Below the pieces are notes generated by a model. That model saw only the letters and a list, made by a program, of their open reading frames with translations. It searched no databases and was not told the origin of the DNA. Of a stretch of 52,751 nucleotides of DNA, positions 1 to 52,751 are shown piece by piece. The stretch lies in NCBI RefSeq assembly GCF_018066915.1, contig NZ_JAGPVV010000362.1, positions 1 through 52,751 of the forward strand. The letters are read 5' to 3'. The stretch comes from Roseovarius sp. Its GTDB lineage: Bacteria; Pseudomonadota; Alphaproteobacteria; Rhodobacterales; Rhodobacteraceae. Within the stretch, counting starts at the first letter, position 1. Every line of letters begins with the position of its first letter. A program made the translations under genes and the position numbers.

Positions 1-717
1 CGGCTGCGCGGTGCTGGCACGGGCGGCACCAGAGCGGACTGCGTCAAACTCGGGCACGGATGTGGAAAACCCCGCCGTAAAGAGCCCTGCGGGGTCATAG
101 GGCAGGACGGTTTGCCAGAGGCTCTGATCGAGGGGCGCACCGCAGGTATCGCCTGCCTCGGGGCTGAACGGATCTACAATCTGACCGTCCCGCAAAACAC
201 CCAAGTGGACATGGGGCGCATTGGTGAGCCCGCTCAGACCCACCTGACCCAGCACATCGCCTGCTGCTACGCTGGCGCCTTGGCGCACGCTGATGGACCC
301 GCGTTTCATGTGGCAATAGAGTGTTTGCCAGCCGTCGCCGTGATCGACGCGCACGGCATTGCCACATTCCTGCCCGCGGATATCGTCGCGCGTTTCGGCT
401 TTGACGGGGGTGTCGGCCATGCCGTCGCGGGTGGCAGCGACAGTGCCGGGAGCGGCGGCCAGAACGTTGACGCCCGCCTCCATCTCCTCGAAGGAAAGAA
501 GCATGAAGTCTATGCCGCGATGATCGTCCCGGCTCTTGATCCCGCAGGTGTAGTCGCGCTGACCGGGGCCGGGATCGGTATCGACGTAATCCTCGATATA
601 GCAGGTCCGCCCAAGCTCGCAGTCCAATGGGAGGCTTAGTTTAGGTGGTTCGGCGGTGGCTTGGGTAGCCACCGCCATGGTCAATATCGCAAGTGCAGTC
701 CCCAGCCGTGCCGTCAT
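1..717 (-). CDS. M23 family (LytM/lysostaphin-type) metallopeptidase, C-terminus beyond window
   Basis: Zinc endopeptidase expected to cut peptidoglycan cross-bridges in the periplasm. The frame is open from the start at 717 to the window edge (239 codons visible). Residues 1-22 form a signal peptide ending near ATA-EPP. The three M23 zinc and catalytic signatures are present: HRGID (H66, D70), the YCH motif (H136) and HVH (H169, H171), so the enzyme looks active. Five or so cysteines suggest disulfides in the exported protein. The start codon overlaps the clpA stop in an ATGA junction (714-717), so it is probably co-translated with clpA. The substrate is not evident. The family call is secure; the end of the protein is not seen. 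Confidence 0.88.
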   Translation of the reverse strand, partial: MTARLGTALAILTMAVATQATAEPPKLSLPLDCELGRTCYIEDYVDTDPGPGQRDYTCGIKSRDDHRGIDFMLLSFEEMEAGVNVLAAAPGTVAATRDGMADTPVKAETRDDIRGQECGNAVRVDHGDGWQTLYCHMKRGSISVRQGASVAAGDVLGQVGLSGLTNAPHVHLGVLRDGQIVDPFSPEAGDTCGAPLDQSLWQTVLPYDPAGLFTAGFSTSVPEFDAVRSGAARASTAQP

Positions 718-3050
718 TCGGCGGTCAGCAGGGGGGGCTTTTTCTTGCCGGTCAGGCGGCGCGTGACAGGACCCTCGACGATGAGGTCGATCTTGTTGTC
801 CTTGACCCCCACCGTGACCACACCGCCCTTGAGCAGCTTGCCAAAGAGCAATTCCTCGGCCAGCGGCTTCTTGATGTGCTCCTGGATGACACGGGCCAAG
901 GGGCGCGCGCCCATCTTGTCGTCATAGCCCTTGTCGCCCAGCCATTCCGCTGCTGCCTGAGTCAATTCGATAGTCACGTCGCGATCCATCAGCTGTGCCT
1001 CAAGCTGCAACACGAACTTTTCGACCACCTTGAGGATAACCGATTTCGGCAACGGACCGAACGAGATGACCGCATCGAGACGGTTGCGGAACTCGGGTGT
1101 AAACGTCCGCTCGATGGCGGCTGTATCCTCGCCCTCGCGCCGGTCGCGGCCAAAGCCGATGGCGGATTTCGCCTGCTCCGCCGCCCCTGCGTTAGAGGTC
1201 ATGATCAGCACCACATTGCGGAAATCCACCTTGCGGCCATTGTGATCGGTCAGCGTGCCGTGGTCCATCACCTGCAAGAGGATGTTGAACACATCGGGAT
1301 GTGCCTTTTCGATCTCGTCGAGCAAGAGCACGCAATGCGGGTGCTGGTCGACCCCGTCGGTGAGCAGGCCCCCTTGATCAAAGCCCACATAGCCCGGCGG
1401 TGCGCCGATCAGGCGCGAAACCGCATGTTTCTCCATGTATTCCGACATGTCAAAGCGCAGAAGCTCCACGCCAAGCGTATCTGCCAATTGCTTGGCCACC
1501 TCGGTCTTGCCCACGCCAGTGGGACCGGCAAAGAGATAGTTGCCGATGGGCTTTTCCGGTTCGCGCAGGCCTGCACGGGCCAGTTTGATGGCCGAACTCA
1601 GCGCCTCGATGGCGGCATCCTGACCAAAGACCACGCGCTTGAGCGCGCCATCGAGGTCCTTGAGCACCTCGGCATCGTTCTTGGACACGTTCTTTGGCGG
1701 GATGCGGGCGATCTTGGCCACCACCTCTTCGATTTCCTTGACACCGATGCTCTTGCGCCGCTTGGAGGCGGCCAAGAGATGCTGCGCGGCCCCGGCCTCG
1801 TCGATCACGTCGATGGCCTTGTCGGGAAGCTTGCGATCATTGATGTAGCGCGCCGAGAGATCCACGGCAGAGCGGATCGCCTCGTTGGTGTATTTGACGC
1901 TATGGTGATCCTCGAAATAGGGTTTGAGGCCCTTGAGGATCTTGACCGCATCCTCGACTGTCGGTTCCGCCACGTCGATCTTCTGGAACCGGCGGGCGAG
2001 TGCGCGATCCTTTTCGAAATGCTGGCGGAATTCCTTGTAGGTGGTCGAGCCCATGCAGCGCAGCTTGCCGCCCTGCAACGCGGGCTTGAGCAGGTTCGAG
2101 GCGTCCATTGCGCCACCCGAGGTGGCACCCGCGCCGATCACGGTATGGATTTCGTCGATGAAGAGCACCGCGTCGGGATGTTTCTCCAACTCGGTCACAA
2201 CCGCCTTGAGCCGCTCTTCGAAGTCGCCGCGATAGCGGGTTCCCGCGAGCAGCGCACCCATGTCGAGCGAGTAGATCGTAGTGCGCGACAGAACGCGGGG
2301 GGTTTCGCCCTGCACGATCTTGTGCGCCAGACCTTCGGCGATGGCGGTCTTGCCCACGCCGGGATCACCCACCAGAAGCGGGTTGTTCTTGCGGCGGCGG
2401 CAAAGCACCTGAATGCAGCGCTCGACCTCGGCATCGCGGCCGATCAGCGGGTCGATATCACCCTTGCGGGCCTTTTCATTGAGATCGACACAGTATTTCG
2501 CAAGCGCGGAATCCCCCGCCTCGACCGCATCGCTTTCGGTCGATTTGCTGGTGCTCTCGCCCTCTTGGCTCGACGCGCCGGTGACGGGGCGGGATTCGCC
2601 ATAGGCGGGATCCTTGGCCACACCATGTGCGATGAAATTCACCGCGTCATACCGGGTCATGTCCTGTTCTTGCAGGAAATAGGCGGCGTTTGACTCGCGT
2701 TCGGCAAAGATCGCGACGAGCACATTGGCCCCCGTGACCTCGGTCCGGCCCGATGATTGCACATGGATCGCCGCGCGCTGGATCACGCGTTGGAATGCGG
2801 CCGTGGGCACCGCCTCTGACCCTTCGATGTCTGTGACCAGATTGGCCAGATCATCGTCGATGAATTCGACCAGCGTGGTGCGCAATTCCTCGGTATTGAC
2901 ACTACAGGCCTTCATGACGCGGGCGGCGTCGGGTTCATCGACGAGGGCGAGCAGAAGGTGTTCGAGGGTCGCGAATTCGTGCTGGCGCGCATTGGCGAGA
3001 GCCAATGCCGCATGGATTGCCTGTTCGAGCGTGTTCGAGAATGAAGGCAC
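714..3050 (-). CDS. clpA: ATP-dependent Clp protease ATP-binding subunit ClpA
   Basis: Cytoplasmic AAA+ unfoldase that feeds substrates into the ClpP peptidase. The 778 residues have the ClpA layout: Clp N-domain (residues 1-145), a charged linker, first AAA+ module with Walker A GDPGVGKT (228-235) and Walker [10 protein letters not shown], then a second AAA+ module with GPTGVGKT near residue 510 and [13 protein letters not shown]. No ClpB-type coiled-coil middle domain is present, which separates it from ClpB. The start is GTG at 3048-3050, preceded by AGAAGGAG at a good distance. No clpS lies next to it in this window. Downstream, an M23 peptidase gene overlaps its stop by four bases. Confidence 0.97.
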
Positions 3051-3204
3051 GGTCGTGCTCCTTCTGATCTTGGCCGGGGCGGGCTGCCCACTAACCTTGG
3101 CCTCATAATCTTAAAGTTTGGTCGATAGTGGCCAGTCTTCAAGGATTATTTCATCAAACTGGCTCACATTTCGTTATACCAGCGTTGTTTTCATCACGCT
3201 CTGC

Positions 3205-3972
3205 TCAGAAACGGTCCTTGCGGGAGCGGATTTCGGCAAAGACATCAACCGGAGCGCGACCGGTCATGCCCAAGTTGTGCTGCACGCCCGCGTCATCGGC
3301 GCGCAGAAACGGGTTGGTGGCCAATTCCTCGGCCAGGGTTGAGGGGACAGTGGGCCGACCTGCGGCGCGGGTGGCGCTGATCTCTTTGACCCTTGATATA
3401 AGGGCCGGGTTGTCGGGGTCAACGGTCAGTGCGAATTTCGCGTTGCTTTGCGTGTATTCGTGACCGGAACAGACCAGTGTCTCGGGCGGGAGGGCGGCGA
3501 GTTTTCCAAGGCTTTCAAACATTTGCGGCATCGTGCCCTCGAACACGCGCCCGCAACCCATTGCCATCAGGCTGTCGGCGGTAAAGACCACGGCGCTGGC
3601 GGGAAAGTGAAACGCGACATGGCCGAGCGTGTGGCCCGACACATCGAGCACGCGCCCCTCTTCCGATCCGATCATGATCCGGTCGCCTTCGGTCACACTC
3701 TGGTCGAGCGGGGGCAGGCGGTGGGCGTCGGCGGCAGCCCCAATCACCGATGCGGAGTGACGCGCAAGCAGCGCGCCGAGGCCCTGAATATGGTCGGCAT
3801 GGTGGTGGGTGAGCAGCACCAATGAGGCGCTCCAGCCTTGTTTATCAAGGGCTTGGAGGATTGGCTCGGCCTCTGGCACGTCGATCACCGCCGTTACCCC
3901 GGTGGCCGGATCATGCGCGATATAGGCATAGTTGTCAGCCAGGCAGGGGACAGTAAGGATTTGCAAAACCAT
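3205..3972 (-). CDS. gloB: Hydroxyacylglutathione hydrolase (glyoxalase II)
   Basis: Hydrolyses S-lactoylglutathione to lactate and glutathione, the second step of methylglyoxal detoxification. The 255-residue protein is a metallo-beta-lactamase-fold enzyme with the dinuclear metal motif THHHADH (55-61), SGHTLGH (about 113-119), the FTAD metal ligand region and the C-terminal CSGHEYT segment that is typical of glyoxalase II. The frame is open further upstream, but the ATG at 3972 begins the conserved MVLQILTVPCLADNYAY N-terminus, so that start was chosen. It is divergent from the methyltransferase gene, a pairing common in alphaproteobacteria. Confidence 0.95.
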   Translation of the reverse strand: MVLQILTVPCLADNYAYIAHDPATGVTAVIDVPEAEPILQALDKQGWSASLVLLTHHHADHIQGLGALLARHSASVIGAAADAHRLPPLDQSVTEGDRIMIGSEEGRVLDVSGHTLGHVAFHFPASAVVFTADSLMAMGCGRVFEGTMPQMFESLGKLAALPPETLVCSGHEYTQSNAKFALTVDPDNPALISRVKEISATRAAGRPTVPSTLAEELATNPFLRADDAGVQHNLGMTGRAPVDVFAEIRSRKDRF

Positions 3973-4035
3973 GGTATTTTCCCGATTGCCGGTTAGTGTT
4001 AGGGTCAAGAGTGACTGATCTTTGGCCGGGCTGCA

Positions 4036-4776
4036 ATGCATCTGGACGTACAAGACCTGCGAAATTTTTACTACCGCAGCACCCTGGGGCGCGCGGTGCA
4101 GAAAACCTTGCGCGCACAGGTCGCAGAGTTCTGGCCGGAGGCGCAGGGGCAGACGGTGGTGGGCTATGGATTCGCGGTGCCTTTCCTGCGTCCCTACCTT
4201 GCCGATGCGCGTCGAGTGATCGGATTAATGCCTGCACCTCAAGGGGTTATCGGGTGGCCGCAGGGGATGCCGAATATTTCGGTGCTCTGCGAAGAGACGT
4301 TTTGGCCGCTGGAAACGGGGCATGTCGACAAGCTTTTGGTGGTGCATGGGTTGGAGACTTCGGAGCAGCCGGGCGCGGTGCTGGAGGAGTGCTGGCGCGT
4401 GCTGGGGCCGGGGGGATCGGTGCTGTTCATCGTGCCGAACCGGGCCGGGCTATGGTCGCGGTCGGATCGCACGCCCTTTGGATTCGGGCGGCCCTATAGT
4501 CAGACGCAATTGGAAAGCCAATTGAAATCGCACAACTTTTTGCCAGAGCGTCACGCCACGACGCTCTATCAACCGCCGTCGGAGCGCCCTTTTTGGCGCA
4601 AGACCGCCGGCATGTGGGAGCGGATGGGGGCCAAGTTGTCGGTTGTGGCGGCGGGCGGGGTGCTGATGGTCGAGGCCACCAAGCGGGTGCAGGCGCCGAG
4701 CGGTCCGGGGCTGAGGGACAAGGTGCGCAAACCGCTGTCGGTGCTGCGTCCGCATCCTGAGGCCAAGCCGGTCTGA
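4036..4776 (+). CDS. Class I SAM-dependent methyltransferase (Methyltransf_11-like)
   Basis: 246 residues with a weak class I methyltransferase signature: a first glycine motif (VVGYGFA, about 42-48), an acidic patch near the second strand, and a typical [20 protein letters not shown] block (about 118-137) in which GPGG marks the loop before strand 5. The N-terminal [15 protein letters not shown] resembles proteins commonly annotated as methyltransferase-domain proteins beside gloB in alphaproteobacteria. The substrate is unknown. It starts 63 bp from divergent gloB and ends convergent with the Rrf2 gene. The first glycine motif is degenerate, so catalytic activity is likely rather than certain. 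Confidence 0.8.
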
Positions 4777-4821
4777 GACCTTACAGACCTTACAAAGCAG
4801 GTGTCTGTTATGTAAGCTCCC

Positions 4822-5244
4822 TCACCCCGCTGTCTGGACCTGCCGGTCGAGGGCGATATCGGCCAAGGTGCTGCGGTCGAGATCCTCGAGAAAGGCGCGC
4901 TCGGCGGCCCGCAACCGCGCCTTGAGTCGGCAGCGCCCGTCGAGGGAGCAATCCCCCCCGTCAGACCCGAAACAGGCGACGAGCGCCTGACCGGATTCGA
5001 GGTGACGGACGACATCCCCCAAACGAATCTCGGATGGGGGGCGGGCAAGGACCGCACCGCCGCCGCCGCCGCGCCGTGTGTCGATCAGACCGGCCTGTGA
5101 CAGGCGTTGCATGATCTTGGCGAGGTGATGGCGCGAGAGGTCGAACTCGGTCGCCAACTCGGCGCTGGAAAAGGCGCGCTCGGGGGCGCTGGCCATGCGC
5201 ATGAGCATCCGCAGGCCGAAATCGGTAAAGGAGGTGAGGCGCAT
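4822..5244 (-). CDS. Rrf2 family transcriptional regulator, NsrR-like
   Basis: 140-residue Rrf2 protein. The N-terminal winged helix starts MRLTSFTDFGLRML, with recognition-helix region SRHHLAKIMQRLSQAGLI. A three-cysteine cluster (C-x7-C-x5-C, ACFGSDGGDC...CRLK) in the second half would hold an iron-sulfur cluster, as in NsrR, the nitric-oxide-sensing repressor. The frame is open upstream, but the ATG at 5244 begins the conserved Rrf2 N-terminus. It is divergent from an operon with nnrS and nnrU, both linked to NO metabolism, which supports an NO-sensing role. A perfect palindrome (5269-5283) lies 25 bp upstream of its start. IscR-type sensing is the alternative; context favours NsrR. Confidence 0.85.
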   Translation of the reverse strand: MRLTSFTDFGLRMLMRMASAPERAFSSAELATEFDLSRHHLAKIMQRLSQAGLIDTRRGGGGGAVLARPPSEIRLGDVVRHLESGQALVACFGSDGGDCSLDGRCRLKARLRAAERAFLEDLDRSTLADIALDRQVQTAG

Positions 5245-5268
5245 GGTCGCTGGGCTCTCGATTAAATC

Positions 5269-5283
5269 GGTATTTACAATACC
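5269..5283. promoter_or_regulatory. Perfect palindrome in the nsrR-like / folate-nnrS divergent region, candidate operator
   Basis: GGTATT-TAC-AATACC, six-base arms with a three-base centre, lies in the 116-bp region between the Rrf2 gene and the 5-FCL/nnrS/nnrU operon. It sits in the only AT-rich stretch there, where a promoter would be expected. Rrf2 regulators bind short AT-rich palindromes, so this is a natural site for autoregulation and control of the operon. The binding protein is inferred from position only. Confidence 0.55.
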
Positions 5284-5360
5284 TATTAGCAGGGCTAGAC
5301 CGGGATGGAAAGCGGGATTGGTGCCGCCTGCCCGTCCCGGACCACGGAAAGGACCGCGAT

Positions 5361-6056
5361 ATGTCCGATGCCTCGAAGCCGGGGAAATATGCCTCATCGC
5401 CCTGCATGGCGGATGACGTCGACCCGAGCTATTTGGATCGCCTCGCAACCGACCCGGAGCAGGCGCGCGATGTCGTGCTGTGGCGCAAATCCGAGCGTTT
5501 GCGCCTGCGCGGGTTACGCGATGCGTTGAGCGTGGCGGCGCGGCAGGAGATTGGGCGGGCCATCTCGGACCACCTGCGCACGGTGGTGCAAGAGAAATTC
5601 AACGGAGCGCGGGGCAAGGTTCTGTCTTGCTACTGGCCGATCAAGGGCGAGCCGGATTTGCGCGAGCTGATGGCGGAGTGGCACGAAAATGGCGTGCTGA
5701 TCGCGCTGCCGAGTGTCGAGGTCAAGGCTGCGCCGCTGGTGTTTCGCCGCTGGACGCCCGAGACACAGATGGTGCGCGGCGATTGGAATATCCCGGTGCC
5801 GCCGCCCGAGGCGGAGCAGGTGACACCCGACATCACGCTTGCACCGATGATCGGTTGGACGACCGAGTGTTACAGGCTGGGCTATGGCGGTGGGTATTTC
5901 GACCGGACCTTGGCGGCGCTTGATCCACGCCCGGTGAGCATTGGTATTGCGCTGAGTGCGGCGCAGATCGGGACCATCTATCCGCAGCCGCATGATATTC
6001 CGCTCGACTTGGTCGTGACGGACACGGGCCTGAGGGCCGAAAGGACCGAGAGATGA
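5361..6056 (+). CDS. 5-formyltetrahydrofolate cyclo-ligase
   Basis: Converts 5-formyl-THF to 5,10-methenyl-THF using ATP, recycling a stable folate side product. 231 residues. An RKSERLRLRG segment lies near the N-terminus where the family has its (K/R)-rich nucleotide-binding start. The hallmark LGYGGGYFDRTLA (about 173-185) forms the substrate and phosphate loop. Typical SCYWPIKGEPDL and APMIGW blocks lie between. The start ATG at 5361 follows GGAAAGGA. It overlaps nnrS by an ATGA junction, so this folate enzyme is translated in the same operon as nnrS and nnrU and sits behind the NsrR-like palindrome. No reason for that link is visible in the sequence. Confidence 0.93.
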   Translation: MSDASKPGKYASSPCMADDVDPSYLDRLATDPEQARDVVLWRKSERLRLRGLRDALSVAARQEIGRAISDHLRTVVQEKFNGARGKVLSCYWPIKGEPDLRELMAEWHENGVLIALPSVEVKAAPLVFRRWTPETQMVRGDWNIPVPPPEAEQVTPDITLAPMIGWTTECYRLGYGGGYFDRTLAALDPRPVSIGIALSAAQIGTIYPQPHDIPLDLVVTDTGLRAERTER

Positions 6057-7267
6057 CGAGCACGGCAGAGCAGATGCGGGGCTGGCAGGGGCCTGCGCTC
6101 CTGAGTTTCGGGTTTCGGCCCTTTTTCCTGAGTGCAGGAATTTGGGCGGCGGGGATCATGGCGCTCTGGGTTCCGATGCTGGCGGGCGCGCTGAGTCTGC
6201 CGACGGCATTCGATCCAGTGAGTTGGCACGCGCATGAGTTCCTCTTTGGTTATCTGGCGGCGGTGATCGCCGGGTTCCTGCTGACGGCCGTGCCGAACTG
6301 GACAGGGCGGCTGCCGATTGTGGGCTGGCCACTGGGCGGTCTGGCGGCGCTGTGGCTGATCGGGCGGGGGGCGGTCATGGTTTCTGCCGGGATACCGCCC
6401 TTGGCGGTGGCGCTGATGGATCTGGCGATGCCGGTGGTTCTGGGCGCGTTGATCCTGCGCGAGATCATAGCGGGCAAGAATTGGCGCAATCTGATCGTGT
6501 TGGCGATGCTGGCGGTCTTTGCGCTTGGCAATGCGCTCTTTCACTGGGAGGCAGCGCGGGGGGATTATGCGGCGCAGGGTTATGGCCTGCGGCTGGGGCT
6601 GGCGGCGGTGGTGATGATGATCGCGGTCATCGGCGGGCGGGTCGTGCCGTCGTTCACGCGCAACTGGCTGGCGCGGCGGGGGCCGGGACGGTTGCCGGTG
6701 CCGCCGATGCAGCGGTTCGACAAGGGGGTGCTCTTGATGCTGCTGGCGGCGCTGGGGATGTGGGTTGCCCGGCCGGACGCACTGGCCACGGGCGGGGCGC
6801 TGGTGGTGGCGGGGGCGCTGCATCTGGCGCGGTTGACGCGCTGGGCGGGGGATCGCACCGGGGCGGAGCCGCTCGTCTGGGTGCTGCATCTGGCCTATGC
6901 CTTTGTGCCGCTGGGCGCGCTGGCGATGGGATTGGAGGCGCTGAGTTCTGGCGTATTTGGCGCGGCGGCGGTGCAGCATCTGTGGATGGCGGGGGCCGCG
7001 GGGTTGATGACGCTGGCGGTGATGACGCGGGCGACGCTGGGCCATACGGGCCGCCCGCTGACGGCTGGCCGGGGCACGGTGGCGATTTACCTCGCGCTGG
7101 TGGTGTCCGTGCTGGCGCGGTTGGCGGCGGGGCTGTGGCCTGCGGAGGCGAGTGCATTGCACGCGCTGGCGGGGATCGCGTGGATCGGGGCGTTTGGCGG
7201 GTTTGCGGTGCTTTACGGGCCGCTGATGCTGCGGCAAAAACCGGCAAAGACAATTCCGGGGGCCTGA
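6053..7267 (+). CDS. nnrS: NnrS family haem/copper membrane protein
   Basis: Polytopic membrane protein of 404 residues with about twelve hydrophobic segments. NnrS proteins are known to carry haem and copper and to relieve nitric oxide stress in denitrifiers such as Rhodobacter. Family features are the LLSFGFRPFFLSAGIWA start, the WHAHEFLFGYLAAVIAGFLLTAVPNWTGR block (about 59-87) with candidate histidine ligands, and the later VIGGRVVPSFTRNWL and MTRATLGHTGRPL blocks. It overlaps the upstream folate gene by four bases and the next gene by one base (TGATG), so the three are tightly coupled. No nor or nir genes are in the window. Confidence 0.92.
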   Translation: MTSTAEQMRGWQGPALLSFGFRPFFLSAGIWAAGIMALWVPMLAGALSLPTAFDPVSWHAHEFLFGYLAAVIAGFLLTAVPNWTGRLPIVGWPLGGLAALWLIGRGAVMVSAGIPPLAVALMDLAMPVVLGALILREIIAGKNWRNLIVLAMLAVFALGNALFHWEAARGDYAAQGYGLRLGLAAVVMMIAVIGGRVVPSFTRNWLARRGPGRLPVPPMQRFDKGVLLMLLAALGMWVARPDALATGGALVVAGALHLARLTRWAGDRTGAEPLVWVLHLAYAFVPLGALAMGLEALSSGVFGAAAVQHLWMAGAAGLMTLAVMTRATLGHTGRPLTAGRGTVAIYLALVVSVLARLAAGLWPAEASALHALAGIAWIGAFGGFAVLYGPLMLRQKPAKTIPGA

Positions 7268-7929
7268 TGGGCTGGGTCGAGTTCATCGCGGCCTTTGGCG
7301 TCTTTTTCCTCAGCCATTCGGTGCCGGTGCGCCCCAAGGTCAAGGCCTGGCTGGTGTCACGGGTGGGGCCGGGGGGATTTACCCTTGGTTATTCGATTCT
7401 GTCGCTGGCGGTTCTGGCATGGGTGATCGGGGCGGCGGGGCGCGCGCCTTTTGTGCCGCTCTGGGGCTGGGCGGCGTGGCAGGGGCATGTGACGCTGGGC
7501 GTGATGCTGGCGGTCTGCGTGATCCTAGGGATGAGTATCGGGCGGCCCAATCCGTTTTCCTTTGGTGGGGCGAAGACTGCGCGGTTTGATCCGGAGCGAC
7601 CGGGGATCGTGCGGCTGACGCGGCATCCTTTGTTGCTGGCGCTGGCGCTCTGGGCCTTGGGGCATATGCTGCCAAATGGCGATCTGGCGCATGTGATCCT
7701 CTTTGGCAGTTTCGCGGGCTTTGCGGGGCTGGGGGCGATGCTCATTGACCGGCGCAAGCGGCGGGCGATGGGGCCCGAGTGGGTGCGATTGGACCACGCG
7801 CGGCGACAGTCGGGATTGCGGCCGCAAAGCTGGGCGATGGCGGGGCTGCGGGGGCTGCTGGGCGTCTTGCTCTATGCGCTGCTCCTCTGGGCGCATCCCG
7901 CTGTGATCGGGGTGGCGCCGCTGGGATAA
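7267..7929 (+). CDS. nnrU: NnrU family membrane protein
   Basis: 220-residue protein with five or six transmembrane segments. The start MGWVEFIAAFGVFFLSHSVPV and the RLTRHPLLLALALWALGHMLPNGD block (about 117-140) are typical of NnrU, which is related to isoprenylcysteine-methyltransferase-like membrane enzymes. NnrU is genetically linked to nitric oxide metabolism in Rhodobacter; its biochemical activity is unknown. The start at 7267 shares one base with the nnrS stop. The open frame extends far upstream inside nnrS, but that part is an out-of-frame shadow. Probably regulated together with nnrS by the Rrf2 protein. Confidence 0.9.
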   Translation: MGWVEFIAAFGVFFLSHSVPVRPKVKAWLVSRVGPGGFTLGYSILSLAVLAWVIGAAGRAPFVPLWGWAAWQGHVTLGVMLAVCVILGMSIGRPNPFSFGGAKTARFDPERPGIVRLTRHPLLLALALWALGHMLPNGDLAHVILFGSFAGFAGLGAMLIDRRKRRAMGPEWVRLDHARRQSGLRPQSWAMAGLRGLLGVLLYALLLWAHPAVIGVAPLG

Positions 7930-8005
7930 AGGGGGCAATTGCGTGCGCCGGGCGGTATGCCGCCGGTCATCATAATTAGGCGCGGCGGTTCCGCGAATCC
8001 ATGAT

Positions 8006-8017
8006 AGCGTTAACGCT
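8006..8017. promoter_or_regulatory. 12-bp perfect palindrome, possible operator
   Basis: AGCGTTAACGCT is a perfect palindrome about 110 bp upstream of the predicted -35 of the atp promoter. Its form would suit a dimeric repressor or activator, but no regulator is encoded beside it. It may also be a chance match. Confidence 0.3.
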
Positions 8018-8127
8018 TGACCATGCTTTGGGCGGGGTGTTTGTGAGGGGAATCGCCAATTGGTAGGAAAAAGTGAAGTTTTTTGAAGATTAAAAAGCGC
8101 GCATTAGGTCGCACTTGAGTTAAGTCA

Positions 8128-8157
8128 TTGAAATAGTGTTGTATTCTTTCGTATACA
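8128..8157 (+). promoter_or_regulatory. Predicted sigma-70 promoter of atpHAGDC
   Basis: TTGAAA at 8128-8133 and TATACA at 8152-8157 are separated by 18 bp inside an AT-rich island. An overlapping TACAAT two bases downstream is a second possible -10. The arms TTGTAT and ATACAA around the -10 also form an inverted repeat. This gives a leader of roughly 140 nt before atpH. Confidence 0.45.
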
Positions 8158-8308
8158 ATAGTTTTCAAGCGGCTTGCCCGCTTGGGAAGGCTCTGCTACA
8201 CCGCAGCCGAATTTGGGTGGTTCGCAAGTCTCACCCTATGCCAACGCCCCCGGATGTGACCCTGCGTCACGGCTGACCAACCGGGGCCAGATTATCGGAA
8301 GGGTGGAC

Positions 8309-8869
8309 GTGTCCGAACCAGCTTCGATCTCTACTGGCATTGCCGCGCGCTATGCCACTGCGATATTCGAGCTTGTGAGAGAGGCCAAAGGTTTGGCCAA
8401 GCTCGAAAGCAATCTCAATGATCTGGCACAGGCGCTGAGCGAGAGCGACGACCTGCGCGCGATGATCGCCTCTCCGGTGCTGAGCCGCGATGTGCAGGGC
8501 GCCGCGATGTCTGCTGTGGCGGCCAAGATGAAACTGCTGCCCGAGTTGCAGAACGGTCTGGCGCTGATGGCGCAGAAGCGGCGTCTTTTTGTGCTGCCGC
8601 AACTGATCGCGCAGCTCAACGCCATGATCGCCGAGGACAAGGGCGAAGTCAGTGCCGATGTGACCAGCGCCAAGGCGCTGACCAAGGCGCAGGCCGACAA
8701 GCTGGCCAAGACGCTCAAGGAGCGCGTCGGCAAGGATGTCAAGATCAATGCGACCGTTGATGAAAGCCTCATCGGCGGTCTAGTCGTCAAGATGGGCTCG
8801 AAGATGATCGACACGTCGATCCGCTCCAAGCTCGATTCCCTCCAGAATTCAATGAAAGAGGTCGGATAA
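8309..8869 (+). CDS. atpH: ATP synthase F1 subunit delta
   Basis: Peripheral-stalk subunit that joins the F1 alpha3beta3 head to the b subunits. 186 residues, normal for the family. It begins SEPASISTGIAARYATAIFEL after a GTG start, has the DLRAMIASPVLS and RRLFVLPQLIAQLNAMI blocks, and ends with the conserved GGLVVKMGSKMIDTSIRSKLDSLQ. The open frame reaches back to 8174, but the GTG at 8309 with GGAAGG upstream gives the usual N-terminus. First gene of the five-gene F1 operon; the Fo genes are not in this window, as in other Rhodobacteraceae. Confidence 0.95.
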   Translation: MSEPASISTGIAARYATAIFELVREAKGLAKLESNLNDLAQALSESDDLRAMIASPVLSRDVQGAAMSAVAAKMKLLPELQNGLALMAQKRRLFVLPQLIAQLNAMIAEDKGEVSADVTSAKALTKAQADKLAKTLKERVGKDVKINATVDESLIGGLVVKMGSKMIDTSIRSKLDSLQNSMKEVG

Positions 8870-10408
8870 ATGGGTATCCAAGCAGCAGAGATTTCTGCGA
8901 TCCTGAAGGACCAGATCAAGAACTTTGGCCAAGATGCCGAAGTTGCCGAGATCGGCCGGGTTCTCTCGGTGGGTGACGGGATCGCACGGGTTCACGGGCT
9001 GGACAATGTTCAGGCTGGCGAGCTTGTCGAGTTTCCGGGCTCGATCATGGGCATGGCGCTGAACCTTGAGAGCGACAACGTCGGTGTCGTGATCTTCGGG
9101 TCGGACCGTGACATCAAGGAAGGCGACACCGTCAAGCGCACCAAGTCCATCGTGGACGTGCCGATTGGCGACGAGCTGTTGGGCCGCGTTGTGGACGGTC
9201 TGGGCAACCCGCTGGACGGCAAGGGCCCGATCAAGACCAAGGCCCGCGGTCTGGCTGATGTGAAGGCCCCCGGCATCATCCCGCGTAAATCGGTGCATGA
9301 GCCGATGGCGACCGGCCTCAAGTCGGTGGACGCGATGATCCCGATTGGTCGCGGTCAGCGCGAGCTGATCATTGGCGACCGTCAGACCGGCAAGACCGCT
9401 GTGGCGCTGGACGCGATCCTGAACCAGAAAATCTATAACGAAGCCGCAGGCGACGATGAGAGCAAGAAGCTCTATTGCGTCTATGTTGCTATCGGTCAGA
9501 AGCGCTCGACCGTGGCGCAGCTGGTGAAGAAGCTCGAAGAGAGCGGCGCGATCAAATATTCGATCGTTGTGGCCGCCACCGCGTCGGACCCCGCGCCGAT
9601 GCAGTTCCTTGCGCCTTATTCCGCGACCGCGATGGCCGAGCATTTCCGTGACAATGGCCGTCATGCGCTGATCGTCTACGATGATCTCTCGAAGCAAGCC
9701 GTGGCCTATCGCCAAATGTCGCTGCTTCTGCGTCGTCCGCCCGGCCGTGAAGCCTATCCGGGCGACGTGTTCTATCTCCACTCTCGCCTGCTGGAGCGGT
9801 CGGCCAAGCTGAACGAGGCCAATGGTTCGGGCTCGCTCACCGCGCTGCCGATCATTGAAACCCAAGGTGGCGACGTGTCGGCATTTATTCCGACCAACGT
9901 GATCTCGATCACCGACGGCCAGATTTTCCTTGAGACGGAACTCTTCTATCAGGGTATCCGCCCGGCTGTGAACACCGGTCTGTCGGTGTCGCGTGTGGGC
10001 TCTTCCGCTCAGACCAATGCGATGAAGTCGGTCGCGGGTCCGGTGAAACTGGAATTGGCGCAGTATCGCGAGATGGCGGCGTTCGCTCAGTTCGGGTCCG
10101 ACCTTGACGCGGCGACGCAGCAGCTCTTGAACCGTGGTGCGCGTCTGACCGAGTTGATGAAGCAGGCGCAGTATTCGCCGCTGACCAACGCGGAAATCGT
10201 CTGCGTGATCTATGCTGGCACCAAGGGCTATCTGGACAAGGTTCCTGTCAAGCAGGTGGGCCGCTACGAGCAGGGGCTGCTCAAGCACCTGCGCGGCAAG
10301 CATGCCGATCTGCTGGCATACATCACCAAGGAAGATCCCAAGATCAAGGGTGAAGCCGAGGGCCGTATCAAAGCTGCGCTGGACGAATTCGCCGCTGACT
10401 TCGCATAA
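8870..10408 (+). CDS. atpA: ATP synthase F1 subunit alpha
   Basis: Non-catalytic nucleotide-binding subunit of the F1 head. 512 residues, full length. Walker A is GDRQTGKT (about residues 169-176). The N-terminal beta-barrel has [25 protein letters not shown], and the conserved [22 protein letters not shown] and [15 protein letters not shown] blocks follow. It starts directly after the atpH stop, with the GAGG in the last atpH codons serving as its ribosome binding site, so translation is coupled. Confidence 0.98.
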
Positions 10409-10423
10409 GGGGGAGATAAGGCA

Positions 10424-11299
10424 ATGCCGAATCTCAAGGACCTGAAAAACAGGATCGCGTCGGTCAAATCGACCCGCAAGATCACCAAGGCCATGCAGAT
10501 GGTTGCCGCGGCGAAACTTCGCCGCGCGCAGGATGCTGCCGAGCAGGCCCGCCCCTATACCGAGCGTTTCAACGCGGTGATGGGCAAGCTTGCGGCCTCT
10601 GTCGGCGATGCGGCCAATGCGCCGCGTCTGCTGGCGGGGACGGGCGAGGACAAGGTGCATCTCTTGGTGGTGATGACTGCCGAGCGGGGCCTTTGCGGTG
10701 GCTTCAACGCCAATATCGCCAAGCTGGCCAAGCTGCATGCCGCCGAGTTGCTGGCCAAGGGCAAGACGGTCAAGATCCTGACCGTCGGAAAGAAGGGCCG
10801 CGATGCGATGCGGCGCGACTATGGTCAGTATTCCGTGGGTCACATCGACATGAGCGAGGTCAAGCGCCTGGGTTATGCCGATGCGCAGGGGATCGCGGCC
10901 GAAGTGCTCAAGCGGTTCGACAGTGGCGAATTCGACGTCGCGAAGATCTTTTTCTCGCGGTTCGAGAACGTGGTCAGCCAGATCCCGACAATGCAGCAAG
11001 TGATCCCCTTCGACATGAGCGAAGTGGGGGAGGTCGATACCGACAGCTTCTATGATTACGAGCCCGATGAGCAGGCGATCCTTGCCGATCTCTTGCCGCG
11101 TGGGGTGGCGACCGCGATCTTTGCCGCGCTGTTGGAAAACGGTGCCTCGGAGCAGGGGGCGCGGATGTCTGCAATGGACAACGCGACGCGCAACGCAGGC
11201 GAGATGATCGACAAGCTGACGATCGAATACAACCGCTCGCGTCAGGCCGTGATCACCAACGAGCTTATTGAAATCATTTCCGGCGCGGAAGCGCTGTAA
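10424..11299 (+). CDS. atpG: ATP synthase F1 subunit gamma
   Basis: Central rotor shaft of F1. 291 residues. The N-terminal helix [36 protein letters not shown] and the C-terminal helix [43 protein letters not shown] form the coiled-coil axle. The central [19 protein letters not shown] block is the Rossmann-like domain. It lies 15 bp after atpA, with GGGGGAGAT before the start. Confidence 0.98.
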
Positions 11300-12742
<1,443 letters not shown>

Positions 12743-12808
12743 TCAACGCCTGTCACGGTTCTGCGCGGGTGATCCCCGCGCAGGCCTGACACCATGAGGG
12801 AGGCCGAG

Positions 12809-13234
12809 ATGGCTGAAACAGTGCAATTCGATCTGGTGAGCCCTGAGCGGCTCTTGGCCTCGGTCGCTGCCCATGAGGTGAGCATTCCGGGGGCCGAGGG
12901 CGATCTGACCGCCATGGCCGATCACGCCCCGCTCATCACCACCCTGCGGCCCGGTATCCTGCGGGTTTCGGGTCCGTCGGGCGAGAAGGAATATGTCGTG
13001 ACCGGTGGCTTTGCCGAGATCAGCGGCAAGAGCGTGTCGGTGCTGGCCGAACATGCCGTGGCGCGTGAGGATATGACGCGCGAGACGTTCAAGGCGATGG
13101 TGGATGCGGCGACTGACAAACTGGCGCATGCGCAGGAAAAATTCGTCAATGAGCCCGGCCCGGTTGACGAGATGGCCAAGCTCTTGGCCGACATGGTGGC
13201 CGTGGGCGATCATATCGGATTGTCCGCCAACTGA
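12809..13234 (+). CDS. atpC: ATP synthase F1 subunit epsilon
   Basis: Rotor subunit that couples gamma to the c-ring and can inhibit ATP hydrolysis. 141 residues. The N-terminal beta-sandwich carries the typical [47 protein letters not shown]. The C-terminal helices are present but diverged. An ATG at 12794 is also in frame, but GAGGGAGG between the two ATGs points to 12809, which gives the standard [13 protein letters not shown] start. Last gene of the operon, followed by an intrinsic terminator at 13257-13283. Confidence 0.95.
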
Positions 13235-13256
13235 GGCGGCGACGGGTTTCGCAATC

Positions 13257-13283
13257 AAAAGGGCCGTTCCGCGGCCCTTTTTT
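13257..13283 (+). terminator. Rho-independent terminator of the atp operon
   Basis: A ten-base-pair stem (AAAAGGGCCG paired with CGGCCCTTTT), a five-base loop, and a run of six T. It lies 23 bp after the atpC stop and closes the F1 operon. It is the cleanest intrinsic terminator in the window. Confidence 0.93.
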
Positions 13284-13348
13284 CATTTTTCGCTCTCAAT
13301 TTTGCCGGAAAAGCGGTGTAGGCTCGACCGAGTTTCGGAAGGCATCGT

Positions 13349-13702
13349 ATGAAATTCTTGATCAATCAGGCCATAGGGATCGAACAGGGGGATGATGTCC
13401 TCTTTTCGGATTTTGCTGATGGCGGCGATATGTGGACCGGGTCGGGTGCGCGGGAACGGCGCAAGAAGATCACCTTTGACACGCCATTCAAATCAGAGCC
13501 TGCGGTGCATGTGGCGCTGTCGCTCTGGGATATGGACAGTGCCACCAATGCCCGCGCCGATGTGACGGCGGAGAAGATCACGACGAAGGGGTTTGACATC
13601 GTGTTCCGCACCTGGGCGGATACGCGGGTGGCACGGGTCCGGGTGCGGTGGATGGCGCTTGGCGAAGTGTTCCACGAGGATGACTGGCAAGACGTCTACT
13701 GA
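13349..13702 (+). CDS. H-type lectin domain protein
   Basis: 117-residue protein built almost wholly of one H-type lectin domain. The stretch KKITFDTPFKSEPAVHVALSLWDMDSATNARADVTAEKITTKGFDIVFRTWADTRVARVRVRWMALGE (residues about 39-107) has the family's F-x(5)-P strand, the VxVxLxxxD core and the GFxxxFxTWxDT ending. H-type lectins bind N-acetylgalactosamine-like sugars in snails and slime moulds; in bacteria the role is unknown. No signal peptide is visible, so it should be cytoplasmic unless exported by another route. GGAAGG precedes the ATG. It is followed at 16 bp by the TrmO-like gene, perhaps in one transcript. Confidence 0.8.
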   Translation: MKFLINQAIGIEQGDDVLFSDFADGGDMWTGSGARERRKKITFDTPFKSEPAVHVALSLWDMDSATNARADVTAEKITTKGFDIVFRTWADTRVARVRVRWMALGEVFHEDDWQDVY

Positions 13703-13718
13703 CGCTGGGAGGGCCGGG

Positions 13719-14201
13719 ATGGACACGCGATTGCGGCCCGGTGAGGTGGTGACGGCGCTGCCCGAGGGGCAGGATGCCGCGCTGCAGTTCATCGGTCGGA
13801 TACAGACGCCCTGGACCCGGCGCGAGGATTGCCCGCGTCAGGGGCGGCTCGAGGGGCCGGAGTGCCGGATCGAGGTCTTTGCGCCTTGGGTTGCGGCGCT
13901 GGAAGGGATCGAGGCCTATCGGCATCTCGAAATCCTCTACTGGCTGGACCGGTCGCGGCGTGATCTGGTGCGGCAGAACCCCAAAGGCGATGGGGCGCGG
14001 TATTTCGGCACCTTTGCCCTGCGCTCGCCGCAACGGCCCAATCCGATCGGCACGTCGCAGGTGCGGCTGGTCGGGGTGGAAGGGGCGGTGTTGATCGTGC
14101 GGGGGCTGGATTGTCTCGATGGCACGCCGCTGGTGGATATCAAGCCGGACCGCTGCGAGTTTACCCCCAAGGCCCCGGAAAAGGCGGCGGATGCGGGGTA
14201 G
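13719..14201 (+). CDS. tsaA: TrmO/TsaA-type tRNA (N6-threonylcarbamoyladenosine37-N6)-methyltransferase
   Basis: 160 residues of the UPF0066/TrmO family, which methylates t6A37 in threonine tRNAs. The family signature RSPQRPNPIGTSQVRLVGVEG is present at about residues 105-125, with the upstream KGDGARYFGTFALRSP and the downstream GLDCLDGTPLVDIKP. The N-terminal part has IGRIQTPWTRREDCPRQGR, also conserved. The frame is open earlier, but the ATG at 13719 with CTGGGAGGG in front is preferred. The protein is shorter than two-domain versions and lacks the extra C-terminal domain. Confidence 0.88.
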   Translation: MDTRLRPGEVVTALPEGQDAALQFIGRIQTPWTRREDCPRQGRLEGPECRIEVFAPWVAALEGIEAYRHLEILYWLDRSRRDLVRQNPKGDGARYFGTFALRSPQRPNPIGTSQVRLVGVEGAVLIVRGLDCLDGTPLVDIKPDRCEFTPKAPEKAADAG

Positions 14202-14209
14202 GAGTGGGT

Positions 14210-14410
14210 ATGGCAGAACTTGTATGGATTCCCCGCGCGGAACAAGGCGCGGAGCGCCGCCGCGCGGATCGCTGGGCCGTCCCGCGGACCAGCGATTTCG
14301 AGATGGAGCGCCTCACTGTGAGGTCATACGGACTTTGCTGGCATAAAGTGGCAGTCACTGACGTTGCTTCGCTAGTCCCCGGCCCAGCGACCGCGCGGCT
14401 TATGCCTTGA
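14210..14410 (+). CDS. Doubtful 66-residue open frame overlapping an inverted repeat
   Basis: An ATG at 14210 with GTAGGAG six bases upstream opens a 66-codon frame beginning MAELVWIPRAEQGAERRR. It has no recognisable domain. Two parts of it are the arms of the imperfect inverted repeat listed at 14259-14399, so the coding potential may be accidental. It could be a short unknown gene or a coincidence in structured DNA; the latter is slightly preferred. Confidence 0.25.
   Translation: MAELVWIPRAEQGAERRRADRWAVPRTSDFEMERLTVRSYGLCWHKVAVTDVASLVPGPATARLMP
14259..14399. repeat. Long imperfect inverted repeat with a 75-bp spacer
   Basis: The left arm (14259-14294) contains GCCGCGCGG, TCGCTGGGCCG and GGACCAGCG in order. 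The right arm (14370-14399) contains the reverse complement of the same blocks with one mismatch, a one-base indel and a six-base gap. Arms are about 30-36 bp. It lies in the gap between the TrmO gene and the convergent desaturase, a typical place for a small miniature element or a structured 3' end. No target-site duplication or transposase is visible. Confidence 0.55.
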
Positions 14411-14441
14411 CCTGAGGTTCTCCCACCCGCCAAACCCTCCT

Positions 14442-15380
14442 CTACTGCCTCGGCCAGAGCGGGTGCGGCACAGGGTCCTTGGCCCGCCAGAAATGGCTGC
14501 GGAAAATCTCGGCGTAGGAGCGATAGACGTAGCCATCGTTGCGGCGCAGGTAATGGTCGCGGCGCGCAGCATAGAGCGCGGGCAACTGATACCACGGCAC
14601 CTCGGGGTGCATGTGATGCACCACATGCAGGTTGTTGTTGAGAAAAAGCCACGCGAGCGGGCCGCGATCCTCGATTACCACGGTGCGGCCACTGGCGCGC
14701 TCATGGGCGCGATGCTCTAGAAAGGTGCGGATTTTCAGCACCGCCAATCCGATCCAGACTGCCAGCAGATAGGCCCAGATCGGCATCGGCGCGAACCAGA
14801 GCCAGACAAGAACCAGCGCCACCGCCGGAATATGCCAGAGCCAGGCCTTGCGCACGGCGAGGTCGCCGGCGCGGATCGCCTGCCAATCTGTGCGCAGGAA
14901 CATGACTTGCGCCACCAGCGGACCGATCAGCATCCGCCCCGCCAGTGTGTTGTTGACCCGCAGGACGATCCGCACCGCGCGCGGCAGGCGTGCCCAAACG
15001 GCGGGGTCGAGATAATTCGCCTCGGGGTCGTCATAGGGGTCTGTCAGAAACTCCTCGCGGTGATGCGCAAGATGGGTGTCGCGAAAGCGTGCGTAAGGGA
15101 TCACGAGGCAGAGGCAGGGAAAGATCAGCGTTTCATTCAGGTGACGGGAGCGGAAAGGATGGCCGTGCAACGCCTCGTGACAGAGCGAGGAATGGAGTGC
15201 TATGGCAAGGGCGGTGAGCAGGATGCCGAGCGGGAGCCAGAGACCTGTCGCCGCCGTGGTGCCGAAGATCCAGGTCGCATAGCAAAGCGTCAAGAGCCCG
15301 AGCGTGGGCCATTCCACCCTCGTGCGCGGGTGGCTGGCGCTCTCGGCCAAGGTTGGTATGCGGTGCGATTGGGCCTGCAT
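14442..15380 (-). CDS. Membrane fatty acid desaturase-like di-iron protein
   Basis: 312-residue integral membrane protein with the three histidine boxes of membrane desaturases and hydroxylases: HEALHG (HxxxH), HLAHH (HxxHH) and HVVHHMHP (HxxHH). Four or more hydrophobic segments lie between them. The boxes bind the di-iron centre that inserts a double bond or hydroxyl using O2. The exact substrate (lipid or carotenoid) is not readable. The ATG at 15380 with AGGAG five bases upstream is preferred to an in-frame ATG at 15395. It is divergent from an XRE regulator, across a region with a perfect palindrome, which suggests local control. Confidence 0.88.
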   Translation of the reverse strand: MQAQSHRIPTLAESASHPRTRVEWPTLGLLTLCYATWIFGTTAATGLWLPLGILLTALAIALHSSLCHEALHGHPFRSRHLNETLIFPCLCLVIPYARFRDTHLAHHREEFLTDPYDDPEANYLDPAVWARLPRAVRIVLRVNNTLAGRMLIGPLVAQVMFLRTDWQAIRAGDLAVRKAWLWHIPAVALVLVWLWFAPMPIWAYLLAVWIGLAVLKIRTFLEHRAHERASGRTVVIEDRGPLAWLFLNNNLHVVHHMHPEVPWYQLPALYAARRDHYLRRNDGYVYRSYAEIFRSHFWRAKDPVPHPLWPRQ

Positions 15381-15437
15381 TATTGCTCCTGTCAATTGGC
15401 AGCATGGCGCGACATTGGTTGCGAATGCGTTGATGTG

Positions 15438-15452
15438 CCATTTCGGAAATGG
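15438..15452. promoter_or_regulatory. Palindrome between desaturase and XRE regulator, candidate operator
   Basis: CCATTT-CGG-AAATGG, perfect six-base arms with a three-base centre, placed 58 bp upstream of the desaturase start and 37 bp upstream of the regulator start. A wider pair GTTGCG (about 15418) and CGCAAC (about 15465) flanks it. The position suits binding by the XRE protein encoded alongside; that assignment is inferred. Confidence 0.5.
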
Positions 15453-15488
15453 TTAACATTTCTCCGCAACTGTGATAAAAGTCACCAA

Positions 15489-16352
15489 ATGAGCCAAAAC
15501 ATCGACAAACGCCTGCGCGCGACCCTGTTCCGCACCCGGCTGGCCGAGGCGATGCGCCTGCGGGGCAGCAATCAGAGCGTTCTGGCGCGGACCATCGGCG
15601 TGGACCGCTCGACCGTGTCGCAACTGCTCAAGGGCGATGCCGCGCGGCTGCCCAATGCGCAGGTGGTGGGGGAATGTGCCTCGGCGCTGGGGGTCTCGGC
15701 GGATTGGCTCTTGGGGTTGACCGACCGGCCCGAGACTGCTGCTGATATGCTGGCCAATACGCTGTCGCTGACCGAAGCGCCGCGCGCCTTGGTGGATGAA
15801 CAGATCTTTGCCTGGCACCGTGAAGCGGCGGGATACAAGATCCGGCATGTGCCTGCCGCACTTCCCGATATGCTGAAAACCCGCGCGATGCTGGAATGGG
15901 AATATGCGCCACATCTTGGCCGCTCGACCGATCAGGCGATTGGGGCGTCCGAGGATCGCATGGCTTGGATGCGGGCGGCGCGGTCGGATTACGAGATTGC
16001 CCTGCCGCTCTATGAAATCGAGAGTTTCGCGCGGGGCGAAGGTTACTATCGCGGATTGCCTGCGGGGCTGAGGCGGGCGCAGTTGGATCATCTGATTGCC
16101 ACCACGACGCAGCTTTATCCGCGTCTGCGGCTTTATCTTTATGATGCGCGGCGGGTTTATTCGGCACCGATCACGATTTTCGGGCCGCTCTTGGCGGTGC
16201 TCTATCTGGGACGCAATTACATGGTGTTTCGCGACACCGAGCGGATACAGGCGATGACGCTGCATTTCGACGGGCTGGTGCGCGAAGCGGGCGTGACGGC
16301 GCGGGCCATCCCGGAGCATTTGCGCGCCTTGCGTGACGGGGTGTTAAAGTAG
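15489..16352 (+). CDS. XRE-family helix-turn-helix regulator
   Basis: 287 residues. The N-terminal Cro/C1 HTH (about 12-75) reads SNQSVLARTIGVDRSTVSQLLKGD followed by LGVSADWLLGLTD. The remainder (about 80-287) is a single uncharacterised domain with many aromatic residues (LYEIESFARGEGYYRGLP, LYPRLRLYLYDARRVYSAPITIFGP), which could sense a small molecule. Divergent from the desaturase gene, so it may control membrane lipid or pigment modification. No upstream ribosome binding site is obvious. The family is certain for the HTH; the ligand is unknown. Confidence 0.87.
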   Translation: MSQNIDKRLRATLFRTRLAEAMRLRGSNQSVLARTIGVDRSTVSQLLKGDAARLPNAQVVGECASALGVSADWLLGLTDRPETAADMLANTLSLTEAPRALVDEQIFAWHREAAGYKIRHVPAALPDMLKTRAMLEWEYAPHLGRSTDQAIGASEDRMAWMRAARSDYEIALPLYEIESFARGEGYYRGLPAGLRRAQLDHLIATTTQLYPRLRLYLYDARRVYSAPITIFGPLLAVLYLGRNYMVFRDTERIQAMTLHFDGLVREAGVTARAIPEHLRALRDGVLK

Positions 16353-16367
16353 CGGCGCGCGCGCCGC
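16352..16367. repeat. 16-bp perfect GC palindrome between convergent genes
   Basis: GCGGCGCGCGCGCCGC sits exactly between the stop of the XRE gene and the stop of the fliJ-like gene, which converge. It could fold in both transcripts as a bidirectional stop or mRNA end, although no T-run follows on either strand. Confidence 0.4.
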
Positions 16368-16371
16368 AGGG

Positions 16372-16788
16372 TCAGCGCGTGCGGCGGGGCAGGGTGGCGT
16401 TGTCCTCGGCCTCGGCACGGGCCACATGCTGGGCGCGGCGGCTAAGCTCGGCGCGCTCTTGCAGGATCTGCTGGCGGCGCTGGTGCTGCGAGAGGTCCTG
16501 TTCCACGGCGGCGCGTTCCTGCCGTGTGCGCGCCATCTGGCTGCGCGTCGCCTCGAGCTGTTGCACGAGGGTGCGGCCCATGAAATGCGCGGTGCTGAGT
16601 TGGCCGGGGGTCATCGGCTGGGACGGGGCCTGCGCACTCTGATCGAGCATCTGGCCCAGACGGTCGGCCATGTCGAATTGCTGCAGTTCCTGCCGGCGCA
16701 AATGGCCAAGCTGCATCGAGAGATGCCCCAGTTCGCGGTTTTCCTGCCGGGCCATCAGGGTCAGCAGGCGGTGTTGGCGCGCGCTCAT
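16372..16788 (-). CDS. fliJ: FliJ-like flagellar export coiled-coil protein
   Basis: 138 residues, almost entirely charged alpha-helix (RRQELQQFDMADRLGQMLDQ, LVQQLEATRSQMARTRQERAAVEQDLSQHQRRQQILQERAELSRRA). FliJ is a small, poorly conserved coiled coil that sits in the FliI ATPase ring and links it to FlhA. The assignment rests on size, coiled-coil character and position directly after fliI with an ATGA overlap (16785-16788). A longer frame exists, but the overlap start is preferred. Last gene of the fleT-fliEFGHIJ operon. Confidence 0.75.
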   Translation of the reverse strand: MSARQHRLLTLMARQENRELGHLSMQLGHLRRQELQQFDMADRLGQMLDQSAQAPSQPMTPGQLSTAHFMGRTLVQQLEATRSQMARTRQERAAVEQDLSQHQRRQQILQERAELSRRAQHVARAEAEDNATLPRRTR

Positions 16789-18119
16789 GCGGCACCGCCT
16801 GTCAGCGCGCACAGGGCGCTGATGCTGTCTTCGAGGCTGGCGGGTTCGTGGATGTCCTGTCGGATGAAGTTCTCGATCCGGGGCCAGAGGGCAACGGCCT
16901 CGTCAAGCGTGGCGTCCTGACCGGGGGAATAGGCACCCATGAGCATCATGTCGCGGTTCTCCATATATAGGGCAATGAGGCGGCGCAGACGGAGCGCGGC
17001 TGCGTGGTGGGGTTTGTCGGCGATGTCCTTCATCACGCGGCTCACCGATTGGGTGAGGTCGATGGCGGGGTAGATGCCCATCTGCGCCTGATTGCGCGAG
17101 AGCACGAAATGCCCGTCGAGAATGGCGCGGGCGGTGTCCACAACGGGATCGTTGGTGGTGTCATCGCCATCGGCCAGAATGGTATAAAACGCGGTGATGC
17201 TGCCCTGACCGGGCAGGCCGGGGCCGGCGCGCTCGATCAGACCGGGGATCATCGAGATGACCGAAGGGGTATAGCCCTTGGCGGTGGGTTGTTCGCCAAG
17301 CGCCAGACCGATTTCGCGGCGGGCATGGGCCACGCGGGTGAGGCTGTCCATGATCAGCATGACCTGTTTACCCTGATCGCGGAAATATTCGGCAATTGCG
17401 GTTGCGCGATGTGCCGCGCGCAGGCGCAGGAGCGGCGAGCGGTCGGCGGGCACGGCCACAACGCAGGTCTTGGCGCGGTTTTCGCCGGTCATCACCTTGG
17501 AGACGAAATCGCCCACTTCGCGGGCACGCTCGCCGATCAGCCCGACGACGATCACATCGGCAGAGGTGTAGCGGGTCATCATCTCGATCAGCACGGATTT
17601 GCCCACGCCAGAGCCTGCGATGATGCCCACGCGTTGACCGCGCCCCACGGTGAGAGCGGCGTTGATCACGCGCACGCCCACGTCGAGCGGGGCATCCACG
17701 GGTTGCCGCGCGAGCGGGTTTTGTTCGCGCCCCGAGAGCGGGCGGATGTCGGGGCAATCGGGCGGGCCAAAGCCATCGAGCGGCACGCCTTCGGCATCGA
17801 GCACGCGACCCAAGAGGGCGTCGCCCATCGCGGCATTATGGCCGCCGCGCACTTTATGCACCATGCAGCCATGGGTGATGCGTGCGCCGGGTTGGTCGAG
17901 AAAGAGCAGGTTGCGTCCATTGGCAAAGCCCACGATTTCACCGGTGGCACCTTTGCCATCCTCGGTGTCGATCCGGCAGCGGGTGCCGGGGCTGGCGGGA
18001 AAGCCCGCACATTCGAGGATGAGGCCATCGTAGCGCAGCACCTGACCCGAATAGCCGGGGGGTGGCACCTCGGTCATGGATTCGGTGGCTTGGGCCAGAC
18101 GCGAGAGCAGATCGGTCAT
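16785..18119 (-). CDS. fliI: Flagellum-specific ATPase FliI
   Basis: Hexameric ATPase of the flagellar type III export apparatus. 444 residues. Walker A AGSGVGKS (168-175, K174), Walker B region VMLIMDSLTRVAHARREIGLALGEQPTAKGYTPSVISMIPGLIERAG, and the export-ATPase signature of family F1-beta-like proteins. It overlaps fliH upstream (18116-18119) and fliJ downstream by ATGA junctions. Sequence and order match the Fla1-type fliEFGHIJ operon of R. sphaeroides. Confidence 0.96.
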   Translation of the reverse strand: MTDLLSRLAQATESMTEVPPPGYSGQVLRYDGLILECAGFPASPGTRCRIDTEDGKGATGEIVGFANGRNLLFLDQPGARITHGCMVHKVRGGHNAAMGDALLGRVLDAEGVPLDGFGPPDCPDIRPLSGREQNPLARQPVDAPLDVGVRVINAALTVGRGQRVGIIAGSGVGKSVLIEMMTRYTSADVIVVGLIGERAREVGDFVSKVMTGENRAKTCVVAVPADRSPLLRLRAAHRATAIAEYFRDQGKQVMLIMDSLTRVAHARREIGLALGEQPTAKGYTPSVISMIPGLIERAGPGLPGQGSITAFYTILADGDDTTNDPVVDTARAILDGHFVLSRNQAQMGIYPAIDLTQSVSRVMKDIADKPHHAAALRLRRLIALYMENRDMMLMGAYSPGQDATLDEAVALWPRIENFIRQDIHEPASLEDSISALCALTGGAA

Positions 18120-18907
18120 GCCAGCCCCCCGTCGCGTTCAGCGATCACGTCGGAAAAGGTGATCTCGTCCATGCGCAGGCGCAGATCGCCACGTCCGAGC
18201 GTGGTGTCGGGCGAGAGGCGGCCTTTGGCCAGCGGGCTGAAATCCTTGATATGTGGCTTGATCGCCATGAGATCGGCAGGGTTCATCAGCACGACGGTAT
18301 TTTCCGCCCCGGCGGCGATTTGGTGCGTGATCTTTTCGATCCGGCGCAGAAAGGGGCGGGGGGCCTCGTCGATTTTCTGCCCGGCGCGTTGGGTGGCCAA
18401 TTGGCGCACGGCGAGTTCCAGCTTGGCAGTGAGGTCGGCAAGGCGTTCGTTTTCCGCGCTGGTGAGGCGGGTGATGGCGGCGGTGAAGGCATCGCGCACC
18501 TCGGCGATATCCTGTGCGGCGGTGGCGCTGGCCTCTTCGAGCGCCTCGGCGCGGGCTTTGGCGCGGGCGGCCTCGATCTCTTGCATCGCGGCGGCGTGGC
18601 CCTCGGCCCAGGCGACGCGGCGCTCGGCCTCGATGTCGAAGGTGGGGGGCGGCGGGGCAGGGGTAAAGGCGGCAGCGGGTTTGGGGTCGGCTGCCGGGGC
18701 GACGGGTGCCGGGGCTGCTGCATCCGCGCGCGGGTGCAGGGGGCGCACCACGGCCTGCGGGGCAAAGCCGCTCTCGGCCTGTGCCACAGGCTTGGCGGGG
18801 TCGCGGCGCTGGAATTGTTGCGAGGAGCGGCGCACGAGGGCCAAGAGATCCTCGGGCGTGAGCGCGCCGGGTTCGGGGGGCAGGTCGGTGGCGGGCATGG
18901 CGGTCAT
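18116..18907 (-). CDS. fliH: Flagellar export regulator FliH
   Basis: 263 residues. A proline- and alanine-rich disordered section (about 55-90) is followed by a long helix (ERRVAWAEGHAAAMQEIEAARAKARAEALEEAS) and a C-terminal domain (VVLMNPADLMAIKPHIKDFSPLAKGRLSPDTTLGRGDLRLRMDEITFSDVI) of the FliH/YscL type. FliH binds FliI and holds it near the C-ring. Placement between fliG and fliI confirms the call; the sequence itself is weakly conserved. A second in-frame ATG lies at 18898. Confidence 0.85.
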   Translation of the reverse strand: MTAMPATDLPPEPGALTPEDLLALVRRSSQQFQRRDPAKPVAQAESGFAPQAVVRPLHPRADAAAPAPVAPAADPKPAAAFTPAPPPPTFDIEAERRVAWAEGHAAAMQEIEAARAKARAEALEEASATAAQDIAEVRDAFTAAITRLTSAENERLADLTAKLELAVRQLATQRAGQKIDEAPRPFLRRIEKITHQIAAGAENTVVLMNPADLMAIKPHIKDFSPLAKGRLSPDTTLGRGDLRLRMDEITFSDVIAERDGGLA

Positions 18908-18911
18908 GGTC

Positions 18912-19949
18912 TCAGACCATCTTTTCGCCGCCGCGTCCGGCGAGCGTGATCTTGCCCTCGTCCGAGAGGCGGCGGGCGACGGTGATGACCTGTTTCTGGG
19001 CCTCTTGCACCTGGCTCAGGCGCACCGGGCCCATGGCCTCCATCTCGTCCATGATATTGGCGGCGGCGCGGGCCGAAACACAGCCCAAAAGCTTGTCGCG
19101 CAGGGTGGGGTTGGCCCCCTTGAGGGCAAGAACCAACATTTCGCTCTCGATTTCGCGCAGCACGGTTTGCAGGGCGCGTTCGTCGGATTTGATGAGGTAG
19201 TCGAACACGAAGAGATTGTCCTGAATATCCTCGGACAGGTTCTTGTCGTCCTTGCGGATGTCCTTCATGATCCGCTCTTCCATGTCCTGACGGGTGAAGT
19301 TCATGATCCGGGCGGCGGCCTTGACCCCGCCGATCTGCGAGGCGCGCAGGGTGGTGTTGGCCTTGAATTTGGCGCGCATCACCTCTTCGAGGTCGCGCAG
19401 CGCCTCGGGTTGCACGGTGTTGAGCGTGGCGATGCGACGAATGATCTCGGGCTGGGCCTCGGGCGGCAGGAGTTTGAGCACCTCGGCCCCCTGCGCATAG
19501 TCGAGCGAGGCGATGACCAGCGCCATGATCTGCGGATGTTCGTCCTGGATCAGTTCGGCCACGGCAGACGGGTCCATCCAGTCGAGGATTTCAATCGGGC
19601 GTTCGCTGTTGGAGGGCACGATGCGCGAGAGCACCGATTGCGCCTTGTGGGCGCCAAGAGCCTGATCGAGCACCTGGCGGACATAATTGCCCGCGCCGAT
19701 GCCGATGCCGGTCTGATTGCTGACCAGCCCGAGAAATTCGTTGAGCACGGCATCGACCGTATCGTGATCGACGCCTTGCACGGTGAACATCGCCTCGCCC
19801 AGCACCTGCACTTCGGAGGGGGAGAGGGCGCGCAGGATCTGGGCGGCGGTATCCTCGCCAAAGACCATCATCAGGATGGCGGCCTTTTGCACCGGGGTCA
19901 GGTCGGCACCGGGGCGGGCACCGGCAGGGGCAGGCAGCGCGAGGGTCAT
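18912..19949 (-). CDS. fliG: Flagellar motor switch protein FliG
   Basis: C-ring protein that interacts with the stator to generate torque and sets the direction of rotation. 345 residues. The N-terminal domain (TPVQKAAILMMVFGEDTAAQILRALSPSEVQVLGEAMF) binds FliF. The middle domain has the EHPQ motif in LIQDEHPQIMALVIASLD, and the C-terminal domain has the charged torque helix region around IMKDIRKDDKNLSEDIQDNLFVFDYLIKSDERALQTVLREIESEMLVLALKGA. Overlaps fliF by ATGA. Confidence 0.97.
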   Translation of the reverse strand: MTLALPAPAGARPGADLTPVQKAAILMMVFGEDTAAQILRALSPSEVQVLGEAMFTVQGVDHDTVDAVLNEFLGLVSNQTGIGIGAGNYVRQVLDQALGAHKAQSVLSRIVPSNSERPIEILDWMDPSAVAELIQDEHPQIMALVIASLDYAQGAEVLKLLPPEAQPEIIRRIATLNTVQPEALRDLEEVMRAKFKANTTLRASQIGGVKAAARIMNFTRQDMEERIMKDIRKDDKNLSEDIQDNLFVFDYLIKSDERALQTVLREIESEMLVLALKGANPTLRDKLLGCVSARAAANIMDEMEAMGPVRLSQVQEAQKQVITVARRLSDEGKITLAGRGGEKMV

Positions 19950-21640
19950 GGACGGTCCTCACCTGTGGGGGCGATCATGGATTTGAAGACGCCCGCGATG
20001 CGGTTGGTTTCGGCCCCGGCCATCTGGCGCAGGAGGTCGATCTTTTCCTCGTAGGTGATGGCCCCGTTGAGGTCGTCGGCGCTGGGTGCTGCGGTCTCGA
20101 GCCGTTGACGCAGGGCTGACAGGCTCTCGCCACGGGGCACTTCGATGGCGTCGCCATAGGTCATGCCGGTGGAGGCGGTGGTGGCCCCGACGGGCGGCAG
20201 CAGGCGGTTGAGGATCGGGCGCACGACCCCCAGCACGATAATGCCGAAGAGGGCCAGTTGCGCCAGTGTGCGCCCCAGTGTGGGCAGCCATGCGGCGTCA
20301 TACCACCGCTCGGCGGAAATCATAGACGGTGCCACGACAAAGGGGGCGCTGGCCACGGTGACGATATCGCCGCGGGTGTCGTCAAAGCCGATGGCGGAGC
20401 GGGTCAGCGCCTCGATTTCCGCGAGCGGCACGGCCTCGGGGGCGGGGGCCGCGTCACCTTCGGCGGGGGCGGCGGGTGTCGGCAGGCGGTGCAAGAGCAC
20501 GGCGGCATGCACGCGGCTGATCTGGGCGGTCTGCGGCTGGCGGGTTTCCACCCGGCGGCTGACTTCGTAATTGCGGGTCGACGAGGTGGCGCTGTTGGTG
20601 GTGCCATCCTTGGCCCCTTGGGTGGCGGCCTCGGCCAATTGGGCCTCATTGGGGGGCGTGTTGGCGACGGCACCGGGAACGCCGCCGGCCTGTGCGCCGT
20701 TGGTTTGCTGGCTGCTGCTCTGCTCGCTGCGCAGGGCGGTGTCGGGGAGGTATTCTTCGCTGGTGATCTCGGAGCGGGTGAAATCCATATCCAGCGTCAC
20801 TTCGACGGCGGCATTGCCTGCGCCCACGATGGGCGTGAGGAGCGCCAGAACGCGGTCGCGGTAGACGGCTTCAAGGCGGCGCTGGTGCTGCATCTGGCGG
20901 TCGGCCTCGGCCTGCACCGGGTCTTCTTCGGGGCTGGTCAGAAGTGTGCCGGTCTGGTCCACGACCGAGACATTGCTGCGCGGCATGTCGGGCACGGCTG
21001 CGGCCACGAGGCTGACGATGGCGCGGACCTGCGCCTGATCGAGGGTCATGCCGGGGGCGAGTTCGAGGAATACGGAGGCGCGGGGCGGCTGGCTGTCGCG
21101 GACAAAGGCGCTGCGTTCGGGCAGTGCCAGATGCACGCGGGCGGCGCGCACCGGGCGCAATTCCTGAATGGAGCGGGCAAGGTCGAGTTCCTGCATCCGG
21201 CGCAGGCGGGCGGATTCGATCTGGCGCGAGGTGCCCATGGGCATTTCGTCAATCGCGGACATGCCGTCGGTGGCCCCTTCGGGCAGGCCCTGGGAGGCCA
21301 AGAGCATGCGGGCGCTGTGATACTGGTCGGCAGCGACGGTCAGCGCGCCGGAGGAGGGATCAAGCTGCGCGTCCATGCCCGCGGCGGTCAGCGCCTCAAG
21401 CGCCAGGGATTTTTCAGCCTCGGGCAGACCTGCGTGCAGGGTCACGCGGTCAGCGGGGGCCAGAAGCAGCCATGCGGCCAGACCGAGGGTCACGACCAGC
21501 AGCACGCCAATCGCGGGCAAGGCACGGCGCAGGGCGGGCTGGGCGATGAACCCATCCATGCCCGAGAGCGCGAGACGCGCCCGCTGGACCAGCGAGGTGG
21601 CGCCAGCCTGTGCCGGGAGGGTGGTTTGCTGTCCGTCCAT
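19946..21640 (-). CDS. fliF: Flagellar MS-ring protein FliF
   Basis: Forms the membrane MS ring on which the motor and rod are built. 564 residues. The N-terminal transmembrane segment (about 42-65, LPAIGVLLVVTLGLAAWLLL) is followed by the YscJ/FliF ring-building motif region with RIQESARLRRMQELDLARSIQ-like sequence and a periplasmic domain with FLELAPGMTLDQAQVRAIVSLVAAAVP. A second transmembrane segment is at about 455-480, and the C-terminal tail (YEEKIDLLRQMAGAETNRIAGVFKSMI) binds FliG. A low-complexity Gln/Thr/Ser-rich insert lies at about 300-345. Starts 56 bp after fliE. Confidence 0.96.
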   Translation of the reverse strand: MDGQQTTLPAQAGATSLVQRARLALSGMDGFIAQPALRRALPAIGVLLVVTLGLAAWLLLAPADRVTLHAGLPEAEKSLALEALTAAGMDAQLDPSSGALTVAADQYHSARMLLASQGLPEGATDGMSAIDEMPMGTSRQIESARLRRMQELDLARSIQELRPVRAARVHLALPERSAFVRDSQPPRASVFLELAPGMTLDQAQVRAIVSLVAAAVPDMPRSNVSVVDQTGTLLTSPEEDPVQAEADRQMQHQRRLEAVYRDRVLALLTPIVGAGNAAVEVTLDMDFTRSEITSEEYLPDTALRSEQSSSQQTNGAQAGGVPGAVANTPPNEAQLAEAATQGAKDGTTNSATSSTRNYEVSRRVETRQPQTAQISRVHAAVLLHRLPTPAAPAEGDAAPAPEAVPLAEIEALTRSAIGFDDTRGDIVTVASAPFVVAPSMISAERWYDAAWLPTLGRTLAQLALFGIIVLGVVRPILNRLLPPVGATTASTGMTYGDAIEVPRGESLSALRQRLETAAPSADDLNGAITYEEKIDLLRQMAGAETNRIAGVFKSMIAPTGEDRP

Positions 21641-21663
21641 ATTCTCTACTTCCGTGGTTCTGG

Positions 21664-21702
21664 TCTGGGGTCAGGCTGGGGTCAGACTGGGTGGGGTCAG
21701 AC
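21664..21702. repeat. Short tandem repeat at the fliE 3' end
   Basis: On the minus strand CCAGTCTGACCCCA is present twice in succession (one extra base between the copies), followed by a shorter third copy, GCCTGACCCCA. The first copy encodes the last residues and TGA stop of FliE; the others repeat TGA in the short fliE-fliF gap. It looks like slippage duplication and gives several stop codons in tandem. Confidence 0.7.
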
Positions 21703-22023
21703 TGGCATGTTCATGATGTCGCGGTAGGCTGTGAGGGCCTTGTTGCGGACCTGCATCGTCATCTGGAACCCGAGCGAGGCGACCTGTTGCTCGACCATCA
21801 CGGCGGCGAGGTTCTCGGTGCGTCCGGTCTCGAAGTCGCGAGCGGCCTGAGAGGCCTTGCCCTGTTGCACGTTCACGCCCTCGACCGCCTTGCCCAGCCG
21901 TTCGGCAAAGCCCGGCCCCTGCGCGTCGGCCATGGCGGTCGGGCGCTGGATCGGGTCAGGGCGTGCTGCCGCCTGTGAGGCGTGCATCATGCTGACGGAA
22001 GAGGAGATGCCGGTCAGGCTCAT
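21697..22023 (-). CDS. fliE: Flagellar hook-basal body complex protein FliE
   Basis: Links the MS ring to the proximal rod. 108 residues, usual size. The C-terminal half matches FliE well: FETGRTENLAAVMVEQQVASLGFQMTMQVRNKALTAYRDIMNMPV, with the VRNKxxxAYxxIMxMPV ending. Lies 12 bp after fleT and begins the structural part of the operon. Confidence 0.94.
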   Translation of the reverse strand: MSLTGISSSVSMMHASQAAARPDPIQRPTAMADAQGPGFAERLGKAVEGVNVQQGKASQAARDFETGRTENLAAVMVEQQVASLGFQMTMQVRNKALTAYRDIMNMPV

Positions 22024-22035
22024 GTCAGGTCAGGA

Positions 22036-23172
22036 TCAAGCGGCCAGAGGGGTGGGAAGCGCTGCGGGGCGCGCGGTGAAGAGCGAGGTGGGGCGAGCAA
22101 CGAGCATGATATGTTCGGGTGCAATCACCATGCCATCGGCCAGCACCAGCGCGCGCTGCATGACGTTTTCCAGCTCGCGCACATTGCCGGGCCAGCTATG
22201 TGCGGCGAGGATATCGCAGGCCTCGGGCGACAGGAGCGGCGTGGGCAGACCCTCGGGCGTATGGCGGCGCAGCATGGCCTGGGCCAGCACCGGCACATCC
22301 TGCGGACGCGCAGAGAGGGCCAGCGTTTCCAGCGGGAACACGTTGAGGCGGTAATAGAGGTCTTCGCGGAAGGTGCCGCGGGCGATTTCGCACTCCATAT
22401 CGCGGTTGGAGGTGGCGAGGATGCGGACATCGACCGGGGTTTCGGTCTGGCTGCCGAGGGGGGTCACGACCTTTTCCTGAATGACGCGCAGGAGTTTGGC
22501 CTGAAGCGCCATCGGCATTTCGGAAATCTCGTCGAGCAACAGCGTGCCGCCGTCGGCGGCGCGCAGATAACCCTTGTTGGCGGTGTTGGCGCCGGTGAAG
22601 GCGCCCTTTTCATGGCCGAAGAGCAGCGCTTCGAGCATGTTTTCGGGGATCGCGGCGCAGTTGATCGCGACAAAGGGTTTGTCGGCGCGCGGCGAGGCCT
22701 GATGAATGAGGCGCGAGAGCACTTCCTTGCCGCTGCCGGTGGGGCCGTTGATGAAGACGCTGACGTCAAAGCGGGCGACGCGGCGGGCCATGTCGATCAG
22801 CGCGCCCGAGTTCGGATCGGCGGCGACCATGGTGCCAAAGGGCGCGGCCAAGAGATCGGCCAAGGCCATCAGTGCGGCATCGCGCAGGGCGGGCAGGCCG
22901 CTGTCGGGCAGCGACACGGTCAGCATGCGCCCACCCAGATCCTCGCGCAGGGCGAATTCGGGGGCCTGACCTTCGATCACCACGATGCGTTTCGCGCCCA
23001 GTTTGCGGGCCAGTTCCACCAGCGCGCGCTGGTCGGTCACAGGGGCACCCTGCACCAGCGTATGACAGGTGGGCTGATAGCCGATGCGGACATTCAGACG
23101 ACGCCCGTCGAGCAGGGCCTTGAGGGCCTGAGCCTGAGGGAAATTCGCGGCGGTGATGCAGATGTCGGCCAT
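22036..23172 (-). CDS. fleT: Sigma-54 activator without DNA-binding domain, FleT-like
   Basis: 378 residues. A poorly conserved N-terminal domain (1-115) precedes a complete AAA+ sigma-54 interaction domain: Walker A GPTGSGKE (about 143-150), the sigma-54 loop GAFTGA, Walker B GGTLLLDEISE and the ending SWPGNVRELENVMQRAL. The protein then stops about 30 residues later with a proline/alanine tail, and no Fis-type helix-turn-helix follows. FleT of R. sphaeroides has the same truncated design and works with FleQ to activate flagellar operons. The start at 23172 follows GAGG; a longer frame upstream is not used because the sigma-54 promoter at 23207-23222 lies inside it. Confidence 0.88.
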   Translation of the reverse strand: MADICITAANFPQAQALKALLDGRRLNVRIGYQPTCHTLVQGAPVTDQRALVELARKLGAKRIVVIEGQAPEFALREDLGGRMLTVSLPDSGLPALRDAALMALADLLAAPFGTMVAADPNSGALIDMARRVARFDVSVFINGPTGSGKEVLSRLIHQASPRADKPFVAINCAAIPENMLEALLFGHEKGAFTGANTANKGYLRAADGGTLLLDEISEMPMALQAKLLRVIQEKVVTPLGSQTETPVDVRILATSNRDMECEIARGTFREDLYYRLNVFPLETLALSARPQDVPVLAQAMLRRHTPEGLPTPLLSPEACDILAAHSWPGNVRELENVMQRALVLADGMVIAPEHIMLVARPTSLFTARPAALPTPLAA

Positions 23173-23206
23173 GGGAAACCTCGTTGATTGCGATATGAAA
23201 TGAGTA

Positions 23207-23222
23207 AGCAGGGATCGTGCCA
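23207..23222 (-). promoter_or_regulatory. Sigma-54 (-24/-12) promoter of fleT-fliEFGHIJ
   Basis: On the minus strand TGGCACGATCCCTGCT, against the consensus TGGCACG-N4-TTGCW, with one mismatch and the required ten bases between GG and GC. The expected start of transcription is near 23196, leaving a leader of about 24 nt before the fleT ATG. Confidence 0.82.
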
Positions 23223-23370
23223 CACGGGTTTTGGGGGCATTTTGGCCCCGGATTGGCCCAAAGTTGTGATTTTGCAGAGGGTTTCGGCCGGTTGCGCCGG
23301 GAAAACGTCGCAACTCCGACGAAAAGGGCGGGTGTCGACTGTCGTGTGTCGAGGCTTCGTCAGTCGGGTA

Positions 23371-23444
23371 GAGCGCGGGCGCTGTCCTTTGCACAGACCA
23401 GCACTTTCAGCGCGGGATCGCGCCAAAAGCGAGCGCCCGCGCTC
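23371..23444. repeat. 13-bp perfect inverted repeat in the fleT / chemotaxis divergent region
   Basis: GAGCGCGGGCGCT (23371-23383) and its exact reverse complement (23432-23444) enclose 48 bp that contain a smaller stem (GCGCG...CGCGC). A second inverted pair, GTTGCG/CGCAAC, lies at 23291-23314. Together they could form a cruciform-like or RNA structure ahead of the 102-residue gene, or bind an activator such as FleQ. No T-run follows, so a simple terminator is less likely. Confidence 0.5.
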
Positions 23445-23536
23445 CAAAGATACTCGGGGGGTATGTCCCTCAAGCGCTCACATTTTCGGGGAAGGGTCCG
23501 TTTGGGGAGTCAGAAGAGCTCAACTGGTAGGCAACA

Positions 23537-23845
23537 ATGTTATCGAAAACGTATCATCTCAAGTTTCCAAGCCTCGACGCGGCACAAATCGCGGCACCAT
23601 TCATCACGGAGATTCTGGGAAATGCGATTCCGGAATGTCGCATCTCGGGTTTGACGGTGATGATCGGCAAGGAAGGTGACATTTCTGTCAACCTGTTCTT
23701 TCCGACCATCGCGGATCTCAAGAACTTCGAGAAGAAGCACGGGGGCTTCATCCAGACGATGAAGAAAACCTTTCTCTTCCGATCTACGGGGTTCGAGGGG
23801 GTTTGTATCTTTAACTTCGACGGGAACGCCGAAGATGCCGCCTGA
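23537..23845 (+). CDS. Hypothetical protein of 102 residues upstream of the chemotaxis operon
   Basis: I do not recognise this protein. It begins MLSKTYHLKFPSLDAAQIAA, has alternating hydrophobic and charged segments (GLTVMIGKEGDISVNLFFPTIADLKNFEKKHGGFIQTMKK) that suggest a small alpha/beta fold, two cysteines and no signal peptide. GGTAGG lies six bases before the ATG. Its base composition is close to even (the first 60 bases are 28 G+C), while genes on both sides are strongly GC-rich, so it may have arrived separately. It lies divergent from fleT and just upstream of the sigma-54 promoter of cheA4, so it is transcribed before, not from, that promoter. Confidence 0.7.
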   Translation: MLSKTYHLKFPSLDAAQIAAPFITEILGNAIPECRISGLTVMIGKEGDISVNLFFPTIADLKNFEKKHGGFIQTMKKTFLFRSTGFEGVCIFNFDGNAEDAA

Positions 23846-23860
23846 CGGCGCTCCTTAGTC

Positions 23861-23876
23861 TGGCACGCCGGTTGCA
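23861..23876 (+). promoter_or_regulatory. Sigma-54 promoter of the cheA4 chemotaxis operon
   Basis: TGGCACGCCGGTTGCA is a full match to TGGCACG-N4-TTGCW. The expected transcription start is near 23887, about 98 nt before the cheA4-like ATG and 48 nt before a 17-codon leader frame. It places the chemotaxis operon under RpoN control together with the flagellar genes. Confidence 0.88.
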
Positions 23877-23934
23877 GTCCTGCGTGCAGATGTAACCGGC
23901 ACGCAAGCCGACAGTTTTAGAAAGACCCGTTCAC

Positions 23935-23988
23935 ATGGCGAGTGTGTCCACAAAGAAGCTGTGTCCTGAAGCAGGGCCGCAGGCATGA
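23935..23988 (+). CDS. Possible 17-codon leader peptide coupled to cheA4
   Basis: ATG at 23935 opens a frame MASVSTKKLCPEAGPQA whose TGA overlaps the ATG of the CheA gene (ATGA, 23985-23988). The kinase gene itself has only a weak CAGGG site, so translation of this leader could deliver ribosomes to it. There is no strong ribosome binding site before the leader itself, and it may be a chance frame. Confidence 0.3.
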   Translation: MASVSTKKLCPEAGPQA

Positions 23989-25196
23989 CGGCGCGTGCAG
24001 AGCAGGTGCCCGAGCAGGCCTCGGGCGGGGCGTTGCTGCGCGTCTCTTCGGACAAGATCGGGCGGTTGATGGACCTTGTGGGCGAGTTGTCGTTGTCTGT
24101 GTCGGAAACCATCAACGCGCCGGAACTGGCCAATCTCGACCTTGTGGGGTTCGAGGCCGCCGCACATCGCCTGTCGATGATCGTGGGCGAGGTGCAGGAT
24201 GCGGCCAGCGAATTGCGGCTGGTGCCGGTGGATGAGGTGTTTCGCCGCCTCAAGCGCATGGTGCGCGAGTTGCAGCGCGAGACCGGCAAGCAGATTGATC
24301 TGGAAATGCGCGGCGAGGATACCTCGATCGACAAGCTGGTGGCGGACCGTCTTTATGATCCGTTGCTGCATGTGGTGCGCAATTCTGCCGATCACGGGCT
24401 GGAGCCGCCCGCAGAGCGCGAGGCGGCGGGCAAGTCGCCTGCGGGGCGGATTATTCTGTCGGCCGCGCAGGTGGGCAGCGAAGTGCGGATTCAGGTGATC
24501 GACGACGGGCGCGGGCTGAACCGGGGCAAGATCCTCGCCAAGGCGCGCGAGCGGGGTCTCTTTGGTCCCTCCGAAGAGCCCGAGGATGCCGCCGTCTGGA
24601 AGGCGATTTTCGAGCCGGGGTTCTCGACCGCCGAGGCGGTGACGACCCTGTCGGGGCGCGGCGTGGGCATGGATGTGCTCAACACCACGATGAAGGATTT
24701 GCGGGGCCGTATCGGGGTGCAGAGCGAAGAGGGCCGTGGCACGACTGTCTCGCTGCATATTCCCGTTTCATTGGCGTTTCTTGACAGTGTGATCCTGCGG
24801 CTGGGCACGCAGCTATACTGTGTGCCGATCGACGATATTGCCGAGATCGTGAAACCGGGCATGGGCGATCATCTGGCCCTGTCGGCCGAGGGTGGGCGCG
24901 AGATGCTGCGGCAGCGCGACCGCTTTATTCCGGTGTGCCGGTTGGAGAAGTTCTTTGCGGGCATGCGCAGCGAACTGCCGCCACTCTCGGAGATGGTCTT
25001 TATCGTGTTCGAGTCGACCTCTGGTCCGATTGCGGTGCCGGTCGATGAAATTCTCGACCGTCAGCAGGTGGTGATGAAGCCGCTCGAAGGCACGCTGACG
25101 CGGGTGCGCGCAAGCTGGGGCTTTGCGCTTTTGGCGTCGGGCGAGGTGGCGATGGTGCTCGATTGCGAGCGATTGGCAAACGGAGGCGTGCGGTGA
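23985..25196 (+). CDS. cheA4: CheA-type kinase without Hpt (P1) domain, CheA4-like
   Basis: 403 residues. It opens directly with the P3 dimerisation helices (VSSDKIGRLMDLVGELSLSVSET, 20-42). The P4 ATPase has an intact N box HVVRNSADHGLE (129-140), G1 DDGRG (173-177) and G2 SGRGVGMD (223-230), followed by a P5 CheW-like domain (about 262-403). There is no P1 Hpt or P2 domain, and a stop codon six codons upstream of the ATG excludes a missed N-terminus. It therefore cannot phosphorylate itself in the usual way. The same design is known for CheA4 of R. sphaeroides, which phosphorylates the Hpt of CheA3. The matching partner is at 30114-33839 in the same operon. Confidence 0.92.
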   Translation: MTARAEQVPEQASGGALLRVSSDKIGRLMDLVGELSLSVSETINAPELANLDLVGFEAAAHRLSMIVGEVQDAASELRLVPVDEVFRRLKRMVRELQRETGKQIDLEMRGEDTSIDKLVADRLYDPLLHVVRNSADHGLEPPAEREAAGKSPAGRIILSAAQVGSEVRIQVIDDGRGLNRGKILAKARERGLFGPSEEPEDAAVWKAIFEPGFSTAEAVTTLSGRGVGMDVLNTTMKDLRGRIGVQSEEGRGTTVSLHIPVSLAFLDSVILRLGTQLYCVPIDDIAEIVKPGMGDHLALSAEGGREMLRQRDRFIPVCRLEKFFAGMRSELPPLSEMVFIVFESTSGPIAVPVDEILDRQQVVMKPLEGTLTRVRASWGFALLASGEVAMVLDCERLANGGVR

Positions 25197-26005
25197 TGCA
25201 GGTCTATGCGGATCAGGCCGGGTTCGAGCAGTTGCGCGAGTGGTTGAGCCGACGCTGCGGGATCACCTTTGGCCCGTCCAAGGCCAATCTGCTGCGGCAG
25301 CGCATGGACCGGGTGTTGCGCCGGTTCAACCTGCCCGATCTCAATTATCTGGCGCGCGAGTTGGACCGCGCAGGCGCGCAGGACCTGCAGCTTGCGGTGC
25401 TGCACGCGGCCTCGATCAATCACACCTATTTTTTTCGCGAGATCGAGGTGCTGGATCAGTTCATGGACCTTGCCCTGCCCGAGTTGAGGGAGCGGTCCGA
25501 GTTCCGGTTCTGGTCGGCGGCCTGTTCCAGTGGCGAGGAAGCCTATACGCTGGGGATGATGCTGGCCGAACGGCTGGGGCCTGCCGTTCTGAACCGCACG
25601 CATATTCTGGGCACCGACATCAGCGAGCCGGTGGTCGAGCGCGCCGAGTTGGGCATCTATTCCGCCCGTCAGTTTTCGCAGACCGATCCTGCGCGGGTGA
25701 AACGCTGGTTCGAGCCTGCAGGGCTGGATCAATACCGCGTGGCGCCCGAGTTGCGCCGGGCCTGCACGTTTCGGCGGATGAACCTCAAGGCCACGCCCTA
25801 TCCGTTCAACCGCCCGTTTCAGGCCGTGTTCTGCCGCAACGTGCTCTATTATTTCGACCGGGCCGATCAGGCCGCCACGGTCAATGCCCTCTATGACGTG
25901 GTCGAGCCGGGTGGCTGGCTGATTACGTCGGTGACGGAATCCGTGCGCCAGTTGGGCACCCTCTGGGAGCCTGTCGCCACCGGTCTTTATCGAAGGAGGT
26001 CGTGA
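25196..26005 (+). CDS. cheR: Chemotaxis protein methyltransferase CheR
   Basis: Adds methyl groups from SAM to glutamates of chemoreceptors. 269 residues. The N-terminal helical domain ends with INHTYFFREIEVLDQF, the family's FFR block; the SAM-binding domain has FWSAACSSGEEAYTLGM and later ILGTDISEPVVERAELGIY; the end carries AVFCRNVLYYFDRADQ. The ATG at 25196 shares its A with the TGA of cheA4, and GGAGG lies in front. Third-copy CheR position as in cheOp3 of R. sphaeroides. Confidence 0.95.
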   Translation: MQVYADQAGFEQLREWLSRRCGITFGPSKANLLRQRMDRVLRRFNLPDLNYLARELDRAGAQDLQLAVLHAASINHTYFFREIEVLDQFMDLALPELRERSEFRFWSAACSSGEEAYTLGMMLAERLGPAVLNRTHILGTDISEPVVERAELGIYSARQFSQTDPARVKRWFEPAGLDQYRVAPELRRACTFRRMNLKATPYPFNRPFQAVFCRNVLYYFDRADQAATVNALYDVVEPGGWLITSVTESVRQLGTLWEPVATGLYRRRS

Positions 26006-27132
26006 TGACCAAGCCTGATGCACCGATCACGGTGCTTGTCGTAGACGATTCCAGTTTCTTTCGCCGGTTTCTGACCCGGACGCTGAGTGCCGATCCGGGC
26101 ATCGAGGTGATCGGCGAGGCCGCGAGCGCCGAAGAGGCGCATGATTTTGTCATGGCGCGCCGCCCGGATGTGATCACGCTTGATCTCGAGATGCCGGGGC
26201 TGGGGGGGATGGCGTTCCTGCGTCAGACCGTGGCGCGGCTGCGTATTCCGACGATCGTGGTGTCTTCGACTACCCAGCTTGGGGCGCGGCGCAGTATCGA
26301 GGCGCTGGAGGCGGGCGCGGTCGATGTGATGCCCAAGCCGGAGGGCGTGGCACCGGGGATGGCGGATCACATCGCGCTGGCTGCGATTGCCGCGCGGGTG
26401 CGGGCGGTGGCGCAGGTCGATCTGCACCGGCTGAAGCCTGCTGCGGTCAGCGCGCCTGCGGGGTCGTCCGCTATGGTGTCGTCCCGCGCGCTGTCGCAGG
26501 ATTGGGTGATCGCGCTTGGGGCCTCGACGGGCGGGGTGCAGGCACTGGGCACGGTGCTGCATGCGCTGCCTGCCGATTGCCCGCCGGTGGTGATTGTCCA
26601 GCATATGCCCGCAGGGTTTACCGAGGCCTTTGCCCGGCGATTGAATACGACCTGCGCCATTGAAGTGCGCGAGGCGCGGCAGGGCGACCGGTTGAGTGCC
26701 GGTCTGGCCCTTATCGCGCCGGGGGGCGAGCGGCACATGCGGCTGCGCCGCGCGGCGCAAGGTGGCCTGATGGTCGATCTGGTGGCGGGCGAGCCGGTGT
26801 GTTTCTCGCTCCCGTCGGTTGATGTGCTGCTGGCCTCTGCCGCGCAACTGGCAGCACCGCGTCTGAGTGCGGCCATTCTGACCGGCATGGGCAGCGACGG
26901 GGCCAACGGATTGCTGGCCGCGCGTCTGGCCGGGGCGCAGACCTTTGTTCAGGACGAGGCGACATCGCTGGTCTACGGCATGCCGGCGCGCGCCTGGGAA
27001 CGGGGGGCTGCGCTGGCGCAGGTGCCACTCGACCAGATCGCGGCGCAGCTGCTGGCCTCGGTTGGCACGACATCTGCATCCCCCCGGGCAAGCGCCGTCC
27101 CGGCCCCCCGACCGACCCATAGAGGAGTCTGA
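26005..27132 (+). CDS. cheB: Protein-glutamate methylesterase/deamidase CheB
   Basis: 375 residues. Receiver domain (about 8-125) with VLVVDDSSFFRRF, the phosphorylation site in ITLDLEMPGLGG, VVSST and VMPKPEG. The methylesterase domain (about 170-360) holds the catalytic triad in GASTGG (Ser), QHMPAGFTEAFARRL (His) and TGMGSDGANGL (Asp). AAGGAGG lies five bases before the ATG at 26005, so this is preferred to the GTG at 26002. The start overlaps the cheR stop. Removes methyl groups from receptors as the feedback arm of adaptation. Confidence 0.96.
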   Translation: MTKPDAPITVLVVDDSSFFRRFLTRTLSADPGIEVIGEAASAEEAHDFVMARRPDVITLDLEMPGLGGMAFLRQTVARLRIPTIVVSSTTQLGARRSIEALEAGAVDVMPKPEGVAPGMADHIALAAIAARVRAVAQVDLHRLKPAAVSAPAGSSAMVSSRALSQDWVIALGASTGGVQALGTVLHALPADCPPVVIVQHMPAGFTEAFARRLNTTCAIEVREARQGDRLSAGLALIAPGGERHMRLRRAAQGGLMVDLVAGEPVCFSLPSVDVLLASAAQLAAPRLSAAILTGMGSDGANGLLAARLAGAQTFVQDEATSLVYGMPARAWERGAALAQVPLDQIAAQLLASVGTTSASPRASAVPAPRPTHRGV

Positions 27133-27134
27133 CC

Positions 27135-27656
27135 ATGACTAAAACCGCGTTTGCCGATGCGCAGACCCCGCAGACCGAGGTTCAGGCCGAGCCGTCGGAT
27201 TCCATCGAGACCATGTATCTGACCTTTCCGGTCGGATCGGAGCTCTATGGGGTGTCTATCGGCGTTGTGACCGAGATTGTCGGGCTGCAACGTATCATGA
27301 GCGTGCCGGACGTGCCGCATTACATCAAGGGTGTGATCAACCTGCGGGGCAAGGTGATCCCGCTGATGGATGTACGGCTGCGCTTTGGCATGCCCGACAA
27401 GGCCTATGACGACCGCACCGTGGTGATCGTGTTGCAGGTGAATGATGCGCCCGTGGGGCTGATCGTCGATGGCGTCAACGAGGTGCTGGATATCCCCGCG
27501 CATCAGATCGACCGGACCCATAGTTTCTCGGGCGCCGAGGGCCGCAGTCTTGTGCTGGGTCTGGGCCGTCTGGAGGAGCGGGTGGCGATCCTGCTCAACG
27601 TCAATCTCTTGGTCGAGGATGACGCGCTCATCCCGCCGATGATGGCCGAGGCCTGA
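27135..27656 (+). CDS. cheW: Chemotaxis coupling protein CheW
   Basis: Scaffold that links receptors to the kinase. 173 residues. A disordered N-terminal tail of about 25 residues precedes a single CheW domain: YLTFPVGSELYGVSIGVVTEIV, HYIKGVINLRGKVIPLMDVRLRFGM, VGLIVDGVNEVLDI and LGLGRLEERVAILLNVNLLV. AGAGGAG precedes the ATG. It follows cheB by two bases. Confidence 0.95.
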   Translation: MTKTAFADAQTPQTEVQAEPSDSIETMYLTFPVGSELYGVSIGVVTEIVGLQRIMSVPDVPHYIKGVINLRGKVIPLMDVRLRFGMPDKAYDDRTVVIVLQVNDAPVGLIVDGVNEVLDIPAHQIDRTHSFSGAEGRSLVLGLGRLEERVAILLNVNLLVEDDALIPPMMAEA

Positions 27657-27659
27657 GCC

Positions 27660-29609
27660 ATGGCCGCGCCGCAGTCCAATCCCCCGGTTGCCGATCAGGA
27701 ACCGATTTTCACGTCCAGTGCCGCGGCTGCGTCGCGGATGGATGTTTCAGCCCCCCAGCCCGCGCCGGACCAGCCCGCCGGCGACACCGAAAGGAAAGAA
27801 CAAATGACCTCGCAATCCCCGCGCGACAGCAAACTCAAGGCCAACGACACCATGGACGATGTGAAGGAAACGGAATTCTCGAAGCGCATTGTGGCCACCA
27901 CGCTGCTGGCCTCGCTTGGCAATCCCGTCATGGTTGCTGATGAGGATTACAACATCCTCTACTGCAACGAAGCCGGGTTCCAGATGTTTGAGCGGATCGA
28001 GAGTGACATCCGGCGCGATCTGCCGAGTTTCCGGGCGCGCGACATCATCGGCAAGAATGTCGATGTGTTCCACAAGAACCCGCATTACCAGCGGCGTATC
28101 ATGGACAACATGACCGGCCCGCACGAAGGGGCGTTTACCATCGGGGGGATCTCTCTGGAGTTCACCGCGACGCCGGTGCCGGGCATCGAGCGCGGGACGC
28201 AATTCGTGCTGGTGGAATGGCGCGATGTGACCGAGATCAAGCGCGTCAAAGCCGAGAATGACCGCACGCTGGATCAATTCCGGCTTCTGCTCTCTGAGAT
28301 GGAGAACATGGCCGCTGCGCATGACGCGGGCGATATCGACGTCTTTATCGACAGCAAGAACTTTGACAAAGCAGAAGTTGGCAAGGCGGCTGAGATGCTC
28401 AATGCCATGGTGCAGGCGCATATCGACACCAAGAAACTGGCGATGAGTGTCGTCGAGGAGTTTGGCGAGGGGAATTTCGATGCGCCCTTCCCGCAGATGC
28501 CGCGCAAGAAAGTGTTCCTCAACCACATCATCGAGAAGGTGCGTGGCAATTTCCGCGGTGTGGTCAGCGAAATTCGCGCACTGTCGGATTCCATTGTCTC
28601 GGGCAATCTTGACGTGCAGGCGGATCTGTCCAAGTTCAAGGGCGAATATCGCAGCGTGATCGAGTCCTTCGAGCAGGCCTTTGGCAGTCTCAACAGCGCC
28701 TTTGCAGTGATTGCAGAGCAGGTGGATCAGGTTGCGACCACGGTCAACCAGGTGGCCCATTCGAGCCAGACTCTCTCGACCAATTCGCAAGTGGCCTCGG
28801 CTTCGGTGGAAGAGGTCTCGGCCTCGGTCAACCAGACCGATCAGCAGGTGCGCGCCAATGCCAATTCGACGCAGAAAGCGTCGCAATTCGTGGGCAGCGC
28901 CGTGGGTCTGGCCGATCAGGGCGCGGCCAAGATCAAGGACATGGTCACGGCCATGCATGGCATCAAGACCTCGTCGCAGGACATCGCCAAGATCATCAAG
29001 GTGATCGACGAAATCGCGTTCCAGACCAATCTCTTGGCGCTGAACGCGGCGGTCGAGGCGGCGCGGGCCGGTCAACATGGGCGCGGGTTTGCCGTGGTGG
29101 CGCAAGAGGTGCGCAACCTTGCCGGACGCTCCGCCAAGGCGGCGCGCGAAACCTCGGATCTGATCGAGGATGCGTCGAACCGGGTCAATGCAGGTGTGCG
29201 GATTGCGGATGAAACCTCCGAGGCCTTTACCGGCATTTCGCAGCAGATCACGCAGGTTCGGGAAATCGTCGAGGAGATCGACCGCTCGGGTGCCGAGCAG
29301 TCGCGCGGCGTGGCGCAAATCTCGCTGGCCATGTCCGAAATCGCCAAATCCGCGCTCGATACCAGCCAGCAGGCGGACGAACTGGCTGCCGGGGCCGCCG
29401 AGATGAGTGCGGCCACCCAGCAGATGAAGGAAGAAATCGGTCGCTTCAAGCTGCGCCGCACGGCAGCATCCCTGCCGATGGGAGGCTTTAACGGCCTCAC
29501 ACCCGAGATGATGGCGCAGATTCAGGCGATGATGAACGGCAAGCCCAACGGGCGAGTGAATGGCGGCGGATCGCTCGATCTCGATGCGCGCGGCTTTCAC
29601 GGCTTCTGA
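27660..29609 (+). CDS. Cytoplasmic PAS-containing chemoreceptor, TlpT-like
   Basis: 649 residues and no transmembrane segment, so a soluble transducer. A Pro/Ala-rich N-terminus is followed by a PAS domain (about 75-195: [29 protein letters not shown] ... [29 protein letters not shown]), a HAMP-like linker and the signalling coiled coil, with the hairpin tip [40 protein letters not shown]. Position and solubility match TlpT, which forms the cytoplasmic chemosensory cluster in R. sphaeroides. A second start, ATG at 27804, has AAAGGA at good distance, so a form shorter by 48 residues is possible. The ligand of the PAS domain is not visible. Confidence 0.9.
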
Positions 29610-29616
29610 GGGGGCG

Positions 29617-29637
29617 GGGGCGGCGCGGTGCCGCCCC
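29617..29637 (+). other. Intercistronic hairpin between the transducer and cheY
   Basis: GGGGCGGC and GCCGCCCC form an eight-base-pair stem with a five-base loop just after the transducer stop. Only four T follow at a distance, so it is a weak terminator or an mRNA-stabilising structure. It could set different amounts of the receptor and of CheY/CheA3. Confidence 0.5.
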
Positions 29638-29674
29638 ACGTTTTCCGAAGTCCATACAATTTGGAGACAAGACA

Positions 29675-30079
29675 ATGCCTTATAATGTGATGGTGGTGGA
29701 CGATGCCGCAATGATGCGGCTCTACATCTCCAGTTTTCTCAAGTCGCGCAAAGAGTTCAAGCTGGTGGCGCAGGCCGCCAATGGGCAAGAGGCGCTGGAC
29801 AAGCTGCCGGATCTTCCGGACCTCGATCTGATCCTGCTCGATATCGAGATGCCGGTGATGGATGGGCTCGAATTCCTGCGTCACGCCAAGCTCAAGACGC
29901 GGGCGAAGATCTGCATGCTGTCGTCGGTGACGGTGCAGGGCTCGCCCCTGGCGGCCAAGGCGCGCGAACTGGGCGCGGATGGGGTGGTTTCCAAGCCCTC
30001 TGGCACGGTGTCGCATGACCTTGAGGAAAAGACCGGAGACGAGTTGACGCGCGTGATGCGGGCACTGGTCGGGGCCTGA
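29675..30079 (+). CDS. cheY6: CheY-type response regulator, CheY6-like
   Basis: 134 residues, one receiver domain. Acidic pocket D9/D10 in MVVDDAAMMR, phosphorylation site D56 in LILLDIEMPVMDGLEF, the SSV signature, and the lysine in VSKPSG. After that lysine comes an extra segment (GTVSHDLEEKTGDEL) resembling the same region of CheB, unlike enteric CheY. In R. sphaeroides CheY6 is the regulator that stops the Fla1 motor and is dephosphorylated by CheA3. TTGGAGACAAGAC precedes the ATG. Confidence 0.9.
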   Translation: MPYNVMVVDDAAMMRLYISSFLKSRKEFKLVAQAANGQEALDKLPDLPDLDLILLDIEMPVMDGLEFLRHAKLKTRAKICMLSSVTVQGSPLAAKARELGADGVVSKPSGTVSHDLEEKTGDELTRVMRALVGA

Positions 30080-30113
30080 GGGCCGCAATGCAACCCACTG
30101 GGCGGGTGACACC

Positions 30114-33100
30114 ATGATGGACGAGATGGACGAAATCTGGATGCTGTATGCCGATGACGGCGCGCAGTCCCTTGACGCGATGGAAGCGGCGCTGGATGCC
30201 CTCAACGGGGGCAAAGGCGACATGGGTGCGCATATCGGCGCGCTGTTCCGGGCTGTCCATACGTTCAAGGGCAACTCGCGCGTGCTGGGATTGGCGCAGG
30301 TCGAGGGGCTGGCGCATCTGGCCGAGGACCTGATCGGGCTGGTGCGCGATGAGGGCGTGCCGCTGAGTGGCGAGATCACCGATATCCTGATGCGCACCGG
30401 CGACGCGTTGCGCGGCATGCTGGAAGAGACCGCGGACACCCGCGCCGATGTGGAGCCGGGGCCGACGGCGGGGCTCAAGCAGGATCTGCGCGCGATGATC
30501 GGGCGGTTGACAGGGCGCGAAACCGAAGCGGCGGCGCCTGCACCGGCGCCGCAGGCCGAGGGTGCGCCGCAGAAAGACGCCATGGAAGAAGCACCGGCAC
30601 CGGCTGCTGCGCCAAAGCCCAAGGTTCCGGCCTTTGATATGGGCCTTGCGGGGTTGCTGGATCAGTTGGATGGCGGCGATGGCACGGATTTCGACGAATT
30701 CGAAGGGGATGACGACGAGGCGGAGGTTGCAGACGACGACGCGCCCGAGTTTGAGCCGGAACCGGAGTTTGGCGAGGCCGTAGAGCCTGAAGTGGTGGTG
30801 GAGCCTGAGCCTCCGCTGGAGCTTGAGCCTGAGCCTGAGCCTGAGCAAGCGCCCGCGCCGCAGGTCAAGACCGTGGCCGAGGTGACAGAGGGCAAGCTCT
30901 TGGCCCCTGACCCCGAGCATCACAAGATTTTCAACGACATGGCCGACAAGACCTGCGCCGCGCTGGATGCGCTGATTGCGGATTGGGCCGAGGACAGCAG
31001 CCCGAAAGCGCGCCGGCAGGCGGACAATCTGCACTATGCCGCCGGGCAATTGAACCTTGCCGATTGGCTGGCGCTGTTGGGGCCGTTCCTGAGCGCGGAT
31101 GCGCCGGACCTGGGCGCGACGCGTGATCTGAGTGCCGCGATGCGCCGTCTGCTGAGCGGTGAGACAGAGCCGGAGGCTGTGCCCGACGCGCTACCCGAAG
31201 CGCCCGCGCCAGACCCCGTGGCCGAGCCTGCGCCCGTGGCGGTCCACGCGCCAGAACCCGAAGCCGCGCCCAAACCTGCGCCTGCAAAGAAGGCGGTGCC
31301 GCGTGCGAAACCCGTGGTCGAGGTCACGGAAGGCAAGCTGCGGGCGGATCAGACCTATCACCAGATCTTTGCCGATATGGTGGCGAAGTCGCTCGAGAAA
31401 CTGGACGCGCTCTGTGCGAGTTGGTCGGAGGCCACCAGCCTTGCCGCGCTGCGCAAGGAAGCCGATGGCCTGTGCTATGCCGCGCAACAGCTAGATTTGG
31501 CCAGTTGGGTGGCGCTGCTGGGTCCGATGGCCGAGGCCAAAGGCATGAGCCACGCCGCAGCCGAAGGCCATGTGGCGGCGCTGCGCGCGCATGCGGCACA
31601 GGAGTTTGGCGGCGGTGATGCTGCCCCGGTGCAATCGCGCGGTCCGGTTGATCCGGCCGCGGATGGCCGGGCATTTTTCCTTGTCATGGCAGAGCTTTAC
31701 CCGCTGATTGCCGAGCAGGGCACGCGGATGTCGGGCGATGCGCCCTGCACCGTGGCCGAGCGGCGAGACCTCGCCGAGCGGATCGCCGATCAGGCCGCGC
31801 CGCGCGGGTTTGTTCGCCTTGTGGACAGCGCGCTTCGGTTGTCGCAAGAACCGGCGGGCCATGCTTACCGCGCCGCCGAACTGGCGCTTTATGAGGAATT
31901 GGTCAGCGTCGAGCGCAGCCTGCCCGCGTCGGTTTTTGATGCCGAGATGATGGCACCGAGCCAGATTTTGGGGGCCTGGTGCGCCGATCATATCTTTGAG
32001 ACGCTGCAAAGCCTGCGCAAGGGGCTCGAGGCGCGGGGCGCCGAGGCGGGGGCCAACTGGTTCCCGGCCTTTGACACGCTGATGCGGCAGGTGCATTTCG
32101 CCTGTCTGAATTACCGGATCGACACGGCCTCGCAACTTACCATGGCGTTGATCGACCTCTTTGCGCGGGTGCGCATCGACCAGAAAGCGCCGGATGTGAT
32201 CCTGCTCCAGATGGGGCGCGGTTTTGTCGATACGATGGAACTGGTGTTCGATGCGCTGGATCAGGGCGACACGCCCGACACCTCGCGGATCGAAAAGATG
32301 TTCGAAGAGGCGACCAACGCCTGTTTCGTCGCCAGTGGCGTGATGACCGCCAAGAGCATCGAGACACGTTTGGGCCTGCCGCCGGAATTCCACCGGGTGA
32401 TGTCGCCCGAGAGCGTCAAGACCGCGCATGAGGCGATCCGGGAGGGTCTGCATTTCTACGTGCTGCGGGCTGATCTGAATGACGATGACGCGCTGGCGCA
32501 GGGGTTCCTTGAATGGATCACCACGGGCGTGGTGCGGATGATCACCAACGTCACGGTGTTTCTGGACAAGGCGACGCTGTTTGATTTTCTCGTGGCGTCA
32601 ACCCTTGAAGAAGACCGGATGGTCGAGCGGCTGGCGATGCTGGACCCGTCGGGTGCGCGGCTGATGATGGCGCAGGCCCTGCGGGTGCGCGAAGCGCCCG
32701 AGGTCGAGGCGGCAGAGCCGGACTCGCTCGATCTGATCCCGATGTCCGAGGTGGGCGACAGTCTCGCGCTGCTCGAGGCGGTGGGGGCGATTTCCGCCAG
32801 CCACGCGCAGCTCGAGCATGAGTTGACGCAGCTTGCCTCGGTCGATCTGGTGCAGGATGTGCTGGAGGCGCTGCGCGCCGCCGGTGTGGGCGAGTTGGAG
32901 CAGCGCGTGCGCTCTGTCCTGCGCGACCGGCTGGAGCAGCACAATCTGCGGCTTCAGGAAATCAGCGAGTCGGGGGCGCAGCTCTCGGCAGAGCTGTCGC
33001 ATCTGCAACAAGAGAGCGTGGCGCAACGGTCGCGCCCTGCCGAAGTGTTGTTGCGCCCGCTCAAGGCCTATGTGGCCACGCGCGCGCGCAAGATCGGCGT

Positions 33101-33839
33101 CGATGCCTCTGTCACCTATGTGGGGGGCGATGTGATGCTCGACCAGATGTTGATCGAGGAACTGCGCGGGCCGCTCAAGACCTTGGTCAACCTGCGGCTG
33201 GCCGGGGAATATCCGGCGTCACGGTTCCATATCTCGGTCGAGGCCGAGAGCGATCACGTGCGGGTCGAGTTGACCGACAACAGCCCCGAGCCTGCGATGG
33301 CCCCTGCCTATGGTGCGCTGGCCGATGAGATGGCGCGCAAGAAAGGCGCGCTGCGTCGGGTCAGCCTGCCGGCCGGGGCCGGGGTGCGGTTTCACCTGCG
33401 AGTGCCGCAGCACATGATCGTGCTCGATGGCATGGTCGTGCGGGTGGGGCATGTGCGCTATGTGCTGCCGGTGGATGCGATCCACCGTATTCTTCAGACC
33501 GACCGGCTCTTGCCGGTGTCGGCCTCGGGGGCGACACGGATGCTGCATATCGACGAGGGCGCGCTGGTGCCCGTGCATCCCTTGATGCCGGAGCCCGCTG
33601 CCAGTTCAGGAGGCGCGCGGCTCTATGTGGTGCTGAGCAGCAACGAGACGCGCATTGCCATTCCGGTGGATGAACTTTTGGGTCAGCAGCTTGTGATGCT
33701 GCGCCCCTTGCAAGGCGTGCTGTCGGGCATGCGCGACATGAGTGGCATCGCCATCCTGTCGGGGGGCGAGGTGGGCATGGTTGTGGCCGTCAGTGCCCTG
33801 GCTTCGGGCGATGCGCGCAAGGCCAGCGTTGCGGCCTGA
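30114..33839 (+). CDS. cheA3: Atypical CheA with Hpt and CheW-like ends but no working ATPase, CheA3-like
   Basis: 1241 residues. The N-terminal Hpt domain (1-115) has the phosphorylation motif VHTFKGNSRVLGL, with H49 as acceptor. An acidic Pro/Glu linker (about 200-250) follows. Two copies of a module of about 93 residues (257-350 and 404-497) share VTEGKL, HxIFxDM, LDAL, YAAxQLxLAxWxALLGP. A long unassigned middle runs to about 950. Then comes a remnant of an ATPase domain lacking the N, G1 and G2 motifs (LTDNSPEP near 1053 where DDGxG would be), and a CheW-like P5 end (about 1090-1235). CheA3 of R. sphaeroides has this layout, takes phosphate from CheA4 and has a CheY6 phosphatase in its middle. 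Confidence 0.9.
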   Translation: MMDEMDEIWMLYADDGAQSLDAMEAALDALNGGKGDMGAHIGALFRAVHTFKGNSRVLGLAQVEGLAHLAEDLIGLVRDEGVPLSGEITDILMRTGDALRGMLEETADTRADVEPGPTAGLKQDLRAMIGRLTGRETEAAAPAPAPQAEGAPQKDAMEEAPAPAAAPKPKVPAFDMGLAGLLDQLDGGDGTDFDEFEGDDDEAEVADDDAPEFEPEPEFGEAVEPEVVVEPEPPLELEPEPEPEQAPAPQVKTVAEVTEGKLLAPDPEHHKIFNDMADKTCAALDALIADWAEDSSPKARRQADNLHYAAGQLNLADWLALLGPFLSADAPDLGATRDLSAAMRRLLSGETEPEAVPDALPEAPAPDPVAEPAPVAVHAPEPEAAPKPAPAKKAVPRAKPVVEVTEGKLRADQTYHQIFADMVAKSLEKLDALCASWSEATSLAALRKEADGLCYAAQQLDLASWVALLGPMAEAKGMSHAAAEGHVAALRAHAAQEFGGGDAAPVQSRGPVDPAADGRAFFLVMAELYPLIAEQGTRMSGDAPCTVAERRDLAERIADQAAPRGFVRLVDSALRLSQEPAGHAYRAAELALYEELVSVERSLPASVFDAEMMAPSQILGAWCADHIFETLQSLRKGLEARGAEAGANWFPAFDTLMRQVHFACLNYRIDTASQLTMALIDLFARVRIDQKAPDVILLQMGRGFVDTMELVFDALDQGDTPDTSRIEKMFEEATNACFVASGVMTAKSIETRLGLPPEFHRVMSPESVKTAHEAIREGLHFYVLRADLNDDDALAQGFLEWITTGVVRMITNVTVFLDKATLFDFLVASTLEEDRMVERLAMLDPSGARLMMAQALRVREAPEVEAAEPDSLDLIPMSEVGDSLALLEAVGAISASHAQLEHELTQLASVDLVQDVLEALRAAGVGELEQRVRSVLRDRLEQHNLRLQEISESGAQLSAELSHLQQESVAQRSRPAEVLLRPLKAYVATRARKIGVDASVTYVGGDVMLDQMLIEELRGPLKTLVNLRLAGEYPASRFHISVEAESDHVRVELTDNSPEPAMAPAYGALADEMARKKGALRRVSLPAGAGVRFHLRVPQHMIVLDGMVVRVGHVRYVLPVDAIHRILQTDRLLPVSASGATRMLHIDEGALVPVHPLMPEPAASSGGARLYVVLSSNETRIAIPVDELLGQQLVMLRPLQGVLSGMRDMSGIAILSGGEVGMVVAVSALASGDARKASVAA

Positions 33840-33845
33840 GACCCG

Positions 33846-33870
33846 GCCCCGGCGGTTATGCTGCCGGGGC
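33846..33870 (+). terminator. GC-rich hairpin after cheA3, candidate terminator
   Basis: GCCCCGGC and GCCGGGGC pair perfectly around a nine-base loop, seven bases after the cheA3-like stop. No T-run follows; the next bases are the TAAC of a sigma-28-like element. It could end the chemotaxis transcript or insulate fliS. Confidence 0.45.
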
Positions 33871-33897
33871 TAACATCCTGACGCGATTTGCCGTTTT
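33871..33897 (+). promoter_or_regulatory. Sigma-28-like promoter upstream of fliS
   Basis: TAAC-N15-GCCGTTTT resembles the TAAA-N15-GCCGATAA flagellar sigma factor consensus. Together with the elements at 35640 and 36772 it forms a group with the same spacing. The expected start of transcription lies about 30 bp before the fliS ATG. No fliA gene is in the window, so the assignment is by pattern only. Confidence 0.4.
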
Positions 33898-33935
33898 GAG
33901 AGACAGATCTGGCAATCATGTCAAAGGAAGTTTCG

Positions 33936-34334
33936 ATGAGTTTCGCCTTCGCCCGTTCCCGTTACCGTCAGGCCGAGACCCTCGTGCAGGAAGCGGCAAC
34001 GGACCCCTACGACATCGTGTTTGTGACGCTGCGCGAACTCAACCGCTCGCTTGGTGTGCTGGCGCGGACGCAAGAAGACGCGCGCCCCTTGCCCTCGGAT
34101 CACGTCAACCGTGTGTTGACCGCGATTTATATCCTGCAATCGAGCCTTGATTTCGAGGCGGGTGGCGATCTGGCGGGGGATCTTTTCCAGCTTTATGAAT
34201 TCGCCCGTTTTCACGTCCTCAAGGCCATGCGCGGCGAAGAAGGCGCCCGTCTGAGCGAGGCCGCTGCCGCCATGGGCGATATTCTGGACGCCTGGCAGCA
34301 GATCGGATCGCAAGTCAAGGCACAGGCGGTATGA
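33936..34334 (+). CDS. fliS: Flagellin chaperone FliS
   Basis: 132-residue helical protein that binds the C-terminus of flagellin and prevents premature polymerisation. Matches FliS in size and pattern: YRQAETLVQEAATDPYDIVFVTLRELNRSL, then VLTAIYILQSSLDFEAGGDLAGDLFQLYEFARFHVLKAM, the block resembling 'LxxLYxxxxxxLxxA' of the family, ending DILDAWQQI. AAAGGAAG before 33936 decides that start over an upstream ATG at 33918. Overlaps the next gene by ATGA. fliC and fliD are not in the window. Confidence 0.87.
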   Translation: MSFAFARSRYRQAETLVQEAATDPYDIVFVTLRELNRSLGVLARTQEDARPLPSDHVNRVLTAIYILQSSLDFEAGGDLAGDLFQLYEFARFHVLKAMRGEEGARLSEAAAAMGDILDAWQQIGSQVKAQAV

Positions 34335-34660
34335 CACGTGTGGTGCAACAAATGACCTACAGCCTTCTTGGCGATCAGATCCGGCAGTTGACTGCCGGTC
34401 TGGTGGCGGCGGCGGAAACGGGCGATCTGGCGGCGGTGTCGCGCGCCGATCATGCCCTGCGATGTGCGGTGATTGCGCTGGTCGGGGGTGCGTCGCTGTC
34501 CGAGGATGGCGCGCAGGACCGTATCGCGATCCTGTCCGAGGCGCTCGATGCCGTGCGTCGCACCGCCGATCTCTTGTCGGCCAAGGCGGCGCGGCGGGCA
34601 GGGCAGGGACGGGCCAATCTGGTCTATCTCAACTGCGACCGCAAGGCGGGGCCACGCTGA
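34331..34660 (+). CDS. Small helical protein after fliS, possible FliT-type partner
   Basis: 109 residues, rich in alanine and leucine and predicted largely helical (MTYSLLGDQIRQLTAGLVAAAETGDLAAVSRADHALRCAVIAL). I do not recognise a family. The ATGA overlap with fliS and the short helical form recall chaperones of the FliT/FlgN kind that often follow fliS, but no sequence motif proves it. Its stop overlaps the start of the next gene by one base. Confidence 0.6.
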   Translation: MTRVVQQMTYSLLGDQIRQLTAGLVAAAETGDLAAVSRADHALRCAVIALVGGASLSEDGAQDRIAILSEALDAVRRTADLLSAKAARRAGQGRANLVYLNCDRKAGPR

Positions 34661-34881
34661 TGTCGGGCGCGCAGGAACAGACCTGCGCCACCTGCCTGCG
34701 GTTGCGCATGTTCCTGACGATTGCGGGCGGCTTGATTGCAGGTCTGTACCTGCAACCCGGATGGGCCACGGCGGTGGCCGGGCTGATGCCTGCGCCGCTG
34801 ATGATCGGTTGGGGGATTTGTGCTGTGGGCAGCCTGAGCTTTGGTCTGCGGTTTCGCGACCATGTGCGGCAGCGTCGCTGA
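34660..34881 (+). CDS. Small two-helix membrane protein
   Basis: 73 residues: a short cytoplasmic start with a CATC pair (C9, C12), a hydrophobic helix (MFLTIAGGLIAGLYLQPGW), a second one (LMPAPLMIGWGICAVGSLSFGL) and a basic tail RFRDHVRQRR. The ATG shares one base with the upstream stop (TGATG), so it is translated with fliS and the 109-residue gene. The CxxC could bind metal or form a disulfide. No family recognised. Confidence 0.6.
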   Translation: MSGAQEQTCATCLRLRMFLTIAGGLIAGLYLQPGWATAVAGLMPAPLMIGWGICAVGSLSFGLRFRDHVRQRR

Positions 34882-34901
34882 CAGCACCGGGCTGTGCAGT
34901 C

Positions 34902-35048
34902 TCAGCAGAGGCGGCGCAACAGGCGCACCAGACCCCAGACATGCTGACGCCGGGGTTCGCCGTTTTCGTCACAGATCACGAGTTCCACGCCGACCTTGTG
35001 TGGATCGGTGCCGGGGGCGGGAATGAAGGTCTGGCGCATGGCGATCAT
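34902..35048 (-). CDS. 48-residue protein downstream of fliL
   Basis: A short frame not easily seen in gene lists: MIAMRQTFIPAPGTDPHK, then a beta-like VGVELVICDENG and a basic C-terminus VWGLVRLLRRLC. AGAAAGGA at seven bases before the ATG is one of the better ribosome binding sites in the island. It lies 55 bp after fliL on the same strand and is convergent with the small membrane protein gene. No family recognised; coding status rests on the ribosome binding site and context. Confidence 0.5.
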   Translation of the reverse strand: MIAMRQTFIPAPGTDPHKVGVELVICDENGEPRRQHVWGLVRLLRRLC

Positions 35049-35103
35049 GGGATGTCCTTTCTGGGGTCTTGGATTTGATTAAAGTTTGCAAGAATCCTGC
35101 CAA

Positions 35104-35604
35104 TCAGGGCGCATGCGCCCAGTCGAGGATCAGCACCTCGAGAATGGCGGGCTCTTCGCCCATGGTGATGAGGCGGGCGTTCATCGCCTCTTTCAGCGTC
35201 TCGGGCAGGCTGCTCCGCAGCGCTGCGAGGCGGGTGTCGGCGGGATGGCTTTCGGCGTCGCGCAGCACGACACCGGCCAATTCGGCCTGTGCCTCTTGCT
35301 GGCGATCCGCGAGGCGCGCCATGAGATCAAGGCTGCCCTCTTCGCGCAGGGCCACGCCAAGCCCGATGCTGAGCGTGCCGCCGCCCTCGGGCAGCGTCAC
35401 CGTCACCGGCATCATGAGCGGCAGATAGCGGCGCGGCTCGGGTCCGGCGGGGGCGTCGGGCGCGGGCGTGACCGGGAGCGCGGGCAGGGGCACGGCAGGT
35501 GTCTGGTGCAGAACCCAGAGGCTTGCGCCGCCAAGTGCTATTGGCCCCAGACTTGCAGTCAGGGCAAAGACAAGGAGAGGTTGGCGGGGCGAAATCCGGG
35601 TCAT
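35104..35604 (-). CDS. fliL: FliL-type flagellar basal body-associated protein
   Basis: 166 residues. A short cytoplasmic start, one transmembrane helix (about 10-32, LLVFALTASLGPIALGGASLWVL), a Pro-rich stretch and a periplasmic domain (RRYLPLMMPVTVTLPEGGGTLSIGLGVALREEGSLDLMARLADRQQ ... LEVLILDWAHAP) with the FliL pattern and the typical aspartate/alanine ending. FliL assists stators and is needed for swimming in R. sphaeroides. The start at 35604 is only about one base after the transcription start predicted from the sigma-54 promoter at 35616-35631. A 14-bp palindrome GGGCGCATGCGCCC lies in its last codons. Confidence 0.8.
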   Translation of the reverse strand: MTRISPRQPLLVFALTASLGPIALGGASLWVLHQTPAVPLPALPVTPAPDAPAGPEPRRYLPLMMPVTVTLPEGGGTLSIGLGVALREEGSLDLMARLADRQQEAQAELAGVVLRDAESHPADTRLAALRSSLPETLKEAMNARLITMGEEPAILEVLILDWAHAP

Positions 35605-35615
35605 GCGAAGCTGAG

Positions 35616-35631
35616 AGCAAGGATCGCGCCA
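35616..35631 (-). promoter_or_regulatory. Sigma-54 promoter of fliL
   Basis: On the minus strand TGGCGCGATCCTTGCT: one mismatch to TGGCACG-N4-TTGCW with exact GG-N10-GC spacing. It differs by only two bases from the fleT promoter. Counting twelve bases from the GC gives a start at about 35605, next to the fliL ATG at 35604, which would make the mRNA leaderless. Confidence 0.7.
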
Positions 35632-35639
35632 AGCGGCGC

Positions 35640-35666
35640 TAAACTGACGCGGTTTTCTGTCGTTAG
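35640..35666 (+). promoter_or_regulatory. Sigma-28-like promoter of the NHLP-like / Sel1 pair
   Basis: TAAA-N15-GTCGTTAG in the fliL divergent region, with expected transcription start about 50 bp before the next gene. The interior also shares TGACGCGRTTT with the element before fliS, offset by two bases. Assignment by pattern only. Confidence 0.4.
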
Positions 35667-35723
35667 GGGTATGTGGGGCCGTGTCGCCCGTGCGACGGAC
35701 GGGAACCAAAAGGAGTGGGCAGA

Positions 35724-36101
35724 GTGGCGGGTGCCTTGTCGAAATTCAGGCTGCTGCGTCGCGCCGCAGGACAGGCCACGCCGGGACAGACCCCGGACGC
35801 TTTTCCTTTGGTGCGGCGCAGCACCAATCTGCACGATATTTCGCTGGTCGAGCGGCATTTGCCGGAAATCCTCGGGCGGGCCTTGGCGCGCAGTTGGATC
35901 GACCGGGCGTTCAGTGCGGCGCTCTTGGCTGATCCCAAGGCGCTCTTGGCGCAGCATGATATTCAACTGCCCGAGACAGTCAGTATTGATGTCGAGATGA
36001 CCCCGACACAGCGGCATCGTCTGGTGGTTTATGAGCAGCGCCCCGACGGCGAACGGCGGCGCATGATGTATCTGCAACTGGTGATGATGGCGGGCAAATA
36101 G
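35724..36101 (+). CDS. NHLP (nitrile hydratase leader peptide)-like protein in flagellar cluster
   Basis: 125 residues. The centre (about 45-100) closely resembles the nitrile hydratase alpha-chain fold used as leader in NHLP peptides: RALARSWIDRAFSAALLADPKALLAQHDIQLPETVSIDVEMTP. The N-terminus is basic (SKFRLLRRAAG). It has no double-glycine cleavage site and no short core peptide, and ends in a hydrophobic MMYLQLVMMAGK, so a ribosomal natural product precursor is unlikely. GTG start at 35724 with AAAAGGAG eight bases upstream. Directly followed by the Sel1-like gene. Role in the flagellar cluster is unknown. Confidence 0.65.
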   Translation: MAGALSKFRLLRRAAGQATPGQTPDAFPLVRRSTNLHDISLVERHLPEILGRALARSWIDRAFSAALLADPKALLAQHDIQLPETVSIDVEMTPTQRHRLVVYEQRPDGERRRMMYLQLVMMAGK

Positions 36102-36737
36102 ATGCGGCGGTTTCTACTGGCCTCTGTGGTTTGGATATGCGGTGCTGCGGCGATGGCCGGGTCCACGCCGGATTTTGGCCGGGCGGTGGCCATGGCGCAG
36201 GACGGGCAGGCCGGGGCAGCGGTGGCGATCTTTGCCGATCTGGCGCAGGCCGGGCACCGTGCGGCGCAGGTCAATCTGGCGGTGATGCTGGCGCGCGGGC
36301 AGGGCGTGCCGCAGGACGATCAGGCGGCGGCCTATTGGGCCTGGCGCGCGCGTCTGGCGGGCGAAACACGGGCGATTGCGGTGAGTGATCTGCTGTTGGA
36401 CCGTCTGACAAAGGCCGCGCGGGCGCGGCTGGCGGATCGGTTGCTGGCGGATCTGAGCGCGCGGGCGAAAGAGGGCGTGCCGGGGCAATTCGCGGCGATT
36501 GGTCGGGTCGAAGCGCAGTTGCGCACGCCCGCAAAGAAGGACGAGGCGGCGCTGTGGTTCACACTTGGGGCCGCGTTTGAAGAGCCGGGCGCATTGGCGC
36601 TGCGCGAGGTGACGATGGCCGAGTTGGAGCCCAAGGCGCGGCTGGCGGTGCAGGAGCGCGCGGGAGCAGAGTTTGCCAAATGGTGCGCAGAGATGCCACA
36701 AGACGCCCGCCCCGAGACCTGCGCGCGCGCGCCCTGA
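36102..36737 (+). CDS. Secreted Sel1/TPR-like repeat protein
   Basis: 211 residues. Signal peptide 1-19 (MRRFLLASVVWICGAAAMA). The following helical repeats resemble Sel1 units: AVAIFADLAQAGHRAAQVNLAVMLARGQGVPQDDQAAAYWAWRARLAG. The remainder is alanine-rich helix with WFTLGAAFEEP and a C-terminal cysteine pair. It is probably a periplasmic scaffold or binding protein for flagellar parts. It starts on the base after the stop of the NHLP-like gene and lies before flgG, with two promoters between. Confidence 0.7.
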   Translation: MRRFLLASVVWICGAAAMAGSTPDFGRAVAMAQDGQAGAAVAIFADLAQAGHRAAQVNLAVMLARGQGVPQDDQAAAYWAWRARLAGETRAIAVSDLLLDRLTKAARARLADRLLADLSARAKEGVPGQFAAIGRVEAQLRTPAKKDEAALWFTLGAAFEEPGALALREVTMAELEPKARLAVQERAGAEFAKWCAEMPQDARPETCARAP

Positions 36738-36771
36738 GGCGGTGATCCCCGTCATTTTTCGGACAAGGGGC

Positions 36772-36798
36772 TAAAATTGCTGAGACATTGGTCGTAAG
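36772..36798 (+). promoter_or_regulatory. Sigma-28-like element upstream of the flgG promoter
   Basis: TAAA-N15-GTCGTAAG, same spacing as the elements at 33871 and 35640, 12 bp upstream of the sigma-54 promoter of flgG. It may give a second transcript of the flg operon or be an ordinary coincidence. Confidence 0.3.
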
Positions 36799-36810
36799 AC
36801 CTGATTGGGC

Positions 36811-36826
36811 TGGCACGCGGTTTGCA
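36811..36826 (+). promoter_or_regulatory. Sigma-54 promoter of flgGHIJKL
   Basis: TGGCACGCGGTTTGCA is a full match to TGGCACG-N4-TTGCW. Expected transcription start is near 36837, with a 29-nt leader that contains the AGGAAAGG ribosome binding site of flgG. Confidence 0.9.
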
Positions 36827-36865
36827 CACTGAGATCGAACAGAGACCTCAGGAAAGGCAGCGCCG

Positions 36866-37654
36866 ATGTCCTCGAACGTGATGCATGTGGCCAAAACCGG
36901 GCTCAATGCGCAGCAAGCCCGTATTCAGGTGATTTCCAACAACCTGGCCAACGTCAACACCACCGGATTCAAGCGCGACCGCGCGAATTTCGAAACGCTG
37001 CTCTATCAGACGCTGCGGCCTGCGGGCGCGCAGACCTCAGAGGCGACCGAGCAGACGGCACCGACCACGCTGGGCACCGGGGTGCGGCTGGTCAGCACCG
37101 AAAAGATGTATACCCAAGGCAGCCTGACCACGACCGACAACGCGCTTGATCTGGCGATTGACGGCAAGGGGTTCTTTCAGGTGCTGATGCCCGACGGGCG
37201 CATTGGCTATACGCGCAACGGCACCTTTTCGCAGAATGCCGAGGGCGTGCTGACCACCGCGAGCGGCTATGTCGTGCAGCCCGAAATCCAGATCCCCCCC
37301 GAGGCCACCAGCATCAGCATTTCGCGCGATGGCATCGTCAGCGTGACCCTGCCCGATGCGGTCGAGGCCGAAGAGGTGGGGCAGCTGACCCTTGCGCAAT
37401 TCGCCAATCCGCGCGGGCTTGAGCCTGTGGGCGAGACCTTTGTGGTCGAGACCACCGCCAGCGGCGCGCCGGTTGTGGGCAATCCGCTGGAAGAGGGCAT
37501 GGGCGATCTGGTGCAGGGTGCGCTGGAAACCTCGAACGTCAATGTGGTGCAGGAGCTGGTCGACATGATCGAAGCGCAGCGCGCCTATGAAATCAACTCG
37601 CGCTCCATCTCGGCCTCGGACGAGATGATGAGCTATCTCGCCAATAACCTCTGA
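36866..37654 (+). CDS. flgG: Flagellar distal rod protein FlgG
   Basis: 262 residues, usual length. N-terminal rod signature MHVAKTGLNAQQARIQVISNNLANVNTTGFKRDRANFE, central NALDLAIDGKGFFQVLMPDGRIGYTRNGTFSQNAEG, and C-terminal GALETSNVNVVQELVDMIEAQRAYEINSRSISASDEMMSYL. The central pattern and the length distinguish FlgG from FlgF. First gene of flgGHIJKL. Confidence 0.96.
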   Translation: MSSNVMHVAKTGLNAQQARIQVISNNLANVNTTGFKRDRANFETLLYQTLRPAGAQTSEATEQTAPTTLGTGVRLVSTEKMYTQGSLTTTDNALDLAIDGKGFFQVLMPDGRIGYTRNGTFSQNAEGVLTTASGYVVQPEIQIPPEATSISISRDGIVSVTLPDAVEAEEVGQLTLAQFANPRGLEPVGETFVVETTASGAPVVGNPLEEGMGDLVQGALETSNVNVVQELVDMIEAQRAYEINSRSISASDEMMSYLANNL

Positions 37655-37662
37655 AGGGGACC

Positions 37663-38328
37663 ATGATGCGTCGTTTCACCTGCACCGCCGCCGCGCTGAT
37701 CGCGCTGGCGGGCTGCTCTACCAAGATCGAAGAAGCGGAATCGGAGCTTTATGCGCCGGTTTATCCGGTCGAAGAGGTGCAGCAATCGCGCCTGATGCCC
37801 ACCGGCTCGATCTATGCCGGGTATTCCAACGGTTTGTTCGTTGCCGACCGGCGCGCGCGGGCCGTGGGCGATATCCTGACGGTCGAATTCTCGGAGCGCT
37901 TTGCCGCGAGCAAGTCGCAGGCGGCGGGATCAAGCAAGACCGACAATTTCGAGCTGGACCTGCCCGATGCCCTGTCCTTTGGCTTTGACGACACGCGCCT
38001 GACCAGCGGCACCACCCGCAGCTATGCCGGGCGGGGCAATGCCACGCAGTCCAATTCGCTGACCGGCCGGGTGTCGGTTTCGGTGGTGCGGGTGCTGCCG
38101 GGCGGCAATCTGGAAATCATCGGGCAAAAGCAACTGACGCTCAACAATGGTCAGGAATACATCCGCCTGCGCGGTGTGGTGCGGCCCACGGATATCTCCG
38201 CCGACAACGTCGTGCGCTCGGACCGGATCGCCCATGCCGAGATCAAATACGTGGGTGCCGGTGATGTGGCCGATACCGCCAAGCAAGGCTGGCTGCGCCG
38301 CGCCTTTGAAACCGTGTCGCCGCTATGA
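37663..38328 (+). CDS. flgH: Flagellar L-ring protein FlgH
   Basis: Outer-membrane ring lipoprotein. 221 residues. Lipobox LAGC with C18. Conserved [28 protein letters not shown], then [72 protein letters not shown], typical of FlgH. AAGGGGACC precedes the ATG. The presence of FlgH and FlgI shows a Gram-negative double-membrane flagellum. Confidence 0.97.
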
Positions 38329-38339
38329 GGGGCGCGGGC

Positions 38340-39452
38340 ATGCTGCGGTTTCTGCTGTTGCTGGTCTGTCTTGTTCCCGGCGCGGCGCTGGCCGACCGGC
38401 TCAAGGATCTGGCCGATGTGGCCGGGGTGCGATCAAACCCGCTGGTGGGTTACGGCCTTGTCGTGGGTCTGAATGGATCGGGCGATGGCAATTCGGGGCT
38501 GACGCGGCAATCCATGCAATCCATCATCTCGCGCCTCGGGCTTGAGGTGGGGACCAATGATCTGGATGCCAAGAACGCGGCGGCGGTGATGGTGACGGCG
38601 GAATTGCCGCCCTTTCTCAAGCCAGGTCAGGTGCTGGATGTCACGGTTTCGACCGCTGGCAAGGCCAAGTCTTTGCAGGGTGGCACACTTTTGATGACGC
38701 CGCTGATGGGGGCGGATGGCGAGGTCTATGCCATCGCCCAAGGCAATCTGGTGGTGGGCGGTCTGGGGGTTCAGGGTGGTGACGGCTCGTCTGTGGTGGT
38801 CAATGTGCCCACCGTGGGCCGGGTGCCGCGTGGTGCCACGGTCGAGCGGATGGTCGAGACGTCCTTTCTTGAAACCGAATATTTCGTGCTGAATCTCAAC
38901 CGCCCGGATTTCTCGACCGCGAGCAATGTGGCCGATGCGATCAATGCGCAGTTTGGCGACGGCGTGGCCGTGGCCTTTGACGGCAGTTCGGTGCGGGTGC
39001 GTGCGCCCGCCGATCCGGCGGCACGGGTGCCGTTCATGGGCCTTTTGCAGGATATCGAGGTCGATCCCGCTGCGCCCCCGGCGCAGGTGATCATCAATGC
39101 GCGCACCGGGACTGTGGTGATCGGGGGCATGGTGCGGGTGACGCCCGCTGCCGTATCGCACGGGTCGCTCACGGTGCGGGTGAACGAGGATTTCAACGTC
39201 GATCAGGCCGCGACGGTGGTCAATGGCCAGGATGGCGGCGTGGTGGTGCCGGGCAACGCGGTGGTGACACCCGATAGCCAGATTGCCGTGGATCAGGCGA
39301 ACAACCCCGCCTTTGTCTTTGATCCCGGTGTGTCGCTGGCCTCGTTGGTTGATGCGATCAACGCCGTAGGGGCGAGTGCCGCCGATCTGGTGGCCATTCT
39401 CGAGGCGCTGCACCGGGCCGGGGCCCTGCGCGCCGAATTGATCGTGATCTGA
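38340..39452 (+). CDS. flgI: Flagellar P-ring protein FlgI
   Basis: Periplasmic bushing around the rod. About 370 residues with signal peptide [18 protein letters not shown]. Conserved [60 protein letters not shown] and the C-terminal [42 protein letters not shown] start at 38325 overlaps flgH by ATGA but lacks a ribosome binding site; GAGGGG lies six bases before the ATG at 38340, so that one is chosen. Confidence 0.96.
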
Positions 39453-39465
39453 GGAGCATATCGCC

Positions 39466-39792
39466 ATGACCCTGCCGCCGGTTGCCACAGCGTTTGACGC
39501 GCGCCAGACCTCGAGCCTTGGGGACGCGCGCATTGCGGCCAAGGCCACGCGCGACGAAGACCGGCTGCGCGGCGCTGCGGAGGGGTTCGAGGCGCTTTTT
39601 CTCAACCAGATCCTACAATCGGGCCGCGCCGCGTCGTTTGGAGACTCGTTGACGGAAAGTTCGGCAACCCAGACCGCCCAATCCCTGCTCGACAGCACGC
39701 TGACCGAGGTGGGGGCCGGGCGCGCGGGTCTGGGCCTGTCCGAGGCGATTTACCGCCAGTTTTCCGCCCATCTGGGCGGAGCACAGGAGTAA
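39466..39792 (+). CDS. flgJ: FlgJ-like rod-binding protein without muramidase domain
   Basis: 108 residues equal to the N-terminal rod-capping half of enteric FlgJ: RGAAEGFEALFLNQILQSGRAASFGDS, then LLDSTLTEVGAGRAGLGLSEAIYRQF. The C-terminal peptidoglycan hydrolase is absent; this is the normal alphaproteobacterial form, and the hydrolase function is supplied here by the SltF-like gene at 45101. GAGGAG precedes the start. It lies three bases before flgK. Confidence 0.9.
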   Translation: MTLPPVATAFDARQTSSLGDARIAAKATRDEDRLRGAAEGFEALFLNQILQSGRAASFGDSLTESSATQTAQSLLDSTLTEVGAGRAGLGLSEAIYRQFSAHLGGAQE

Positions 39793-39795
39793 ACC

Positions 39796-42700
39796 ATGGT
39801 CGATTTGATGGACATCGGGCGCGGCGGGGTTCTGGCCTATCGCACAGCGCTTGGCGTGACCGGCGAAAATATCGCCAATGTCGACACGGCCGGCTATCGC
39901 CGCCGCGATGCGGTGATGCAAGAGGTGGGTGTGGGCGGCGGCGTGGACGTGGTGGACATCCGCCGCGCCTTTGACGGTCTGGTGGCCGCGCGCAGCCGCG
40001 ACGCGCAAAGCACGCTGGGCGCGGCGGAAACCCATCTGAGCCATGTGCAGGCGCTTGAAGATCGCCTTCTGCCGGGAGAGGGCGGATTGCCCGATCTGCT
40101 GGATGGCTTTTTCGATGCGCTCGACGGGTTGTCGCAGGTGCCTGAGGATCAGGGGCTGCGGCAAGCGGTCCTGAGTTCGGGCACGGCGCTGGCAGGTGGT
40201 GTGGCCGATCTGGCCGAAGGGATCGACGTTCTGGCGCGCAATGTGCGCGAAGAGACCGAGCAGACCGTGGCGCAGGCCAACACCGTGCTGAGCGGTCTGG
40301 CCGAAGTTCAGGAACAATTGGCGCAAGTGACCGATGAGCGCGCGCGCAATCCCCTGTTGGATCAGCGCGACCGGCTGTTGGTCAATCTGGCCGAGTTGGT
40401 TTCGATTGATGTGAGCCTTGACGATGCCGGTCGCGCGACAGTGCGATTGGGGGCCGATGGCAGCGGGCCGCTGGTTCTGGAACGGGGCCGCGCCGGGCGG
40501 ATCGAGCAGGGCACGGGCGGGCGCTATCTTGTGACCTCTGCTGATACAAAGGCGGTCGAAGTGCAGACCACCCTGCGCGGCGGGATGCTGGGCGGGCTGG
40601 CGAGTGCCGCCGGGGCCATGGCGCAGGCGGGCGACGATCTCGACCTCTGGGCCAGCCGGATGGCCGAGGAAATCAACGCGGTGCATGCCCAAGGCCTGAC
40701 GCCTACGGGCGGGCGCGGTGGGGCGCTCTTTTCCGTGTCGGGATGGGAGGCGGCGCCGGGTGCGCTGATGCGCGGCACGGGCGCGGCCAGTGTTACCATC
40801 ACAGATGCGACTGTCATGCCCGCGGGGCCGCTTACTCTGGTGCAGGATGCGCCCACGGGTCTGTGGCAGGCGCGGGATGCGGCGGGGCAGGTGCTGGCAA
40901 CGGGTGAACAGACCCTGAGCCTGCCGGGATTGCGGATCGAGATGAGCGGCGTGCCGCAGGATGGCGACCGGATCACGCTGACGCGGCAGGATGCGTCGGC
41001 GCGGCATATGACGCTGGTGCTGAATGATCCGCAGGGGATTGCGGCGGCGGGCACGCTGACGGTGAGCGCCGTGCCGGGCAATCGCGGCACCGCCACGCTG
41101 AGTGCCACGGTGCTGAGCGCGCAGGCCTCTGGGCCGCGTGATCTGTCGGGGATTCTGAGCGCTGAACCGGTTGAATTCCTGAGTGCAGGCGTTGTCGGGG
41201 TGATCCCGGCAGGCCGCGCGGGGGCTGCTTTGTCGGTCCAGCCGCGCTTTGCGGCGATGGATCTGGGGCCGCTGGCGGGGGCTGCGCCGCAAACGCTGAG
41301 CCTGACCACGCCCGAGGGTGTGGCGCAATTCGCGCTGCCTGCGGGGCTGACGACCGACGCCTTGGCGGGGGCGCTGAATTCCGGGGCGGTGCAGACGGCT
41401 GAGGGGCAAAGCCTTGGGGCGCTCGGTCTTATGGCCGAAGCGATCGGCGACACGCTGAGCCTCTTGGCGCGCGATGGGGATTTGCCGCTGTCGGCCAGCC
41501 TTGCGACCGATCTGGGCAGTTTGGCGGGCGTGGTGGTCGCGGATGCGGCCCCAGCGGCGGTGCTGTCGGTCTTTACCCGTGACGGGCGGCAACTCTCGGG
41601 TCCCCCTCTGGGCGCGAGCGCGGCGGCGGCGCTGCTGACGCCGGAAAACGGATTCTCTCCCGATGCGGCCTATAATGCCGATTACCTCGACGGGGCCGCG
41701 CCCTATGGCGGGCTGAACCTGACGCGGCAATCGGTCAGCGGCGATCACGTGGCGCTCTTGGGGCAGGCGGGCGGGATTGCCACCTGGACCGGCACCACCC
41801 CCGCCCCGGCCAACCCAAGCGTTGAAATCGGCTATGAGGGGGCCACACAATCCAGCACGCTGCGCCTTCCCGAAGGGGCCAATGCGGCCTGGGCGGCGCA
41901 GGAGCTGACAACGGCCCTGCCGGTGCGTGCCGAGGCGGAAACCCGTTTGGCGCTGGATGTGCCCACAAGTGGCGTGCTGTCGTTCCAGCTTGCCGGGCAG
42001 AACCTGACGCCCTTGACGATTGCGGCCGATCTGGGCGCAGTCGGTGCGGCGGGGCTGCAAGCGGCAATCAATGCACAGTCGGGGGCCACGGGCATCCGCG
42101 CCGAGCTTTCGCCCAACGGCGGGCGGCTGGTGCTGGTCGAGGCCAATGGTGCGGATATTTCGCTCTCGCGCTTGGCCCATTCCGGGGCCGAGGCGGTGAC
42201 GCTCACACGGTTGGCACCGGATGGCGCGGCGCTGGGCACGGTGAGCCTTGGGGCCGGTGGGCCGGATGCGGCGCGGATTTCCGGCACGGTGCGGCTGAGC
42301 GGCGGCGCTGGCTTTGGCGTGACCGAGAACGGGATTTTGCAAACGGCGGAGCCTGACGGCTTTGCCAATGGTCTTGTTGCGCGCCAGACCGGTGCTGCGG
42401 GCGCGCAAGTTACCCTGACCCCGGCCGAGCCAGGGCCGGGGGATCTGAGCCTGCGGCGGATCAGCGTGACCGGGGCCGATGGCCGTGTGGTGACAGCCGA
42501 GGCCGATCCGGCGCTGGGCACCGGGGCGGCGATGGCGCGGGCGCTGGCCGCCGATCTGCGCGCCACGGCCCCTGCCAGCCGGATCACCGGCGCGGCGCTG
42601 ACTGCGCTACCGCCTGAGGGCGCGCAAATGCGTGTGAGCCTTGGGGCGCAGGATTATGCCATCCGCATGAGCGGTGGCGCGCCGGTGGTGAGCGGCCCCG

Positions 42701-43803
42701 AGGCGGGGCGCGTCACCGCGCGGTTTGACGAGAACAATCGCCTGATCCTTGAGACCGAAGGCGGCACGCTCGATGGCGCGGCGCTGCGTTTGCCCGGCGA
42801 TGCGGGTGAGGCGGCGCGCTTTGGCATGGGGCAAGGCAATGCGCCGGTGACGACCGTCATTGGCCAGCCGTTCGATGCGGGCAGCCTGCCATCGAGTTTC
42901 ACCATCAAGCTGAATGGGCAGGAGCATTTTGTCAGCGTGTCTGCAGGGGCGGTCGTGCTGCCTGCAACCTTCCCCGGCACGGGCCATATCAACACCGCCT
43001 TTGGCCGGGTAGAAATCCAGTTCAGCGCCCTTGACGGCGAGATGCTGATTGACGCGCAGCCGGGGGCTGCGGCGGCGGGGTTCGAGACCTTGGGCCTGCG
43101 CGCCGAGGTGACAGAGGGTGGCGCGCTGCGCCTGACCGCCACCGATGACCGGGTATTGGCGGTCGAGAGTGTGGCCAGTGGCGGCGGATCGGTGCTGCGT
43201 TTGAAGGACATTCCCGACGAGGATCTGATCGTGGTCATGGGCGGCACGGGGGCCTTGCGGCTGGCCGGTGAGGTCAGCGACACGCCGGCTGCTGAGCGCG
43301 CGCGCGAAGTGCGGGTGCTCGATGCCGCCACGGGTCTGGTTGGTCTTTTTGACAGCGCGAGCGGCGCGCATCTGGCGTCGCGCACGCTGGATGCCGCAGG
43401 CACCGCGCGGTTTGGCGATCTCGAGGTGACATTGGGGGGTGGGCGCGTGACGGGCGACCGATACCTCCTCTCGCCCAGCACCGGCGGGGCCGGGGACGGG
43501 CGCAGCATCGAGACACTGGCCAATCTGCGACAGCGCGACGGGCTGACCGGGCAGGGCGGCTATGCCACCGGCTTTGCCAGCCTGCAACAGCGGGCGGGCG
43601 CGCAGGTCACGGCCAGCGAGAGCCGGGTCGCCACCGCCGAGGCCGAGGCCGAAAGTGCGGCGCGCGCGGAATCCGAATTGGGCGGCGTCGATCTCGATGC
43701 AGAGGCGGCACAGTTGATGCAACAGCAACAGGCCTATCAGGCCAATGCGCAGGTTCTTTCCGTGGCGCGTTCCCTGTTCGACACCCTGCTGCAAGCAATA
43801 TGA
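39796..43803 (+). CDS. flgK: Very large flagellar hook-associated protein 1 FlgK
   Basis: 1335 residues, over twice the usual 450-650. Both ends are normal: N-terminal GVLAYRTALGVTGENIANVDTAGYRRRDAVMQE with FFDALDGLSQVPEDQGLRQAVLSSG and RDRLLVNLAELVSI, and C-terminal ANLRQRDGLTGQGGYATGFASLQQRAGAQV followed by LMQQQQAYQANAQVLSVARSLFDTLLQAI. Between about residues 320 and 1220 lies a long insert of repetitive beta-strand character rich in Ala, Gly and Thr, without cysteine, which would form an outer domain of the hook-filament junction. The frame is uninterrupted. FlgK of Fla1-type flagella is also large. Confidence 0.93.
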   Translation: MVDLMDIGRGGVLAYRTALGVTGENIANVDTAGYRRRDAVMQEVGVGGGVDVVDIRRAFDGLVAARSRDAQSTLGAAETHLSHVQALEDRLLPGEGGLPDLLDGFFDALDGLSQVPEDQGLRQAVLSSGTALAGGVADLAEGIDVLARNVREETEQTVAQANTVLSGLAEVQEQLAQVTDERARNPLLDQRDRLLVNLAELVSIDVSLDDAGRATVRLGADGSGPLVLERGRAGRIEQGTGGRYLVTSADTKAVEVQTTLRGGMLGGLASAAGAMAQAGDDLDLWASRMAEEINAVHAQGLTPTGGRGGALFSVSGWEAAPGALMRGTGAASVTITDATVMPAGPLTLVQDAPTGLWQARDAAGQVLATGEQTLSLPGLRIEMSGVPQDGDRITLTRQDASARHMTLVLNDPQGIAAAGTLTVSAVPGNRGTATLSATVLSAQASGPRDLSGILSAEPVEFLSAGVVGVIPAGRAGAALSVQPRFAAMDLGPLAGAAPQTLSLTTPEGVAQFALPAGLTTDALAGALNSGAVQTAEGQSLGALGLMAEAIGDTLSLLARDGDLPLSASLATDLGSLAGVVVADAAPAAVLSVFTRDGRQLSGPPLGASAAAALLTPENGFSPDAAYNADYLDGAAPYGGLNLTRQSVSGDHVALLGQAGGIATWTGTTPAPANPSVEIGYEGATQSSTLRLPEGANAAWAAQELTTALPVRAEAETRLALDVPTSGVLSFQLAGQNLTPLTIAADLGAVGAAGLQAAINAQSGATGIRAELSPNGGRLVLVEANGADISLSRLAHSGAEAVTLTRLAPDGAALGTVSLGAGGPDAARISGTVRLSGGAGFGVTENGILQTAEPDGFANGLVARQTGAAGAQVTLTPAEPGPGDLSLRRISVTGADGRVVTAEADPALGTGAAMARALAADLRATAPASRITGAALTALPPEGAQMRVSLGAQDYAIRMSGGAPVVSGPEAGRVTARFDENNRLILETEGGTLDGAALRLPGDAGEAARFGMGQGNAPVTTVIGQPFDAGSLPSSFTIKLNGQEHFVSVSAGAVVLPATFPGTGHINTAFGRVEIQFSALDGEMLIDAQPGAAAAGFETLGLRAEVTEGGALRLTATDDRVLAVESVASGGGSVLRLKDIPDEDLIVVMGGTGALRLAGEVSDTPAAERAREVRVLDAATGLVGLFDSASGAHLASRTLDAAGTARFGDLEVTLGGGRVTGDRYLLSPSTGGAGDGRSIETLANLRQRDGLTGQGGYATGFASLQQRAGAQVTASESRVATAEAEAESAARAESELGGVDLDAEAAQLMQQQQAYQANAQVLSVARSLFDTLLQAI

Positions 43804-43811
43804 GGCTCTGA

Positions 43812-45050
43812 ATGAGTATCGGCACCAGTTTTTTTCACAACGTCACCACGCGCAACCTGTCGCAGGTGAATGAGCGGATTTCCGATCTTCAGGGGCAGAT
43901 TTCCTCAGGGGTGAATGATCCGCGCCCCTCGGCCGATCCGGTGCGCGCGCTGCGCCTGTCGGCGGCGAAAGAGCAGCAAGAGGCGCTGGACCGCTATTCA
44001 AGCAATCTTGACCGGGCGGGTGCGCGGCTTGATCAGGCCGATACGGTGCTGTCTGAGGCGGGCAATGTCATGCGCCGGATTGGCGAATTGGCGCTGCGTG
44101 CGGCCTCGGACACGGCGACGGCAACAGAGCGCGACAGTATCGGCACCGAGGTGCGGTCGTTGCGCGACAGTCTCTTGGGTCTTGCCAATGCCCGCGACGA
44201 GAGTGGTCGCGCGCTCTTTGGCGGCTATGGCACGCAATCCGATCCGTTCCGTGATGGGCCGGACGGTGTGGTCTATCAGGGTGATGGCGGGCAATCGCGG
44301 TTGCAAGTGTCGGAATCCCTGAGCCTGCCGTCGGGGCTGAGCGGCGATGCGGTGTTTGCCATGGGGGCCGAGGGCGGTGATGTCTTTGCTGTGATCGACG
44401 ATTTTCTGGGCAGTCTTGGCACGGCAAGTGCCGCGCCGCGCGCCAGTGTGACGGGGGCCGGGCACCTGAGCGTTGAGCCTGCGTTGACCCGCGCACCGGC
44501 AGAGTGGGCGATGACGCTTGAGGGGCCATTGGGCACGGCGACAGTTCCGTTTGTCGCAGCCCAAGGGGCCATGTCGGGGGCGGTCGAGGCGATCAATGCC
44601 CAGACCACCGCCACTGGTATCAGCGCCGCCCTTGATCCCGAGACCCGCGGTCTGATCCTGACGGCTGAGGGTGCTGTTACGGTTTCGAATGTTGCCCGAC
44701 AGCCCGACGACGGCGGCGTGCTGATGGTGGCGCGCGATGCCGAAGGGGGGACACAGGCGCTGGTGCCGCACGCGCGCACGCGGGATGCGGTGATTGACCG
44801 GCTGCGCGGGGCGTCCGAGCATCTGATCGACCAACGCACGCAACTGGGGGCCTTGTCAGCGGATGCCGCGCGACATTCGGACATGATCGACAACCGCAAG
44901 CTCGCGATGAGCAAGGCGGTGTCGGGATTGGAGGATCTGGACCTTGCCAATGCGCTGACCCGGCTCCAGCAATCCATGCTGACGCGGGATGCGACGCAAC
45001 AGGCCTATGTGCGGATCGCGCAACAGAGCCTCTTTGATTTCCTGCGCTAG
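43812..45050 (+). CDS. flgL: Flagellar hook-associated protein 3 FlgL
   Basis: 412 residues. N-terminal flagellin-type helices with FFHNVTTRNLSQVNERISDLQGQISSGVNDPRPSADPVRALRLSAAKEQQEAL, then LRDSLLGLANARDESGRALFGGYGTQSDPF typical of FlgL, and the C-terminal helix LEDLDLANALTRLQQSMLTRDATQQAYVRIAQQSLFDFLR. It starts 8 bp after flgK. Confidence 0.95.
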   Translation: MSIGTSFFHNVTTRNLSQVNERISDLQGQISSGVNDPRPSADPVRALRLSAAKEQQEALDRYSSNLDRAGARLDQADTVLSEAGNVMRRIGELALRAASDTATATERDSIGTEVRSLRDSLLGLANARDESGRALFGGYGTQSDPFRDGPDGVVYQGDGGQSRLQVSESLSLPSGLSGDAVFAMGAEGGDVFAVIDDFLGSLGTASAAPRASVTGAGHLSVEPALTRAPAEWAMTLEGPLGTATVPFVAAQGAMSGAVEAINAQTTATGISAALDPETRGLILTAEGAVTVSNVARQPDDGGVLMVARDAEGGTQALVPHARTRDAVIDRLRGASEHLIDQRTQLGALSADAARHSDMIDNRKLAMSKAVSGLEDLDLANALTRLQQSMLTRDATQQAYVRIAQQSLFDFLR

Positions 45051-45074
45051 GGTTTTTGGCCATCAGGCCACAGT

Positions 45075-45090
45075 TGGCCCGACGCTTGCA
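45075..45090 (+). promoter_or_regulatory. Sigma-54 promoter match immediately before the sltF-like gene
   Basis: TGGCCCGACGCTTGCA: one mismatch to TGGCACG-N4-TTGCW with exact GG-N10-GC spacing. Twelve bases after the GC is 45101, the A of the sltF ATG, so a transcript from here would be leaderless. It allows expression of the transglycosylase apart from flgG-L. Confidence 0.65.
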
Positions 45091-45100
45091 AAGCTGGGGC

Positions 45101-45877
45101 ATGAGACATGTAATCCTTCTTTGTGTGGCGCTTTTCTGGGTGCCGTCCCTCTCTCTCGCCAGCCCCGCGAATTGCGAGGCGTTGGCGGCGCAGGCTGCCG
45201 AGCGCTATGGTTTGCCCGAGGGCCTCTTGCGGGCGATTGCGCGCACGGAATCGGGGCGCGCCGAGGGTAAAGCAGGCGCGCGCGCCTGGGCCTGGACCGC
45301 GAATGTGCGGGGCAAGGGCTATTACTATGACAGCAAGGATGAGGCGCTGACGCATATGCGGCAGTTGGTGGCGCGCGGTGTGCGGGGGTTCGATGTGGGC
45401 TGCATGCAGCTCAATTATCGGTGGCATGGCGACAATTTCGCCGATCTGGAAGAGATGATCGACCCGGCCCGCAACACGGAATATGCCGCCCGTTACCTGA
45501 GCGAGTTGCGCGCGGAAACCGGGAGCTGGGATGCCGCGACGCGCTATTACCATTCCCGAGACCCACGGCGGGGGGCAGCCTATCTGGGCCGGGTGCGTCA
45601 GGTTCTGGCGCGGCTGGGGCCGGTCGAGGCCTCTTCCGAGAGGGGGCAAGAGGCAGAGGTTGCGCGGGCCGCGATGGGGATGACGGGGCCGATGATCCCG
45701 CCGCGCGAGGCCCCGCGTCTTGCAGAGCCTGCGCCGCGCGAGGACCGGCGCTTTGCCGGGTCGGCACCACTTGTGAGCCAAGTGCAGCAGGTGCGCTATT
45801 GGGAGACTGCGGCCCTGCCAGAAGGCACGGTGCCGCGCATGCCCGCACGCAAGACCCCCGACAAGACGCGTCGTTGA
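45101..45877 (+). CDS. Flagellar lytic transglycosylase, SltF-like
   Basis: 258 residues. Signal peptide MRHVILLCVALFWVPSLSLA. Lytic transglycosylase domain (about 25-175): YGLPEGLLRAIARTESGRAEG, in which the E of TESGR is the expected catalytic acid, then CMQLNYRWHGDNFADLEEMIDPARNTEYAARYLSEL (the GxMQ-like signature) and AATRYYHSRD. A Pro-rich tail of about 70 residues follows. Such an enzyme opens peptidoglycan for the rod and replaces the hydrolase half of FlgJ; SltF does this in R. sphaeroides. An upstream extension of the frame begins at a TTG and lacks the signal peptide start. Confidence 0.88.
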   Translation: MRHVILLCVALFWVPSLSLASPANCEALAAQAAERYGLPEGLLRAIARTESGRAEGKAGARAWAWTANVRGKGYYYDSKDEALTHMRQLVARGVRGFDVGCMQLNYRWHGDNFADLEEMIDPARNTEYAARYLSELRAETGSWDAATRYYHSRDPRRGAAYLGRVRQVLARLGPVEASSERGQEAEVARAAMGMTGPMIPPREAPRLAEPAPREDRRFAGSAPLVSQVQQVRYWETAALPEGTVPRMPARKTPDKTRR

Positions 45878-45901
45878 GTGCGTGGCCACGGGCGCAGCGC
45901 G

Positions 45902-45913
45902 TATCTTTAGATA
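45902..45913. promoter_or_regulatory. Palindrome TATCTTTAGATA upstream of fleQ
   Basis: A near-perfect 12-bp dyad 40 bp before the first fleQ start codon. The same sequence, read on the other strand, is found upstream of the SUOX-like/hybrid kinase operon (50284-50295). No other copy was seen in intergenic DNA here. Binding protein unknown. Confidence 0.5.
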
Positions 45914-45952
45914 ATCGGCGGACTCCTTTTGCACGCATAGGTAACGTCCGAG

Positions 45953-47071
45953 ATGCTGTTAATGAGGATGCATATCCTTAAGCATACCGGATCGCGTAGC
46001 ATGACAAGTTATTGGCCGACCTCTTCCATCACGGAACAGTTTCCCATCGACCTGCGGCTGGATGCCGTGCTGGTCGGTGATGCGCCGGTGATGCGGCGGT
46101 TGAAACAGGCGATCAGCATCATCGCCCCGAGCGATGTGCCGGTTCTGATCAACGGACCCACTGGCGCGGGCAAAGAGGTGGTGGCCAATGCGATGCACCT
46201 AATGTCGGGGCGCACGGGGCCGATGATTCCGGTCAATTGCGGGGCCATTCCCGCCGACCTGCTCGAATCCGAACTCTTTGGCCATGAAAAGGGCTCGTTC
46301 ACGGGCGCTACGGCGCAGCGGATCGGGTTGATCGAACAGGCCGAGGGCGGCACGCTCTTTCTCGACGAGATTGGCGAGACGCCGCTGCATGTGCAGGTCA
46401 AGTTGCTGCGTGCGCTCGAAACCCAGACCATCCAACGGGTCGGGGGCGGCGCGCCGATCCCGGTCAATTTCCGCCTACTGAGTGCCACGCACCGCGATTT
46501 GCAGCAAGAAGTCATCCAAAAGCGGTTCCGCGAGGACCTGTTGTTCCGCATCGAGGTGTTCAGCCTGTGCGTGCCGGCCCTTTGTGAGCATGCCGAGGAT
46601 ATTCCGCAAATCCTGCGGGCGATGGAGCAGGGCAGCCGGGGCGGCAGCACGCTGCAACTGACCCCCGGTGCACTGGCGCTGCTCATGGCGCAGGACTGGC
46701 CGGGCAATGTGCGCGAATTGCGCAACTTTCATGACCGGGCGCAAATCCTCTTTCGCAACCGCACCATCACCGAAGAAGAAGCGCGCATCGCCATGGTGTC
46801 GCGCCTGAGTTTTGCCGGGGGTGCCCCGGTGGCGCCCGAGCCGGTGGTCGATACATTGCCGGAGGGTGTGACCGATCTCAAGGGGATGCTGGCCGGAAGC
46901 GGCACACTCGACCTGCGCACCATGTTGCAGCGGGTCGAGGTCAAGGTGATCCAATCGGCGCTGGAACTGAGCGAGGGGCGCGTTACCCGTGCGGCGGAAA
47001 TGCTGCGGCTCAAGCGGACCACCCTCATCAGCCGCATGCAGAAGCTGGGGCTTGAATCAGACGGTCTCTGA
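45953..47071 (+). CDS. fleQ: Sigma-54 dependent activator FleQ-like
   Basis: 372 residues from the first ATG. No receiver domain: a short N-terminus leads straight to the AAA+ domain with Walker A GPTGAGKE (about 64-71), sigma-54 loop GSFTGA (a common variant of GAFTGA), Walker B GGTLFLDEIGE and DWPGNVRELRNFHDRAQ. The C-terminal Fis-type HTH reads LELSEGRVTRAAEMLRLKRTTLISRMQKLGL. It is the likely master activator that pairs with the HTH-less FleT. The start is uncertain: ATGs at 45953, 45962 and 46001 lack good ribosome sites, and an inverted repeat (45959-45981, AGGAT-GCAT-ATCCT) covers the first two. Its last 15 bp overlap the convergent kinase gene. Confidence 0.88.
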   Translation: MLLMRMHILKHTGSRSMTSYWPTSSITEQFPIDLRLDAVLVGDAPVMRRLKQAISIIAPSDVPVLINGPTGAGKEVVANAMHLMSGRTGPMIPVNCGAIPADLLESELFGHEKGSFTGATAQRIGLIEQAEGGTLFLDEIGETPLHVQVKLLRALETQTIQRVGGGAPIPVNFRLLSATHRDLQQEVIQKRFREDLLFRIEVFSLCVPALCEHAEDIPQILRAMEQGSRGGSTLQLTPGALALLMAQDWPGNVRELRNFHDRAQILFRNRTITEEEARIAMVSRLSFAGGAPVAPEPVVDTLPEGVTDLKGMLAGSGTLDLRTMLQRVEVKVIQSALELSEGRVTRAAEMLRLKRTTLISRMQKLGLESDGL

Positions 47072-49690
47072 GGTCGCGCCGGAATTTCCATCCGCAGGCA
47101 GAAGGGGTGCGAAATCGCTGCGCGCCTCGTTCAAGAGCGCCCGTGCAGCGGCGACGAGCCCGGTGGTGCCGGGGTCTGTGCCCGCCCGCGCGAGGGTTTC
47201 TGCCTCTGACAGGGTTTCTGTCAGCTCTTCCAGCCCGATGACGCCGGTCGATCCCACCGCCTTGTGAATGATCGCCGCCTTGTCGTCGAGCGTGAGGCCG
47301 GTGTCGATCATGGCCGCGAAGGCAGCTTCGGCATCGCTGAGCGTGGTGCGGACCAGCCGCCGCGCGGTATCGTGGCCCACCATTTTGCCCAGATCGTGCA
47401 GCAGGGTCGCGGCATCGCGGCTCTCGGTCACAAGATCCTCGTCCGCATCACCTTCTGCGGTTTCGACGGCGGCGCTCTCCTTGCGCCGCGTGTCGCGGAT
47501 TGCGCGGGCGAGATGTTCCTGGCTGACGGGCTTGGTCAAGATATTGTCCATCGCTGCCGCCTGCTCGTCGCCGGTATGCGCGCCGATGAGGGCGGTCACG
47601 CCGATGATCACCGCCTGCGCGGAGCGCCCGCCAGAGGCGCGGATCATCCTGGCCGATGTCGGCCCGTCCATCACCGGCATCGAGAAATCCATCAGGATCA
47701 CGTCAAAGGCCTCGGTCGCGGCCTTGTCCAGCGCCTCTTGGCCGTTCATGGCGGTGGCGGGATTATGGCCCATGCGCCGGACCATTTCGGTCATCAGGGT
47801 CAGGTTGATGTCATTGTCATCAACGACAAGGATACGCCGGGGCGTGTCCGTGATGAGGCGCTCTGCCGCCTTGGGTGCGGGTGCGGGGCCTTGCTGCGGC
47901 GCTTGTGACAGGCGCAGCGGGATCGTGAAGAAAAAGCGGCTGCCAACGCCCGGTGTGCTGTATAGGCCCAGAACGCCGCCTTGCCGTTCGATCGCGAGCT
48001 TGGCAATGGGCAGGCCAAGGCCCGTGCCCATGGCGGAATTCACCTCGCTGCGGCCAACGGTCTCGAAGCTCTCGAAAATGCGCTTTTGATCCTCGGGGGC
48101 AATGCCGATGCCGGTATCCTCGACCTCGACCGTGAGGTCGAGATTGTCGGGCGCGTGGCCGCCCAAGCTGAGCCGGATGGTGATGGTGCCATTCTTGGTG
48201 AATTTGGCCGCATTGCCGGCAAGATTATAGAGCGTGCGGGAAAAGGCATTGGGCAGACCTTCCAGCCGGTGCAGGTCAAAGTCGCCTTGGGTGATCAGTT
48301 CGATCCGGTTATTGGCCTTTTTGGCGAGGGGCTGCAATTCGTCCACGATGTCGGCGGCGATACGCGCGGGGCTGAAGGGCACGGGCGTTTCCGTGCTCTC
48401 GCCCAGACGGGTCAGTTCCAGCACGTCATCGACCTGAACGAGCGCGCGGGCGCTGCAATCGCGGGCGGTTTTCAGCAAGGCGCGGTTTTCGGGATACATG
48501 TCGGTTTCGTTGATCAACGAAAGCGAGGCCATCAGCCCATGCAGCGGCGTGCGCATCTCATGGCTCATGGTGGCGAGGAACATGCTCTTGGCGCGGGCGG
48601 CCTGTTCAGCCTGAACCAGGGCTTCACGCAGATTGGTTTCGGCCTCGACCTGAACCGAGATATCACGGATGAAGAGAATGACGATGGGATTGCCGGAAAT
48701 GTCGTGATCCTCGACCATCGCGAAATCCACCGGAATCTCGCGGCCCACAGCGCTGCGGCAGGCGGCGACAAAGGGGGCCTTTTCCCGAGGTGCCAGACCC
48801 TCGACCGCGTCGCGCGGCACGGAGGGATCGAAGATCAGGATATCCTCGGCACGCATGGTCTGCAGGTCTTCGGCGGTATAGCCCAGAAGGCGTTGCGCGC
48901 GGGCGTTGCTGTAGAGGATGCGTGATTGCGGATCGGTCACGATGACCGCGTTCATGGTCGAATTGAACGCGGTCGAGAGCATGGCCGCGATGCGCCCTGT
49001 CTCGGCGGTGCGGCGCTCCAACTCGCGCCAGATGCGCACCGCCAGAACCGCGCCGATGGCCATCAGGCAGAAGAGAAGCAGGGATTGGATGAAAAAGCGC
49101 ACAAAGAGGCGTTTTTCCTCTCCGCGCGCGCGGGAGGTTTCGACGGTGATTTCCTGAAGCCCGGCCACGGTGATGTCGCGGACCATCGGATAGGTGTCTT
49201 CGACGGCGGTGCGGAACGCCTCGAGTGCCGCCGGATCATCGCCTTTGATGGCGTCGATCCGGTTGGCAAGACGTTCGCGCGCGACCTTGAGCCGCTCGAC
49301 CTGGTTCAGCAGGTCCTCGGATACCTCCATGCGTTGCAGGGTCGCGCTGAAGATGTCTACGCGGCTGTAAAAGATATCAAACTCTCGCTTGACCATGGCC
49401 AGCGTTTCCGGAGTGAGCGGTGCCGTGATATCGGGCCGCGTCACCAGAACTGCCGCATCGAGTTTCTGCATCAGCCCCAGATGATCCACCTCGAGCTGGG
49501 CCACGACCCAGCCGCCATTGTCGGTGTTGGCCGAGCGGATATCTTCGAGGCGCTGCTGAAAGGCCATCGCGCTGACGAGCAGCGCGATGCTGGCCACAAG
49601 CATCAGGAACAGCAGGATTTGCGCCGAAAGACGCTTGGTCGTGTTAAAGACCTTGTCTGGACCAGAACCTGTGGGGGGCGGAGTCAGCAC
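47057..49690 (-). CDS. Hybrid sensor histidine kinase (TM-4HB-TM-PAS-HisKA-HATPase-REC-Hpt)
   Basis: 877 residues. Two transmembrane helices (21-44 and 197-220) enclose a periplasmic helical sensor of about 150 residues. Then come a PAS domain (about 235-350), HisKA with H377 in SHEMRTPLHG, HATPase with N box LYNLAGNAAKFTKNG and DTGIGIAPED, a receiver with phosphorylation site D668 in VILMDFSMPVMDGP, and a C-terminal Hpt with H809 in IIHKAVGSTGVIGL. A complete phosphorelay except for the output regulator, which is not next to it. GTG start at 49690. It follows the SUOX-like gene by three bases, suggesting that this periplasmic protein signals through the kinase. Confidence 0.9.
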   Translation of the reverse strand: MLTPPPTGSGPDKVFNTTKRLSAQILLFLMLVASIALLVSAMAFQQRLEDIRSANTDNGGWVVAQLEVDHLGLMQKLDAAVLVTRPDITAPLTPETLAMVKREFDIFYSRVDIFSATLQRMEVSEDLLNQVERLKVARERLANRIDAIKGDDPAALEAFRTAVEDTYPMVRDITVAGLQEITVETSRARGEEKRLFVRFFIQSLLLFCLMAIGAVLAVRIWRELERRTAETGRIAAMLSTAFNSTMNAVIVTDPQSRILYSNARAQRLLGYTAEDLQTMRAEDILIFDPSVPRDAVEGLAPREKAPFVAACRSAVGREIPVDFAMVEDHDISGNPIVILFIRDISVQVEAETNLREALVQAEQAARAKSMFLATMSHEMRTPLHGLMASLSLINETDMYPENRALLKTARDCSARALVQVDDVLELTRLGESTETPVPFSPARIAADIVDELQPLAKKANNRIELITQGDFDLHRLEGLPNAFSRTLYNLAGNAAKFTKNGTITIRLSLGGHAPDNLDLTVEVEDTGIGIAPEDQKRIFESFETVGRSEVNSAMGTGLGLPIAKLAIERQGGVLGLYSTPGVGSRFFFTIPLRLSQAPQQGPAPAPKAAERLITDTPRRILVVDDNDINLTLMTEMVRRMGHNPATAMNGQEALDKAATEAFDVILMDFSMPVMDGPTSARMIRASGGRSAQAVIIGVTALIGAHTGDEQAAAMDNILTKPVSQEHLARAIRDTRRKESAAVETAEGDADEDLVTESRDAATLLHDLGKMVGHDTARRLVRTTLSDAEAAFAAMIDTGLTLDDKAAIIHKAVGSTGVIGLEELTETLSEAETLARAGTDPGTTGLVAAARALLNEARSDFAPLLPADGNSGATSETV

Positions 49691-49693
49691 GGG

Positions 49694-50188
49694 TCATTCC
49701 GCGAGAATGTCGATCTTGTTCAACTGCCACACACTGAGGGTAAAATACTCTTCGCTCTGATAGCGGGTGTCGGAATCATAGGGAAACACCAGCCAGAGCG
49801 GTCCTTTTTCGCGCACCGAAAAGGCCGCATCGTCGATCCGGATGGCGAGGATCGGCACGTTTTCTTCCATCCGCGCCTCGGGGAAGGTCACGTTGTAATC
49901 GTTGATGGCATAGACCCGCAGGTTGCCGGGCGTGCTGCCTGCGGCATCGAGCACGGTTTTCAGCGAGGGGCCCGAAAAGGTTTTGGGCGTCGTGTCGGTC
50001 CAGATGGTCGTTGTCTCAAAGCTCTGTTGCGGCAGGGCGAGAAGATCGGCCTCGGTGAAGGTCTTGGTCGCACCGCTGCGCAGATCGTTCACGGTCAGGA
50101 TGACCTCGTCGGCGAAAGCAGGGCTTGCGACGGTTTGGGCAAGGGTAAGGCCAAGGGCCGCGAGGGTCAGAAAGAATCTACGATTCAT
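49694..50188 (-). CDS. Periplasmic SUOX-fold (molybdopterin oxidoreductase-like) protein without cysteine
   Basis: 164 residues with a signal peptide (MNRRFFLTLAALGLTLAQTVASPAFA). The mature part matches the oxidoreductase molybdopterin-binding fold: LTVNDLRSGATKTFTEADLLALPQQSFETTTIW, then TFSGPSLKTVLDAAG, LRVYAINDYNVTFP and KGPLWLVFPYD. The mature protein contains no cysteine at all, so the conserved thiolate that binds molybdenum in this fold is missing and catalysis is unlikely. Next to a hybrid kinase on the same strand (three bases apart), it is best read as a ligand-binding partner. A second ATG at 50200 is in frame. Confidence 0.8.
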   Translation of the reverse strand: MNRRFFLTLAALGLTLAQTVASPAFADEVILTVNDLRSGATKTFTEADLLALPQQSFETTTIWTDTTPKTFSGPSLKTVLDAAGSTPGNLRVYAINDYNVTFPEARMEENVPILAIRIDDAAFSVREKGPLWLVFPYDSDTRYQSEEYFTLSVWQLNKIDILAE

Positions 50189-50265
50189 GATGTGTCTCAT
50201 TTGGATACCGGAACAAGGCGATGTCGCCGTGAGTGTTCTAGCAGAGTTTTTGGGGAGGCGGGTGC

Positions 50266-50295
50266 TATCTAAAGGGATAGGCATATCTAAAGATA
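50266..50295. promoter_or_regulatory. Repeated TATCTAAAG motif upstream of the SUOX-like/kinase operon
   Basis: TATCTAAAG occurs twice, at 50266-50274 and 50284-50292. The second copy is part of TATCTAAAGATA (50284-50295), the same dyad as upstream of fleQ (45902-45913). The outer arms GCTATCT and AGATAGC also pair. It lies about 80-110 bp upstream of the SUOX-like start. Two sites at about two helical turns suggest cooperative binding by a dimer. Confidence 0.55.
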
Positions 50296-50417
50296 GCAGC
50301 GCCCGGTGAAAGTGCTGCAAAATCAACGGATGGGTCGCTTGGGGAAGCCGTCACATAAATGTGAATTCTGCCCCTATGTTAGCATCCGCGCCCAGGATTG
50401 CAGCGGGTTGCGCAACG

Positions 50418-51002
50418 TCACATCACCGGCATAACGCGCAGGCCCTGAGCGATGCGGCGGGCCCAATTGGTGATATGCGGTTCGAATCGCAGGCGGGCAT
50501 CGGGCAGGGCGGCCATCAAGACCATGATCGCGCGCTCGCGCCCGTCCTGCGGGGCCTTGAGACCCAGCCGGGCATGGTGCCAGATGCCATCGCCAAAGCA
50601 CACCTCGCCATCGCGGTCCTGCAAGAGGCGCGCGGTCCATTTGGTGCCGAGGGTGTCAAAAGCCATGTCATAGGGCGGTTCCTGGGCGGTCTGGGTGCGC
50701 ACCGCATGGGTCATCAGGAAATCATAGAGCACATCGGGATCGAGCAAGAGGATGTCTGATCCGACCTCGATCCAGCCTTCGGCGATGCGGCGGTCAAGCG
50801 CGCACCATTCCTGCTGGCCCTGCGCCCGAAAGGCCAGACGCTCGCCCTCGCCCGTGGCCTCGGCGATCTCATAGCTGCGCGCGCCCAAGGTGAGGTGGGC
50901 AAACGGTGCGCTGGCGCTGCAGACATGCCCATGGCTGGCGCAGCGGGGACGGCCCTCGGCACGGGGGGCGAAGGTATCGGTCATCAGTGTCTGGCTGTGC
51001 AT
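50418..51002 (-). CDS. Hypothetical protein of 194 residues
   Basis: I do not recognise a family. The protein begins with histidine and cysteine residues (RPRCASHGHVCSASAPFAHL), has a mixed alpha/beta body (EWCALDRRIAEGWIEVGSDILLLDPDVLYDFLMTH) and a central WTARLLQDRDGEVCFGDGIWHHARLGL, and no signal peptide or membrane segment. The coding frame is chosen because it is free of stops over 194 codons, and the opposite frames give unlikely proteins. An in-frame ATG at 50984 is an alternative start; neither has a good ribosome site. Divergent from the motF-like operon. Confidence 0.6.
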   Translation of the reverse strand: MHSQTLMTDTFAPRAEGRPRCASHGHVCSASAPFAHLTLGARSYEIAEATGEGERLAFRAQGQQEWCALDRRIAEGWIEVGSDILLLDPDVLYDFLMTHAVRTQTAQEPPYDMAFDTLGTKWTARLLQDRDGEVCFGDGIWHHARLGLKAPQDGRERAIMVLMAALPDARLRFEPHITNWARRIAQGLRVMPVM

Positions 51003-51075
51003 GTGCAGGTCTCGATCTTGGGTCTGGGTCTGCGTGTGTCAACGACCGCCCCTGTCGGAATGTTAGCCGCTCACT

Positions 51076-51091
51076 TGGCATGAACCCTGCA
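51076..51091 (+). promoter_or_regulatory. Sigma-54 promoter match before the motF-like gene
   Basis: TGGCATGAACCCTGCA, two mismatches to TGGCACG-N4-TTGCW, correct GG-N10-GC spacing. Expected start near 51102 gives a 45-nt leader with AAGGA before the ATG at 51147. Confidence 0.6.
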
Positions 51092-51146
51092 CGCTGGGGT
51101 CAAAGCCGGGTCTCCCGGTATGCCGCAACATCCGAAGGATTCCCGC

Positions 51147-51842
51147 ATGACCACCCCCCCGACCGAGCTGGAAAACAGTATTCAACTGGCGCTGGAGGCG
51201 GCGACCGCCGCCAATGACAGCGCCGAGGACGTGGCGCGCGTGTCCACCGAGACATTGGCCGCCGCCGCGCGGCTGGACAAATTCGCCAAGGGCATGAAGC
51301 CGCTCTTGTTCGGTGTGGTGGCCGCGGCGGTGCTCTGTGTGGCGCTGGCCGGGCTGGTCTATCTGCGCACCCTGTCGGACATGCGCACCGCGACCGCCAC
51401 GCAGATCGAGGCGCTGACGGTGTTTTCCAAATCCGTGGGCGATTTGCAGGCGCAGTTGGAGGCGCTGGGCGATATGTCCGAGAAGGTGGCGGCAATCGAG
51501 GCGGCACAGACCGCCGGGATCGAGCGGCTGGAAGCGGCGATGATGGCCGAGACCGCGCGTCTGGCCGAGGCCATGTCGGGCACCGAAGATCCCGCCGCGC
51601 CGCAAATGCTGCGCGGTCTGGTGGACCGGGTCGAGAGCAGCCATGTCGAGACACGCGATGCCTTTGCCAAGGGGTTGTCGGATCTGCAACTGGCCCTGAC
51701 CAAGATGCTGGCCGAGCGGACCGAGGTGACGGCCAAGGCCGCACCTCAGAGTGTCGCCGCCGCCCCCAAGCCGGTTGCCAAGGCACCGTCGCGCAAGAAG
51801 CCGCAGGCCCGCGCCGAGCCCAATCCCTTTGGCTTTCCCTAG
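51147..51842 (+). CDS. Bitopic membrane protein with coiled coil, MotF-like
   Basis: 231 residues. One transmembrane helix (about 51-73, MKPLLFGVVAAAVLCVALAGLVYL) follows a cytoplasmic start of about 50 residues. The periplasmic part is a helical coiled coil (MRTATATQIEALTVFSKSVGDLQAQLEALGDMSEKVAAIEAAQTAGIERLEAAMM), ending in a Lys/Pro/Ala-rich tail. R. sphaeroides MotF, needed for Fla1 motor rotation, is described as a protein of this size with one membrane helix, encoded in the Fla1 region. The identification rests on architecture and on position next to rpoN, not on motifs. It has its own sigma-54 match. Confidence 0.6.
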   Translation: MTTPPTELENSIQLALEAATAANDSAEDVARVSTETLAAAARLDKFAKGMKPLLFGVVAAAVLCVALAGLVYLRTLSDMRTATATQIEALTVFSKSVGDLQAQLEALGDMSEKVAAIEAAQTAGIERLEAAMMAETARLAEAMSGTEDPAAPQMLRGLVDRVESSHVETRDAFAKGLSDLQLALTKMLAERTEVTAKAAPQSVAAAPKPVAKAPSRKKPQARAEPNPFGFP

Positions 51843-51854
51843 GAGGATGGGCGC

Positions 51855-52553
51855 ATGAGTCCCTCTGATCCCGTGCTGCGCCCTACGGCGCTTGCGCTGG
51901 CCTCGGTCAATCCGCAAGGGAAATCGCTGGGGCTGCGGCCCGGTGACATCCTGTTGCGGGTGGACGGGCAGGCGGTGGATGGCAAGACCAAGGATATTCA
52001 GGCGCTCTTTCGCGCACAACCCGATCGCGCGCGTGTGCTGTGGATCTGGCGCGATGGGCAGGTGTGGCCGGTGCTGGGGCGCAGCGCCATTCTGGGGCGT
52101 TGGCGGGTGATGCCACGGCCAGAAGGGATTGCGACCCTGCCAGAACATCGCCCGGCGGAACGCTTGCAGAATTTCGATGTGATGATTGGCCCGGACGAGA
52201 CCTATGATGCGCAGCCCCGGACGCCTTCGGTGATGGCGCTCTTGCCGCCGCTCTACATGGTCCAGATGCGGCTCTGGACGCCGCTGGCTCTCTGGGCGGC
52301 CCTGGCGCTGGTGTCCGTCCCTTTGGGATGGGTCGCGGGCGCGGCGCTGCAGATTCTGGTTTGTGTTTATTTCTGGCGGGCGGCCCCGATGCTGGTGCGG
52401 ACGGATCGCACGGCGCGCGGCTTTCGCCTGTGGCGGGTGATTGCGGCGCGGTCAGAGCGGGACTTGCACCGGCAGATGACCAGCTTGGCGCCCGATCTGC
52501 GGTTTTTCCATGCGGCGGCACGGCCCATGCCCAAGCGGGTCGAGGCGCGCTGA
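51855..52553 (+). CDS. PDZ-like domain membrane protein
   Basis: 232 residues. The N-terminal 75 residues look like a PDZ core: SLGLRPGDILLRVDGQAVDGKTKDIQALFRAQPDRARVLWIW. Two transmembrane helices lie at about 140-178 (LWTPLALWAALALVSVPLGWVAGAALQILVCVYFW). The C-terminal tail is basic. Without a signal peptide or protease domain it is probably an adaptor at the membrane. AGGAGG precedes the start, 12 bp after the motF-like gene, so the two are an operon under the same sigma-54 promoter. Function unknown. Confidence 0.7.
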   Translation: MSPSDPVLRPTALALASVNPQGKSLGLRPGDILLRVDGQAVDGKTKDIQALFRAQPDRARVLWIWRDGQVWPVLGRSAILGRWRVMPRPEGIATLPEHRPAERLQNFDVMIGPDETYDAQPRTPSVMALLPPLYMVQMRLWTPLALWAALALVSVPLGWVAGAALQILVCVYFWRAAPMLVRTDRTARGFRLWRVIAARSERDLHRQMTSLAPDLRFFHAAARPMPKRVEAR

Positions 52554-52568
52554 CGCCTCGGCCCTCTG

Positions 52569-52751
52569 TTACATCCCGTTCAACTTGCCCTGACGCTTGC
52601 GCTGAAAGGACGAGGGGATATGCAGCATGTCGCGGTATTTCGCGACCGTGCGACGGGCCAGAACCGGGCCATCGGTGCTGATCATCTGGGCGATGGCATC
52701 ATCGCTGAGGGGATTGGCGGGGTCTTCATGCGCCACCATCTTTTGAATGCG
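52569..52751 (-). CDS. rpoN: RNA polymerase sigma-54 factor RpoN, C-terminal end
   Basis: Only the last 60 codons are in the window. They carry the RpoN box ARRTVAKYRD, which contacts the -24 promoter element, within NPLSDDAIAQMISTDGPVLARRTVAKYRDMLHIPSSFQRKR. The family's usual preceding residues are beyond the edge. Its place in the flagellar island, with two sigma-54 activators and six promoter matches, suggests a flagellum-dedicated copy like RpoN2 of R. sphaeroides. It is convergent with the PDZ-like gene. Confidence 0.93.
   Translation of the reverse strand, partial: RIQKMVAHEDPANPLSDDAIAQMISTDGPVLARRTVAKYRDMLHIPSSFQRKRQGKLNGM

Follow-up and report, generated by a model that had tools for sequence, protein, structure and literature searches.

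The closest described relatives of the sensory locus analyzed here are the PruR-DTB operons, which encode a TorS-like kinase and are widespread in Proteobacteria (review PMC13259868, with Greenwich et al., 2024, PNAS as the primary source); one motif, WX7E, is found in the vast majority of DTB kinases, though not in all (PMC13259868). The terms response regulator and phosphorelay are absent from the main text of that review, and no output regulator, operator or target of a PruR-DTB system is found in its available parts or in literature listings, a coverage that does not extend to the primary PNAS paper. On the flagellar side, the hierarchy of Cereibacter (Rhodobacter) sphaeroides starts at FleQ, and the control of fleQ itself is not stated in the available parts of PMC7277832 and PMC11999139; none of the papers listed by a literature search on what controls the fleQ promoter in Rhodobacter deals with that subject, judged by title and start of abstract. 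A survey of Rhodobacterales, in the parts available, uses the cluster of C. sphaeroides as the reference for fla3 and describes a spread of fla2 and fla3 through horizontal transfer (PMC12363192).

The window, by which we mean the whole analyzed stretch of 52,751 nucleotides from a Roseovarius species, carries a flagellar island next to a pair of sensory genes. The island comprises fliI, fliG, fliF, a FleT-like activator, chemotaxis genes, flgG, flgH, flgI, flgL and fleQ; the fleQ product is a sigma-54 activator with a Fis-type HTH, encoded in the same island as FleT and flagellar genes, and would act as an activator of sigma-54 flagellar promoters. A palindrome recurs upstream of fleQ and of the sensory pair. 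We read it as an operator to which a NarL/FixJ-type response regulator would bind; this regulator would be the output of a PruR-DTB phosphorelay and would activate both the pruR-kinase operon and fleQ; to this reading, built on sequence comparison, we assign a probability of roughly 0.7. The features on which the argument draws are the following (coordinates in the window):

22036..23394, minus strand: FleT-like activator of the sigma-54 type, near fliF, fliG and fliI; no match to a Fis-type HTH.
45902..45913, no strand assigned: predicted palindromic operator TATCTTTAGATA before fleQ; G023 and G093 have the same sequence.
45936..45941, plus strand: predicted -10 element of fleQ, CATAGG, 22 bp after the site; placed by the offset from the operon promoters, poor by sequence.
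46001..47071, plus strand: fleQ, sigma-54 activator (AAA+, lid, Fis-type HTH); no receiver match.
47057..49690, minus strand: DTB-type hybrid histidine kinase with a WX7D N-terminal region, PAS, HisKA, HATPase, receiver and a sub-threshold Hpt match.
49694..50188, minus strand: PruR-like periplasmic protein, probably pterin-binding (labeled SUOX in the original prediction).
50235..50240, minus strand: predicted -10 element of the pruR-kinase operon, TAGAAC, assigned by eye.
50266..50277, no strand assigned: predicted weaker operator copy, reading TCCCTTTAGATA on the operon strand; promoter-proximal, 18 bp from the main site.
50284..50295, no strand assigned: predicted palindromic operator TATCTAAAGATA of the pruR-kinase operon; same 12 bases in 4/4 species of the island clade.

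The start of fleQ is likely at 46001 and not at 45953, as the methionine at residue 17 is invariant in 6 aligned orthologues. Two further reading frames of the window are recorded here as observations: a 1241-aa ORF in the chemotaxis cluster (30114-33839), which matches CheA models of NCBIfam, most strongly at the C-terminus; and a 194-aa protein (50418-51002), which is kept beside the operon in the sister species and for which neither Pfam nor NCBIfam gives a match within the limits applied.

The original prediction had described TATCTTTAGATA at 45902-45913 and TATCTAAAGATA at 50284-50295 as exact reverse complements, and they are indeed so at both positions, sharing the core TATC-N4-GATA and both lying in intergenic DNA by our reading of the ORFs; the further copy that it had placed at 50266 is present in weaker form (TATCTAAAGGGA, 50266-50277, 2 mismatches). 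A genome-wide search, one of the checks it had proposed, finds the exact pattern TATCTWWAGATA twice in the home assembly (4,020,717 bases in 363 contigs), once upstream of fleQ and once upstream of the "SUOX"/hybrid-kinase operon, with no exact copies scattered elsewhere; about 0.055 copies per 4.02 Mb are expected (from the base composition of the window alone), and the pattern written backwards, used as a control, has 0. When up to 2 mismatches are allowed, the window holds 3 matches against 0.25 expected, a count reached in 0 of 100 shuffles; across the whole genome there are 39 such places versus 89 for the backwards control, so loose matches are uninformative and only exact or matrix-supported sites are used in what follows. 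An exact copy occurs in 12 of 59 other genomes searched, and in 8 of 35 within the same genus. The same-genus relatives hold 10 exact copies, 4 of which lie at the pruR-kinase operon or at fleQ (two in G023, one each in G021 and G029); for the other 6, no tie to operon or fleQ is seen among the ORFs read by eye in about 3 kb around each. The exact sites in G005, G020, G027, G030 and G032 were set aside, having no recognizable flagellar or PruR neighbor. A literature search with the literal 12-mer, judged by title, gave nothing related. Two overlapping partial sites, AATCTTAAGATATTGAAAGATA, were also seen elsewhere in the home genome (C266:2562-2583, locus L005).

Comparison with relatives, likewise proposed as a check, shows both sites kept in three sister species (G023, G093, G071). 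The main operon site is identical in 4/4 species, and the fleQ site is unchanged in G023 and G093; only G071 among the four has a changed fleQ site, TATCTTTAGAGA, with one mismatch. In this same species an insertion sequence (DDE transposase, DUF772; L093:9455-10818) interrupts the weaker operator copy, its ends sharing a 4-base overlap, and parts the pruR-kinase operon from the main operon site, which lies on its far side. The combination of insertion and changed fleQ site would look like a loosened regulon, in a single case.

As far as its sequence can tell, the protein that the original prediction had called SUOX is no oxidase and belongs with the pterin-binding PruR proteins: its 164 residues include 0 Cys, it falls below the cut-off of the SUOX family (Pfam PF00174), and a profile of 10 homologues matches the solved structures 7kos, 7kou, 7rkb, 7kp2 and 7kom at E = 7e-34 to 2e-24, the first of which is named PruR (7KOS; PMC13259868). 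In PruR proteins a tryptophan takes the place of the Mo-ligating cysteine; three tryptophans are invariant in the 10 homologues, and a hydrophobic N-terminus, seen by eye, and the length are to be set beside the PruR expectation of about 170 aa plus a secretion signal. Its ligand is probably a reduced pterin. The kinase has TorS as its best NCBIfam match (257 bits, below the cut-off of 676.5); its Hpt match is sub-threshold (E = 0.0015), and for this reason we infer, rather than read off, the order kinase, receiver, Hpt, response regulator. Its periplasmic motif, WVVAQLEVD, is WX7D in the home clade instead of WX7E; since the review gives WX7E for the vast majority, the kinase is a variant and not a plain member of the DTB type. 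WX7E is found in the kinases of L102, L104, L107, L108, L110, L111 and L338.

In distant relatives, the palindrome sits between the operon and a divergent gene for a NarL-family response regulator. In G023 this regulator has a receiver and a GerE HTH above cut-off (62.1 and 60.7 bits) and NarL as its nearest solved structure (E = 7e-22); it is below the cut-off of every NCBIfam model among the 25 listed of 84 matched (best 91 bits versus 390). A search of the genus with the SUOX-like protein finds a PruR-like gene in 63/84 genomes, and 20 genus regions were taken, mostly the best PruR matches, with the lower-ranked G029 added for its exact site. The site lies at most 450 bp upstream of PruR in 10/20 of these regions at up to 2 mismatches and in 7/20 at up to 1. 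One region, L104, offers only 256 bp upstream; L103 and L261 cover a single place in G021. A regulator with GerE HTH, transcribed away from the pair, is found by tblastn in 11/20; in 10 of them it stands directly beside the pair or almost so, and in L108 about 2.7 kb away.

A search for the regulator family across 394 genomes, with 8 candidates scored per genome, gives 17 genomes and 18 loci at E <= 1e-45. The regulator (50-71% identity) adjoins PruR and/or the kinase in G395, G204, G268, G475, G344, G490 and G255, and it adjoins flhB in the sister species G023, G071 and G093, where it comes after that gene, and in G032, G330 and G134 (in G071, fliM, fliR, flhB and the regulator gene stand together); neighboring the sensory genes in 7 genomes and flhB in 6, it is one gene that joins the sensor pair to a flagellar export gene. 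PruR or the kinase is within reach of the regulator at 12/18 family loci, although in L252 no PruR gene is recognized, and in the gap at these 12 the palindrome occurs in 8 at up to 1 mismatch and in 10 at up to 2, including L263, where the site is distant from the PruR gene. L258 and L262, whose regulators carry a methionine in the recognition helix, are without the palindrome in the gap; L262 has TATCGAAAGGATA, one base longer. Plasmid records (8, all under 60% identity, two of them viewed) gave distant kinases only.

At fleQ, the site was scored with a matrix made from 16 operon sites, none of the home clade, which had been picked by likeness to the originally predicted pattern. FleQ orthologues were listed in 23/394 genomes at E <= 1e-105, a cut that we set, with 5 candidates scored per genome; as the regulator and FleQ searches scored 8 and 5 candidates per genome, absence from either list is not strict. 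(A profile search with the FleQ alignment returned generic sigma-54 activators from many phyla, at least 80 loci, and was not used.) Of 26 fleQ upstream regions scanned, the genus members included and G197 (L305, stops in frame) omitted, those of regulator carriers score 21.3 (home genome, G023, G093), 14.2 (G071), 19.8 (G089) and 18.4 (G204), the home genome being taken as a carrier by inference; weak scores come from the carriers G344 (9.0), G268 (8.9) and G134 (5.4), with shuffle p of 0.07-0.10, and the 17 regions of non-carriers reach at most 7.6. In a rank test with the home and sister species collapsed into one (6 versus 17), carriers differ from the others at p = 2e-5, and moving G474 to the carriers raises this to 0.004; with the home clade left out, the values are 8e-5 and 0.011. 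G474 has a regulator with Met helix and no fleQ site in the upstream region. The regulator and FleQ of this type also co-occur, in 4/9 carriers versus 19/385 genomes (p = 9e-4) and, at a looser regulator cut-off, in 5/17 versus 18/377 (p = 0.002), the home genome being entered here as a non-carrier. All these p values come from several tests on one set of related genomes, with carrier cut-offs chosen after seeing the lists.

The original prediction had held that one regulator acts on both promoters, and this gains support from two sides: in relatives the palindrome separates the operon from a divergent regulator gene, and a matrix trained on operon sites finds the sites at fleQ in genomes that carry the regulator. 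It had also named two observations that would speak against it, many copies scattered in coding DNA and lack of conservation at fleQ in relatives. Neither is borne out: the home genome has no scattered exact copies, and the sister species as well as G089 and G204 retain the fleQ motif, although G344, G268 and G134 have it in weak form and G474 lacks it. How far the link to fleQ extends is a separate matter. It could be a trait of a recent clade and a few others instead of a general output of the sensor system, given that this fleQ, at 93% identity or more, occurs in 4/84 genus genomes (the home genome included) versus 63/84 with a PruR-like gene; but full TATC-N4-GATA sites stand before fleQ in G089 and G204, whose FleQ orthologues are only about 50% identical. 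We regard such a restriction as unlikely, though worth keeping in mind, and it is compatible with the operator reading.

A third site, TATCCAAAGATA, lies on contig C125 (30318-30329) near flgC, flgD and flgE, which were assigned by family models, with adjoining flgB and flgF assigned by eye. All four species share it letter for letter, although their flanking sequences differ, and it is oriented towards a 55-codon ORF. Of the 39 genomic matches at up to 2 mismatches, it ranks 7 by matrix score (14.8); conservation was examined for this site, and places on C252, C266, C258 and C336 score higher.

The position of the site relative to the promoter bears on the sign of regulation. In a selection of 8 operon promoters with one site each, -10-like hexamers show a peak 22-24 bp after the site (P = 0.018 over all offsets). 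The test comprised 8 of the 16 matrix operon regions and 6 fleQ regions, with G344 left out; the sites of G134 and G268 were chosen by eye, that of G134, ACACTTAAGATA, not being its best-scoring 12-mer. The 6 fleQ promoters alone, over all offsets, show no significant peak (P = 0.38); taken together with the operon promoters they give P = 0.0055, and 5 of them examined at the offset set by the operons (G344 and G071 left out) give P = 0.015. The center of the site would thereby fall near -41, overlapping the -35 region, as for an activator. Sites centered near -41, 22-24 bp before the -10, are typical of class II activators, and NarL-type response regulators are often activators. The same overlap with -35 is what a repressor might use, as a protein bound there could block the polymerase, and the response regulator, or another factor, would then turn fleQ and the sensor operon off under signal; against this, the 22-24 bp spacing to the -10-like hexamer fits class II activators and the family leans towards activation, both on general knowledge, and we think repression improbable.

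The presence of the palindrome goes with a residue in the recognition helix of the regulator. Regulators with a methionine there (K-M-H/R) have the site in 12/14 loci, those with a leucine in 0/5; L258 and L263 carry the methionine by eye but are missed by the pattern, and with both included the first count is 12/16. The scan covered 330 bp, and the site of L252 is outside that stretch. A rank test of helix against site gives p = 0.004, with L258, L260 and L263, uncaught by the pattern, counted as non-Met. The kinases divide similarly: WX7D in 13/14 of the Met-type loci (L256 has neither WX7D nor WX7E) versus WX7E in 4/5 of the Leu-type loci (L106 has no match). Exceptions to this split are L256, L258, L262 and a pair on contig C307 of the home genome. 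Tentatively, WX7D kinase, Met helix and TATC-N4-GATA may form one co-evolving class, as against a WX7E/Leu class with another operator.

In the home assembly (363 contigs), the regulator and a close flhB were not found. The neighborhood of the regulator in G023 matches contig C304 of the home genome except for the last 345 bases of that contig (L247:12408-12752), which match none of the other fetched loci save another copy of the same contig and lie at the very place where the regulator and flhB would be expected. The missing regulator and flhB are probably due to an assembly gap, which we assume since the home genome has many further genes of the flagellar set; real loss or rearrangement is possible. 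The regulator on C307 (L116) was considered as the partner and rejected, being divergent from another kinase, with Leu in its recognition helix and a wider spacing in its TATC...GATA element. This locus is a second kinase/regulator pair of this type, and no PruR gene is seen between the two genes; it combines the Leu helix with a WX7D kinase and has the intergenic element TATCTTTCGGGATA, and its intergenic palindrome reads CCCCTATC...GATAGGGG.

The absence of the regulator gene from the home assembly, together with Met-type loci that have no site, would suit a different regulator, for instance a one-component repressor, which binds the palindrome at both promoters while the response regulator is linked to it by neighborhood only. 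We hold this to be quite improbable, as the site lies between the regulator and PruR or the kinase in 10/12 family regions (at up to 2 mismatches), tracks a residue of the recognition helix, and in its fleQ version tracks the presence of the regulator. Chance likeness of two AT-rich promoter elements, for which one might cite the 6/10 exact copies in relatives that have no tie to operon or fleQ, is highly improbable in view of 2 copies observed against 0.055 expected, 0 for the control, and conservation across species and genera.

Returning to the response regulator as the factor that binds the palindrome, the following sequence of events may be proposed. The periplasmic PruR-like protein, probably loaded with reduced pterin, would signal to the hybrid kinase; phosphate would pass from the receiver of the kinase to the Hpt and on to the response regulator, whose own gene in this genome would lie in the assembly gap. 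A dimer of the regulator would bind TATC-N4-GATA, overlapping -35, and activate the pruR-kinase operon, in an autoregulatory manner, as well as fleQ; FleQ with sigma-54 would then start the flagellar gene cascade. Comparison between genomes supports the idea that fleQ and the "SUOX"/kinase pair form one regulon closed by the output regulator of the phosphorelay, with the candidate regulator encoded outside the window. The further step, that a pterin signal, through a PruR-DTB phosphorelay that has a NarL-type regulator of its own, and through an autoregulatory operator held in common with fleQ, controls the decision for a FleQ flagellum, is one we would put forward as possible, with somewhat more doubt than belief. 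If the model is true, a periplasmic, possibly pterin, signal may decide on the building of a FleQ-type flagellum, and the locus would be a candidate for control above fleQ in a FleQ/FleT flagellar system; for PruR-DTB, the output regulator, the operator and the target are all three proposed here from sequence.

Compared with known systems, the locus is like PruR-DTB in its two-gene operon, with a periplasmic SUOX-like protein lacking the Mo-binding cysteine, followed by a membrane kinase that combines a periplasmic domain like that of DcpA with PAS, HisKA, HATPase and receiver domains; it differs in having WX7D for WX7E, a linked NarL-type response regulator, a predicted DNA operator and a proposed flagellar target. 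With PruR-DcpA of Agrobacterium tumefaciens it shares a related PruR protein and a periplasmic receptor region, but DcpA acts on c-di-GMP, whereas the partner here is a kinase and the output apparently transcription. The regulator resembles the NarL/FixJ family in its receiver and GerE HTH, while the proposed 12-bp operator differs from the NarL site, which has a 7-2-7 arrangement. Finally, as in the Fla1 system of C. sphaeroides, where FleQ is the master sigma-54 activator and FleT lacks a DNA-binding domain (PMC7277832, PMC11999139, in the parts available), both activators are present; here FleQ and FleT share one window with fliF, fliG and fliI, and a candidate site and regulator are proposed for fleQ.
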